Positions 1 to 44,796 of a stretch of 44,796 bases of DNA are shown piece after piece. The DNA is taken from NCBI GenBank assembly GCA_015492515.1, contig WGEZ01000074.1, positions 1-44,796 of the forward strand. Direction: 5' to 3'. Source of the DNA: Nitrospirota bacterium (GTDB lineage: Bacteria > Nitrospirota > Thermodesulfovibrionia > Thermodesulfovibrionales > JdFR-85). The position numbers were made by a program, and so were the translations under genes. Under the pieces are notes generated by a model, which searched no databases, was not told where the DNA came from, and saw only the letters and a program-made list of their open reading frames with translations. Position 1 is the stretch's first letter, and every line of letters begins with the position of its first letter.

Positions 1-50
1 GATATGCAGAAAGGGTTGCCCGCCCCCCCGGGCAACCCTTTCTGCATATC
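1..50. repeat. 22-bp perfect inverted repeat (hairpin) at window edge
   Basis: Bases 1-22 are the exact reverse complement of bases 29-50, separated by a loop of six C (23-28). The arm starts at the very first base, so it may extend further left outside the window. There is no T-run after either arm in view, so it is not a textbook intrinsic terminator. It could be a bidirectional terminator of an upstream gene, a REP-like element, or a fold-back artefact at a contig end. Confidence 0.9.
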
Positions 51-192
51 CCCGAAGAAGCAGCGGATGTCTCGGCTTACACGATGACCCGTCCGCCCGC
101 AGTTCATAACGATCCAGGGTCGAGGCTGTCTAAGAGGAGGGATACCGTTTCGTCATGGTGCCTGAATCGGTCCTCGAACATCTCGGGTCCGG

Positions 193-1044
193 ATGCCGCC
201 GATGAGACTGCCTGACTGGGTGAGGACGGGCAGCACCGCAGGAGGACGCGAAACAAGACGGACCCTCCGCTCCCTCGGGCTCTCCACCGTCTGTGAAGAG
301 GCGAGGTGTCCGAACAAGGGGAGGTGCTTCGAGAAACCGACGGCCACCTTCTTGATCCTCGGCGATTCCTGCACCAGGAGCTGCGGGTTCTGCTCCGTCG
401 ACTCCTCCCGACCTTCCCCACCCGATCCCTCCGAGCCCGCGAGGGTGGCCCTCGCATCGAAGGCGCTGAGGCTCAGGTACGTGGTGATCACATCCGTCAC
501 AAGGGACGACCTGCCCGACGGCGGCGCAGCCCACTTTGCCGAGACCATCACCATGGTGAGGAGCTCCCTCCCCGGGGCAAAGATCGAGGTGCTCACCCCG
601 GATTTCCAGGGTGACGAGGGGGCGCTGAGGAAGGTCCTCGATGCCTCCCCGGACGTATTCAACCACAACATCGAGACCGTTCCGCGTCTTTACCCGGTGG
701 TGAGGCCCCAGGCCGACTACAGCAGATCCCTCAGGGTGCTCAGGGCCGCCGGGGAGATCGCACCCTCCATACCGGTGAAGTCAGGGCTGATGGTCGGTCT
801 CGGAGAGACCTTCGATGAGGTGCTCTCGGTGATGAGGGAGCTGAGGTCCGCCGGCTGCGAGGTCCTGACCGTAGGACAGTACCTCCGACCGGGCAGGAGA
901 AACCTCCCCGTTGTGGAATACATCCATCCCGATCTCTTCGAGCGGTACCGTGAGGCGGCCCTCAGGATCGGCTTCACCCGCGTCGCCTCAGGCCCGCTCG
1001 TCAGGAGCTCGATGGACGCCGAGGAGATGTACACCGGAGGATAG
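193..1044 (+). CDS. lipA: Lipoyl synthase
   Basis: Radical-SAM enzyme that inserts two sulfurs into protein-bound octanoyl groups to make lipoyl cofactors for 2-oxoacid dehydrogenases and glycine cleavage. Both iron-sulfur sites are visible. The auxiliary cluster motif CX4CX5C is Cys34, Cys39 and Cys45 (CEEARCPNKGRC), and the radical-SAM CX3CX2C is Cys60, Cys64 and Cys67 (CTRSCGFC). The C-terminal RSS motif (about 271-273) supplies the serine ligand of the auxiliary cluster. The length of 283 aa is normal to slightly short for the family. Two in-frame ATGs compete, at 193 and 202; neither has a clear ribosome site, though the second gives the usual LPDW opening. A strong AGGAGG at 135-140 precedes a 16-codon reading frame (155-205) whose stop overlaps the ATG at 202, which might couple translation. 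Convergent with the aldolase, 11 bp apart. Confidence 0.95.
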   Translation: MPPMRLPDWVRTGSTAGGRETRRTLRSLGLSTVCEEARCPNKGRCFEKPTATFLILGDSCTRSCGFCSVDSSRPSPPDPSEPARVALASKALRLRYVVITSVTRDDLPDGGAAHFAETITMVRSSLPGAKIEVLTPDFQGDEGALRKVLDASPDVFNHNIETVPRLYPVVRPQADYSRSLRVLRAAGEIAPSIPVKSGLMVGLGETFDEVLSVMRELRSAGCEVLTVGQYLRPGRRNLPVVEYIHPDLFERYREAALRIGFTRVASGPLVRSSMDAEEMYTGG

Positions 1045-1055
1045 AGGCTCAACAC

Positions 1056-2432
1056 CTATCCCGCGGCTATGATCTCCAGGGCCCTGTCGATCGATTCCCC
1101 GTCCTTTTCGACGATCATCCCTTCGACCGTCCTCTCCACGATCCCTGCCGAGCCCGCCACCTTCAGCCTGTCGAAGAGGACCTCGAACTTTGAGGCGAGT
1201 TCATCCATTATGGCGCCTTTGACATCCCGGGGCAGGTCCCACCATCTCTTCTTCAACGGACCGAACCCCTTCTTCCTCGTCTTGTAGATGAACTGCTCCA
1301 GGGTCTGTCCCTCCTTCCTCTCCTCACCGTAGTGCTCGATCAGGAAGTCGTAAACCTCCTGCCTGAACTCCTCCGGCAGGTGCCTGCTGTCGTAGATGAT
1401 GTTCTGAAACCCCGTGGCCAGATGTACCTCCGAGGTCCCCGTCTCGGGGAACATGTGGAAGGCCTCCTCCGGGAGCGTGGAGGCACCGTGCTGCACACAG
1501 CCCGAGAGGCCGTACTCCCTGCGGGCGATCTCCGAGAGGGTCTTCAGTGTCTGGAAGTCTATGCTCACCTCGGCGAGGCTCCCGTCGGGCAGGACGACCC
1601 CGCCGTGGCTCGTCCCTGTCTGGACGCTCAACTTGCTCAGCCCCTTGCCGCCCCGGAAGACCTCCCTGAACCCGTCCAGGTATGCCCTGAGCTCCTCGGG
1701 GGTGCTGTTCTTTCCACCGATCTCTCCGATCTCTCCACCTATCGACACCTCTATCCCCCGGGGCTGGAGCTCCCTGATGTAGGCGGCAAGTTCGGCGGTC
1801 TTGGAGAAGTTCGGCCTCTGCTGTTCCTTCACCGTCGGCCTCTCCAGGTCGACGAGGGTGGAGGAATCGATGTCTATGTTGTAGAACTCGGCGTCGACGG
1901 CCTCTGCTATGAGGCCCTTCAGATAGTTCGTCTCCGCATCGGGATCGGAGAGGAAGTGCCTCCTGACGAGCTGGAAGTGGTCTCCCTGGATGAAGACAGG
2001 ACCCTCGAAGCCCTCCGTCACCGCCGCCGAGAGTATCACCGCCGAGTACTCGAGGGGCCTCTGCGCCGTGTATCCTATCTCGGACCGGGCGATCTCGAAT
2101 ATGAAGGCCCCCACATCCATCTCGATGGCCTTTCTGAAGACCGTCCTCGCGACATCATAGGTGAGCCCCCTGATATTTATGGCAGGGACGGTGAACCCGG
2201 GATAGCTCCTGCCCATCTCCTCGTAAAGGCCCTGTATGGAGGCGGGCACCGCACCGGAGGCCTTTGCGATCTCCTTTATGAGGATGAAGAGGTCCCTCCT
2301 CCTTTCCTCGGAAGGGTCGAAGACGGCCGAATATACGAGGCCGCCCATGATCGACTTCAGGCCCTCACGGTCCTTCACGGTGACTCTGCCGTCACTTACA
2401 TCGACGTAATCCCTCAACCTGCCGAGTGACAT
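1056..2432 (-). CDS. Class II fructose-bisphosphate aldolase-like protein (long form)
   Basis: Metal-dependent aldolase-fold protein of 458 aa, about 100 aa longer than classical class II fructose-1,6-bisphosphate aldolases (about 350 aa). The family's metal and catalytic segments are recognisable: QGDH (catalytic Asp plus His ligand), a GGEIGEIGG segment, TGTSHGG (His ligand and phosphate-binding glycines) and QHGAS (His ligand). The extra length lies in the N-terminal 100 residues and a C-terminal helical tail rich in Lys, Arg and Trp. Its likely role is triose-phosphate condensation or cleavage in glycolysis/gluconeogenesis, but the exact sugar substrate (fructose- or tagatose-bisphosphate or another) cannot be read from sequence. 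An AGGAGG ribosome site lies just upstream of the ATG, and a strong sigma70-type promoter is at 2474-2502 (minus strand). Single gene, divergent from the amidase operon. Confidence 0.8.
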   Translation of the reverse strand: MSLGRLRDYVDVSDGRVTVKDREGLKSIMGGLVYSAVFDPSEERRRDLFILIKEIAKASGAVPASIQGLYEEMGRSYPGFTVPAINIRGLTYDVARTVFRKAIEMDVGAFIFEIARSEIGYTAQRPLEYSAVILSAAVTEGFEGPVFIQGDHFQLVRRHFLSDPDAETNYLKGLIAEAVDAEFYNIDIDSSTLVDLERPTVKEQQRPNFSKTAELAAYIRELQPRGIEVSIGGEIGEIGGKNSTPEELRAYLDGFREVFRGGKGLSKLSVQTGTSHGGVVLPDGSLAEVSIDFQTLKTLSEIARREYGLSGCVQHGASTLPEEAFHMFPETGTSEVHLATGFQNIIYDSRHLPEEFRQEVYDFLIEHYGEERKEGQTLEQFIYKTRKKGFGPLKKRWWDLPRDVKGAIMDELASKFEVLFDRLKVAGSAGIVERTVEGMIVEKDGESIDRALEIIAAG

Positions 2433-2473
2433 AGAACCTCCTCCTGGTGGTCGTTGTCTGCTGCCGTCCCTCT

Positions 2474-2502
2474 ATTTTAAGGTTTATCAGCAGGATAATC
2501 AA
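2474..2502 (-). promoter_or_regulatory. Sigma70-type promoter for the aldolase gene
   Basis: Reading the minus strand, TTGATT (complement of 2497-2502) is followed after 17 bp by TAAAAT (complement of 2474-2479). Transcription would start near 2467, about 35 bases before the ATG at 2432. It lies back to back with the amidase-operon promoter; the two -35 boxes are 9 bp apart. Confidence 0.7.
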
Positions 2503-2511
2503 GGACCGGCA

Positions 2512-2540
2512 TTGACTGTTGTCTCACCATCTGGTAAACT
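2512..2540 (+). promoter_or_regulatory. Sigma70-type promoter for the amidase/MamK-like/SPOR operon
   Basis: TTGACT (2512-2517), a 17-bp spacer, then TAAACT (2535-2540). Transcription would begin near 2547, about 20 bases ahead of the GTG start at 2567. Confidence 0.7.
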
Positions 2541-2566
2541 AATGACTGTCCAGAGGCAGGTGATAT

Positions 2567-3634
2567 GTGACTTTTGCAAGACCGTGCAGAAGGGAAGCGA
2601 GGCTGCGGAAGGCGATCCTGAGGGGCATCTACGAGGAAAACCTGAGGATGGCCGGAGGTCGCCGCAGCGAGAAGGGGATCGGAAAGGCCCTCCTGCTCAG
2701 GAAGATCGCGCTCGCCCTCTTCGTCGCCCTTGCCGCCGTATTCGGCAGTTCCAGCCTCCTCGACCTCTCCGTGGTCCAGGAAGACCACATAAACCTCGCC
2801 GGCTCCTTGGTCAACACCCTGACGGACGGCGCAGAGACCACGGATGCTGACGGTGGCATCAACCCCTCCTACTACTCCGCCTTCCTCAGGGACGACGGTA
2901 CGCCCCTGTCCGAGCTCTTCGGTCTCAAGGTGAGGACGATCATCATCGACCCCGGCCACGGGGGCGAGGACCCGGGAGCGGTCGGAAGGCTGGGGACGAA
3001 GGAGAAGGACATAACCCTGGCGATCGCACGGATGCTCAAGGAGAGGCTCTCCAGGTACGACAACTACCAGATCCTCCTGACCAGGGACGACGACAGGACC
3101 CTCTCCCTGAACAGGAGGACCGAGATCGCCAACTCCCTCAAGGCAGACCTCTTCATCTCGATCCATGTGAACTACCTGCCCAACAAGCCGATAAACATCA
3201 TCGAGACCTACTACTTCGGGGCCCATTCCGACGACGCGACACTCAGGCTCGCTGAACAGGAGAACAAGGGCTCCCAGTTCAGCCTCGGCGACTTCAAGGA
3301 GATGATCCGGAAGATCGGCAACACGATGAAGCTGCAGGAGTCGAAGATGCTCGCCCTCTCGATCCAGGAGAGCCTCTTCAGGAACATGGAGGAGCTCCAC
3401 GGCAATGTATTCGACTACGGAATAAAGACCGCTCCCTTCGTGGTCCTCCTCGGGGTGGATGTGCCGAGCGTGTTGACGGAGGTATCGTGCCTGAGCAACC
3501 CGGAGGAGGAGAAGAAGCTGGCCACCGTTGAGTACAGGAGGGAGATCGCCCGCTTCCTCGAGGAGGGGATAGTGGCCTACCTGAATAAACAAAAAGGAGT
3601 AACGGGATATGAAACAGCAAGGCTTCAGCACTGA
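2567..3634 (+). CDS. N-acetylmuramoyl-L-alanine amidase (Amidase_3), membrane-anchored
   Basis: Zinc amidase that cuts the bond between N-acetylmuramic acid and the stem peptide, leaving denuded glycan strands; AmiA/B/C-type enzymes act in daughter-cell separation. The Amidase_3 ligands are all present: His131 in DPGHGG, Glu146 in the KEKD segment, His200 in SIHVN and catalytic Glu305 in LTEVS. An N-terminal hydrophobic stretch (about residues 43-62 from the GTG) is a signal anchor, so the catalytic domain lies in the periplasm. The GTG at 2567 sits behind GGCAGG at a workable distance; an ATG at 2648 giving a 328-aa product is the alternative. There is no AMIN or LysM/SPOR targeting domain in this protein. 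The SPOR domain sits two genes downstream, and the stop codon overlaps the start of the actin gene by 26 bp, so the three products are probably co-translated and may work together. Confidence 0.92.
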   Translation: MTFARPCRREARLRKAILRGIYEENLRMAGGRRSEKGIGKALLLRKIALALFVALAAVFGSSSLLDLSVVQEDHINLAGSLVNTLTDGAETTDADGGINPSYYSAFLRDDGTPLSELFGLKVRTIIIDPGHGGEDPGAVGRLGTKEKDITLAIARMLKERLSRYDNYQILLTRDDDRTLSLNRRTEIANSLKADLFISIHVNYLPNKPINIIETYYFGAHSDDATLRLAEQENKGSQFSLGDFKEMIRKIGNTMKLQESKMLALSIQESLFRNMEELHGNVFDYGIKTAPFVVLLGVDVPSVLTEVSCLSNPEEEKKLATVEYRREIARFLEEGIVAYLNKQKGVTGYETARLQH

Positions 3635-4646
3635 CGCCGACGTCCTCTTCGTCGGCATCGACCTCGGGACATCGAGAAGCGCCATCTCGACGAGCAGGGG
3701 GCGGAAGGAGTGGATCGAGAGCTATGTGGGCTGGCCGAAGGACTTCATCGCCCGCAAGGTGCTCGGCAGGCCCGTCCTGTTCGGTGAGGAGGCGCTGAAC
3801 AACAGGCTCTCCCTCGACATCTACAGGCCCCTGGAGAAGGGTGTGATAAAGGAGGGGACCGCGAGGGATGAAGAATCGGTCAGGGAGCTCATCCGTCACC
3901 TCATCGAACTCGCTGCACCTGGTGAGGCACAGAAGATCTACGCCGTGGTAGGCGTGCCGGCGGAGTCGATGAAGATAAACAAGCTCGCCATAAAGAGGGC
4001 GGTATCGGACTACGTGCATTCCCTCATGGTCGTCTCCGAGCCTTTCGCCGTCGCCTACGGGATGGACCTGCTCAACAACGCGCTCGTCATCGATATAGGT
4101 GCAGGCACGGTGGACTTCTGCATAATGCACGGCACCATCCCCACCGAGGACGACCAGAAGACCATCTTCACCGCCGGAGACTACATCGACCAGCAGCTGT
4201 ACGGGTTCCTGGTCGAGAAGCACCCCGAATCGAACCTCAACCTGAACATGGTCAGGAGGTTCAAGGAGAAGTACAGCTTTGTCGGTGACGGGGGCGGCCC
4301 GGTAAGGGTGGAGATACCCGTGGGTGCCAGGCCGGTGGAGCATGACATAACGGAGGATATGAGGCGCGCCTGTGAGGGGATAGTACCGGCCATAGTGGAG
4401 ACCTCCACGGAGATGGTGGCCAAGGTGGACCCTGAATTCCAGGCAGGGATAAGGGAGAACGTGGTCCTCGCCGGAGGGGGCAGCCAGATAAGGGGGATCT
4501 GCGGATACCTCGAGAAGGCATTGAGTGAGTACGGACCTTACAGGGTGCGGGCAGTCGATGATCCGCTCTTCGCCGGGGCGGACGGGGCCCTTGCACTTGC
4601 AAAGGATATGCCGAGGGAATACTGGGAGGAGATGGAAGGGAAATAG
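3609..4646 (+). CDS. MamK-like bacterial actin
   Basis: Filament-forming actin/Hsp70-superfamily ATPase of 345 aa. The phosphate-1 loop is GIDLGTS (residues 16-22), phosphate-2 is DIGAGT (162-167) and the adenosine loop is AGGGS (288-292). Several stretches match what I remember of MamK, the magnetosome-chain actin, better than FtsA, MreB or ParM: TSRGRK, VGWPKD, LGRPVLFGEEA near the N-terminus, VVSEPFAVAYG in the middle and the C-terminal MPREYWEE. No FtsA 1C domain or C-terminal amphipathic helix is evident. AAGGAG at 3594-3599 supports the ATG. It sits between a cell-wall amidase and a membrane SPOR protein. None of the other magnetosome genes (mamA, B, E, I, M, P, Q) is in the window. Likely cytoplasmic and involved in positioning something at the division site or pole; that role is inferred. 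Confidence 0.85.
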   Translation: MKQQGFSTDADVLFVGIDLGTSRSAISTSRGRKEWIESYVGWPKDFIARKVLGRPVLFGEEALNNRLSLDIYRPLEKGVIKEGTARDEESVRELIRHLIELAAPGEAQKIYAVVGVPAESMKINKLAIKRAVSDYVHSLMVVSEPFAVAYGMDLLNNALVIDIGAGTVDFCIMHGTIPTEDDQKTIFTAGDYIDQQLYGFLVEKHPESNLNLNMVRRFKEKYSFVGDGGGPVRVEIPVGARPVEHDITEDMRRACEGIVPAIVETSTEMVAKVDPEFQAGIRENVVLAGGGSQIRGICGYLEKALSEYGPYRVRAVDDPLFAGADGALALAKDMPREYWEEMEGK

Positions 4647-4651
4647 CCCCC

Positions 4652-5818
4652 ATGCGGAACAAGAACATCCTCGTCATCGACGAAGATACGGAGACCCTGA
4701 GGCTCGTAAGCGAGGTCCTCGAGCACGAGGGTCTCGCCGTATTCGTGGTCACCGATTCCGAGAACACCTTACCGATGATCGAGAAGATAGAGCCCGCGCT
4801 GATACTCGTTGAGACGAACCTCTCCGGCATGAGCGGCCTCCGCCTCTGCCAGGATATACACCGTGTGGAGGGGTTCCGAAACATCCCGATCATCCTCCTC
4901 ACCCGGGAGGAGAGGAGATACGACCCGGGATACGCCGCTGACTACGGGGTAGTGGGCTTTATCAGGAAACCAATCGTCGCCGAAGAGCTCCTCTCGAAGG
5001 TGAGGGACGTCCTCACCACCGAGGAGTCGGTGATGGTCGACTTCTCGAGGTTCGAGGATGTCCTCCTCTCAAAGGTGAACGAGATCTTCAGGGAGAGACC
5101 GCCTGAGAGGCCCGGAGGCACCGCTGAAGAGCCGCACGAGGCCGCCGTCACGGAGGATGCACCCGCCGACGACAGCGGGGGAGACGTCGTCGCTGAGGGT
5201 GCACCGGTGGACGCCGCGGTCTCAGGCGCTGAAAGCGCGGAGACGGGGGGCGAAGGGGAGAGGCCCCGTCCGCCGAGGAGGAGGTACAGAAAGAGGAGGA
5301 AGACGAGCCCCCTCCTTGCAGCCCTCGGAGGCGGGGTCCTGCTGCTGCTCATCGTCTCTGCAATCTATCTGAAGACCGGTAAGGAAGGCCCCACCGCTCC
5401 TGATGAGACCGCGGTAATGAAGACGGAGCAGAGCGTTCAGGCCGGGGAGACCCTGGAGCGGGGCGATACAGAGGTGTCGACCATCCAGCCCCAGGAGGAG
5501 GAGACCCTGGAGGAGACGGAGTCTTCCGTCGAAGAGGTCGCGGAGGATGCTCCGCCGCCGGAGGAGCCGGTCACGCCTGAACCGCCTCTCCTCTCCATTC
5601 AGGTGGGGGCGTTCAGGAACCCGGCGAATGCAGAGACCATGAAGCAGAGGCTCGAGTCGAAGGGGTACAGGGCCGGCGTCTATCCCTCCGGGGGGGCAGA
5701 GGAAGGGGTGATCTACAGGGTCCTGATCGGGAGGTTCGACACCAGGGAAGAGGCCCTCAGGAGGCTCAGGGAGATCAAGGAGGCCGAGGGGATCGAGGCG
5801 GTCCTCTTCAGGAGATAG
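4652..5818 (+). CDS. Receiver domain - transmembrane - SPOR domain protein
   Basis: A 388-aa fusion. Residues 4-120 are a CheY-like receiver with acidic pocket Asp10/Glu11/Asp12, Thr84 and Lys106-Pro107, but the phospho-accepting Asp is Glu54 (codon GAG), a known phosphomimetic replacement. Residues about 150-205 are acidic and Ala/Pro/Gly-rich, followed by an Arg/Lys-rich stretch just before the single membrane helix at 219-240. A second acidic, Thr/Glu/Pro-rich linker leads to a SPOR domain at about 313-388 (SIQVGAF to the C-terminus). The positive-inside rule puts the receiver in the cytoplasm and SPOR in the periplasm. SPOR domains bind glycan strands stripped of peptides, exactly what the amidase two genes upstream produces. 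The gene starts 6 bp after the actin gene. The receiver could be a constitutively active docking module for the actin. Confidence 0.88.
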   Translation: MRNKNILVIDEDTETLRLVSEVLEHEGLAVFVVTDSENTLPMIEKIEPALILVETNLSGMSGLRLCQDIHRVEGFRNIPIILLTREERRYDPGYAADYGVVGFIRKPIVAEELLSKVRDVLTTEESVMVDFSRFEDVLLSKVNEIFRERPPERPGGTAEEPHEAAVTEDAPADDSGGDVVAEGAPVDAAVSGAESAETGGEGERPRPPRRRYRKRRKTSPLLAALGGGVLLLLIVSAIYLKTGKEGPTAPDETAVMKTEQSVQAGETLERGDTEVSTIQPQEEETLEETESSVEEVAEDAPPPEEPVTPEPPLLSIQVGAFRNPANAETMKQRLESKGYRAGVYPSGGAEEGVIYRVLIGRFDTREEALRRLREIKEAEGIEAVLFRR

Positions 5819-5953
5819 AGTGGCCGCTTCAGCACACGCCGGTGCCAGGGAATGGCAAAAAAAACCCCCGCTGTTATAAAATAAGTTATCACCGGGAGGC
5901 AAGACTGCCTGTTGTACGCAATACCGCTGTAGTATGCTATCACGAAAGGCCCC

Positions 5954-5983
5954 TTGACTCAGAGGGAATCGTTTCAGTTTTAA
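5954..5983 (+). promoter_or_regulatory. Probable sigma70-type promoter for galU
   Basis: TTGACT (5954-5959) is followed after 18 bp by TTTTAA (5978-5983); shifting by one gives TTTAAT with a 19-bp spacer. It lies in the 187-bp gap after the SPOR gene. The rest of that gap holds an A8 run at 5858-5865 and no convincing terminator. Confidence 0.5.
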
Positions 5984-6005
5984 TCAGTGTGAGAACGGAG
6001 GTGGT

Positions 6006-6884
6006 ATGAGTTCGGTGACAAAGGCGTTACTTCCCGCTGCAGGGCTTGGAACGAGGTTCCTGCCGGCTACGAAGGCGTCCCCGAAGGAGATGCTGCCCAT
6101 CGTGGACAAGCCGATGATACAGTACGCCGTCGAAGAGGCCGAGTCGTGCGGGATAAACGAGTTCATCGTCATCACGGGAAGGCACAAGAGGACCCTGGAG
6201 GACCACTTCGACACGGTGTACGAGCTTGAGGAGGACCTGAAACAGAAGGGCAAGGAGAAGCTGCTGGAGGAGATCAACAGGCTCAGCCATCTCAACTTCG
6301 CCTACATCCGGCAGGGCAGGCCCCTCGGTCTGGGCCACGCCATACTGAGGGCGAGGCCCTTCGTCAAGGACGAGCCCTTTGCAGTGCTGCTGAGCGACGA
6401 CATAATAGATCCGGACGAGAACCTCCTTGAGCGGATGATCGGTCTGTACGAGGAGTTCCGCTCGCCCATCGTGGCCCTCGAGGAGGTGCCCGCTGAGGAG
6501 ATACACCGCTACGGTGTGATAGCCGGCGCAGAGGAGAGGCCCGATCTGTACAGGTTCACCGACCTCGTGGAGAAGCCGGACCCCGAGGAGGCGCCGAGCA
6601 ACCTTGCGATCATAGGGAGATACATCCTCACTCCGGAACTGTTCGACATCCTGGAGGAGATGGAGCCCGGCAAGGGCGGGGAGTACCAGCTCACCGACGC
6701 CCTGAGGGAGCTGCTCAAGGTGAGGCCCGTCTACGGCGTCGTATTCCGGGGAAAGAGGTACGACGCCGGTGACAAGTTCGGGTTCCTGAAGGCGACGGTG
6801 GACCTGGCACTGAGGAGTTCCACGGTCTCGGAGAAGTTCAGGGAATACCTGGTCAATGTCGCGGCCCGACTGAACAGGAACTGA
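6006..6884 (+). CDS. galU: UTP--glucose-1-phosphate uridylyltransferase
   Basis: Makes UDP-glucose from UTP and glucose-1-phosphate for polysaccharide and envelope sugar synthesis in the cytoplasm. The nucleotide-binding signature GLGTRFLPATK sits at residues 14-24, followed by the SPKEMLP sugar-nucleotide motif. Later family segments are VEKPDPEEAPSN, AIIGRYIL and KRYDAGDKFG. At 292 aa it is the usual length. The ATG at 6006 is preceded by a strong ACGGAGGTGG ribosome site, and its own promoter is likely just upstream. lon follows 66 bp later on the same strand and may be partly co-transcribed. Confidence 0.95.
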   Translation: MSSVTKALLPAAGLGTRFLPATKASPKEMLPIVDKPMIQYAVEEAESCGINEFIVITGRHKRTLEDHFDTVYELEEDLKQKGKEKLLEEINRLSHLNFAYIRQGRPLGLGHAILRARPFVKDEPFAVLLSDDIIDPDENLLERMIGLYEEFRSPIVALEEVPAEEIHRYGVIAGAEERPDLYRFTDLVEKPDPEEAPSNLAIIGRYILTPELFDILEEMEPGKGGEYQLTDALRELLKVRPVYGVVFRGKRYDAGDKFGFLKATVDLALRSSTVSEKFREYLVNVAARLNRN

Positions 6885-6950
6885 ACCCCTTCCCCGAGAG
6901 ACCGGACGGACGACGATGAAAGAGGAAAGGACGGCGTAGAGGAACAGAAA

Positions 6951-9329
6951 ATGGCAGACCTCGTAAAGGACGAGAAGGAGATAGAGATACCCGATACCCT
7001 GCCGGTATTGCCGGTGAGGGATATCGTCGTATTCCCCTACATGATCATCCCCCTCTTCGTGGGAAGGGAGATGTCCATAAAGTCCATCGACCACTCCCTC
7101 AACACGAACAGGCTGGTGCTGCTGCTGACGCAGAAGGACCTGAGCATCGAGAACCCCACACCCGAGGACCTGCACAGGGTCGGAACGGTGGGTCTGATTA
7201 TGAGGATACTCAAGCTCCCCGACGGCAGGGTGAAGATCCTCGTGCAGGGTGTCGCAAAGGCGAGGGCTGAGGAGATCAAGGTGAAGGACTACTTCGAGGC
7301 CTCCGTCAGGAAGATCGAGGACAAGAAACCATCGGAGATGACCATCGAGGTGGAGGCGTTGATGCGGACGGTGAAGGAGCACCTCGACAAGGCGGTCTCC
7401 CTTGGCAAGACCATACTACCAGACATCATGGTGGTCATCGAGAACCTGGACGACCCCGGAAGGCTGGCAGACCTCGTGGCCTCGAACCTCGGTCTGAAGA
7501 CCGAGCAGGCACAGGAGATACTCGAGATCGAAGACCCTGTGCAGAGGCTCGCCAGGATCAGCGAGATCCTGAGCAGGGAGATCGAGCTCCTCCTGGTGCA
7601 GCAGAAGATCCAGACCGAGGCGAAGGGAGAGATAGACAAGACCCAGAGGGAGTACTTCCTCAGGGAGCAGCTCAAGGCTATACAGCGGGAGCTCGGCGAG
7701 ATCGACGAGCGGGCGGAGGAGATCAACGAGTTCAGGAAGAAGATAGAGGCCGCCAGGATGCCGGAGAAGGTGAAGAAGGAGGCGGAGAAGCAGCTGAGGA
7801 GGCTGGAGAAGATGCATCCCGACAGCGCCGAGGCAGCGACTGTGAGGACCTACCTGGACTGGCTCGTGGAACTGCCCTGGAGCAGAGCGACGAGGGACCG
7901 CGTTGACATCAAGGCCGCAAAGAAGGTGCTCGACGAAGACCACTACGACCTCGAGAAGGTGAAGGAGAGGATACTGGAGTACCTGAGTGTGAGGAAGCTC
8001 AAGGCCAGGATGAAGGGGCCGATCCTCTGCTTCATCGGACCGCCGGGGGTGGGGAAGACCTCCCTCGGGCGCTCCATTGCAAGGAGCCTCGGCAGGGAGT
8101 TCGTGAGGATGTCCCTCGGCGGCGTGAGGGACGAGGCGGAGATCAGGGGACACAGGCGCACCTACGTGGGCGCGCTGCCGGGACGGATAATACAGGGGAT
8201 CAAGCAGGCCGGCACGAACAACCCCGTCTTCATGCTCGACGAGATCGACAAGATAGGGATGGACTTCAGGGGCGATCCTTCTTCGGCGCTCCTGGAGGTC
8301 CTTGACCCTGAGCAGAACAACGCCTTCGTCGACCACTACCTCGGCGTACCCTTCGACCTCTCGAACGTGATGTTCATAACCACGGGAAACATGGTGGACA
8401 CCATCCCGGGACCCCTCAAGGACAGGATGGAGATCATCTACCTGAGCGGCTACACCGAGGAGGAAAAGCTGGGCATCGCCCGCAACTACCTCCTGCCGAA
8501 GCAGCTCAAGGAGCACGGGATCACGGAAAAGATACTCACCGTAACCGACTCGGGCCTGAAGCTCCTCATCTCCCACTACACGCGCGAGGCGGGGGTGAGA
8601 AACCTCGAGAGGGAGATAGCCAACCTCTGCAGGAAGGTGGCCAAGCAGATCGCCGAGGGTAAGAAGAAGCGGTTCGTCATAACGGCAAGGAACCTCCACC
8701 GATACCTCGGTGCACCGAAGTACCTGCCCGAGGAGGAGATGGAGAAGGACGAGACGGGCGTCTCCACAGGACTCGCCTGGACCGAGTCAGGCGGTGACAT
8801 CATCTACGTCGAGGCGACGACGATGAAGGGAAGGGGCAACCTCACCCTCACCGGCCAGCTCGGAGAGGTGATGAAGGAGTCGGCCCAGGCAGCCCTCAGC
8901 TACATACGCTCGAGGGCCAGACAGCTCGGGATCAAGGTGGACACCTTCTCAAAGACCGACATCCATATCCATGTCCCCGCCGGTGCTATCCCGAAGGACG
9001 GTCCCTCCGCGGGCATCACCATGGCCGTGTCCATCGCCTCCGCCCTTACGGGCAGGCCTGTGGACAAGAGGGTGGCCATGACCGGAGAGGTGACCCTCAG
9101 GGGGAGGGTCCTGCCCGTCGGCGGGTTGAAGGAGAAGATACTCGCCGCCAAAAGGATGGGCATACACAGGATCATCCTGCCGAAGAGGAACGAGAAGGAC
9201 CTCGAGGATATCCCGAAGTACGTCAAGAAGAACGTGGAGTTCATCTTCGTGGACAGGATGGACGAGGTGCTGAAGGTCGCCTTGAAGCCCAAGAGGAAGA
9301 CGGGCCACAGAAAAAACAAGAAAAAATAG
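6951..9329 (+). CDS. lon: ATP-dependent protease La
   Basis: Cytosolic AAA+ serine protease that degrades misfolded and regulatory proteins. Full-length at 792 aa: N-terminal substrate-binding LON domain (about 13-215), a helical coiled region (about 220-320), and the AAA+ module with Walker A GPPGVGKT at 363-370 and Walker B LDEID near 429-433. The proteolytic domain carries the Ser-Lys dyad Ser686 (KDGPSAG) and Lys729 (LKEKI). The 43-residue spacing of the dyad equals that in the E. coli enzyme. The C-terminus is Lys/Arg-rich. The first ATG after a GAGGAA-type ribosome site was taken as the start. No CIRCE element or clear heat-shock promoter is visible in the 66 bp upstream. thiL begins one base after the stop codon. 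Confidence 0.97.
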
Positions 9330-10319
9330 ATGAGACTCGCAGATGTAGGTGAACTCAGGCTCATAGAGGAGCTGAGCGCTCGATTCCCCCCCTTCTCCAA
9401 CGACATAACAGCGGCCATCGGTGACGACGCCGCAGCCCTCGAACTGGACGGACGGACCCTCCTGCTCAGCACCGATATGATGATCGAGGGCGTCCACTTC
9501 GATCCCGCACTCTTCACCCCCTACCAGATCGGCTTCAAGCTCGTCTCCTCCGGCGTGAGCGACATCTTCGCCATGGGTGGAAGGCCTCGGTGGTGCCTCC
9601 TGAACCTGGCGCTCCCTGCAGAGACGGAGGAGTCCTTCCTCGGCCTCTTCCTCGACGGCCTCTCGGAGGCGATGAGGCGATACAGGCTCCAGCTCGTCGG
9701 TGGAGATACGGCGGGCAGCAGGTTGATCAGCACCGCCCTCACCGTGGCCGGCACCGCGGGGGAGAGGCTGATCAGGCGGTCCGGTGCATCCGTCGGCGAC
9801 GGGATCTACGTCTCGGGTCCTCTCGGTGAGGCCTCCTGCGGGTACGAGCTCCTCAAGGTGATCGGCTCTCCCGTGAGGCTCGAGAGGGGTGAGCGGTGCA
9901 GGCTGCCGATCTCCTGGAGGAGCGCCGAGGCGCTGCTGAGGCGGTTCCTCCTGCCCGAGGCGGTGGAGCCTCCGGTACGGGGTGAGCGGATCACCTCGAT
10001 GATAGACGTAAGCGACGGGCTCTTCCTCGACCTGACGCGGCTGTGCAGGGAGAGCTCTGTAGGGGCAAGGCTCTATGAGGAGCGGATCCCCGTGACAGAG
10101 GCGCTCAGGGAGTGCTCGGCCTTCCTCGGCCGCGACCCCTACGGGTTCATAACCGCCGGCGGCGAGGACTACCAGCAGCTCTTCACAGCGGGAGGAGATC
10201 TGGACGGTCCTGCCCGGATCGGCGAGGTCACCGAGGAGGGCCTCTACATCGTCAGGAAGGACGGCTCGGAGCAGGAGATCAGACCCGAGGGGTACCAGCA
10301 CTTTGCCGATCAGCGATAG
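9330..10319 (+). CDS. thiL: Thiamine-monophosphate kinase
   Basis: Phosphorylates thiamine monophosphate to the active cofactor thiamine diphosphate. It belongs to the PurM/AIR-synthase-like fold and shows the expected segments in order: AIGDDAA near residue 30 (Mg-ATP-binding aspartates), STDMMIEGVHF, SDIFAMGGRP, VGGDT, IDVSDGL and GGEDY near the C-terminus. At 329 aa it is a normal length. Its ATG follows the lon stop directly, so the two are transcribed together. No other thiamine gene is in the window. It is a distant fold relative of the HypE-like protein at 43008, but the motifs separate the two. Confidence 0.93.
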   Translation: MRLADVGELRLIEELSARFPPFSNDITAAIGDDAAALELDGRTLLLSTDMMIEGVHFDPALFTPYQIGFKLVSSGVSDIFAMGGRPRWCLLNLALPAETEESFLGLFLDGLSEAMRRYRLQLVGGDTAGSRLISTALTVAGTAGERLIRRSGASVGDGIYVSGPLGEASCGYELLKVIGSPVRLERGERCRLPISWRSAEALLRRFLLPEAVEPPVRGERITSMIDVSDGLFLDLTRLCRESSVGARLYEERIPVTEALRECSAFLGRDPYGFITAGGEDYQQLFTAGGDLDGPARIGEVTEEGLYIVRKDGSEQEIRPEGYQHFADQR

Positions 10320-10734
10320 ATTAAGGTTCATCCTGACCGTCAGAGGGACACCCAGGGGGACCGCCTTCGCCTTCGCCATGGGTGTCTTCATAGGCATCTC
10401 CCCCTTCCTCGGTCTCCACACGGTGATGGCGATCCTCTTTGCCTCCCTCTTCAGGTTGAACAGGCTGGTGACCCTCGCCGGTGCCTACGTGACGAACCCC
10501 TGGACGATCATCCCCATCTACACCTTCGCCACCTGGCTGGGCGCGAAGATGACAGGCTACAGGGGGGCGTTCTCGCAGGTAGAGTTCAGGGACCTGAACG
10601 TCGTCAACCTCTTCAAGCTGCTGAAGGGGCTCGTCGTCCCCTTCTTCGTGGGTACGCTCTTCCTCGGGCTTGTGGCGGGCCTCGCCTCCTACTTCATCGT
10701 CTACCACATGCTGAAACGGATGAGGAGACCCTGA
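10303..10734 (+). CDS. DUF2062 small membrane protein
   Basis: 143-aa integral membrane protein of the DUF2062 family. The typical glycine-rich opening (TPRGTAFAFAMGVFIG) and the TNPWTIIPIY motif are present, with about three hydrophobic helices (roughly 15-45, 48-72 and 105-132). Function is unknown; members often sit near envelope-polysaccharide or lipid genes. The start is TTG at 10303, overlapping thiL by 17 bp, with GAGGGG upstream; no ATG or GTG gives the conserved N-terminus. It is the last gene of the lon-thiL run and converges on the initiator tRNA. Confidence 0.85.
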   Translation: MPISDRLRFILTVRGTPRGTAFAFAMGVFIGISPFLGLHTVMAILFASLFRLNRLVTLAGAYVTNPWTIIPIYTFATWLGAKMTGYRGAFSQVEFRDLNVVNLFKLLKGLVVPFFVGTLFLGLVAGLASYFIVYHMLKRMRRP

Positions 10735-10778
10735 ACATCAAGGGGCCTTTCTGGATATAAAGTCTGGAGGAGACCTTT

Positions 10779-10855
<77 letters not shown>

Positions 10856-10861
10856 GATTCT

Positions 10862-10891
10862 ATATTAGCCGAACGGGGTTTCCCTTGTCAA
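10862..10891 (-). promoter_or_regulatory. Promoter of the initiator tRNA
   Basis: On the minus strand TTGACA (complement of 10886-10891) is followed after 18 bp by TAATAT (complement of 10862-10867). That places transcription start a few bases before the tRNA 5' end at 10855. The consensus -35 suits a highly expressed stable RNA. Confidence 0.75.
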
Positions 10892-10922
10892 ACGTACCGA
10901 TCCCAGGCCGAGGATCATAATA

Positions 10923-10951
10923 TTGACAAAGCAATCCACTTATGGTAATTT
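10923..10951 (+). promoter_or_regulatory. Promoter of htpX
   Basis: TTGACA (10923-10928), 17-bp spacer, TAATTT (10946-10951). It predicts a start near 10958 and a leader of about 50 bases before the htpX ATG. It looks like the vegetative sigma rather than a heat-shock type promoter. It lies upstream of and divergent from the tRNA-fMet promoter. Confidence 0.75.
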
Positions 10952-11009
10952 AGATTTCAGGGCATCCGTTCCGGGTGCGAATACAAAGGAACAATCGGAG
11001 GGAAAGGTC

Positions 11010-11858
11010 ATGAATACGTTCAAGACGTTCATACTGCTGCTGTTCATGACCCTCTTCTTCGTCTGGGTCGGCGGTCTGATCGGCGGCAGGGCTGGGATGG
11101 TCACCGCCTTCGTCTTCGCCGTGCTGATGAACTTCTTCGCCTACTGGTTCAGCGACAGGGTGGTTCTCGCCATGCAGAGGGCACGGGAGGTCACAGAGGC
11201 AGAGGCGCCCGAGCTGTACTCGATCGTCAGGAGGCTCGCGCAGAAGGCAGGCATGCCCATGCCCAAGGTCTACATCGTGGACGCCGAGCAGCCGAACGCC
11301 TTCGCCACGGGCAGGAGCCCGAGCCACTCCGCCGTAGCGGTCACCAGGGGGATAATGAGGCTCCTCAGCCCCGAGGAACTCGAGGGCGTGATAGGCCATG
11401 AGCTGGCCCACATCAAGAACAGGGACATCCTGATAAGCACCGTGGCGGCGACCATTGCGGGAGCGATAAGCCTCCTCGCCCAGATGGCCCAGTGGGCGTT
11501 CCTCTTCGGCGGCTACAGGGGTGATGACGACGAAGGCGGACATCCCCTCGTCGCCCTGATAATGATGCTGATCGCACCCATCATAGCGATCATCGTCCAG
11601 ATGGCCGTCTCCAGGGCGAGGGAGTATGCCGCCGACGAGAGGGGCGCACGGATAGCGGGCACGCCGGTACACCTGGCAAACGCCCTGCGGAAGCTCCATT
11701 ACGCCTCGGAGAGGATACCGATGCACGCCAGCCCCGCCACATCCCATCTCTTCATAGTTAACCCCCTCACGGGAAAGAACGTCATGAAGCTCTTCAGCAC
11801 CCACCCTCCCGTGGAAGAGCGGATCAGACGTCTGCAGGCCATGAGTCTTCAGGCTTGA
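11010..11858 (+). CDS. htpX: HtpX-type membrane zinc metalloprotease
   Basis: Inner-membrane M48 protease involved in membrane-protein quality control. The zinc site is HELAH with His130, Glu131 and His134, and the third ligand is Glu205 in REYAADE. Hydrophobic helices flank it: two at the N-terminus (about 5-50) and two in the middle (about 143-160 and 185-202). From the ATG at 11010 the protein is 282 aa, a normal length, opening with the family-typical MNTFKTF. CGGAGGGA at 10995-11002 supports that start; the frame is open upstream to 10923 but that extension overlaps the promoter. Single gene with its own promoter. Confidence 0.95.
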
Positions 11859-11939
11859 CTCCTGGCCTGCCTATCAATCAAAATATCACGTCGCTGTTAG
11901 CCGTACAACCCGGGGCATGACCGCCTTGGCCCAACGGAG

Positions 11940-12944
11940 ATGAAGGCACTTGTCACAGGAGCTACAGGCTTCATCGGAAGTCACCTTGTCGAGGCCCTGC
12001 TGTCCAGGGGCTACAGTGTCAGGTGTCTCGTAAGGGCGTCATCAAACCTCAGGTGGTTGGAGTCCCTGCCCGGATCCGGATCAGCCGACGCTCCTTCCCT
12101 CGGCAGCCCCTCGGTAGAGCTCTTCCGCGGAGACTGCGAGGAGATCGAGAGCCTGAAAGAGGCGGTCAAGGGCTGTGAGTATGTGTTCCACGTGGCGGGT
12201 GTTACGAAGGCGCGGCAGAACGACGAGTTCTTCTCTGTGAACGCCGGGGGCACGGAGAACCTGATCCATACCATACTGAACAACGGGGTCGAGCTGAAGA
12301 GGTTCGTCCTCCTGAGCAGCCTCGCCGCCGTGGGGCCGAGCCTCAACGGCACGCCCGTCAACGAGGAGACGGAACCCCGCCCTGTCTCCTTCTATGGAAA
12401 GAGCAAGCTCGAGGCGGAGATGATCGTTGCAAAGGTCAAGGACAGGATACCGACAACGATCATCAGACCCCCGGCGGTCTACGGTCCGAGGGACAGGGAC
12501 CTCTATCTGTTCTTCAAGCTGATAAAATCAGGGTTCTACCCCTACTGGGGCAGGGCGTACTACTCCCTCATCTATATCGATGACCTGATAAATGGTATAA
12601 TACTCTCTGCAGAGAGTGAAGGCGCCGTAGGGAAGGTCTTCTTCATCTCCGACATGGAGGTACATACCAACGAGGAGATCGCCGCCGAGATAGCGCGGAT
12701 ATTCGAGAAGCAACCGGCAAGGGTGAGGGTGCCGAAGGGGATGATGACCCTCTTCGGTCTGGTCGGTGAGAGGCTCTTCCCGGGCGGCATAATAAACAGG
12801 GACAAGGTGCGGGAGCTCCGTCACGCCTGCTGGGTGTGCGACTCCACGCTGGTGAACAGGGAACTCGGATACAATCCTTCCGTGAGGTTGAGAGAGGGTG
12901 TGAGATGGACGGCGGACTGGTACAGGATAAACAGGTGGCTATGA
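11940..12944 (+). CDS. NAD-dependent epimerase/dehydratase; candidate 3-oxo-ceramide reductase (CerR-like)
   Basis: Extended short-chain dehydrogenase of 334 aa. The Rossmann motif TGATGFIG is at residues 6-13 and the catalytic Tyr152-x3-Lys156 pair is in FYGKSK. Family members reduce or epimerise nucleotide sugars, sterols or lipid ketones. The substrate is suggested only by context: the next two genes resemble serine palmitoyltransferase and the bacterial ceramide synthase, and in Caulobacter an epimerase-family enzyme (CerR) reduces 3-oxo-ceramide. Its stop overlaps the next start as ATGA, implying coupled translation. A TTGACT at 11855-11860, overlapping the htpX stop, is a possible -35 element but no good -10 follows. 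The ribosome site (CGGAG) abuts the ATG and is poorly spaced. Confidence 0.8.
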
Positions 12945-14128
12945 CCAAGGACGACCTCTTCGCAAAGTGTTTCAGGTTCAGGAAGGCGCGGGAGATAATG
13001 GAGCTCGGCCTCTACCCGTACTTCCGCGTAATCGAGAGCGCCCAGGACCCGGTGGTCTACCTCAGGGGCAGACGGATGATCATGGTGGGCTCGAACAACT
13101 ATCTGGGGCTCACCAACGACCCGCGGGTGAAGGAGGCGGCCGTCAGGGCGATCCAGCGGTACGGCACCGGCTGTGCCGGCTCGCGGTTCCTGAACGGGAC
13201 CCTCGACATACACATCCAGCTCGAAGAGAAGCTGGCCCGTTTCATGAAGAGGGAGGCCGCCCTCGTCTTCTCCACGGGGTTTCAGGTGAACCTCGGGGTG
13301 ATCTCCGCACTCGTGGGCAAGGACGACGCGGTCCTGATCGACAAGATGGACCATGCGAGCATCATCGACGGCTGCAGACTCTCCTACGGTGAGATAAAGA
13401 AGTTCCGTCACAACGACATGAACGACCTCGAGAGGGTGCTGATCAACAGCCGGGGCAAGGGGAAGCTGATCGTCGTCGACGGCGTCTTCAGCATGGAGGG
13501 CGATATCATCGACCTGCCCGAGGTGGTGAGGCTCGCCGAACAGTACGGTGCACGGGTGATGGTCGACGACGCCCACGGCATAGGCGTGCTGGGCAGCACC
13601 GGCCGGGGAACGTGCGAGCACTTCGGCCTGGAGAAGAAGGTGGATCTGATCATGGGCACCTACAGCAAGTCCCTCGCCTCGATAGGCGGCTTCGTGGCCG
13701 GTGACGAGGAGATCATCCACTACATCAAGCACTTCGCCCGTTCCCTGATATTCAGTGCGAGCCCTCCGCCGGCGTCGGTGGCCGCCGTCAGTGCGGCCCT
13801 GGACATCATCGAACAGGAACCGGAACGGATCCAGAGGCTGTGGCAGAACACCAACAGGATGTTCAACACCTTCAAGGAGCTCGGCTTCGAGGTCGGCCCC
13901 AGCCAGACCCCGATCATACCCGTGATCGTGAGGGAGGACAGCACGGCCTTCAGGATGGCCATGATGCTCCAGGAGGAGGGCGTCTTCGCCAACGTGGCGG
14001 TGAGTCCAGCGGTGCCGAACGGAAAGGCCCTCATAAGGACAAGCTACATGGCCACCCACACGGACGAGCACCTCGACATAGTGACCGAGGCGTTCAAGAA
14101 GGTGGGCAAGAGCCTCGGCCTCATCTGA
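12941..14128 (+). CDS. Alpha-oxoamine synthase, serine palmitoyltransferase-like
   Basis: PLP enzyme of the AONS/KBL/SPT family, 395 aa, which condenses an amino acid with an acyl thioester. The Schiff-base lysine is Lys243 in MGTYSKS, and the PLP-contacting VDDAHGIG segment (about 208-215) is intact. The phrases [16 protein letters not shown] and the FSASPPP stretch after the lysine resemble bacterial serine palmitoyltransferases more than BioF or Kbl; this is from memory, not an alignment. If correct, it makes 3-ketosphinganine from serine and acyl-CoA or acyl-ACP. The chosen ATG (12941) overlaps the epimerase stop by 4 bp; the frame is open further upstream but inside the epimerase gene. 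No dedicated acyl carrier protein or acyl-ACP ligase, common in known clusters, is present here. Confidence 0.8.
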
Positions 14129-14148
14129 CCCGCCCCTTCGGACCCCCT

Positions 14149-15252
14149 GTGTTGAAGATAATCGAGGTGAGAAGAGACGAGGAGATGGAGGAGTTCATCA
14201 AGCTCCCCTTCGCCCTCTACAGGGATGACCCCTTCTTCAGCCCCGAGCTCCTGAGGGACCAGAGGGAGTACTTCTCCGCATCCAACCCCTTCTTCGACCA
14301 CGCCGACGTGAGGTTCTTCATAGCCAGGAGGGATGGAGAGACAGCCGGCAGGATCGCCTCCATCGTAAACCACGACCACCTGAGGTACTGGGGTGAGAGG
14401 GCGGGCTTCTTCGGCTTCTTCGAGTCGGTGAACGATCCTGCCGCCGCAGAGGCCCTCCTGGAGAGGGTGAGGACGGAGCTCCTGCAGGCCGGGATGGCCC
14501 TCATGAGGGGGCCGATGAACTTCTCCACGAACGAGCAGTGCGGCTTCCTGATCGAGGGCTTCCAGTACCCGCCGATGCTCATGACCCCCTACAACCCGCC
14601 CTACTATCCGGAGCTGATGCAGCGGTACGGGATGGTGAAGGCGAAGGACCTCCTGGCATTCATAGCCGGGGTGCCGGAGGCCCTCCCCGGGAAGATAGAA
14701 CGCGCGGCGCTGATGGCTGAACAGAGGGGGATAAGGGTCCGCCGGCTGGAGAAGAGGAGGCTCGTTGAGGAGCTCCGGGCCTTCAAGGAGGTCTACAACG
14801 AGGCATGGGGGAGAAACTGGGGCTTCCTGCCCCTGACGGATGACGAACTCGAATACATGGGCAGGAGGCTGAAGCCCGTCATCTCACCGGAGATGACGCT
14901 CATCGCCGAGAAGGACGGCGAGCCCGTCGGCTTCCTCGGCCTCGTCCCCGACTTCAATCTCGTCCTCCGGAGGATGAAGGGGCGCCTTTCCCCAGTATCG
15001 ATCATCAAGGCCCTGTACTACAGGAGCAGGATAAGGGACCTCAGGCTCCTGCTGCTGGGCGTGAAGGCCTCCTTCAGGCGGAGGGGCGTGGATGCCCTGC
15101 TCTTCAGGGAGGGGTTCAAGGCCGTACGGGGAAGGTACGAACGGGTGGAGTTCTCCTGGATACTGGAGGACAACACACCGGTGCTGAGGCTGGTCGATAT
15201 CATCGGGGCGAGGCGGTACAAGAGGTACAGGGTGTACGAAAGACCTCTATGA
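14149..15252 (+). CDS. GNAT-superfamily acyltransferase, bacterial ceramide synthase-like (bCerS)
   Basis: 367-aa protein of the large GNAT-like family sometimes annotated N-acetyltransferase or dATP pyrophosphohydrolase. Recognisable family segments are FIKLPFALYRDDP, NPFFDHAD, RGPMNFSTNEQCGF, PPMLMTPYNPPYY and a C-terminal region with EKDGEPVGFLGLVPD and FRRRGVDALL that fits the acyl-CoA-binding beta-alpha motif. The Caulobacter member acylates the sphingoid base to 3-oxo-ceramide. Its position after the SPT-like and CerR-like genes supports that role. Start uncertain: GTG at 14149 or TTG at 14152, 20 bp after the preceding stop, with only a weak ribosome site. The stop overlaps the stop of the convergent ketoacyl synthase gene. 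Confidence 0.78.
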   Translation: MLKIIEVRRDEEMEEFIKLPFALYRDDPFFSPELLRDQREYFSASNPFFDHADVRFFIARRDGETAGRIASIVNHDHLRYWGERAGFFGFFESVNDPAAAEALLERVRTELLQAGMALMRGPMNFSTNEQCGFLIEGFQYPPMLMTPYNPPYYPELMQRYGMVKAKDLLAFIAGVPEALPGKIERAALMAEQRGIRVRRLEKRRLVEELRAFKEVYNEAWGRNWGFLPLTDDELEYMGRRLKPVISPEMTLIAEKDGEPVGFLGLVPDFNLVLRRMKGRLSPVSIIKALYYRSRIRDLRLLLLGVKASFRRRGVDALLFREGFKAVRGRYERVEFSWILEDNTPVLRLVDIIGARRYKRYRVYERPL

Positions 15253-16437
15253 GCCCGCCCTCTTCAGGACGACGGCAGCGTGTATCCCGCCGAAGCCGAA
15301 GGAGCAGCTCAACGCTGCATCCACCTTGACCCTCAGAAGGGTTCCGCTCAGGTTCAGGTCGCACTCCGGGTCCGAGACGTTCACCGTCGGCGGCACCACA
15401 CCCTCATGGAGGCCCACAGCAGTGGCCGCCACCTCGAGCGCACCGGAGGCTGCGAGCATATGGCCCGTCATGGACTTGTTCGCCGTCACCATCACTGCCC
15501 TCCCTCCGAAGACCTCCCTCAACGCCCGGGCCTCGGTCCTGTCTCCCTGGACGGTGGAGGTCCCGTGGGCGTTGACCATCCCTATATCCTCGGGGCTCAG
15601 CCCGGCGTCCCGGATCGCCAGCCTGATCGTCTCGACCTCACCGGTCTCGGAGGGTGCCGTCTGGTGGGTCCCCTCGTTTATGCTTGCATAGCCGGCGATC
15701 TCGGCATAGACGGTGGCTCCCCTGCCGAGGGCTGCCTCCATCTCCTCCAGCATCAGGATGCAGGCGCCCTCTGAGAGGACGAACCCGTCCCTCGCCCTGT
15801 CGAAGGGCCTGCTCGCCGTGGCGTCCGTGCCCCTGGAGAGGGCCCCGGTCCTCCCGTAGCCCTCGAGGCAGAGCCTGCAGAGGGGTGCCTCCGCACCGCC
15901 GGCGAGGGCTGCATCTGCATAGCCGTCCCTTATCAGCCTGTAGGCCTCACCGACGGCCACGGTACCCGAGGCGCAGGCGTTCGAGACACCGAGGCAGTAT
16001 CCCCTGAGGCGGAGCCTCTGGGCGATGTAGGAGGGGGCCATGCCGATGGTCGTCGAGGGCATCAGGTAGGCTGAGAGGGGCCTCCCCTCCCCCAGGCTCG
16101 CCTTGAGGGAGTCCTCGATCCTGGTTATCCCGCCCCTGCTCGAACCGATTATCACCATCGTATCGGCCCCGGGGCTTACGGAGGCGTCCTCAACGGCGCT
16201 GACGGCGCTTGAGAGGGCGTACTGGATGAAGGGGTCGAGGCGGTTCATCTCCCTCTGACTGACGAAGGGGGGGCTGCCCTTGATCTCGCCGGCCACCTTC
16301 CACGGTATGTCATCCACCCTCACCCTGCTGCACCTGGAGATCCCCGAGACCCCCTCCTTCATCGCCTCCCAGGTCCGGCGGAAGGAGAGCCCCAGGGGTG
16401 TAACCGCCCCGACCCCTGTCACGACCACCCGCCTCAC
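15247..16437 (-). CDS. Beta-ketoacyl-ACP synthase II-type enzyme
   Basis: Condensing enzyme of fatty-acid elongation (KAS I/II thiolase fold), 396 aa. The Cys-His-His triad is complete: Cys155 in SNACASG, His291 in NAHGTST and His326 in NKSMTGHM, with the neighbouring Lys321. It is FabF-sized. The gene is not in a fab operon: the overlapping upstream gene (4-bp ATGA overlap) encodes a Cys-rich protein, and an AraC-type regulator precedes that. A specialised acyl-chain role, possibly feeding the convergent ceramide-type genes, is conceivable but only an inference from proximity. Confidence 0.88.
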   Translation of the reverse strand: MRRVVVTGVGAVTPLGLSFRRTWEAMKEGVSGISRCSRVRVDDIPWKVAGEIKGSPPFVSQREMNRLDPFIQYALSSAVSAVEDASVSPGADTMVIIGSSRGGITRIEDSLKASLGEGRPLSAYLMPSTTIGMAPSYIAQRLRLRGYCLGVSNACASGTVAVGEAYRLIRDGYADAALAGGAEAPLCRLCLEGYGRTGALSRGTDATASRPFDRARDGFVLSEGACILMLEEMEAALGRGATVYAEIAGYASINEGTHQTAPSETGEVETIRLAIRDAGLSPEDIGMVNAHGTSTVQGDRTEARALREVFGGRAVMVTANKSMTGHMLAASGALEVAATAVGLHEGVVPPTVNVSDPECDLNLSGTLLRVKVDAALSCSFGFGGIHAAVVLKRAGS

Positions 16438-16928
16438 CGGCCCTCCACGGGCCCTCCGGAGAGCCTCCGTCTCAGCTCCATGGCCTCCCTCAACAGCCCG
16501 ACCACCCGGCGGTAGGGCCTGCCCGCGTCCTCGGTCATCCGTTCCAGGAGCTGCTCACAGAAGTACCAGGTACACCTGAAGGGCCTCAGCCACCTCGGCC
16601 TCCTGCAGCCCCTGTCGGAGAGGTGTTCGCAGGGTTCGTCGGGGTCCCTCCCGGCAGCGCCCTGGAGAGGGAGCCCGAGGGCGGAGATGTAGCGGAGGTC
16701 GTCTTCCTCGTAGGAGGCGTGCCTCTGCCTGCAGCAGACATCCCTGCATCGGGGGCATACCTCCGAGGTGTAGCCCTCTATGAGGGGGCTGACCTCCTCG
16801 AGGAGCTCCTTCAGCCTGAGGGCGAGGGCCTCCCTCTGGAGGGGCACCGAAGGGGCCGACTCCTCCGTGCCCGATGAAGCCGCATCAGGGGCAGATCCTC
16901 CGGAGGTGATGGGACGGAAAGGCTTCAC
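16434..16928 (-). CDS. YkgJ-family Cys-rich protein
   Basis: 164-aa protein with the YkgJ/UPF0153 cysteine layout: CPRCRDVCC, then CEHLSDRGC and CTWYFC, which likely bind zinc or an iron-sulfur cluster. Function of the family is not established. Residues 1-28 are low-complexity, and the helical C-terminus after the last Cys is Arg/Glu-rich. The GTG start at 16928 has no ribosome site. A TATAAT sits only five bases upstream on the minus strand, so the message may be leaderless or the real start may be an internal GTG nearer the conserved region. It overlaps the ketoacyl-synthase start by 4 bp and follows the response regulator by 40 bp. Confidence 0.75.
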   Translation of the reverse strand: MKPFRPITSGGSAPDAASSGTEESAPSVPLQREALALRLKELLEEVSPLIEGYTSEVCPRCRDVCCRQRHASYEEDDLRYISALGLPLQGAAGRDPDEPCEHLSDRGCRRPRWLRPFRCTWYFCEQLLERMTEDAGRPYRRVVGLLREAMELRRRLSGGPVEGR

Positions 16929-16968
16929 GGAATATTATATCAATTCCGGGCCTGCGACGGGGAATGCC

Positions 16969-17712
16969 TCACTTCTTCAGCTTCCTCGGTGTGATCCCGT
17001 AGGTCTTCTTGAAGAGGGTGGAGAAGTACTTGGGGCTGTAACCGAGCCTCACCGATACATCGGATATGCTCTGCTCACCCTCCTTGATCAACTGGAGGGC
17101 GTGGGCCATCCTCAACCGCCTGATGTAGCCGTTGCAGGTGTGCCCCGTCAGGGTCTTGAAGTACTTGCAGAGGTAGACCCTGTTCAGGCCCGATACGGAG
17201 CAGATGTCGGATATGGTGATGGGGAGCATATAGTTGTTGTCGATGTAGGTCTTGGCCTTCAACAGCTTCGGGAGCACCTGAGGGGGGATCTTGAGGGTCT
17301 CGAAGATCTCCGTATCCATGCCGATCCTCGAGTACCGCTTCTCGTGTATCGCCTTGATCTTCTCCACCAGTTCGGTGAAGCTGAAGGGCTTCTTTATGTA
17401 ATCCCTCGCCCCGAGCCTGAACGCCCTCAGGCACATGTCCTCCGTACCGTAGGCGGTGATGATGATCACCGGTACGGAAGGAGCCCTCTCCTTGATGTGT
17501 TTCAGCACCTCGAGGCCGCTCATGTCCGGCAGTATGATGTCGAGGACGACCACCTCCGTATCCTGGGAGATGTGCTCCAGCGCCTCGGCGCCGCTGGTGA
17601 CATGGATCACCTCGGGCGCGCCCTTGCCGAGTTTGAGGCAGAGAAGCTCCTTGAGGCACTCCCCCTGCTCCTTCTCGTCTTCAACTATCAGGATCTTCTT
17701 CCTTTTTTTCAC
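16969..17712 (-). CDS. Response regulator with AraC-type DNA-binding domain
   Basis: 247-aa transcription factor. The receiver (residues 6-120) has phospho-acceptor Asp58, acidic residues Glu11/Asp12, Thr86 and Lys108. A linker leads to an AraC/HTH_18 domain at about 150-247 with two helix-turn-helix units (ITISDICSVSGLNRVYLCKYF and the SISDVSVRLGYSPKYFSTLF segment). The second is the most conserved AraC signature. The start is GTG at 17712. No histidine kinase is adjacent, so it is an orphan regulator; the soluble kinase at 40115 already has its own partner. It is divergent from uvrA and upstream of the YkgJ and ketoacyl-synthase genes, which it might control. Confidence 0.9.
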   Translation of the reverse strand: MKKRKKILIVEDEKEQGECLKELLCLKLGKGAPEVIHVTSGAEALEHISQDTEVVVLDIILPDMSGLEVLKHIKERAPSVPVIIITAYGTEDMCLRAFRLGARDYIKKPFSFTELVEKIKAIHEKRYSRIGMDTEIFETLKIPPQVLPKLLKAKTYIDNNYMLPITISDICSVSGLNRVYLCKYFKTLTGHTCNGYIRRLRMAHALQLIKEGEQSISDVSVRLGYSPKYFSTLFKKTYGITPRKLKK

Positions 17713-17859
17713 CCTTTGGCCCTGAAAAGCTTTCTGGTGTCTTATCAGTTTATCATTACGGGGGGGAAAAATCTACCAACAAACGTTAACAATCCGGTAC
17801 GATATCGTTTAATTTTGTAGGCACTTCAAGTACAAGATGGACCCCGAGGACCCACGTTA
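17713..17859. other. Intergenic region between divergent regulator and uvrA
   Basis: AT-rich compared with its surroundings. It contains the 10-bp palindrome ACGATATCGT at 17799-17808, flanked by AAACG (17781-17785) and CGTTT (17806-17810) as an inverted pair. A regulator site is possible. I see no LexA-type box. An ATG at 17837 is in frame with uvrA but lies upstream of the uvrA promoter, so it is not the start. Confidence 0.3.
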
Positions 17860-17888
17860 TTGCAACGACCGCTCCCTTTCGGTTATAT
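17860..17888 (+). promoter_or_regulatory. Promoter of uvrA
   Basis: TTGCAA (17860-17865), 17-bp spacer, TTATAT (17883-17888), or TATATT one base later. It predicts transcription from about 17895. This rules out the in-frame ATG at 17837 and favours the ATG at 17921 as the uvrA start. Confidence 0.6.
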
Positions 17889-17920
17889 TAATTGATTACA
17901 TGGCCTTCGTCTTCACGGGC

Positions 17921-20449
17921 ATGCAGGAATTCATTGTAATAAAGGGTGCCAGAGAACACAACCTGAAGAACCTGAACCTCAAGATCCCGCGGGAGCGGAT
18001 AATCGTCGTCACCGGCCCCTCGGGCTCCGGCAAATCATCGCTCGCCATAGACACCATATATGCGGAAGGGCAGCGCCGCTACGTCCAGAGCCTCTCCTCC
18101 TATGCACGGCAGTTCATCGGAGAGCTGCAGAAGCCCGATGTGGACTACATCGAGGGGCTGTCCCCCTCTGTAGCGATCGAGCAGAAGACGGTCTCCAGGT
18201 CACCGAGGTCCACCCTGGGGACGATAACCGAGGTCTACGACTATATGAGGGTGCTCTACACCAGGGTGGGCAGGGCCTTCTGTTACCGCTGCGGCAGGCC
18301 GATCACCACACAGGAGACGGAGAATATACTGCAGTCCGTTCTCCAGATGCCCGCGGGCACCAGGCTCCAGATCCTCTCACCGGTGGTCCAGGAGCGGAAG
18401 GGCGAGTACAGGAAGGAGCTCCAGCAGATGAGGCGGGAGGGGTTCGTGCGCGCCAGGATCGACGGCAGGATGGTGGACCTCACCAAGGACATCACGCTGA
18501 AGAAACAGAAGCGGCATACCATAGAGATCGTGATCGACAGGTTGATAGCGAAACCCGGCATGGAGAGACAGCTGAGGGCCGCGATAGAGAACGCCCTCAT
18601 CCACTCCGACACGGTGGTGATCAACCTCGTGGACCAGGGCAGGGACATCCTCTTCAGCAAGACCCTCTCCTGCACGAGCTGCAGGATAAGCTACCCGGAG
18701 ATCACCCCCATGTTCTTCTCCTTCAACAGCAGGATCGGTGCCTGCCCCTCCTGTCAGGGACTGGGCTACATCAACCTCACGGAAGAGACGACCGAGTTCG
18801 ACGAGCTGGTGCCCTGCAGGCGGTGCGGGGGACTGAGGCTGAGGGCCGAGGCCCTGGGCATCAGGCTCCAGGGCCTCAACATCGGCGAGTTCTCGAGGCT
18901 CTCCGTACGGAGGTCCCTCGAGTTCATAGACTCCCTCACCTTCACCGAGAGGGAAGAGCTGATCTCCAGACGGATCATCAAGGAGGTGAGGGACAGGCTC
19001 CGGTTCCTCCAGAGGGTGGGGCTCGACTACCTCTCCCTGGACAGGCCTGCTGCAACGCTCTCCGGCGGTGAGGCGCAGAGGGTGAGGCTGGCGACCCAGC
19101 TCGGTTCCTCCCTCACGGGCGTGCTCTATGTGCTGGACGAGCCGAGCATCGGGCTCCATCCGAGAGACTGCAGGCGACTCCTCGAGACCCTCTCGGAGAT
19201 CAGGGACTCTGCAAACACGGTGATAGTGGTGGAACACGACGAGGAGACCATCAGGTGGGCCGATCACGTGATCGATCTCGGTCCAGGAGGCGGCACCTCC
19301 GGCGGATGGGTTGTGGCAGAGGGTAGACCCGAGGAGGTGGAGAAGGTCGAATCATCACCGACGGGACGGTTCCTCTCGGGAAGGAGGAGTATCCCCCTGC
19401 CGGCCTTCAGGCGGAGACCGAAGGGATGGATCGAGATAACCGGTGCATCGGAGCATAACCTGAAGGATCTGGACGTGATGATCCCCCTCGGCCTATTCGT
19501 CTGCATCACGGGGGTGTCGGGCTCCGGAAAGAGCACCCTTGTGCTGGACATACTCTACAGGGCGCTCCTCAGGGCGATCCACGGCAAGAGGGTGAGGCCT
19601 GGAAGGTTCAGGACGATAAAGGGTACGGAGCAGCTGTCACGGGTCATCTCCATAGAGCAGAGGCCCCTCGGACGGACGCCGAGGTCGAACCCGGCAACCT
19701 ACACGGGCATATTCACCCATGTGAGAAACCTCTTCTCCAGGGTCCCGGACGCCAGGGTGAGGGGGTACACGGCCTCAAGGTTCAGCTTCAACGTCCCCGG
19801 CGGCAGGTGTGAGAGCTGCAAGGGAGCGGGCTTCAAGAAGGTGGAGATGCATTTCCTCCCCGACGTCTACGTCCCCTGCGACGAGTGCAAGGGGATGAGA
19901 TACAACAGAGAGACCCTCGAGATCAGGTTCAAGGGGAAGAACATCTCGGAGGTCCTGGAGATGACCATAACAGAGGCCCGTCAGTTCTTCTCCCACATCC
20001 CCGCCCTGAAAGAGAGGCTACAGGTGCTCTCCGACGTGGGGCTCGGCTACATCAAGCTCGGACAGTCCGCAACCACCCTCTCCGGCGGTGAGGCGCAGAG
20101 GGTGAGGCTTGCCAGGGAGCTCGGCAAGAGGGCCAGAGGCTCAAGCCTTTACATCCTCGACGAGCCGACAACAGGCCTGCATTTCGTGGACATCGAGCGC
20201 CTCCTCGGGGTGATACAGGGGCTGGTTGAACGTGAAAACACCGTGGTGGTGATCGAGCACAACCTCGACATCGTGAAGTGCGCCGACTATGTGATAGACC
20301 TCGGACCCGAGGGCGGAGAGGAGGGCGGCTACATCGTGGCGGCTGGTACGCCTGAAGAGGTATCGCTCAACGAGGGGTCTTACACAGGCAGGTTCCTGAG
20401 GAACAAACTACAGGAGCACCGGGCGAGAGGGACCCGGGTGACGGCGTGA
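17921..20449 (+). CDS. uvrA: Excinuclease ABC subunit A, short form apparently lacking the insertion domain
   Basis: Damage-recognition ATPase of nucleotide excision repair. Two ABC modules are complete: Walker A GPSGSGKS (about 32-39) and GVSGSGKS in the second half, with the signature LSGGEAQR in both. The UvrB-binding region after the first module is present, as are zinc modules: CTSC (251-254) with CPSC (275-278), and the C-terminal CESC/CDEC pair. The protein is about 842 aa rather than the usual 930-950. The deficit lies between Cys278 and the next CRRC pair at 299-302, where only 20 residues remain in place of roughly 110. That is where the mobile insertion domain that grips DNA normally sits. 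The start at 17921 gives the family opening (FIVIKGAREHNLKNL); ATG 17900 is an alternative. apbE follows after 12 bp. Confidence 0.93.
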   Translation: MQEFIVIKGAREHNLKNLNLKIPRERIIVVTGPSGSGKSSLAIDTIYAEGQRRYVQSLSSYARQFIGELQKPDVDYIEGLSPSVAIEQKTVSRSPRSTLGTITEVYDYMRVLYTRVGRAFCYRCGRPITTQETENILQSVLQMPAGTRLQILSPVVQERKGEYRKELQQMRREGFVRARIDGRMVDLTKDITLKKQKRHTIEIVIDRLIAKPGMERQLRAAIENALIHSDTVVINLVDQGRDILFSKTLSCTSCRISYPEITPMFFSFNSRIGACPSCQGLGYINLTEETTEFDELVPCRRCGGLRLRAEALGIRLQGLNIGEFSRLSVRRSLEFIDSLTFTEREELISRRIIKEVRDRLRFLQRVGLDYLSLDRPAATLSGGEAQRVRLATQLGSSLTGVLYVLDEPSIGLHPRDCRRLLETLSEIRDSANTVIVVEHDEETIRWADHVIDLGPGGGTSGGWVVAEGRPEEVEKVESSPTGRFLSGRRSIPLPAFRRRPKGWIEITGASEHNLKDLDVMIPLGLFVCITGVSGSGKSTLVLDILYRALLRAIHGKRVRPGRFRTIKGTEQLSRVISIEQRPLGRTPRSNPATYTGIFTHVRNLFSRVPDARVRGYTASRFSFNVPGGRCESCKGAGFKKVEMHFLPDVYVPCDECKGMRYNRETLEIRFKGKNISEVLEMTITEARQFFSHIPALKERLQVLSDVGLGYIKLGQSATTLSGGEAQRVRLARELGKRARGSSLYILDEPTTGLHFVDIERLLGVIQGLVERENTVVVIEHNLDIVKCADYVIDLGPEGGEEGGYIVAAGTPEEVSLNEGSYTGRFLRNKLQEHRARGTRVTA

Positions 20450-20461
20450 GGCGATAGCACG

Positions 20462-21517
20462 ATGCAGTCCAGATCCCGGAATCCCCGTCCCGACCCAGGC
20501 AGCCTCCCGATGCGTCTGACGTCCGCCCTGCTGGGGCTCCTCGTCATCCTCGTCTCATCCTGTGAGCTGAGGAAGGAGAGGATGTTCAGGAGATCGGAGT
20601 TCCTGATGGACACCATCGTCACCATAACGGTGGTCTCCGGTTCAAAGGGGAAGGCCGATGAGGCCATTGGCAAGGCCTTCGGTGAGCTTGAGAGGCTCGA
20701 GGGTCTTCTGGACTTCTTCTCTCCGGCAAGCGAGATATCGGAGATCAACCGGGAGGCATCGGCTGCACCTGTGAGGGTCTCTCAAGAGACCTTCGATCTC
20801 CTGGAACGGGCCCTCGAGGTATCGGAGAAGACGGACGGGGCCTTCGACATCACCGTCGGCGCCGTCGTAAGCCTCTATGACTTCCAGGGGAAGAAGAGCC
20901 CGCCGGCCGGGCTCATCAGGGAGAGGCTCCCCCTCGTCGATTACCGAAACGTCATCCTCGACAGGGAGACCATGACGGTGAAGCTCGCCAGAGAGGGGAT
21001 GCTCATCGACCCCGGAGGCATAACGAAGGGCTATGCTGCGGACAGGGCGGTGGAGGTCCTGAGGTCCGAGGGGATCAGGGCGGCCCTGGTGGCGGTTGCA
21101 GGCGACATCAGGGGCTATGGGTCGAAACCCGACGGGAGCCCCTGGAGGATCGGCATCCGTGACCCGAGGGGCAAGGGCAGGGAGGACGTGATCGCCACCG
21201 TCGAGCTGAAGGACATGGCGATATCCACATCGGGTGATTACGAACGGTTCTTCATACAGGACGGAAAGAGGATCCATCACCTCATCGATCCGAGGACCGG
21301 CTATCCGGCCAGGGGTGTGATCAGCGCGACCGTCCTTGCTCCCCTCGCCGTGTATACCGACTCCCTCGCCACGGCCCTCTTCATATCAGGCGTTGAGAGA
21401 GGGCTTGAGATCGCCGAGACCCTCGGCTTCGATGCGTTGATCATCGATGACGAGGGCGGATATCATATGACCGAGTCCTTGAGAGGCAGGGTTGAGTTTA
21501 CCAAGGGAGCTGTTTGA
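20462..21517 (+). CDS. apbE: FAD:protein FMN transferase, lipoprotein
   Basis: Attaches FMN covalently to Ser/Thr in periplasmic flavoproteins such as RnfG or NqrC subunits. The ApbE signature segments are present: DTIVTITV near the start, DPGGITKGYAAD, VAVAGDIRGYG, STSGDYERFF, HHLIDPRTGYPA and TDSLATALF with the Mg-binding Asp/Thr. A lipobox (VSSC) follows a hydrophobic stretch, so the mature enzyme is lipid-anchored. Two starts are possible: ATG 20462 (351 aa) and ATG 20510, which gives a cleaner lipoprotein signal peptide. The two downstream genes (NusG-domain-II and Gx-type membrane protein) commonly accompany ApbE. No rnf or nqr genes are in view, so the flavin acceptor is unknown. Confidence 0.93.
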   Translation: MQSRSRNPRPDPGSLPMRLTSALLGLLVILVSSCELRKERMFRRSEFLMDTIVTITVVSGSKGKADEAIGKAFGELERLEGLLDFFSPASEISEINREASAAPVRVSQETFDLLERALEVSEKTDGAFDITVGAVVSLYDFQGKKSPPAGLIRERLPLVDYRNVILDRETMTVKLAREGMLIDPGGITKGYAADRAVEVLRSEGIRAALVAVAGDIRGYGSKPDGSPWRIGIRDPRGKGREDVIATVELKDMAISTSGDYERFFIQDGKRIHHLIDPRTGYPARGVISATVLAPLAVYTDSLATALFISGVERGLEIAETLGFDALIIDDEGGYHMTESLRGRVEFTKGAV

Positions 21518-21878
21518 AGAGACGACCCTCTACGACCGGATCCTGTTCGTCGCCCTCCTGCTGCTGTCGGTCTCGTCCTTCTTCCTCGTGGGGGAGATCA
21601 TCCCCTCGGGCGGCACGGTGACCATAGAGGTCGACGGCAGGACCGCCTACAGGCTCTCCCTCCATGACGACAGGGTGGTGGAGGTGAGAGGACCTATCGG
21701 CGTAACAAGGGTGGAGATCAGCAACAGCAGGGTGAGGGTCACGGAGTCACCGGGGCCGAGGAAGCTCTGCATCCGCCAGGGATGGACCGAGAGGGGGGTC
21801 ATCATATGCCTTCCGAACAGGGTGGTGATCAGGGTGGGTGGAGAGGGTTGGGGAGGGCTCGATGCAATCTCAGGATAG
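21492..21878 (+). CDS. NusG domain II-containing membrane-anchored protein
   Basis: 128-aa protein with one N-terminal membrane helix (about 16-36, DRILFVALLLLSVSSFFLVG) and a small extracytoplasmic beta domain of the NusG_II family (GGTVTIEVDGR to IRQGWTERGVIICLPN, with the typical Cys-x-x-x-GW segment). The function is unknown, but genes of this family recur beside ApbE and Gx-type proteins in redox/flavin loci. It overlaps the apbE end by 26 bp. The start is TTG at 21492, supported by GAGAGGCAGG just upstream. Confidence 0.8.
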   Translation: MSLPRELFEETTLYDRILFVALLLLSVSSFFLVGEIIPSGGTVTIEVDGRTAYRLSLHDDRVVEVRGPIGVTRVEISNSRVRVTESPGPRKLCIRQGWTERGVIICLPNRVVIRVGGEGWGGLDAISG

Positions 21879-22407
21879 GCTGAGGGTGGCCCTCCTCGCC
21901 GCCTACGCCATAGGGCTTCACGGCCTCGAGAGGTTGATACCGACCCCGATCCCCTGGCTCAGGTTCGGTTTTGCCAACATAATAACCCTCACGGTCCTCG
22001 TCCTCTACGGCTTCAGGGTCTCCATGACCATAACACTCATACGCGTGCTGATGGGGTCGCTCTTCTCAGGTACGTTCCTCGGTCCCGGCTTCGTGCTGAG
22101 CCTTGGCGGCGGCATAGCGAGCACCTCGATCATGGCCGCCGTGCATTCCGCATCCAGGGCCTTCAGCCCTGTGGGGCTGAGCCTCCTGGGCGCCCTCTTC
22201 CACAACATCGCCCAGCTCGGCCTCGCCTATCTCCTCTTCGTCAGGAGGATCGAGGCCATACTGCTCATAACACCCCTGATACTCCTTATTGGTATAATAA
22301 CTGGAGGGATCAACGGCACCGCCTGCAGCCTCCTGCTGAAGCGGTTGAGGGGTTCGGCGGTGCCGGGGATCGACGGAGGAGAGGCGGAAGGAGGCCGACG
22401 CCGATAG
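21862..22407 (+). CDS. Gx transporter / heptaprenyl diphosphate synthase component I family membrane protein
   Basis: 181-aa integral membrane protein with about five hydrophobic helices. The family hallmarks are GLHGLERLIPTPIPWLRFGFANI and the glycine-rich LGGGIAS and GIITGGINGT segments. Although named after heptaprenyl diphosphate synthase component I, members with this topology resemble small-molecule (vitamin-type) transporters, and the substrate is not known. GGGAGGG at 21851-21857 supports the ATG at 21862; the frame is open to 21838. It overlaps the NusG-II gene by 17 bp, showing tight coupling with the apbE locus. Confidence 0.82.
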   Translation: MQSQDRLRVALLAAYAIGLHGLERLIPTPIPWLRFGFANIITLTVLVLYGFRVSMTITLIRVLMGSLFSGTFLGPGFVLSLGGGIASTSIMAAVHSASRAFSPVGLSLLGALFHNIAQLGLAYLLFVRRIEAILLITPLILLIGIITGGINGTACSLLLKRLRGSAVPGIDGGEAEGGRRR

Positions 22408-22413
22408 CGGTGG

Positions 22414-22647
22414 ATGGACATGCCCTCACCGGAGATGAAGAGGGAGAAGGGGAAGAGGCTCAGGTGCCCGGTCTGCAAGGCCCCGGTCATCTACGAGGGG
22501 AACCCCTGGAGGCCCTTCTGCTCGGAGAGGTGCAAGCTCCGGGACCTCGGTGCCTGGGCCGAGGAAGAGTACAGGATACCGGGAGGGCCTGTCGCCGGCG
22601 AGGAGGAAGGGGGTGAGGGTGATGGATGTATTCAGGAGGATAGCTGA
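22414..22647 (+). CDS. yacG: YacG-type zinc-binding DNA gyrase inhibitor
   Basis: 77-aa protein with the YacG zinc motif CPVC (residues 18-21) and FCSERCK (35-41), followed by the family-typical [12 protein letters not shown]. In E. coli the protein binds GyrB and inhibits supercoiling. The tail after residue 60 is acidic and glycine-rich, as usual. ATGs at 22414 and 22420 are both possible. It overlaps the next gene by 26 bp. Confidence 0.88.
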
Positions 22648-22987
22648 GGAGAGGATCAGGGAGGCCATGGAGCGGGGAGAGTTCGATCACCTCCCCAACA
22701 GGGGCAGGCCCCTCAATATGGACGACGACCACGGGGTGCCTGAAGACCTGAGGATCGCCTACAGGGTGCTGAAGAACGCGGGATGCCTCCCACCAGAGCT
22801 GGAGCTCAGGAGAGAGATCCTATCCCTCAGGGAACTGATCGACTCCATAGACGACGATAAGGAGCGGCTCAGGAGGATCAGGCAGCTCAACTTCAACCTC
22901 CTGAAGCTGAATACGATGAGGAAGAGGCCCTTCTACCTGGAGGACCTCCCCGAGTACGAGGGGAAGCTCCTTGACCGCCTTCTCTAA
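22622..22987 (+). CDS. DUF1992 (DnaJ homologue subfamily C member 28-like) protein
   Basis: 121-aa soluble protein of the DUF1992 family, recognised by [21 protein letters not shown] and GRPLNM near the start, then [20 protein letters not shown], and a helical C-terminus with [15 protein letters not shown]. Function is unknown; there is no J-domain. The ATG at 22622 follows a purine-rich AGGAGGAAGGGGG stretch; GTG at 22613 is an alternative. It ends the uvrA-side run and its stop overlaps by 4 bp the stop of the convergent coiled-coil gene. Confidence 0.85.
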
Positions 22988-23910
22988 CCCCCGGCGTTCA
23001 CCTGCTTGTACAGCACCATATACTCCTTCTCGAGGCTCTCCAGCTCCCTCCTCAGCCCCTGGAGCTCCCGGTCCTTCTCCCGGAGCGCCTCCTCGAGCTC
23101 CCTCACCCTCTCCTGGAGCCCGGCGGCGTCGGGAGGCACCGTGCCGACACCGACAAGGAGGTCCCGCTCCATCTCGCCCATCCCCTCCTCGTACTCACCC
23201 AGCCTGGCCAGGAGCCGTGCGTTCTCCTTCTCGAGGGTCTCTACACAGAGGGCCATCTCCCTGTTGACGTTCTCCATCTCCTCGAGACACCTCTGCAGCT
23301 CCTCCACGTCTCCGGGGTCCTTCAGCCCCTTCAACCGGTCCCTCAGCTCCCTGTTCCTCTCCCTCAGTCGATCGAACCTCTTCCGGACCTGCTCGAGCAT
23401 CTCCTGGGCGCCGAGCAGCTCTGCCATCTTCCTCCTCTGCCTCTTGAATGCCTCCTGGAACCTCCTGAGGGCCTTCCCCTTCTCCTCCGCCTCTTCCACG
23501 GCCTCCGAGACCACCCTCTCCTTCATCCCGATCACGTCCTTGACCCAGACGAGCCCCTTCCCTGCCGATTCCCTGAACCCGGCCCTGATCGATCGTGTGA
23601 GGGCCTCCGCCCCTTCACCGCCCTTCCTGAGCGCATCATAGAGGGCGGTCATGAACCCGTAGTCCAGCTCGTATATACGCCTCTGGAGCAGGGCCTCGAG
23701 GTCGTCCGGGTCCTCTGCCGAGCGGCCCTCCACCTCGCCCTTAAGGGCCAGGAGCTCGGTCTCCATCGCCCTGATCAGGTCCTCCATCTCCACGGCCCGA
23801 GGACCTCCAGCGGCCCTTCGTCCCCTGTACACCATGTAGGCCACGGCGACGGCCAGCAGGACGACCGCCTCAAGGAGAAGCAGTATATACAGGGGGTCAA
23901 CCTCTATCAA
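22984..23910 (-). CDS. Membrane-anchored coiled-coil protein
   Basis: 308-aa protein with one N-terminal membrane helix (about 7-27, LYILLLLEAVVLLAVAVAYM), then a long charged helical region. The stretch about 130-308 is dominated by Glu, Arg, Leu and Lys in heptad-like order, broken near 248-258 by a short VGTVPPD linker, so two coiled coils are likely. I do not recognise a family. The TTG start at 23910 is preceded by GGAGGTGG and overlaps the VWA gene end by 14 bp; no ATG is well placed. It is probably cytoplasmic-facing. Context (VWA protein upstream) suggests a structural or scaffolding role at the envelope; this is inference. Confidence 0.7.
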   Translation of the reverse strand: MIEVDPLYILLLLEAVVLLAVAVAYMVYRGRRAAGGPRAVEMEDLIRAMETELLALKGEVEGRSAEDPDDLEALLQRRIYELDYGFMTALYDALRKGGEGAEALTRSIRAGFRESAGKGLVWVKDVIGMKERVVSEAVEEAEEKGKALRRFQEAFKRQRRKMAELLGAQEMLEQVRKRFDRLRERNRELRDRLKGLKDPGDVEELQRCLEEMENVNREMALCVETLEKENARLLARLGEYEEGMGEMERDLLVGVGTVPPDAAGLQERVRELEEALREKDRELQGLRRELESLEKEYMVLYKQVNAGG

Positions 23911-25312
23911 CCTTCCACCTCCGGTAGAGGAGGACCATCGAGACGAGGAGGGCGAAGCCGGCATTGACGGCGGCAAACCTGAGGATCACCCTCCTCCAGG
24001 AGACCCCCTCCTGCCCGTCGGCCGCGGAGACGACGACCTCCTCCCCTACACCGGCAGGCCCTCCGCGCACCGGGGCGTCGACGACCGCAAAGGTATAGCT
24101 CTTCTCCCTCTCGAAGGTCTTCCCCTTTGCCGTGAACCTGACGATGTACTCACCGGGCGGCCCTCCCCCCAGCAGGCCGGTGTAGACACCGTCACCGGCG
24201 ATCCTGTCGGCACCGAAGCCGTCGTCTCTGAGCTCCACGGCCATGCCCTCACCGGCAGGGCCGTCCACCTCTGCAGAGAAGACCACACCCTCCAGCAGGA
24301 GGGAGGTCTCCGCCAGGGCCTCTCCCTGCTGCTGGAGCCAGACCTCGACCCTCTCTTCCCTTCCCTCAGGGATCAGGTAGCGGTCGAAGGTGGTCATCAG
24401 GTTCAGACCGGTGATGATGAACGCCCTGCTGCCCCTCCCGGCGCTGTATCTTATGAACCACGTCCCCCTCGGGGGTCTCTTGATGGTGACCACCTCATGC
24501 GTCCTCGCCCGGTACCATCTTACACCCCCGGGGTGCCTGCTGTACGTGTAGGTCACGCCCTCCGGGCTCTCCAGCGATACCTCCGTCAGGGAGGTCCCCT
24601 TCGTCATCACGAGGGTGAGCTCCTCCACTGCACCGTCCACATAGAACCTCTCATCCCTCACGGGGAGCGAATCCGGGGCCATCACCTTCGAGTATATGTC
24701 GGTGAAGGGGATATGGAGGTCGTCGTCACTGTCAATGAAGTAGAAGAACCCACCCGTCTTCAAGGCGATCTCCTTCAGGAGCTCCGAGTCCGCCCCCCTG
24801 CCGAAGGCTATCGTGTATATCCTTATCCCTGCCTCGGTGAGCTCTGGAAGGACCTCGTTGAACATCCTCCTGAGGAGGGTCTTCTCGGTCCCGGGGTCAC
24901 CGAGGTCCATCCTGCCGTCGGTCATCAGGACGATTATCCTGCTCTCCTTCCTCGAACCCCTCAGGATCCTGTAGGAGGCGACTATAGCTCCGTAGATGTC
25001 GGTATGGGCACCGGTGGAGCTGATCCCCTTCAAGCTCCTCAGCAGGCGGTTCCTCTCCTTGCTGACGTCGCTCAGGCCTGCAAGCACCCTCACCTCTGAA
25101 TCAAAGGCGACGATGGCCACGCTGTTTCCACCTTCAAGGAGGGAGATGAAGATCCTCGGCGCCTGGACCTTCAGATTGCGGGGATCGGTCCTCTTCATGC
25201 TCCCCGATGTATCCACGGCGATCACGGCGTCCAGCCCGGCCTGAGCGCCTGAGCCCCTGCCTGCCGGCACAGCGATGAGCAGGACCAGACAGAGGAGACT
25301 AACCCTCCACAT
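23897..25312 (-). CDS. Secreted/membrane-anchored VWA-domain protein
   Basis: 471-aa protein. A signal peptide covers about residues 1-23. A von Willebrand A domain at about 27-215 has an intact metal site: DTSGSM (DxSxS), a Thr in HTDIYG and Asp in MTDGRMD. A beta-rich middle follows, then a segment with DDGFGADRIAGDGVYTG, typical of the repeat found in extracellular proteins with a choice-of-anchor-type domain. A C-terminal membrane helix (about 447-464) and a short basic tail anchor it. Most of the protein is therefore outside the cytoplasm, for adhesion or protein-protein contact. It overlaps the upstream small gene by 14 bp and the coiled-coil gene by 14 bp, so the three form one operon. 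Confidence 0.82.
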   Translation of the reverse strand: MWRVSLLCLVLLIAVPAGRGSGAQAGLDAVIAVDTSGSMKRTDPRNLKVQAPRIFISLLEGGNSVAIVAFDSEVRVLAGLSDVSKERNRLLRSLKGISSTGAHTDIYGAIVASYRILRGSRKESRIIVLMTDGRMDLGDPGTEKTLLRRMFNEVLPELTEAGIRIYTIAFGRGADSELLKEIALKTGGFFYFIDSDDDLHIPFTDIYSKVMAPDSLPVRDERFYVDGAVEELTLVMTKGTSLTEVSLESPEGVTYTYSRHPGGVRWYRARTHEVVTIKRPPRGTWFIRYSAGRGSRAFIITGLNLMTTFDRYLIPEGREERVEVWLQQQGEALAETSLLLEGVVFSAEVDGPAGEGMAVELRDDGFGADRIAGDGVYTGLLGGGPPGEYIVRFTAKGKTFEREKSYTFAVVDAPVRGGPAGVGEEVVVSAADGQEGVSWRRVILRFAAVNAGFALLVSMVLLYRRWKVDRG

Positions 25313-25667
25313 CTTCCTTGAACCCCCTCAATGCCTCCTCGAGCGCCTCCGCGCCGATCAGCCCCCGTCGGACGATGATCTCGCCTATCCTGACCCTGCA
25401 GGCTCTGACGAGCCTCTCCAGCTCCTCCAGCCTCCCCTCCTCCAGGAGACCCGTCTCCCTGAAGGCCTCGAAGGAGCCCAGTCCCTTCTGCCTCTGGACC
25501 TCCCTCAACCGCCTGAATCCCTCCACAGAGATGAGGCCGTGCTCGAGTGCTATCACCGACGGAGTCGGGTTGAGTTCCCGCTGGACGGAGATCACCGTCT
25601 CAAGGTCGTCCTCCCTCAGCAGCCCCTTCTTTACAAGGTACCTCCCGAACAGCAGGGGTATATCCAT
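25299..25667 (-). CDS. Small protein with tandem GspE/PilB N-terminal-like helical repeats
   Basis: 122-aa soluble protein made of two related helical units: FGRYLVKKGLLREDDLE with a following VISVQREL, and IGEIIVRRGLIGAEALEEAL. This pattern (Lxx-L-V-x-x-G-L-I-x-x-x-x-L-x-x-A-L) resembles the N-terminal domain of type II secretion/type IV pilus ATPases and MshEN-type modules that can bind c-di-GMP. Binding residues are not clearly conserved here, so function is open. The ATG at 25667 has an excellent AAGGAGGG site. The frame is open much further upstream, but that extension reads through the tRNA-Ser gene and is an artefact. First gene of the VWA operon. Confidence 0.7.
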   Translation of the reverse strand: MDIPLLFGRYLVKKGLLREDDLETVISVQRELNPTPSVIALEHGLISVEGFRRLREVQRQKGLGSFEAFRETGLLEEGRLEELERLVRACRVRIGEIIVRRGLIGAEALEEALRGFKEDVEG

Positions 25668-25886
25668 CAGGCCCTCCTTTCCGAAGGCAAATACAGCCCT
25701 ATCTATATATCGGCTATCACCGCGGGAAACATGAGCCGCCCCGGGCGTTGTTTCAACCTGTTCTGAACCCTCCGGCAGAAGGCGGCCAGGAGCGGTGTTG
25801 CGGAGATTCTGGCCGGGATCAACGGGTTGAACGTCGGAGGGTGTGTGGGGTTGCACGATGGTGAAGATCGATTCGAGGGGTATCCT

Positions 25887-25976
25887 TGGCGGAGAGGGAG
25901 GGATTCGAACCCCCGTCCCGATTACTCGGGAAGCGGTTTTCGAGACCGCCGCCTTAAACCACTCGGCCACCTCTCC
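25887..25976 (-). tRNA. tRNA-Ser (CGA)
   Basis: A 90-nt cloverleaf with long variable arm on the minus strand. The acceptor is GGAGAGG, the anticodon loop CTCGAAA gives CGA (complement of 25940-25942), the variable arm is CCCGAGTAATCGGG, the T-loop is GTTCGAATC, and CCA is encoded. It reads UCG codons. Confidence 0.96.
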
Positions 25977-26035
25977 GAAAGGTCTTACAAACCCGGATCG
26001 TCTCCGTCAGCAGACCTGCTCCGGCCACACTGTAC

Positions 26036-26515
26036 CTAGCCGGAGACAGGGGGTATGGCCCGTTTTCTCCTGAAGAACTCCCTCAGGAGCTCGGCCGACT
26101 CCTCGGCCAGGACGCCCGTGACCACCTCCACCCGGTGGTTGAGCCTCTCGTCGGAGAGCACACGGTAGAGGCTCTCCACGGCTCCCCCCTTCTCATCCCT
26201 GCAGCCGTAGACGGCCCTCTCCACCCTTGCGTTCAGTATCGCGCCTGCGCACATGATGCAGGGCTCCTTCGTCACATAGATGGTGGCCCCCTCGAGCCTC
26301 CAGCTGCCGAGCCTCGCAGCCGCCTCCCTGATGGCGAGGATCTCGGCATGGGCGGTGGGGTCCTGCAGGGCCTCTCTCAGGTTGTGCGCCCTCGCCAGGA
26401 CCGTATCGTCCTTGACGACCAGGGCGCCCACGGGCACCTCGTCCATCCCGGAGGCCTTCCTCGCCTCCTCGAGGGCCATCCTCATGTAGCTCTCTCTCCA
26501 TCCTGACCCAGCCAT
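26036..26515 (-). CDS. tadA: tRNA-specific adenosine deaminase
   Basis: Converts adenosine 34 to inosine in tRNA-Arg(ACG), allowing it to read CGU/CGC/CGA. The cytidine/deoxycytidylate deaminase-type zinc site is visible as HAE (residues 56-58, catalytic Glu) and PCIMC (about 85-89). At 159 aa it is a normal length. Its ATG lies 3 bp after the leuS stop, so leuS and tadA are co-transcribed, with tRNA-Ser just downstream: a small translation cluster. Confidence 0.95.
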   Translation of the reverse strand: MAGSGWRESYMRMALEEARKASGMDEVPVGALVVKDDTVLARAHNLREALQDPTAHAEILAIREAAARLGSWRLEGATIYVTKEPCIMCAGAILNARVERAVYGCRDEKGGAVESLYRVLSDERLNHRVEVVTGVLAEESAELLREFFRRKRAIPPVSG

Positions 26516-26518
26516 GAT

Positions 26519-29053
26519 CTATCCGAGCACTATATTAACCAGTCTGCCCTTCACAACGATCACCTTCCTCACCTCCCCGCCGCTTATGAACCCGGTCACC
26601 TTCGGCTCACGGAGGGCGATCTCCTCTATCTCCCTGTCATCGAGACCCGCCGGCACCGTCGTCTTCGCCCTCACCTTCCCGTTGACCTGGATCACCAGCT
26701 CCACCTCATCCTCCCTTGCGGCCTCCTCGTCCCATTCAGGCCATGGATGCTCCAGCACACTCGGCCTCTCTCCCATCGTCTCCCAGAGCTCCTCCGCTAT
26801 GTGGGGTGAGAAGGGGCTCAGCATCAGCAGCAGGTTCCTCAGGCTGAACTTGTAGACCGCCGGGGCTTCCCCGGGGTCGAAGGCCGAGATCTCGTTGAAG
26901 AGCTCCATCATCGATGCAATGGCGGTATTGAACTGGAACCTCCTTTCGATATCCGTGGTGACCTTCTTGACGGTCTGGTGGGTCTTCCTGAAGAGCCTCA
27001 TCCCCTTGCCGCCTTCGGGCAGGCCCTTCTCCGCCTCCACCGACCTCAGCATCCCTGCATCCCTCGTCACCACCGTCCAGAGCCTGTTGAGGAACCGGTG
27101 TGCACCCTCTATGCCCTGCTCCGACCACTCGAGGTCCTTCTCCGGAGGGGCTGCGAAGAGGGTGAAGAGCCTCGATGTGTCGGCCCCGTACTTCCTGATC
27201 AGGAACTCGGGATCGACGATGTTCTTCTTCGACTTCGACATCTTCTCCACCCTGCCGCTCTCCACCTCCTTGCCGCACCTCGAACACCTGCCGTCCACGG
27301 CCTCATCCGGGAAGAGCCATCCGTGCTCAGGACACCGGAGTGTCTCCTTGCATACCATACCCTGGGTGAGGAGGTTCCTGAAGGGCTCGCTGGTCTCGAC
27401 GAGCCCGATGTCCCTCAACACCCTTGTGAAGAACCTCGAGTACAGGAGGTGCAGCACGGCGTGTTCCACGCCTCCGATGTACTGGTCTACAGGCATCCAG
27501 TGCCTCAGCTCCGAGGCTGGGTTCCGGACCGCTGACCCGATCTCTATATCGCCTCTGAAACAGTAGGCCAGGAAGTACCACGACGAATCAACGAAGGTAT
27601 CCATCGTATCCGTCTCCCTCCTGGCACCGCCTCCACACTCCGGACACCTCGTCTCCACGAAGGACCTTGACGCCAGGAGCGGGGAGCTGCCCTTCCCTTC
27701 CAGGCTCACGTCCTCCGGGAGCAGGACCGGCAGGTCCTCCTCGGGCACGGGCACTACACCGCATCTCTCGCAATAGATGATCGGGATCGGTGTACCCCAG
27801 TACCTCTGCCTCGAGATGCCCCAGTCACGCAGCCGGTAATTCACGACCCTCCTGCCCAACCCCTCCTCCTCAAGATACCGCCCTATCTCCTCTATGGCCT
27901 CCCTGCTCCTCATCCCCGAGAAGCGCCCGGAGCTGACGAGGACACCTTCGTCCTCGTATGCACGCTGAAGGGGCCCTTCACCCCCTCCCTCCCCGGGTAC
28001 GATCACCACCCTGACGGGAAGGCCGTATTTCTGAGCGAATTCAAAGTCCCTCTGGTCATGGGCGGGCACCGACATTATGGCGCCTGTGCCGTACTCCATC
28101 AGGACGAAGTTCGCTATGTAGATCGGTATCCTCTCGCCGTTCACCGGGTTGACGGCGTAGCGGCCCGTGAAGAGGCCGTGTTTCTCCTCCATCACCCCGT
28201 ATCTGGACTTCAGGAACTCGAGCCCCTCCCGGTCTCCGGTGAGAGAGTCGGCGAGGGGATGCATCGGCGCCAGGCAGAGGAAGGTCGCTCCCCAGAGGGT
28301 GTCGGGCCTCGTGGTGAAGATGGTTATCCTCTCGTCGCCGTCGGCGACGGGGAAGTCCATCTCCACCCCCTCGCTCCTGCCGATCCAGTTGCGCTGCATC
28401 GCTATGACGTGCTCCGGCCATCCCTCTGAGAGCTCGTCGCATCCCCGGAGCAGCTCCTCGGCATAATCGGTGATCTTCAGGAACCACTGTTTCAGCTCCT
28501 TCCGGGTGACGGGGCTGTCGCAGCGCCAGCACCTGCCCTCTATCACCTGTTCGTTCGCAAGCACCGTCGCACAGGAGGGACACCAGTTGACGAGGGAGTC
28601 CTTCCTGTAGGCGAGTCCCCTCTCGTACATCTTGAGAAAGAACCACTGGTTCCACCTGTAGTACCGGGGTTCACAGGTGGCCACCTCCCGGGTCCAGTCG
28701 TAGCTGAACCCCATCCTCTTGAGCTGCCCCCTCATGTACCCGATGTTGTCCTCCGTCCACCTTGCAGGGTGCACCCCGTGCTCGATGGCGGCGTTCTCAG
28801 CGGGCAGACCGAAGGCGTCCCAACCCATGGGATGGAGCACGTTGAAGCCCTTCATCCTCTTGTACCGTGCGATGACGTCACCGATGGCGTAGTTCCTCAC
28901 GTGCCCCATGTGGATCCTTCCCGATGGATAGGGGAACATCTCGAGACAGTAGAACTTCCTCCTCCCGGGGTCGGCATCTGTACGGAAGAGGCCCCTCTCC
29001 TCCCAGTACGCCTGCCATCTGGTCTCTACCTTCTCGGGGTCATACCTCTGCAC
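26519..29053 (-). CDS. leuS: Leucyl-tRNA synthetase
   Basis: Class I aminoacyl-tRNA synthetase charging tRNA-Leu, about 844 aa. The HIGH-type motif is [12 protein letters not shown] near residue 47 and the KMSKSKKN loop is in the C-terminal half. A zinc-type Cys pair (NWCPSC with RCWRCD) and the CP1 editing domain ([12 protein letters not shown] and the [12 protein letters not shown] segment) are complete. The start chosen is GTG at 29053, six bases after AGGAGG, which yields the usual [13 protein letters not shown] opening. The frame stays open to a GTG at 29095 but that codon has no ribosome site and sits at the predicted transcription start. Confidence 0.95.
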
Positions 29054-29101
29054 TCTGTCCTCCTGTTCCGGATCGGCGCGGTTGCGGAACGCCACAGAGA
29101 G

Positions 29102-29130
29102 ATTATAATAAACCGCGGCTGAATATCGCC
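29102..29130 (-). promoter_or_regulatory. Possible promoter of leuS
   Basis: On the minus strand a consensus TATAAT (complement of 29102-29107) lies 17 bp from a poor -35 (GGCGAT). It predicts transcription from about 29095, giving a 42-base leader to the GTG at 29053. The weak -35 keeps this tentative. Confidence 0.35.
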
Positions 29131-29171
29131 ATCGGGCCCGGAGCAGGCCCGGTCCAGCGCAGGGCTCTTCG

Positions 29172-29200
29172 TTGACAGCTCACCGAAAATTCTGTTATTT
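29172..29200 (+). promoter_or_regulatory. Promoter of the outer-membrane protein/HtrA/Tat run
   Basis: TTGACA (29172-29177), 17-bp spacer, TTATTT (29195-29200). The expected start of transcription, six to eight bases after the -10, coincides with the ATG at 29207, so the message may be leaderless. Confidence 0.65.
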
Positions 29201-29206
29201 TTAAGG

Positions 29207-29998
29207 ATGAAGAAGATAGCCCTCGCCCTCTCCATCGTTCTCTTTACAGCAGCAACGAATATGGATACCGTGGCGGCCTTTGAGACACAGGGCTTTATGC
29301 CTGTGCAGCCCTACGGCGCCTTCTCCACCCTCAGCGCCTACACGGTCGGAAGGGAGAGACTGGGCGTCATGCTCTCCCTGGAGCGATCCGTGGACCCCAA
29401 CTTCTACAGGCTCCACCTGAACGCCGCCTACGGGCTGATGGACGACATCGATCTGCTGGCCAGCCTCCCCTTCGTATTCGACTATCACAATTCGGAAGGG
29501 TTCGAGGACATAAGCTTCGGGTTCAAACATACTATTTTATCAGAGAGGAGGCTGGGTCCGTCAATCTCCTATCTCATCGGGTTCTCCATACCGGGGAAGG
29601 ACGAGCTCTCCTCGAAGGGTCATTTCGGCGGCGGCATCCTGGTGAGCAAGCGGGTCGGCCCCTTCAAGGGGCACGGCAACGTCTTCTACTACAGGTCTGC
29701 AGGCGCCTCCCTCGAGGACGAGGTGGAACTCAGGCTCGGGCTCGACCTCGCCGCGGCCCACGGCTTCAACGTGCTGAGTGAGCTGATCGTGAAGAAGAGC
29801 CACTTCTCCGAGAGCATAGACTTCATCGAGGGGAGGATCGGCTACAGGGTAAAGATATCCTCGGCCTCCTTCGCCACCCTCGGCATGGGCTACGACTTCA
29901 AGAACAGGAACCCGGAGCTCCGGGTCTTCCTCTCCGTGAGCCTCTTCCCCTTCCAGCAGAGGGAGGTCAAGAGGCTCTATCAGGAGGAAGGCAGATGA
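29207..29998 (+). CDS. Predicted outer-membrane beta-barrel protein
   Basis: 263-aa protein with an N-terminal signal peptide (about 1-24, cleavage near VAAFE). The mature part alternates polar and hydrophobic residues with Gly/Tyr/Phe-rich strands (for example FYRLHLNAAYGLMDDIDLLASLPF and YRVKISSASFATLGMGYDF), as in transporter/MetA-like barrels of roughly 10-12 strands. The last strand region RVFLSVSLFPF is followed by a charged tail instead of ending in an aromatic residue, which is unusual for BAM-dependent barrels. Substrate unknown. AAGG directly abuts the ATG and the promoter lies 6 bp before it, suggesting a leaderless or near-leaderless mRNA. Its stop overlaps the HtrA start as ATGA. 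Confidence 0.65.
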   Translation: MKKIALALSIVLFTAATNMDTVAAFETQGFMPVQPYGAFSTLSAYTVGRERLGVMLSLERSVDPNFYRLHLNAAYGLMDDIDLLASLPFVFDYHNSEGFEDISFGFKHTILSERRLGPSISYLIGFSIPGKDELSSKGHFGGGILVSKRVGPFKGHGNVFYYRSAGASLEDEVELRLGLDLAAAHGFNVLSELIVKKSHFSESIDFIEGRIGYRVKISSASFATLGMGYDFKNRNPELRVFLSVSLFPFQQREVKRLYQEEGR

Positions 29999-31344
29999 AG
30001 GGGAGTGCTGCATCCCTTCTGCTGGCCCTGATACTCCTGTCTCTGGCGGTCTCACCCTCGGCCTCGACGGTACCGGAGTCCTTCTCGGGAATCGTCAAGC
30101 TGAGGGCGAAGAGCGTGGTCAACATCAGCACCACGGAGATAATCAAGGAGAAGGCGGTGCCCTTCCCCTTCTTTCCCCGGGCACCCTTCGGAGAAGAGAA
30201 GAGGTACAGGAGGCAGTCCCTCGGCTCGGGCTTCATCATCGATGAAGAGGGCTACATCCTGACCAACGACCATGTCGTGGGTAAGGCCGAGGACATCAGG
30301 GTGAGGCTCTGGGACGAGACCGAGTACAGGGCGACCGTTGTGGGCAGAGACCAGAAGACCGACATAGCACTCATCAAGGTGCTGGCCGACAGGCCCCTCC
30401 CCGTCGCACCCCTGGGGGACTCCGACGCCCTTGAAGTGGGTGACTGGGTCATCGCCATCGGGAACCCCTTCGGCCTCGGACACACGGTGACGGCGGGTAT
30501 CGTGAGCGCCAAGGGGAGGATAATAGGATCAGGCCCATATGACGACTTCATACAGACCGATGCAGCCATAAACCCGGGCAACTCCGGGGGCCCGCTCTTC
30601 AACCTCGACGGCGAGGTCGTGGGCATAAACACCGCCATCTTCTCACCCTCGGGCGGGAATATAGGGATCGGCTTCGCCATCCCGATCAATCTCGCCAGGG
30701 AGGTGATCCCCTCCCTCAAGGAGAAGGGCTTCGTACAGAGGGGATGGCTCGGCGTAAAGGTCCAGAAGGTCACGAAGGAGATAGCCGAGAGCTTCGGACT
30801 GAAGGATCGGCACGGCGCCCTGGTGACTGAGGTGATCAAGGGCTCACCGGCGGAGAAGGCGGGCTTGAGGCGCGGTGATATAATCATATGGTACAATGGC
30901 AGGAAGATAGAGGAGATGCACGAGCTGCCCAGGCTCGTGGCCTCCACACCCGTGGGGTCCACCGTGGATATGAAGGTCTTCAGGGACGGCGAGGAGGTGG
31001 CGCTCGAGGTCACGATCGAGAAGCTCCGGGAGGATGTGGGCACACCCGAGCTCCTGATCCAGCAGAAGCTGGGCATAAGTACCAGGACCCTCCATCCCGC
31101 CATCGCTGAGCAGTTCGGCATCAGAGACGGAGGGGCGGTCCTCGTGCTCGACGTCGATCTCGAGGGTCCCGCCGCAAGGGAAGGCCTGCAGAGGGGCGAC
31201 GTTATCCTCGAGGTGAACCGGAAGAGGATAACCTCCGTCGAGGAGATGGCATCCGTCTTGAAAGGGATCGATGGGGACGACTCCGTCCTGCTCCTCGTCA
31301 AGAGGGACAGGGGATATAAATACCTCAGCATAAAACCGGAGTGA
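29995..31344 (+). CDS. DegP/HtrA-type periplasmic serine protease
   Basis: 449-aa envelope quality-control protease/chaperone. After a signal peptide (about 1-24) comes a trypsin-like domain with the complete triad His93 (TNDHVV), Asp123 (KTDIAL) and Ser197 (GNSGGP). Two PDZ domains follow, at about 233-325 and 345-445, the layout of DegP/DegQ. No CXXCH heme motif is present, so it is not MamE-like despite the MamK-like gene elsewhere. Translation is coupled to the upstream outer-membrane protein by a 4-bp overlap, suggesting the protease helps that barrel or other exported proteins. tatA begins 3 bp after the stop. Confidence 0.95.
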   Translation: MKGSAASLLLALILLSLAVSPSASTVPESFSGIVKLRAKSVVNISTTEIIKEKAVPFPFFPRAPFGEEKRYRRQSLGSGFIIDEEGYILTNDHVVGKAEDIRVRLWDETEYRATVVGRDQKTDIALIKVLADRPLPVAPLGDSDALEVGDWVIAIGNPFGLGHTVTAGIVSAKGRIIGSGPYDDFIQTDAAINPGNSGGPLFNLDGEVVGINTAIFSPSGGNIGIGFAIPINLAREVIPSLKEKGFVQRGWLGVKVQKVTKEIAESFGLKDRHGALVTEVIKGSPAEKAGLRRGDIIIWYNGRKIEEMHELPRLVASTPVGSTVDMKVFRDGEEVALEVTIEKLREDVGTPELLIQQKLGISTRTLHPAIAEQFGIRDGGAVLVLDVDLEGPAAREGLQRGDVILEVNRKRITSVEEMASVLKGIDGDDSVLLLVKRDRGYKYLSIKPE

Positions 31345-31347
31345 GAG

Positions 31348-31689
31348 ATGTTCGACCTCGGAATGCAGGAATTGATAGTCATCTTCGTCGTCGCCCTCCT
31401 CGTCTTCGGACCCCAGAAGCTGCCCGAGCTGGCACGCTCCCTGGGCAGGGGCATGGCCGAGCTTAAGAGGACGCTCCAGGGCGTGAAGGAACAGATTGAC
31501 TCAGAGGTCGAAGAGGTACAGAAGCCCCTGCAGGATACCCTGACGGAGATCACGGACAGGCCTGACCTCTCCGTCGGCAAAGAGAGGAGAACCGATCTCG
31601 AGGATATCGAGAGGCTGACGAAGATCCAGAAAGGGCCTGAGGAGGAGAAGGAAGAGAGCGGATCCAGCGGGGGAGAAGCGGATAGATGA
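31348..31689 (+). CDS. tatA: Twin-arginine translocase TatA/TatB-type subunit
   Basis: 113-aa single-span protein of the Tat translocase, which exports folded proteins. The helix (about 8-21) begins after GMQEL and is followed by the diagnostic FGPQKLPELARSLGRG hinge and amphipathic helix, then an acidic tail rich in Glu and Lys. The length and tail are between typical TatA and TatB, and no second copy is in the window, so it may serve both roles. The start has GGAG upstream within the end of the HtrA gene. The stop overlaps the tatC ATG by 4 bp. Confidence 0.92.
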   Translation: MFDLGMQELIVIFVVALLVFGPQKLPELARSLGRGMAELKRTLQGVKEQIDSEVEEVQKPLQDTLTEITDRPDLSVGKERRTDLEDIERLTKIQKGPEEEKEESGSSGGEADR

Positions 31690-32483
31690 CGGAGACGGAA
31701 GAGAAGCTCCCTTTCACCACCCACCTCGCCGAGCTGAGACAGAGGATCCTGAAGACCCTCGTCGCTGTGATCGCCGGGTTCGGCCTCTCCTTCGCCTTCT
31801 CCGAGAGGATATTCCAGCTCCTCACCCTCCCCCTGAAGGCGGACCTCCACCTGAAGACCACCTCGCCCTACATCGAGTTCATCCCCAAGGACTCCCCCGT
31901 CGAGAAGCTCGTCTTCCTCGCACCGGCCGAGGCCTTCTGGATGCACATAAAGGTCTCTCTGGTGGCAGGGCTCATCCTGGCCCTTCCGGTCGGCCTCTAC
32001 CAGCTCTGGCGGTTCATCGCACCGGGTCTCTTCCCCTCGGAGAAGAAGTACATCGGCCCCTTCATCCTCTCCGGCACCCTCCTCTTCCTCATAGGAGACC
32101 TCTTCTGCTTCACCGTGATCCTCCCCTTCGCGATGGGATTCCTCCTCACATACAAGACCGGCTCCCTCACCCCCATGATCTCAGTGGGCAGCTACATCGA
32201 CTTCACACTGAAGTTCCTCCTCTCCTTCGGGGCCGTCTTCGAGCTCCCCATCGTGATACTCTTCCTGACGAAGATGGGGATCGTCACGCCGAAGACGCTG
32301 GCCAGGAACAGAAAGTACGCGGTCCTGATCGCCTTTGTCCTTGCGGCGTTCCTGACCCCTACGCCGGATGCCTTCAACCAGACCCTCATGGCCGGTCCTA
32401 TCCTTATACTCTACGAAACTGGTATAATAGTTTCGAAGATCTTCTCCAGGAAACGGGGCTCGGATGAAGGGGATAAGGGGTAA
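31686..32483 (+). CDS. tatC: Twin-arginine translocase subunit TatC
   Basis: 265-aa polytopic receptor of the Tat system that binds the twin-arginine signal peptide. Hallmarks are the N-terminal HLAELRQRI, the AEAFWMHIK segment preceding the second helix, and PVGLYQLWRFIAPGLFPSEKK; six membrane helices are predicted. The segment about 50-75, before the conserved FLAPAE, contains a somewhat long loop (residues KTTSPYIEFIPKDSPVEK). ATGA overlap with tatA and a 20-bp overlap with the next gene show a tightly packed operon. Confidence 0.95.
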   Translation: MTETEEKLPFTTHLAELRQRILKTLVAVIAGFGLSFAFSERIFQLLTLPLKADLHLKTTSPYIEFIPKDSPVEKLVFLAPAEAFWMHIKVSLVAGLILALPVGLYQLWRFIAPGLFPSEKKYIGPFILSGTLLFLIGDLFCFTVILPFAMGFLLTYKTGSLTPMISVGSYIDFTLKFLLSFGAVFELPIVILFLTKMGIVTPKTLARNRKYAVLIAFVLAAFLTPTPDAFNQTLMAGPILILYETGIIVSKIFSRKRGSDEGDKG

Positions 32484-32742
32484 GAGTGTCAAGTCCATAA
32501 CGTGGGACATCGCGGAGGGTTACATCACCGTGAACCCCCTCTTCCTCAAACCCCTGGAGATGGACTCCGTCAGGGAGCTCTATCACGAGATCCAGCTCAC
32601 CCAGAACGAGATCCGGGGTGAGAAGTTCCCCTTCAACGATGTGCAGGCCATCAGGCGGAGGAATATGAAGCTACAGAGACTCAACTCGGCACAGATGATC
32701 ATCAGGAACTACCTGCGGGAACGCAAACAGCTGTTCACTTAA
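32464..32742 (+). CDS. Small conserved-looking protein of unknown function
   Basis: 92-aa soluble, mostly helical protein with basic C-terminus (RRRNMKLQRLN and YLRERKQ) and a central acidic helix (MDSVRELYHEIQLTQNEI). No membrane segment, Cys motif or known domain is recognised. It starts inside the end of tatC and is followed 5 bp later by the HEAT-repeat gene, so it belongs to the same transcription unit. Codon use matches its neighbours, supporting a real gene. Confidence 0.6.
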   Translation: MKGIRGKSVKSITWDIAEGYITVNPLFLKPLEMDSVRELYHEIQLTQNEIRGEKFPFNDVQAIRRRNMKLQRLNSAQMIIRNYLRERKQLFT

Positions 32743-32747
32743 AGGCT

Positions 32748-34391
32748 ATGGTCGTCTCGAGTGATGCAAAGGAACTCATCCAGGCCTTGATAAAGGCGAA
32801 GAAAAACCTCAGGATCTATCCGGAGAACAACCCCGTCTATGTCAAGACCGTGGATGACATCTACGCGAGGATAACCGGGTTCCTCGACTACACCGACCCC
32901 CTCACACTGAAGTTCAAACAGTACGAGATACTCTTCGACGGCGACGTCGTGTACCACAACGAGGAGAAGGAGGAGAGCCTCGCCCTCTTCTTCTTCAAGG
33001 ACGGCGTGAGGGAGCTGACCTTCAAGAAGGGGATACCCCGCGACGAGGTCGAGGAGTTCCTGAGGGTCCTCTCCGTGGACTTCGAGAGGGAGGCCCTCGA
33101 CGACGACATAGTGACCTTGATGTGGGAGAAGGACTTCCACTACATCCAGTACGTGGTTGACGACGCCTTCCTGATCGATGACGAGACCTACGAGGAGACC
33201 GCCGTATCACAGATAAAAGGCTCCTCCGCAGACACCGAGGGCATCCTGAAGGCCTACGAGGATGCCATCGGTACCGAGAGGGCCGCCAAGATCAACGTCG
33301 TCCCCCTGACGAACGACGACCTCAGGAGCATCATCCAGGAGATAGAGAACGACCCGCCGGACAAGACGCTCAACCTCATCCAGGTCCTCTTCGAGATGTT
33401 CTTCTACGCCGAGGGGAAGGCCGAGTACGACGAGCTTTCGCAGTTCATGAAATCCACCCTCGAGTATGCGATAGGCCGCGGCAACCTTGAGACCGCGGTC
33501 TATACGATCAGGAAGATAAGGAGCAGCATAAAGGAGGGCCTCTACGACAGCAACATAAACATATACCTCAGGGGTGTGGAGCAGTTCGTGAACTCGGCGA
33601 GGTTCATCAACCTCCTCGGCGAGGTCCTGGACAACGGCGTCGAGTTCACCAACGATCTCCTCTACGAGTTCGCCGTCCTCCTGGACAAGAACGCCATACC
33701 CCACCTTATATACATCCTCGGCGAGCTGAAGAACATCTCGGCCCGGAGGGCCACCATCAACATACTCTCCGTGGTGGGCAAGAAGGATATCTCCCTCCTG
33801 GCCAGGGGGCTGAACGACGGCAGGTGGTATGTGGTGAGGAACGTCATCTACATCCTGAGGCAGATCGGCGAAAGGAACGCGATAGAGCACCTCACCACAG
33901 CCGTAAGGCATCCTGACAAGAGGGTGAGGAAGGAGGCGATCCGCGCCCTCGGCGAGATGGGCTCAGGCGATGTCCTGCACATACTGAAGGGCTGCCTCTC
34001 CGACCCGGACGAATCGGTGAGGATCACCACCGTGAGGGCGGTGGGACTGATAAGGACCCCGCTGTCGAAGAAGATACTGGTCGACGAGATCGCGGAGAAG
34101 TCCTTCAGGGAGAAGTCCTTCAACGAGAAGAAGGAGTTCTTCGAGGTCCTCTCCAGGTGGAAGGACGGCGACGTCATCGATCTGCTGGTGAAGATCCTGA
34201 GGAGGAGGGCCTTCTTCAAGAGGATGAAGAACGACGAAACGAGGGCTGCCGCCGCATACTGTCTCGGCCTCATGGGTGTGGTGAACGCGATGGATCACCT
34301 CATCAGGCTGCAGGGCTCCAACAACAGGCTCCTCAGGGAGAACGTCAGGGCAGCTATAAAGAGGATCAAGGATGGAAAAAGCCGGGGTTAA
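32748..34391 (+). CDS. HEAT-repeat protein with an N-terminal domain shared with the next gene
   Basis: 547-aa cytoplasmic protein. Residues about 5-120 form a domain with the pattern KNLRIYPENNPVYVKTV, ILFDGDVVYHN, FFKDGVRELTFKKGIPRDEVEEFL. The same order of features (NFYDADNVAVKSAVEKF, YFYINDTRV, RRDLGSVIF, GVDDVKAFL) appears at the N-terminus of the following HD-GYP protein. A helical middle (about 180-290) leads to HEAT repeats from about 300 to 540 (for example HPDKRVRKEAIRALGEMG and DPDESVRITTVRAVG), a protein-binding solenoid. No enzymatic motif is seen. It overlaps the HD-GYP gene by 20 bp. It is likely a scaffold or partner for the HD-GYP protein. Confidence 0.8.
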   Translation: MVVSSDAKELIQALIKAKKNLRIYPENNPVYVKTVDDIYARITGFLDYTDPLTLKFKQYEILFDGDVVYHNEEKEESLALFFFKDGVRELTFKKGIPRDEVEEFLRVLSVDFEREALDDDIVTLMWEKDFHYIQYVVDDAFLIDDETYEETAVSQIKGSSADTEGILKAYEDAIGTERAAKINVVPLTNDDLRSIIQEIENDPPDKTLNLIQVLFEMFFYAEGKAEYDELSQFMKSTLEYAIGRGNLETAVYTIRKIRSSIKEGLYDSNINIYLRGVEQFVNSARFINLLGEVLDNGVEFTNDLLYEFAVLLDKNAIPHLIYILGELKNISARRATINILSVVGKKDISLLARGLNDGRWYVVRNVIYILRQIGERNAIEHLTTAVRHPDKRVRKEAIRALGEMGSGDVLHILKGCLSDPDESVRITTVRAVGLIRTPLSKKILVDEIAEKSFREKSFNEKKEFFEVLSRWKDGDVIDLLVKILRRRAFFKRMKNDETRAAAAYCLGLMGVVNAMDHLIRLQGSNNRLLRENVRAAIKRIKDGKSRG

Positions 34392-35772
34392 TACGGAAGT
34401 AGACGGGAAGACCATCCTGAACCAGTTCGCCGTGGTCCTGAGGACGGGCAACTTCTATGACGCCGACAACGTGGCCGTCAAGAGCGCCGTGGAGAAGTTC
34501 CTGAACATCGCAAACCCGGCCATTGAGGCGGAGGGCGTCTTCAGGATAGACCTGATAGGCGAGTACTTCTATATAAACGATACGAGGGTCAGGTACCCCC
34601 TCGAGTACATACTGAACTTCGATTACCTCGTGCGGGAGTTCAGGCGGAGGGACCTCGGCTCGGTCATCTTCGACGCCCCGCTGGGCGTCGACGACGTCAA
34701 GGCCTTCCTCAAGACATTCATAAACTCCATCTACTCCAACACCCCCTTCGAGGCCATGGAGGCCTCCCTCGAGGAGACACCGGGCATCAGGGTGGAGAAG
34801 CTGAAGCGGGTGCGCGAGGAGGGGAGCCTTGACAGGCGGAAGATCGTCAAGAAGTCATACTTCAACGCCGTATCCTTCACCAAGGGGATCATGAACAAGC
34901 TGAGGGCAGGCGAGAAGGTGAGCCTGAAGAAGGCGAAGAGGGTCGTCGAGTCCATGGTCGACACGCTCCTGGCGGAGGAGCAGCTCCTGATAGGGATGAC
35001 CGCCATAAAGGACTACGATGAATACACCTATCATCACTGCGTCAACGTCAGCGTCCTATCCATAGCGATCGGGCAGAAGATCGGCCTCAACAGGAGGGCG
35101 CTCACCGAACTGGGACTGATCGCCCTCTTTCACGATATCGGAAAGATGGAGATACCGAAGGAGATCCTGAACAAGCCCACGGCCTTCACAGAGGAGGAGT
35201 GGCGGGTGATAATGAGGCATCCCTACTGGGGTGCGCGGACCATACTGAAGCTGAAGGGGCCTGACAAGATCTCCATACGCAGCGCCCTCGTGGCCTTCCA
35301 GCACCACATAAACCGCGACAACACGGGCTATCCGAAGCTGCACGAGCCCATGGCCCTGGACTTCTACTCCAAGATCGTCTCCGTGGCGGACCAGTACGAC
35401 GCCATGACCTCCTCGAGGGTCTACTCCCGCGTCCCACTGCCTCCCGACAGGGCGTTGAGCGTGATGATGGAGCGGACCGAGAGTCAGATAGACCCGATAC
35501 TGTTCAAGTTCTTCGTCAACATGGTCGGCGTCTATCCCATAGGCACCCTCGTGCTGCTGGACACCCGGGAGATGGGCCTCGTCTATGAATGCAACCCCCT
35601 CTTCGCCGACAGGCCGAGGGTGATGATCATTGTGGATAAAGGAGGAAAGAAGATCAAGGGTTCCGTTGTTGACCTGACCGAGAAGGACTCCACGAACAGA
35701 TACACCAGGAGCATCGTGAAGACCCTCGATCCCAACAAGTACAGGATCAACCTCGCGGAGTACCTGCTTTAG
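34372..35772 (+). CDS. HD-GYP domain protein (candidate c-di-GMP phosphodiesterase)
   Basis: 466-aa protein. An N-terminal domain (about 10-125) resembles that of the preceding HEAT protein. The HD-GYP domain spans about 205-385: His254-Asp255 in HDIGK, MRHPYWGA, the HH pair near 311-312 and Gly319-Tyr320-Pro321 (NTGYP), then SVADQYDAMTS with its metal-binding Asp. All canonical residues are present, so hydrolysis of cyclic-di-GMP is likely. A C-terminal beta-rich extension (about 395-466) starting PIGTLVLLDT is usual for many HD-GYP proteins in this size class. No receiver or membrane segment is present, so input may come through the N-terminal domain or the HEAT partner. Last gene of the htrA-tat run. 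Confidence 0.9.
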   Translation: MEKAGVNTEVDGKTILNQFAVVLRTGNFYDADNVAVKSAVEKFLNIANPAIEAEGVFRIDLIGEYFYINDTRVRYPLEYILNFDYLVREFRRRDLGSVIFDAPLGVDDVKAFLKTFINSIYSNTPFEAMEASLEETPGIRVEKLKRVREEGSLDRRKIVKKSYFNAVSFTKGIMNKLRAGEKVSLKKAKRVVESMVDTLLAEEQLLIGMTAIKDYDEYTYHHCVNVSVLSIAIGQKIGLNRRALTELGLIALFHDIGKMEIPKEILNKPTAFTEEEWRVIMRHPYWGARTILKLKGPDKISIRSALVAFQHHINRDNTGYPKLHEPMALDFYSKIVSVADQYDAMTSSRVYSRVPLPPDRALSVMMERTESQIDPILFKFFVNMVGVYPIGTLVLLDTREMGLVYECNPLFADRPRVMIIVDKGGKKIKGSVVDLTEKDSTNRYTRSIVKTLDPNKYRINLAEYLL

Positions 35773-35924
35773 GTTGCCGTCTGTCCGGGTCTCCCCCCGG
35801 CAGCTGTCCTGTACGAGCCCTCTCCGGACCTTCAGGAGAGGGCGGAAACCGGCTACGCGGCGTCAGGGTGCTGATCCACTTCCACGGGATCAGTGAGGCC
35901 GGCGCTGCAGCTGAACCCCTGTCG

Positions 35925-36467
35925 ATGACTGAAAGGATGAACTCGACGAGATCTGCGGAGAGAGGCCGTGCCGTTGAGGCCTTGATCATCGCCGTGGCGG
36001 TGCTGATCCTCTCCGTCACCGGCTGCAAGGGACCGGAAGGGGAGCAGGCCTTCAGGCATCCCCTCAAGGACCCTCCCCGGTTCACCGAGCATGTGAGGTG
36101 CGACAACTGCGGCATGGACAGAAACAGGTTCGCCAGAACGAGGTACGAGTTCGAGACGTCGAAGGGGAGGTTCCATACATGCTCCCTCTCCTGTGTGGTG
36201 ATACTGAGCATGAAGCTGGGCGAGAGCCCGCAGAAGGTGAAGGTGGCGGAGTACCTGAGGCCGGAGAGGATGCTCGATGCCGAAAGGGCCTTCTACGTGA
36301 TCGGTTCCCGTGCACCCGGTACCATGACGAGGGTGAGCAAGCTGGCCTTCTCCGACAGGGCCGGGGCGGAGGATTTCATAAAGAGGTACGGCGGAAGGCT
36401 CTCCGACTTCGACGAGGCCTTCAGGGAGGCCGAGAGCGAGGTCCTCCGCCTGAGGAAGGGGTCCTGA
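35925..36467 (+). CDS. NosL-family lipoprotein
   Basis: Secreted protein of about 180 aa with a hydrophobic signal and lipobox (SVTGC, lipidated Cys at residue 34). The NosL pattern follows: CDNCGM, FHTCSLSC, AFYVIGSRAPGTM and AFSDRAGAEDFIKRYGG. NosL proteins bind copper(I) through such Cys/Met residues and help assemble copper enzymes, best known for nitrous-oxide reductase. No nosZ, nosD or heme genes are in the window, so this is a NosL of unknown client. ATG 35925 and ATG 35937 are both possible; the frame is open back to GTG 35868. It is followed one base later by an ABC permease gene and seems to be the first gene of an exporter operon. Confidence 0.85.
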   Translation: MTERMNSTRSAERGRAVEALIIAVAVLILSVTGCKGPEGEQAFRHPLKDPPRFTEHVRCDNCGMDRNRFARTRYEFETSKGRFHTCSLSCVVILSMKLGESPQKVKVAEYLRPERMLDAERAFYVIGSRAPGTMTRVSKLAFSDRAGAEDFIKRYGGRLSDFDEAFREAESEVLRLRKGS

Positions 36468-36468
36468 G

Positions 36469-37635
36469 TTGAAGACGCTGAACCTGCTCCTTACAGCTGC
36501 GGCCAATGTGATGAGACAGAGGCTCAGGACCTTTGTGGTCATAATCTGCCTCATCGTGATCCTCCTGCCCTTCCTGACGGCGACGGCCATTCAGGAGGGG
36601 GTGAAGGAGCAGGCCCTCCTCTCGGTGAGCGAGGGTGCGGACGTCTACGTGACCATGGACATGTACGGCCGGAACGGCATGATCCCTGTGGAGATGGCCG
36701 GCGAGATAGAGAAGATAGAGGGTGTCACAAAGGCCGTCCCGAGGGTGATCAGCCGGATCTACATAGAAGGGAGGCTCGCCGTGCTGCTCGGCCTGCCCCT
36801 GGCGGAGCTCGAAGAGAAGGTGGGCTTCATCAAGGGCTCCGCGCCCGGAGAGGGTGAGACGGTGATCGGCAGAGGGCTCGCCGACGCCCTCGGCCTGGAT
36901 GTGGGCGGCAGTATCGGCCTGGGCGTCAGGGTGACGGCCATCGTCGACCACAGGCCTTACATCGAGAGGAGGATCTACAGGATATCGGGCATATTCGACT
37001 CCGCAGGGATATGGACCTCTGACCTCGTGCTGGTCGATATCGAGGATGCGATCTCGATCTATGAGATGGAGGGCTTCGTCTCCGACATCGCCGTCTATGT
37101 GAGGCCCGGTTACGAGAGGTCGGTGACGGAGGAGATCCAGAAGATCAACTCCTACTTCAGGATACAGACGAAGGCCCTTGCAGAGAGGTACATGGAGCAG
37201 GGATTCAACAGGAAGGGCGGCGTCTTCGTCTCCCTCTACGTCATGGCCCTGGGCCTCGCCATCCCGACGATCCTGGTGCTCTCTGGGTTCGGGCTCTCCG
37301 AGAGGAGACGCGAGGTGGGCATCCTGAAGGCGACGGGATGGCAGACGCAGGAGGTCCTGGAGATGGTCTTCTTCGAGAACATCATCATCGCCGTGATCGG
37401 CGCCTCCCTGGCCCTCCTGCTCTCGTACATATGGGTGAGGGTGCTGAACGGCCTCCTTATAGCGCAGATCTTCATCGCCGAGGTGGGCAACGTAGCCCCC
37501 TTCAAGGTGCCTGCGCTCTTTACGCCCATGCCCTTCGTCCTCTCTTTCATCCTGGCCCTGGTGTTGACGATGACGGGAAGCATTTACTCCACCTGGAGGA
37601 CTTCGATAGTCCCTCCGGCGGAGGCCATGAGATGA
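36469..37635 (+). CDS. ABC transporter permease, FtsX/MacB type
   Basis: 388-aa membrane subunit with the MacB/LolC layout. There is one helix near the N-terminus (about 20-42), a large extracytoplasmic domain (about 43-255) and three helices in the C-terminal third (about 258-280, 303-330 and 350-375). The cytoplasmic loop SERRREVGILKATGWQTQEV is the signature FtsX coupling loop. Such transporters usually drive mechanical work on periplasmic or lipoprotein substrates instead of moving solutes through a channel. TTG at 36469 has AGGAAGGGG upstream; ATG 36508 would cut into the first helix. It overlaps the ATPase gene by 4 bp. Confidence 0.9.
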   Translation: MKTLNLLLTAAANVMRQRLRTFVVIICLIVILLPFLTATAIQEGVKEQALLSVSEGADVYVTMDMYGRNGMIPVEMAGEIEKIEGVTKAVPRVISRIYIEGRLAVLLGLPLAELEEKVGFIKGSAPGEGETVIGRGLADALGLDVGGSIGLGVRVTAIVDHRPYIERRIYRISGIFDSAGIWTSDLVLVDIEDAISIYEMEGFVSDIAVYVRPGYERSVTEEIQKINSYFRIQTKALAERYMEQGFNRKGGVFVSLYVMALGLAIPTILVLSGFGLSERRREVGILKATGWQTQEVLEMVFFENIIIAVIGASLALLLSYIWVRVLNGLLIAQIFIAEVGNVAPFKVPALFTPMPFVLSFILALVLTMTGSIYSTWRTSIVPPAEAMR

Positions 37636-38321
37636 CCGGGGTTCCGTACATGATGGAGTGCAGGGGCGTGTGGAAGATCTACAACGAGGGCCGCCCGCAC
37701 GAGGTCCGCGCCCTTGTGGACATAAACATAGCCGTAAGGAAGGGATCACTGACCGTCCTGACAGGCCCTTCCGGCTCGGGCAAGACCACCCTGGTGGGCA
37801 TCATGGGGACGATAGAGAGGCCGAGCAGGGGACGGGTGTACCTGGAGGGCAGGGAGATAACCGGTTTCTCCGACGTGGCCCTCTCGATGATCAGGCGCGA
37901 GAGGACGGGTCTGGTCTTCCAGAACTTCAACCTCCTGCCGGGGGTCCCCGCCTGGGAGAACGTGGCCTACCCGCTCATACCACAGGGAGTGCGAGAGGGC
38001 GAGCGGAGGAGGAGGGCCGTGGAGCTCCTCTCCGCTCTGGGGCTCGCCGCGAGGGTGGACCACCCGCCCGAGGAGCTGAGCGGTGGAGAACAGCAGAGGG
38101 TCGCCATAGCCAGGGCCCTCGTCAACGACCCGGATATGATCATCCTCGATGAACCCACATCGAACATCGATGCCGGTACAGCGCTCCAGGTGCTGGAGAT
38201 CCTGAAGGGACTGAAGAGAGAGGGGAAGACCCTCATCCTCTCCACCCATGACTCTGATCTGTTCGGGGAGGCCGACGAGATCTACAGGCTGAAGGGAGGT
38301 GTGCTCGAGGGCGGCGGTTGA
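37632..38321 (+). CDS. ABC transporter ATP-binding protein, LolD/MacB type
   Basis: 229-aa ATPase partner of the FtsX-type permease. Walker [10 protein letters not shown] (about 45-53), Q-loop FQNFNLLPG, signature LSGGEQQRV, Walker [13 protein letters not shown] and the H-loop STHD are all intact. The ATG at 37632 overlaps the permease stop as ATGA; the frame is open 294 bases further upstream but only inside the permease gene. The NosL-type neighbours on both sides suggest the exporter acts on metal handling or on assembly of a periplasmic metalloprotein. Confidence 0.93.
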
Positions 38322-38351
38322 TCCGTCACCGCCCCGGGCAGGGCTTCCGGC

Positions 38352-39362
38352 GTGATAATCACCCCCTACACGGTCATCACCCTCTTCATCGCCGTCCTGA
38401 CGGGGATCATCGCCGTCATCCTCTTCGTATCATCATCAAGGGTGTACCTGGGGCTGGACGGAGGGGCCTCCGATACAGGCCGCACAGAGGCCGAGAACCG
38501 GTCCTACCTCCTCCTGCTCCTTGCAAAGGTGGTCCTCTATGCGAAGCTCCTCTCCTGGCCACTCCTGTACGTCACGCTCCAGAGCTACGTGCCCTACCTC
38601 CCGGGGTCGATGTGCATCTTCGGGGTGACCCAGGCCCAGCCCGCACTCAGCGGCGTCATCCAGATACTGAAGCCCCTCTCGTTCCTCCTCATCGGCGGGT
38701 GGCTCCTCCTGAACAGGCTCGACAGGACCACGGAGACAGCACCGCTGTTCAGGAGGAAGATCCTCTTCCTGTCCCTGGTGAGCATCCTCGTTGCCGCGGA
38801 GAGCGGCGCTGAGGTGGCCTACCTCGTCGGCTTCGAGAGTCAGGCGGACGTCGGCTGCTGCACCACGGTCTTCGACCTCCCTGACAGGAAGACGGCCCTC
38901 CTCTCCTCGTCGATCCTGGGCGAGGGATACGGCCCTTATCTGCTGCCCCTCTACTATCTGTCAAACCTCACACTCGTCGGCCTCCTCGGCCTGGCATACC
39001 GGAGGCTCTCCGGCCCCGGCGGAAGGGCCGCCGGAGTCCTCGGCGCAGCCGCCGTCTTCAGCCTCCTGAACTCGGCGGTGACCGCTGTTGCAGCCTTCGA
39101 GAAGATCGCCCCCGAGGTGATGGACCTCCCCTATCACCACTGCATCTACTGCATGTGGCAGTACGCGCCTGACAGCGCCCTGGCCACGGCCTTTGCGATC
39201 ATCGGCAACTTCTCACCCCTCTGGGCGGTCCTCATCATGCTGACCGGCAGGCATCCCGAGACGAGCGGACACCTCCAGAGGTATGCGGCCAACCTCTGCT
39301 TTCTTGGTATAATAACCATCGGCGCCTCCCTGGCGATGGTGACCGTACATCTGCTGTTTTAG
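38352..39362 (+). CDS. Polytopic membrane protein with conserved-looking Cys/His motifs
   Basis: 336-aa protein with about eight or nine hydrophobic helices (first at about 6-27, last near 312-335). I do not recognise the family. Distinct features are Met87-Cys88 in GSMCIFG, the Cys169-Cys170 pair in GCCTTVFD, and His262-His263-Cys264-x-x-Cys267 in HHCIYCMW, all apparently near membrane surfaces. Such clusters suit copper, heme or disulfide chemistry. GTG at 38352 begins 30 bp after the ATPase stop. Lying between an ABC exporter and a second NosL-like protein, it is probably part of the same metal-related machinery; its exact job is unknown. Confidence 0.7.
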   Translation: MIITPYTVITLFIAVLTGIIAVILFVSSSRVYLGLDGGASDTGRTEAENRSYLLLLLAKVVLYAKLLSWPLLYVTLQSYVPYLPGSMCIFGVTQAQPALSGVIQILKPLSFLLIGGWLLLNRLDRTTETAPLFRRKILFLSLVSILVAAESGAEVAYLVGFESQADVGCCTTVFDLPDRKTALLSSSILGEGYGPYLLPLYYLSNLTLVGLLGLAYRRLSGPGGRAAGVLGAAAVFSLLNSAVTAVAAFEKIAPEVMDLPYHHCIYCMWQYAPDSALATAFAIIGNFSPLWAVLIMLTGRHPETSGHLQRYAANLCFLGIITIGASLAMVTVHLLF

Positions 39363-39373
39363 AGGAAGGTAAG

Positions 39374-39790
39374 GTGAAAAGGAGATATACAGCCGCGGCG
39401 GTTCTGGTTCTCTCCGTCGCCGTCGCCCTCGCCTCCGTGATCTTCAAGGATCGGAGCGCCTACAGGTGCAGCTACGACGGCAACCCGATCACACCGGTGT
39501 ACGAGGTGGATATAAGGCTCAGGGACGGAGGGCTCCTGAGGTTCTGCTCCGTCTCCTGTGCAATTGCCTGGCTCCGGGAGGGCGGTGAGGGGGTGGAGGC
39601 TGTGGTTGTCACTGACGAGGTCTCGGGAGAGAGGCTCGATCCAGCCATCGCCTACTTCGTCGAAAGCGACGTGGTTACGGATCGGGCGACGGGCAACAGG
39701 ATCCACGTCTTCAGAGAGAGGTCGACGGCGGTGGCCCACGCACGGAGACACAGCGGGAGGCTCCTGGACAACCCCTTCACGATACCCTGA
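39374..39790 (+). CDS. Second NosL-like secreted protein
   Basis: 138-aa protein with an N-terminal signal/anchor (about 4-24). The mature part has a NosL-like order: YRCSYDGNPITP, FCSVSCAIAW, then AYFVESDVVTD and a C-terminal segment with AVAHARRHSGRLL. It lacks the CGM triplet of classic NosL and has Cys-x-Tyr-Asp-Gly instead, so metal affinity may differ from the lipoprotein at the start of the cluster. No lipobox is seen. GTG at 39374 is preceded by GGAAGG. It is 11 bp after the membrane-protein gene and is the last coding gene before the terminator at 39978. Confidence 0.72.
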   Translation: MKRRYTAAAVLVLSVAVALASVIFKDRSAYRCSYDGNPITPVYEVDIRLRDGGLLRFCSVSCAIAWLREGGEGVEAVVVTDEVSGERLDPAIAYFVESDVVTDRATGNRIHVFRERSTAVAHARRHSGRLLDNPFTIP

Positions 39791-39898
39791 GTGCGTCCAC
39801 CGGAGAGCCCATCGCATGCAGGATCGGAGCGACAGGCCCTGCTCCCGCACGGATATCGAGGCCTGCACTTGCCTTTAATCCATGAAATGTTGTAGATT

Positions 39899-40010
39899 AG
39901 AAGTGGGCGAACTCCCGTGGTTTCTCCGCGGGGCAGCGAGTGGAGTACGATGTCGATATACATGGTGCACATCTAAGACCCTGCGGCTCAACCGCAGGGT
40001 TCTTTGTTTG
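39899..40010 (+). ncRNA. Candidate structured small RNA or attenuator leader
   Basis: This lies in the 324-bp gap between the NosL-like gene and the kinase. A 7-bp stem (39914-39920 with 39926-39932, loop TTTCT) is followed by a second possible stem (GATGT with ACATC, about 39950-39974) and then an intrinsic terminator. A weak promoter-like pair (TTGCCT at 39869-39874 and TAGATT at 39893-39898) precedes it. A nine-codon frame (ATG at 39951, ending TAA) lies inside. I match no known riboswitch or housekeeping RNA class. It could instead be simply the 3' end of the NosL operon. Confidence 0.3.
39978..40010 (+). terminator. Intrinsic terminator
   Basis: A 9-bp perfect stem, ACCCTGCGG (39978-39986) with CCGCAGGGT (39992-40000), loop CTCAA, followed by the T-rich TCTTTGTTTG. 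It ends either the NosL/ABC operon or a small RNA, and it shields the kinase gene from read-through. Confidence 0.8.
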
Positions 40011-40019
40011 TATCATGTA

Positions 40020-40033
40020 CGGCTGATCAGCCG
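40020..40033. repeat. 14-bp perfect palindrome upstream of kinase
   Basis: CGGCTGATCAGCCG reads the same on both strands, 10 bp after the terminator and about 80-110 bp before the kinase start. It could be an operator, for instance for the downstream NarL-type regulator, but the site does not resemble the NarL heptamer. No other copy was noticed. Confidence 0.35.
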
Positions 40034-40114
40034 TCGCGGTTTCAGGAGGGAAAGAGAGACACTCCCCGGCCCTGACGAAATGAAGTCGGTCCTGCGCCGT
40101 CCCGCTTTATCCGC

Positions 40115-42277
40115 ATGCACATCAAGGCGTCCGGTCCTTTGAAGATGACGAGGGTAGAGAAGAGAAGAGAGGGTCTCCTTCAGGAGCTGGAGCAATTGCG
40201 CCGGAGGGTTGCCGAGCTCGAGGCCTCTGATCGGGAGCGGCGACGGTTGCAGGAAGAGCTCCTCCTGCTTCAGACCCTTATACAATCCGTCAGCACCTCC
40301 GCGGACATGCATACCGCCCTTGACCTCGCCATACAGAAGGTCTGCAGGGCCACCGGCTGGGTCTATGGCGAGGCATGGGTGCCCAACCCGAAGGGTGAGT
40401 ACCTCGAGCTCAGCCCTGCCTGGTACGGGAGCACCCCGGCGCTGAACCGGTTCAGACGCCTCAGCGAGGGGTTCATCTTCCCTCCCCGCATCGGTCTGCC
40501 CGGGAGGACCTGGTCGCTGAAGCGGGCGGTCTGGATACCCGATGTGACCGTCGAGAGGTGGTTCCTCCGTTATGAGTCGGCCCGGAAGGCCGGGCTGAGG
40601 GCCGGTGTGGGGGTGCCCATCCTGGCCGGCGAGGAGGTGATCTCCGTACTGGTCTTCTTCCTCTTCAAGGCCTGTGAGAAGGACGAGGACTTCGTCAAGC
40701 TCGTATCGGCCGTCGCATCACAGCTCGGTGCCGTCTTCCACCGCAAGAGGGCCGAGGAGGCGCTCCGGGAGAGCGAGGAACGCTTCCGGGCGCTCTTTGA
40801 ATCAGCCCTGGACCCCATATTCATCAAGGACGCCTCTCTCAGATACACGGCCGTCAACCCGGCGATGGAACGACTCCTCGGGCTTCCCTGCAGTGCCCTC
40901 TCAGGCATGACCGACGGAGAGGTCTTCGGAGAGGAGGCGGGCAGGGAGACAAGGAAGGAGGACCTCCGCGTCCTCGCCGGCGAGATCATCGAGGGGGAGC
41001 ACTCAAGGACCGTAAAGGGAAGGAAGGCCACCTTCCATGTGGTGAAGGTACCCATATACAACAACAACGGTGAGGTGATGGGGCTCTGCGGGGTCATACA
41101 CGATATAACCGAGAGGAAGCGGACCGAGGAGACCCTCCGCAACATCGCCGAGGGGGTCTCGGCCGAGACCGGCGAGGCCTTCTTCCGATCCCTGGTCCTC
41201 TACCTTGCCGGGACACTGGAGATGGACTACGCCTTCGTCGCCGAGCTTGAAGAGGATGGCGGCGAAATCGCCCGTACCATCGCCCTCTGTGCCCGGGGCA
41301 GGATCGTGGAGAACATTAAGTACAGGCTGGCCGGCACACCCTGTGACAACGTCAGGAAGAAACAGCTCTGCTGCTACCCCTCGGGCATACGGAGGCTCTT
41401 CCCCGAGGACCGGATGCTTTCGGATATGGAGATCGAGAGCTACATAGGAACCCCCCTCTTCGGCTCCACCGGGAGGGTGCTCGGACTGATAGTCGTAATG
41501 GGGACCAACCCCCTCGGCAATCCCAGGCTGGCGGCCTCGATGCTGCAGATCTTCGCCGTCCGTGCCTCGGCGGAGCTGGAGCGGAAGCGCTTCGAGGAGG
41601 AGCTGATGGCCTCCAGGGAGCAGCTCCGAAACCTCTCGCTCCATCTACAGTCAGTGAGGGAAGAAGAAAGGGCGCACCTCTCGCGGGAGATCCACGACGA
41701 GCTGGGCCAGGCCCTCACGGCACTGAAGATGGATCTGGCCTGGCTGAAGAAGAGGCTCCCCGGGGACCAGCAGGCACTGTTCGAGAAGCTGGTCTCTGCA
41801 GAGGAGCTCACCCGTTCCACCCTCCAGGCGGTGAAGAGGATCTCCGCCGAGCTGAGGCCCGGTCTGCTGGACGACGTGGGCCTGACGGCGGCGATCGAGT
41901 GGCAGGCTGAGGAGTTCAGGAAGAGGACGGGCATAGAATGCAGGACCAGGGTGGAGCAGGACCTCGGCCTGGAGAAGGACCTCAGCACCACTATCTTCCG
42001 CATCGTCCAGGAGGCGCTCACGAATGTGGCCCGCCATGCAAGGGCCGGCAGGGTGGAGATATCCCTCAGGGAGAGGGACGGTGTGGTGAGGCTGCTGATC
42101 ATCGACGACGGCGTGGGCATAACAGCGGAGCAGGCCTCTGACCCGAGGTCCTTCGGGCTCCTGGGTATAAGGGAACGTGTACGCTTCTGGAACGGCCGGG
42201 TGAAGGTGAAAGGCTCCCCCGGGAAGGGCACCACGCTGGATGTGGTCATTCCACTCCGAAGGGAGGGCCGGGGATGA
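40115..42277 (+). CDS. Soluble sensor histidine kinase (GAF-PAS-GAF-HisKA_3), NarX/DegS-like
   Basis: About 720 aa with no membrane segment, so it senses a cytoplasmic signal. Order: coiled coil (about 13-50), GAF (about 60-215), PAS (about 225-340, with the usual DITERK exit), a second GAF (about 345-510) with the common GTPCDNV segment and extra Cys residues (LCCYP), coiled linker, then HisKA_3 with the phospho-accepting His527 in EIHDELGQ, and an HATPase_c domain (EALTNVARHA, DDGVGI, GLLGIRERV). Numbers are from ATG 40115; ATG 40145, ten codons later, is equally possible and neither has a good ribosome site. The stop overlaps its response regulator as ATGA. Cysteines in GAF2 might bind a redox or metal ligand; that is a guess. 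Confidence 0.92.
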   Translation: MHIKASGPLKMTRVEKRREGLLQELEQLRRRVAELEASDRERRRLQEELLLLQTLIQSVSTSADMHTALDLAIQKVCRATGWVYGEAWVPNPKGEYLELSPAWYGSTPALNRFRRLSEGFIFPPRIGLPGRTWSLKRAVWIPDVTVERWFLRYESARKAGLRAGVGVPILAGEEVISVLVFFLFKACEKDEDFVKLVSAVASQLGAVFHRKRAEEALRESEERFRALFESALDPIFIKDASLRYTAVNPAMERLLGLPCSALSGMTDGEVFGEEAGRETRKEDLRVLAGEIIEGEHSRTVKGRKATFHVVKVPIYNNNGEVMGLCGVIHDITERKRTEETLRNIAEGVSAETGEAFFRSLVLYLAGTLEMDYAFVAELEEDGGEIARTIALCARGRIVENIKYRLAGTPCDNVRKKQLCCYPSGIRRLFPEDRMLSDMEIESYIGTPLFGSTGRVLGLIVVMGTNPLGNPRLAASMLQIFAVRASAELERKRFEEELMASREQLRNLSLHLQSVREEERAHLSREIHDELGQALTALKMDLAWLKKRLPGDQQALFEKLVSAEELTRSTLQAVKRISAELRPGLLDDVGLTAAIEWQAEEFRKRTGIECRTRVEQDLGLEKDLSTTIFRIVQEALTNVARHARAGRVEISLRERDGVVRLLIIDDGVGITAEQASDPRSFGLLGIRERVRFWNGRVKVKGSPGKGTTLDVVIPLRREGRG

Positions 42278-42924
42278 GGGCCGGTGCGGTGACAAGGGTC
42301 CTGATCGCCGACGACCATGCCGTGGTCCGGAGGGGGCTGAAGGAGATCATTGCAGAGACGCCGGACATGGTCGTCGCCGGTGAGGCAGCCAGCGGTGAGG
42401 AGGTGCTGGAGAGGCTTAAGGAGGGTGAGTATGACCTGCTTGTACTGGACATCACCATGCCCGGAAGGAACGGGCTCGACATACTGAAGGAGTTGAAGAC
42501 GGAGTGGCCCGACCTCCCCGTTCTGATACTGAGCATCCATCCCGAGGAGCAGTACGCGGTACGGGCGCTGAAGAGCGGGGCCTCGGGTTACCTCACGAAG
42601 GAGAGCGCTCCTGAAGAGCTGATAACGGCACTGCGGAAGGTCTCGGAGGGGAGGAAGTACATCTCTGCATCCCTCGCCGAGAGGCTCCTGCGCACATCAG
42701 CCGCCGACCAGAAAAAACCCCTCCACGAGAGACTCTCCAACCGTGAATACCAGGTGATGTGTCTGATAGCGTCGGGGAAGACCGTGAAGGAGATCGCCGA
42801 GGAACTCTCTCTCAGCGTCAAGACCATAAGCACCTACCGCAACCGCATCCTGGAGAAGATGAATATGAAGAACAACGCCGAGATAATCCACTACGCCCTC
42901 AAGTACAGGCTCGTGCACTTCTGA
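42274..42924 (+). CDS. NarL/FixJ-type response regulator
   Basis: 216-aa transcription factor paired with the upstream kinase. The receiver has Asp13/Asp14, phospho-acceptor Asp59 (LVLDITMP), Ser87 and Lys109. The C-terminal LuxR-type helix-turn-helix (about 150-210) reads LSNREYQVMCLIASGKTVKE then LSLSVKTISTYRNRI, all canonical. The 4-bp ATGA overlap with the kinase gene is typical for a two-component pair. Target genes are unknown; candidates are the kinase operon itself or the metal-related cluster upstream. Confidence 0.95.
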   Translation: MRAGAVTRVLIADDHAVVRRGLKEIIAETPDMVVAGEAASGEEVLERLKEGEYDLLVLDITMPGRNGLDILKELKTEWPDLPVLILSIHPEEQYAVRALKSGASGYLTKESAPEELITALRKVSEGRKYISASLAERLLRTSAADQKKPLHERLSNREYQVMCLIASGKTVKEIAEELSLSVKTISTYRNRILEKMNMKNNAEIIHYALKYRLVHF

Positions 42925-42940
42925 GCCCTCTGGTTCTCCA

Positions 42941-42970
42941 TTGACTGCTCCTGGCCGGAAGTTCTAAAAT
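42941..42970 (+). promoter_or_regulatory. Promoter of the AIR-synthase-like gene
   Basis: TTGACT (42941-42946), 18-bp spacer, TAAAAT (42965-42970). It would start transcription near 42977, about 30 bases before the ATG at 43008. Confidence 0.65.
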
Positions 42971-43007
42971 CTCCCCAGTCGGTCCCCCTGTCGGAACGGA
43001 CGAAACG

Positions 43008-44018
43008 ATGAAGACACTCCCCGTGGGAAAACTGAAGATGGAGCAGCTCTCCAGCCTCCTGAAACGCTACGGAGGCGCCCCTGATCCATCGGTGATCATC
43101 GGCCCCGAGGTCGGGGAGGACGCCGCGGTGATAGAGACGACGGGAGAGCTCCTGGTGGTGAAGACGGACCCCATCACCTTCGCCACGGACCGTATCGGCG
43201 AGTACACCATCAACATAAACGCCAACGACATCGCCTGCATGGGGGGCAGACCGAGGTGGTTCCTCGCCACAGTGCTTCTCCCGGAGGGAAAGACGGACGA
43301 GGCCCTGGTAGAGGAGATCTTCTCCCAGCTCTCCGGGGCGTGCAGACGGCTTGGTATGGCGATCTGCGGCGGCCACACAGAGGTCACCTACGGCCTCGAC
43401 AGGCCTGTGGTCGTGGGCCAGATGATCGGGACCGTCTCCAGCGACAGGCTCGTACGTTCGTCGGGGGCCAGGGTGGGCGACCATCTCCTCCTTACGAAGG
43501 GGATCGCCGTGGAGGCCACGAGCCTCCTCGCCAGGGAGAAGGAGGCTCAACTCTTGGAGGCCTTCGACAGGGGGTTCATCGAGAGGTGCAAGGCCTTCCT
43601 CGATGATCCGGGGATAAGCATCCTGAGGGACGCCGAGATCGCCCTCGATGCGGGCACCGTCCATGCCATGCACGATCCGACCGAGGGAGGGCTCGGCACG
43701 GGTCTCCACGAGCTCGCCAGGGCCTCGGGGAAGGGCATCGAGGTCTGGGCGGAGGCGATACCCGTCTTTCCCGAGACGGAGGCGCTCTGCAGCTTCTTCG
43801 GCCTCGACCCCCTCGGGGTGATCGCCTCGGGAGCGCTGCTGATCGCAGCGGAGCCGTCCTCTTCCGGGAGGGTGATCGACTCCCTCCGTTCCGGAGGCAT
43901 CGCCTGTACCCGCATAGGGGTCGTGAAGGAGGAGGCCGAGGGGCTGACGATCCTCAGGGACTCCGAGAGGCTGCCCCTGCCCTGCTTCGAGCAGGACGAG
44001 ATCTCCAGGCTCTTCTGA
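43008..44018 (+). CDS. AIR synthase-related protein, HypE-like
   Basis: 336-aa protein of the PurM/HypE/ThiL superfamily. Segments expected for this fold are present: GEDAAVIETTG (Mg-ATP-binding), TDPITFATDRIG, NANDIACMGGRPRWFLA, CGGHTEVT and HDPTEGGLGTGLHELA, which most resembles HypE-type proteins. Real HypE ends in a conserved Cys that carries the cyanide precursor; here the end is ISRLF and no C-terminal Cys is present, and no other hyp gene or hydrogenase is in the window. It is therefore probably a HypE-like paralogue of unknown substrate. The ATG at 43008 has GGAACGGACG upstream and its own promoter. Confidence 0.8.
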   Translation: MKTLPVGKLKMEQLSSLLKRYGGAPDPSVIIGPEVGEDAAVIETTGELLVVKTDPITFATDRIGEYTININANDIACMGGRPRWFLATVLLPEGKTDEALVEEIFSQLSGACRRLGMAICGGHTEVTYGLDRPVVVGQMIGTVSSDRLVRSSGARVGDHLLLTKGIAVEATSLLAREKEAQLLEAFDRGFIERCKAFLDDPGISILRDAEIALDAGTVHAMHDPTEGGLGTGLHELARASGKGIEVWAEAIPVFPETEALCSFFGLDPLGVIASGALLIAAEPSSSGRVIDSLRSGGIACTRIGVVKEEAEGLTILRDSERLPLPCFEQDEISRLF

Positions 44019-44093
44019 TCCCGTCCCCCCACCGGCTCCAAACGCCTCTTCCCCGGCGGAAACCCGGAACCCCTCTTATGATAGAATAGGGGT

Positions 44094-44796
44094 ATGGCGA
44101 CAATCCTACTCACAAACGACGACGGTATCCAGTCCGAGGGGCTCCAGGCCCTCTACAGGGTGATGAGCGAGGAGTTCGATACCTACATCGTCGCCCCGGA
44201 CCAGGAGAGGAGCGCCGTCAGCCACGCCCTCACCATGCACCGCCCCCTGAAGGTCGAGGTGATGAGCGAGAGGGTCTTCACAGTGAACGGAACACCCACG
44301 GACTCCGTCGTCGTGGCCGTGGAGAAGATCCTGCCCGAGAAACCGGCCCTCCTGATATCAGGGATAAACCGCGGGGCGAACCTGGGCGACGACATCACCT
44401 ACTCAGGGACCGTCTCCGCCGCCATCGAGGGGACCCTCTTCGGGATCCCCTCGGCTGCGGTCTCCATGGTGATCACCGGTGAGAGGGGCGTCCACTTCGG
44501 GACCGCCGCCGACTTCTCCAGGAGGCTCGCCAGGTTCATCCTAAGGTACGGGCTGCCGTCAGACACACTGCTGAACGTGAACGTACCGGATCTGGCCGGG
44601 GAGATGATCAGGGGCGTAAAGTTCACAAGACAGGGCAAGAGGGTCTATGACAACGCCATCCACGAGACCCTCGATCCCTGGGGGAGGAAACACTACTGGA
44701 TAGGTGGAGGCACGCCCTCATGGGAGGAAGGCAACGACACGGACTTCAACGCCGTCACCAACGGATTCATATCCATCACCCCCATCCACCTCGACC
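44094..44796 (+). CDS. surE: 5'/3'-nucleotidase SurE (3' end outside window)
   Basis: Metal-dependent nucleoside monophosphate phosphatase, survival protein E. The first 234 codons are visible and open to the right edge. Metal-site Asp-Asp in TNDDGI (residues 7-12), the Ser in RSAVS, and the Asn-rich SGINRGANLGDDITYSGTVSAA segment are intact, and a partial C-terminal NVNVPD region follows. Typical length is about 250 aa, so only a few residues are missing. A TAGAAT at 44082-44087 and AGGGG at 44088-44092 sit very close to the ATG. Confidence 0.93.
   Translation, partial: MATILLTNDDGIQSEGLQALYRVMSEEFDTYIVAPDQERSAVSHALTMHRPLKVEVMSERVFTVNGTPTDSVVVAVEKILPEKPALLISGINRGANLGDDITYSGTVSAAIEGTLFGIPSAAVSMVITGERGVHFGTAADFSRRLARFILRYGLPSDTLLNVNVPDLAGEMIRGVKFTRQGKRVYDNAIHETLDPWGRKHYWIGGGTPSWEEGNDTDFNAVTNGFISITPIHLD

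Follow-up and report, generated by a model that had tools for sequence, protein, structure and literature searches.

A MamK-family actin gene paired with a gene for a membrane-anchored peptidoglycan amidase in several bacterial phyla

The window, that is the whole stretch of 44,796 nucleotides analysed here (contig WGEZ01000074.1), comes from a 2.19-Mb genome of the Nitrospirota, class Thermodesulfovibrionia. It carries three consecutive genes on one strand, which encode an amidase, an actin and a protein with a receiver and a SPOR domain:

2512..2540, + strand: sigma-70-like promoter match TTGACT-17-TAAACT, a match to the consensus only
2567..3634, + strand: gene for a membrane-anchored Amidase_3 protein of the AmiA/AmiC type (355 aa, GTG start; from open reading frame and Pfam)
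2597..2659, + strand: conserved cytosolic N-terminal tail of the amidase, proposed actin contact (residues 11-31, core AILRGIYEENLRM)
2699..2764, + strand: transmembrane signal-anchor segment of the amidase (hydrophobic segment in 77/77)
2933..3589, + strand: Amidase_3 catalytic domain with zinc/catalytic residues H131, E146, H200 and E305
3609..4646, + strand: gene for a MamK-family actin of the amidase-linked clade (345 aa; from NCBIfam, structure match and tree)
4652..5818, + strand: pseudoreceiver-TM-SPOR gene (388 aa), a Nitrospirota-specific accessory
4652..5005, + strand: receiver domain, with Glu54 at the phospho-acceptor position
5309..5386, + strand: transmembrane helix of the third protein (predicted structure, hydrophobicity)
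5594..5806, + strand: SPOR domain, periplasmic by topology (Pfam, predicted structure)

The coordinates of the reading frames confirm the layout given in a preliminary description of this DNA: the amidase and actin frames overlap by 26 bp, and a gap of 5 bp separates the actin from the receiver-SPOR frame. That description also named one strong promoter. A sigma-70-like match is present, with a TG preceding its second hexamer, and the region holds 2 such sites against 0.6 expected; the strength is not borne out, since the match is to the consensus only. The GTG start at 2567 gains support from a motif conserved across phyla (residues 14-28), which precedes the next in-frame ATG, at codon 28. 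An Rfam scan of the window returned two tRNAs and nothing more.

The amidase matches Pfam Amidase_3 with E=3.6e-45. In an alignment of 77 loci plus the window, also aligned to AmiC, its residues H131, E146, H200 and E305 are at least 98% conserved, so that all zinc and catalytic residues are present and the initial assignment to the Amidase_3 type stands. The catalytic domain matches the structures of AmiC (4bin, E=2e-43) and AmiA (8c2o, TM-score 0.81 on the target); it aligns along the full AmiC catalytic length of 219 residues, the part that corresponds to the regulatory insert, which blocks the active site in enzymes of this type, being modelled with lower confidence. The predicted structure places a tail helix at residues 7-28 and a transmembrane helix at residues 38-64 ahead of this AmiA/AmiC-like domain. 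Across the same alignment the mean net charge is +4.1 before the transmembrane segment and -0.7 after it, as expected for an N-in anchor. The N-terminal transmembrane segment could in principle be subject to cleavage.

The actin scores 430.3 bits against the NCBIfam MamK model (NF040964; curated cut-off 400), and among solved structures Magnetospirillum MamK is the closest (5jyg, E=1.5e-94), so it is not a distant FtsA/Hsp70-like protein. Residues E144 and D162, invariant in the actin alignment, correspond to the MamK active-site residues E143 and D161. The role of D161 in the ATPase active site has been described (PMC5059902). The protein is thus MamK-like and retains ATPase residues, as had been proposed. 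A separate MreB-like gene lies elsewhere in the host genome, in an mre-like locus whose neighbours, read by eye, resemble MreC, MreD, PBP2 and RodA; together with the NF040964 score and the 5jyg match it rules out an MreB- or FtsA/Hsp70-like identity for the actin.

In a maximum-likelihood tree the amidase-linked actins group together with full support (100/100), separately from the actins of magnetosome genomes and from AMB-1 MamK; the tree is rooted at the midpoint only and has a long outgroup branch, so it does not fix the branching order. A MamK-family match is present in 40 of the 121 genomes of the order. In 25 of these 40 the actin is the window protein or is 63-71% identical to it. The actins of the other 15 are 47-50% identical, and these 15 genomes coincide exactly with the set that has MamB/M-like transporters at E<1e-100, to which no clade genome (0 of 25) belongs. 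The actin of these 15 genomes lies inside a magnetosome cluster in most loci read, one genome (G057) being arranged otherwise. The host genome has no MamB/M-like CDF transporter at E<=1e-30 and no magnetosome cluster, and its actin neighbours the amidase and SPOR genes. A magnetosome remnant is ruled out by the separate clade, by these neighbours and by the lack of overlap with the MamB/M genomes.

Several other MamK-family genes came to light. The 6.0-Mb genome G057 holds two of them (L114, L115), neither in a gene order of the magnetosome type; one has several genes for response regulators and kinases as neighbours, and the MamB/M-like genes are on another contig. A further Desulfobacterota clade of MamK-like proteins (L185, L186, L187, L188; 332-334 aa, about 47-49% identical) is not accompanied by an amidase, and in L185 the gene adjoins genes for proteins of 117 and 663 aa with no convincing Pfam match. 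Diverged MamK-family genes also occur as tandem pairs in Desulfobacterota (L182, L183, L184, L195).

The conserved core of the locus is the amidase-actin pair. In an independent collection the gene immediately upstream of the actin encodes an Amidase_3 protein in 80/80 loci of the clade, mostly in overlapping frames; as clade membership was set by sequence and the broad scan searched with two peptide patterns from the clade, more divergent members with other partners may exist. The labels of these loci span at least five phyla and include Nitrospirota, Desulfobacterota (with Desulfobulbaceae), Pseudomonadota, Acidobacteriota/Aminicenantes and Rokubacteria, with further records labelled Gammaproteobacteria and Defluviicoccus. 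The hosts are mostly uncultured metagenome-assembled genomes (MAGs), for which single labels may be wrong; the breadth is not in doubt. Among cultured bacteria, Desulfosarcina cetonica and strain NaphS2 have both genes. Within the order, each of the 25 clade genomes has the Amidase_3 gene directly upstream, and the extra amidase paralog has exactly the distribution of the actin: both are in the same 25 of 121 genomes, with no genome holding one alone. Because all 121 genomes carry other Amidase_3 genes, the actin-linked copy appears to be dedicated. The actin is single-copy in 26 genomes. Chance adjacency is ruled out by the 80/80 loci and the 25/25 genomes.

Across the alignment (77 loci and the window protein) the actin-linked amidases begin with a common tail of about 45 residues; it carries the motif I-L-R/K-G-V-Y-E-E/D-N-L and is highly conserved at residues 14-28. 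Residue N25 is invariant (77/77), and I17 (71/77), L18 (75/77) and Y22 (66/77) are strongly conserved. Mean information is 2.50 bits over tail residues 11-31, against 1.40 in the transmembrane segment and 1.41 in the linker. Written as a regular expression, the motif matches 78 of the 80 loci and 1 of 945 other open reading frames; the two loci that it misses are a truncated contig and a broken Defluviicoccus gene (L105:4568-6002), whose amidase frame is split into three pieces and in which a form of the motif is still readable. A profile of the tail gave no significant match in the test genomes besides the actin-linked amidase, and in 341 Desulfobacterota genomes it gave two matches only, both in genomes with the actin. 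The housekeeping amidase copy in L181 differs from the actin-linked copy at its N-terminus. Conservation does not fall significantly on one helical face (permutation p=0.41), which leaves a simple binding surface on the tail unsupported. Judged from this conservation, the cytosolic tail is the best candidate for contact with the actin filament, which it likely binds; it might instead aid membrane insertion or bind another partner.

The third protein matches Pfam Response_reg (2.7e-19) and SPOR (1.3e-16; 61.1 bits against a cut-off of 21), and the SPOR domain is modelled with pLDDT mostly near or above 90. Its predicted topology, with the receiver inside, a membrane helix and the SPOR domain in the periplasm, agrees with the one first proposed. 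The phospho-acceptor aspartate is missing in 25 of 26 receivers: Asp is kept in one, Asn stands in 14 and the window protein has Glu. The receiver therefore probably serves for interaction and not as a phospho-switch.

We consider it on balance probable that the locus encodes a dedicated actin-amidase pair in which the filament places the amidase through its cytosolic tail. A cytoplasmic filament of the MamK-like actin would bind the short conserved tail of the membrane-anchored amidase and thereby concentrate or position the periplasmic amidase domain, which would cut stem peptides from peptidoglycan where the filament lies, be it the septum, the new pole or some other place in the envelope. 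Most Thermodesulfovibrionia add the pseudoreceiver-TM-SPOR protein, whose SPOR domain would bind the denuded glycan produced by the amidase and so stabilise or report the site. The evidence for the pair's function is comparative throughout: from what is observed, namely the order and co-occurrence of the genes, the actin clade, the domains present, the conserved motif and the pattern of topology, we infer filament formation, tail-actin binding, the site of action and SPOR feedback.

The actin might alternatively serve another cargo or cell shape, with the amidase merely co-regulated and its tail bound to some other cytosolic factor, for example a divisome protein. MamK positions magnetosomes, and the related actin Bbp (big bacteria protein), a MamK-like actin of giant bacteria that mostly lack magnetosomes, has been connected with large cell size; its reported gene cluster also encodes a hypothetical and a Kelch protein, with no amidase mentioned (PMC10580974). 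We nevertheless regard this alternative as unlikely, given that the two genes co-occur strictly one to one and overlap across phyla, and that the tail motif is absent from sampled genomes without the actin.

The preliminary description gave the coupling role to the receiver-TM-SPOR protein: the receiver would contact the actin, and the SPOR domain would bind what the amidase produces. This protein has the right topology, and its gene adjoins the pair in 24 of 32 Nitrospirota loci and, within the order, in 18 of the roughly 24 actin genomes that could be evaluated; three more Nitrospirota loci have the receiver only, two of them cut off by contig ends. However, it is found in none of the 48 loci outside Nitrospirota (7 of which have too little downstream DNA to judge), its homologues are poorly conserved (24-33% identical to the window protein) and also occur in genomes without the actin, several beside ribD- or cysS-like genes, and the host genome has other SPOR proteins. 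Neighbourhood across phyla thus extends to the amidase and actin genes and stops short of the third, which, with its acceptor aspartate lost in 25 of 26 receivers, fails as a universal coupler; we find the receiver-based version distinctly improbable. Rather, the third protein is an accessory limited to Nitrospirota that, by analogy, could bind the amidase product. The broader idea of actin-to-wall coupling remains plausible, with the amidase tail, on its sequence conservation, as the likely coupler.

Related proteins appear in other contexts. Pseudoreceiver-TM-SPOR genes occur in genomes without the actin at L210, L211, L214, L216 and L217, four of which adjoin ribD- or cysS-like genes, and a second pseudoreceiver-SPOR type lies upstream of an mpl-like murein ligase gene (L220, L221). 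In family f6 (L126:8033-8788, genome G005) a receiver-PilZ protein replaces receiver-TM-SPOR as the third gene after the actin, hinting at c-di-GMP input.

Local wall hydrolysis is a known way through the wall for trans-envelope machines, and the pair could open the wall for an actin-positioned one (secretion, pili, flagella); this is very improbable, as the present data do not point to such a machine and no third gene is kept beside the pair over the 80 loci except the receiver-SPOR gene, and none outside Nitrospirota.

A close MamK relative, always encoded with its own membrane-spanning amidase in bacteria of several phyla that form no magnetosomes, suggests an undescribed device in which an actin filament inside the cell directs the place of wall cutting. 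If this reading is right, the pair would link an actin filament directly to a peptidoglycan amidase and give MamK-type actins a role outside magnetosomes, with a testable origin for MamK. More tentatively, and short of what we would call probable, this would be a cytoskeletal system of a new type, its actin filament directly holding a cell-wall hydrolase by the cytosolic tail of that hydrolase. Descent and transfer would have carried the system into several phyla, and it would be the sister of the magnetosome MamK branch, which may itself derive from wall-linked actins. The clade members scored pass the NCBIfam cut-off, and therefore a 'MamK' annotation in MAGs need not mean magnetotaxis; a model that scores non-magnetosome actins above its cut-off may yield false magnetotaxis predictions there.

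A literature search, with most subscription journals and bioRxiv outside its scope, found no relevant paper on MamK and an amidase together; the initial statement that no system with this gene set had been described thus holds for the literature searched. The parts belong to known families, and their combination would be a new variant of actin-to-envelope coupling. Magnetosome MamK (PDB 5jyg, 5ljv) belongs to the same actin subfamily and has active-site residues in common with the amidase-linked actin, which differs in forming a separate clade, in lying outside magnetosome clusters and in having a fixed amidase partner. The amidases AmiA and AmiC of E. coli have a like catalytic domain and are exported and released, whereas the protein described here seems to stay anchored in the membrane, N-terminus inside, and has a conserved tail in the cytosol. 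E. coli couples actin and amidase by way of adaptors, FtsEX-EnvC among them; a demonstrated tail-actin contact would be a new kind of connection. In MreB-RodZ an actin filament is coupled to the wall machinery via a single-pass membrane protein; that system couples wall synthesis, not an amidase, and the host has its separate mre-like locus. A precedent is the FtsA-FtsN circuit, in which the cytosolic domain of FtsN binds the actin homologue FtsA and its SPOR domain binds denuded glycan (PMC9426451). Both arrangements have an actin homologue inside, a membrane protein with a cytosolic tail and periplasmic binding of denuded glycan, but in the present locus it is the amidase that carries the tail, and the SPOR domain is on a separate, lineage-limited protein. 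In Sinorhizobium meliloti (RgsS/AmiC) the amidase product positions a SPOR membrane protein (PMC7822825), with no actin in that model. The nearest published report is that of Bbp, which its published description sets apart from the amidase-linked actin by its different gene neighbours.
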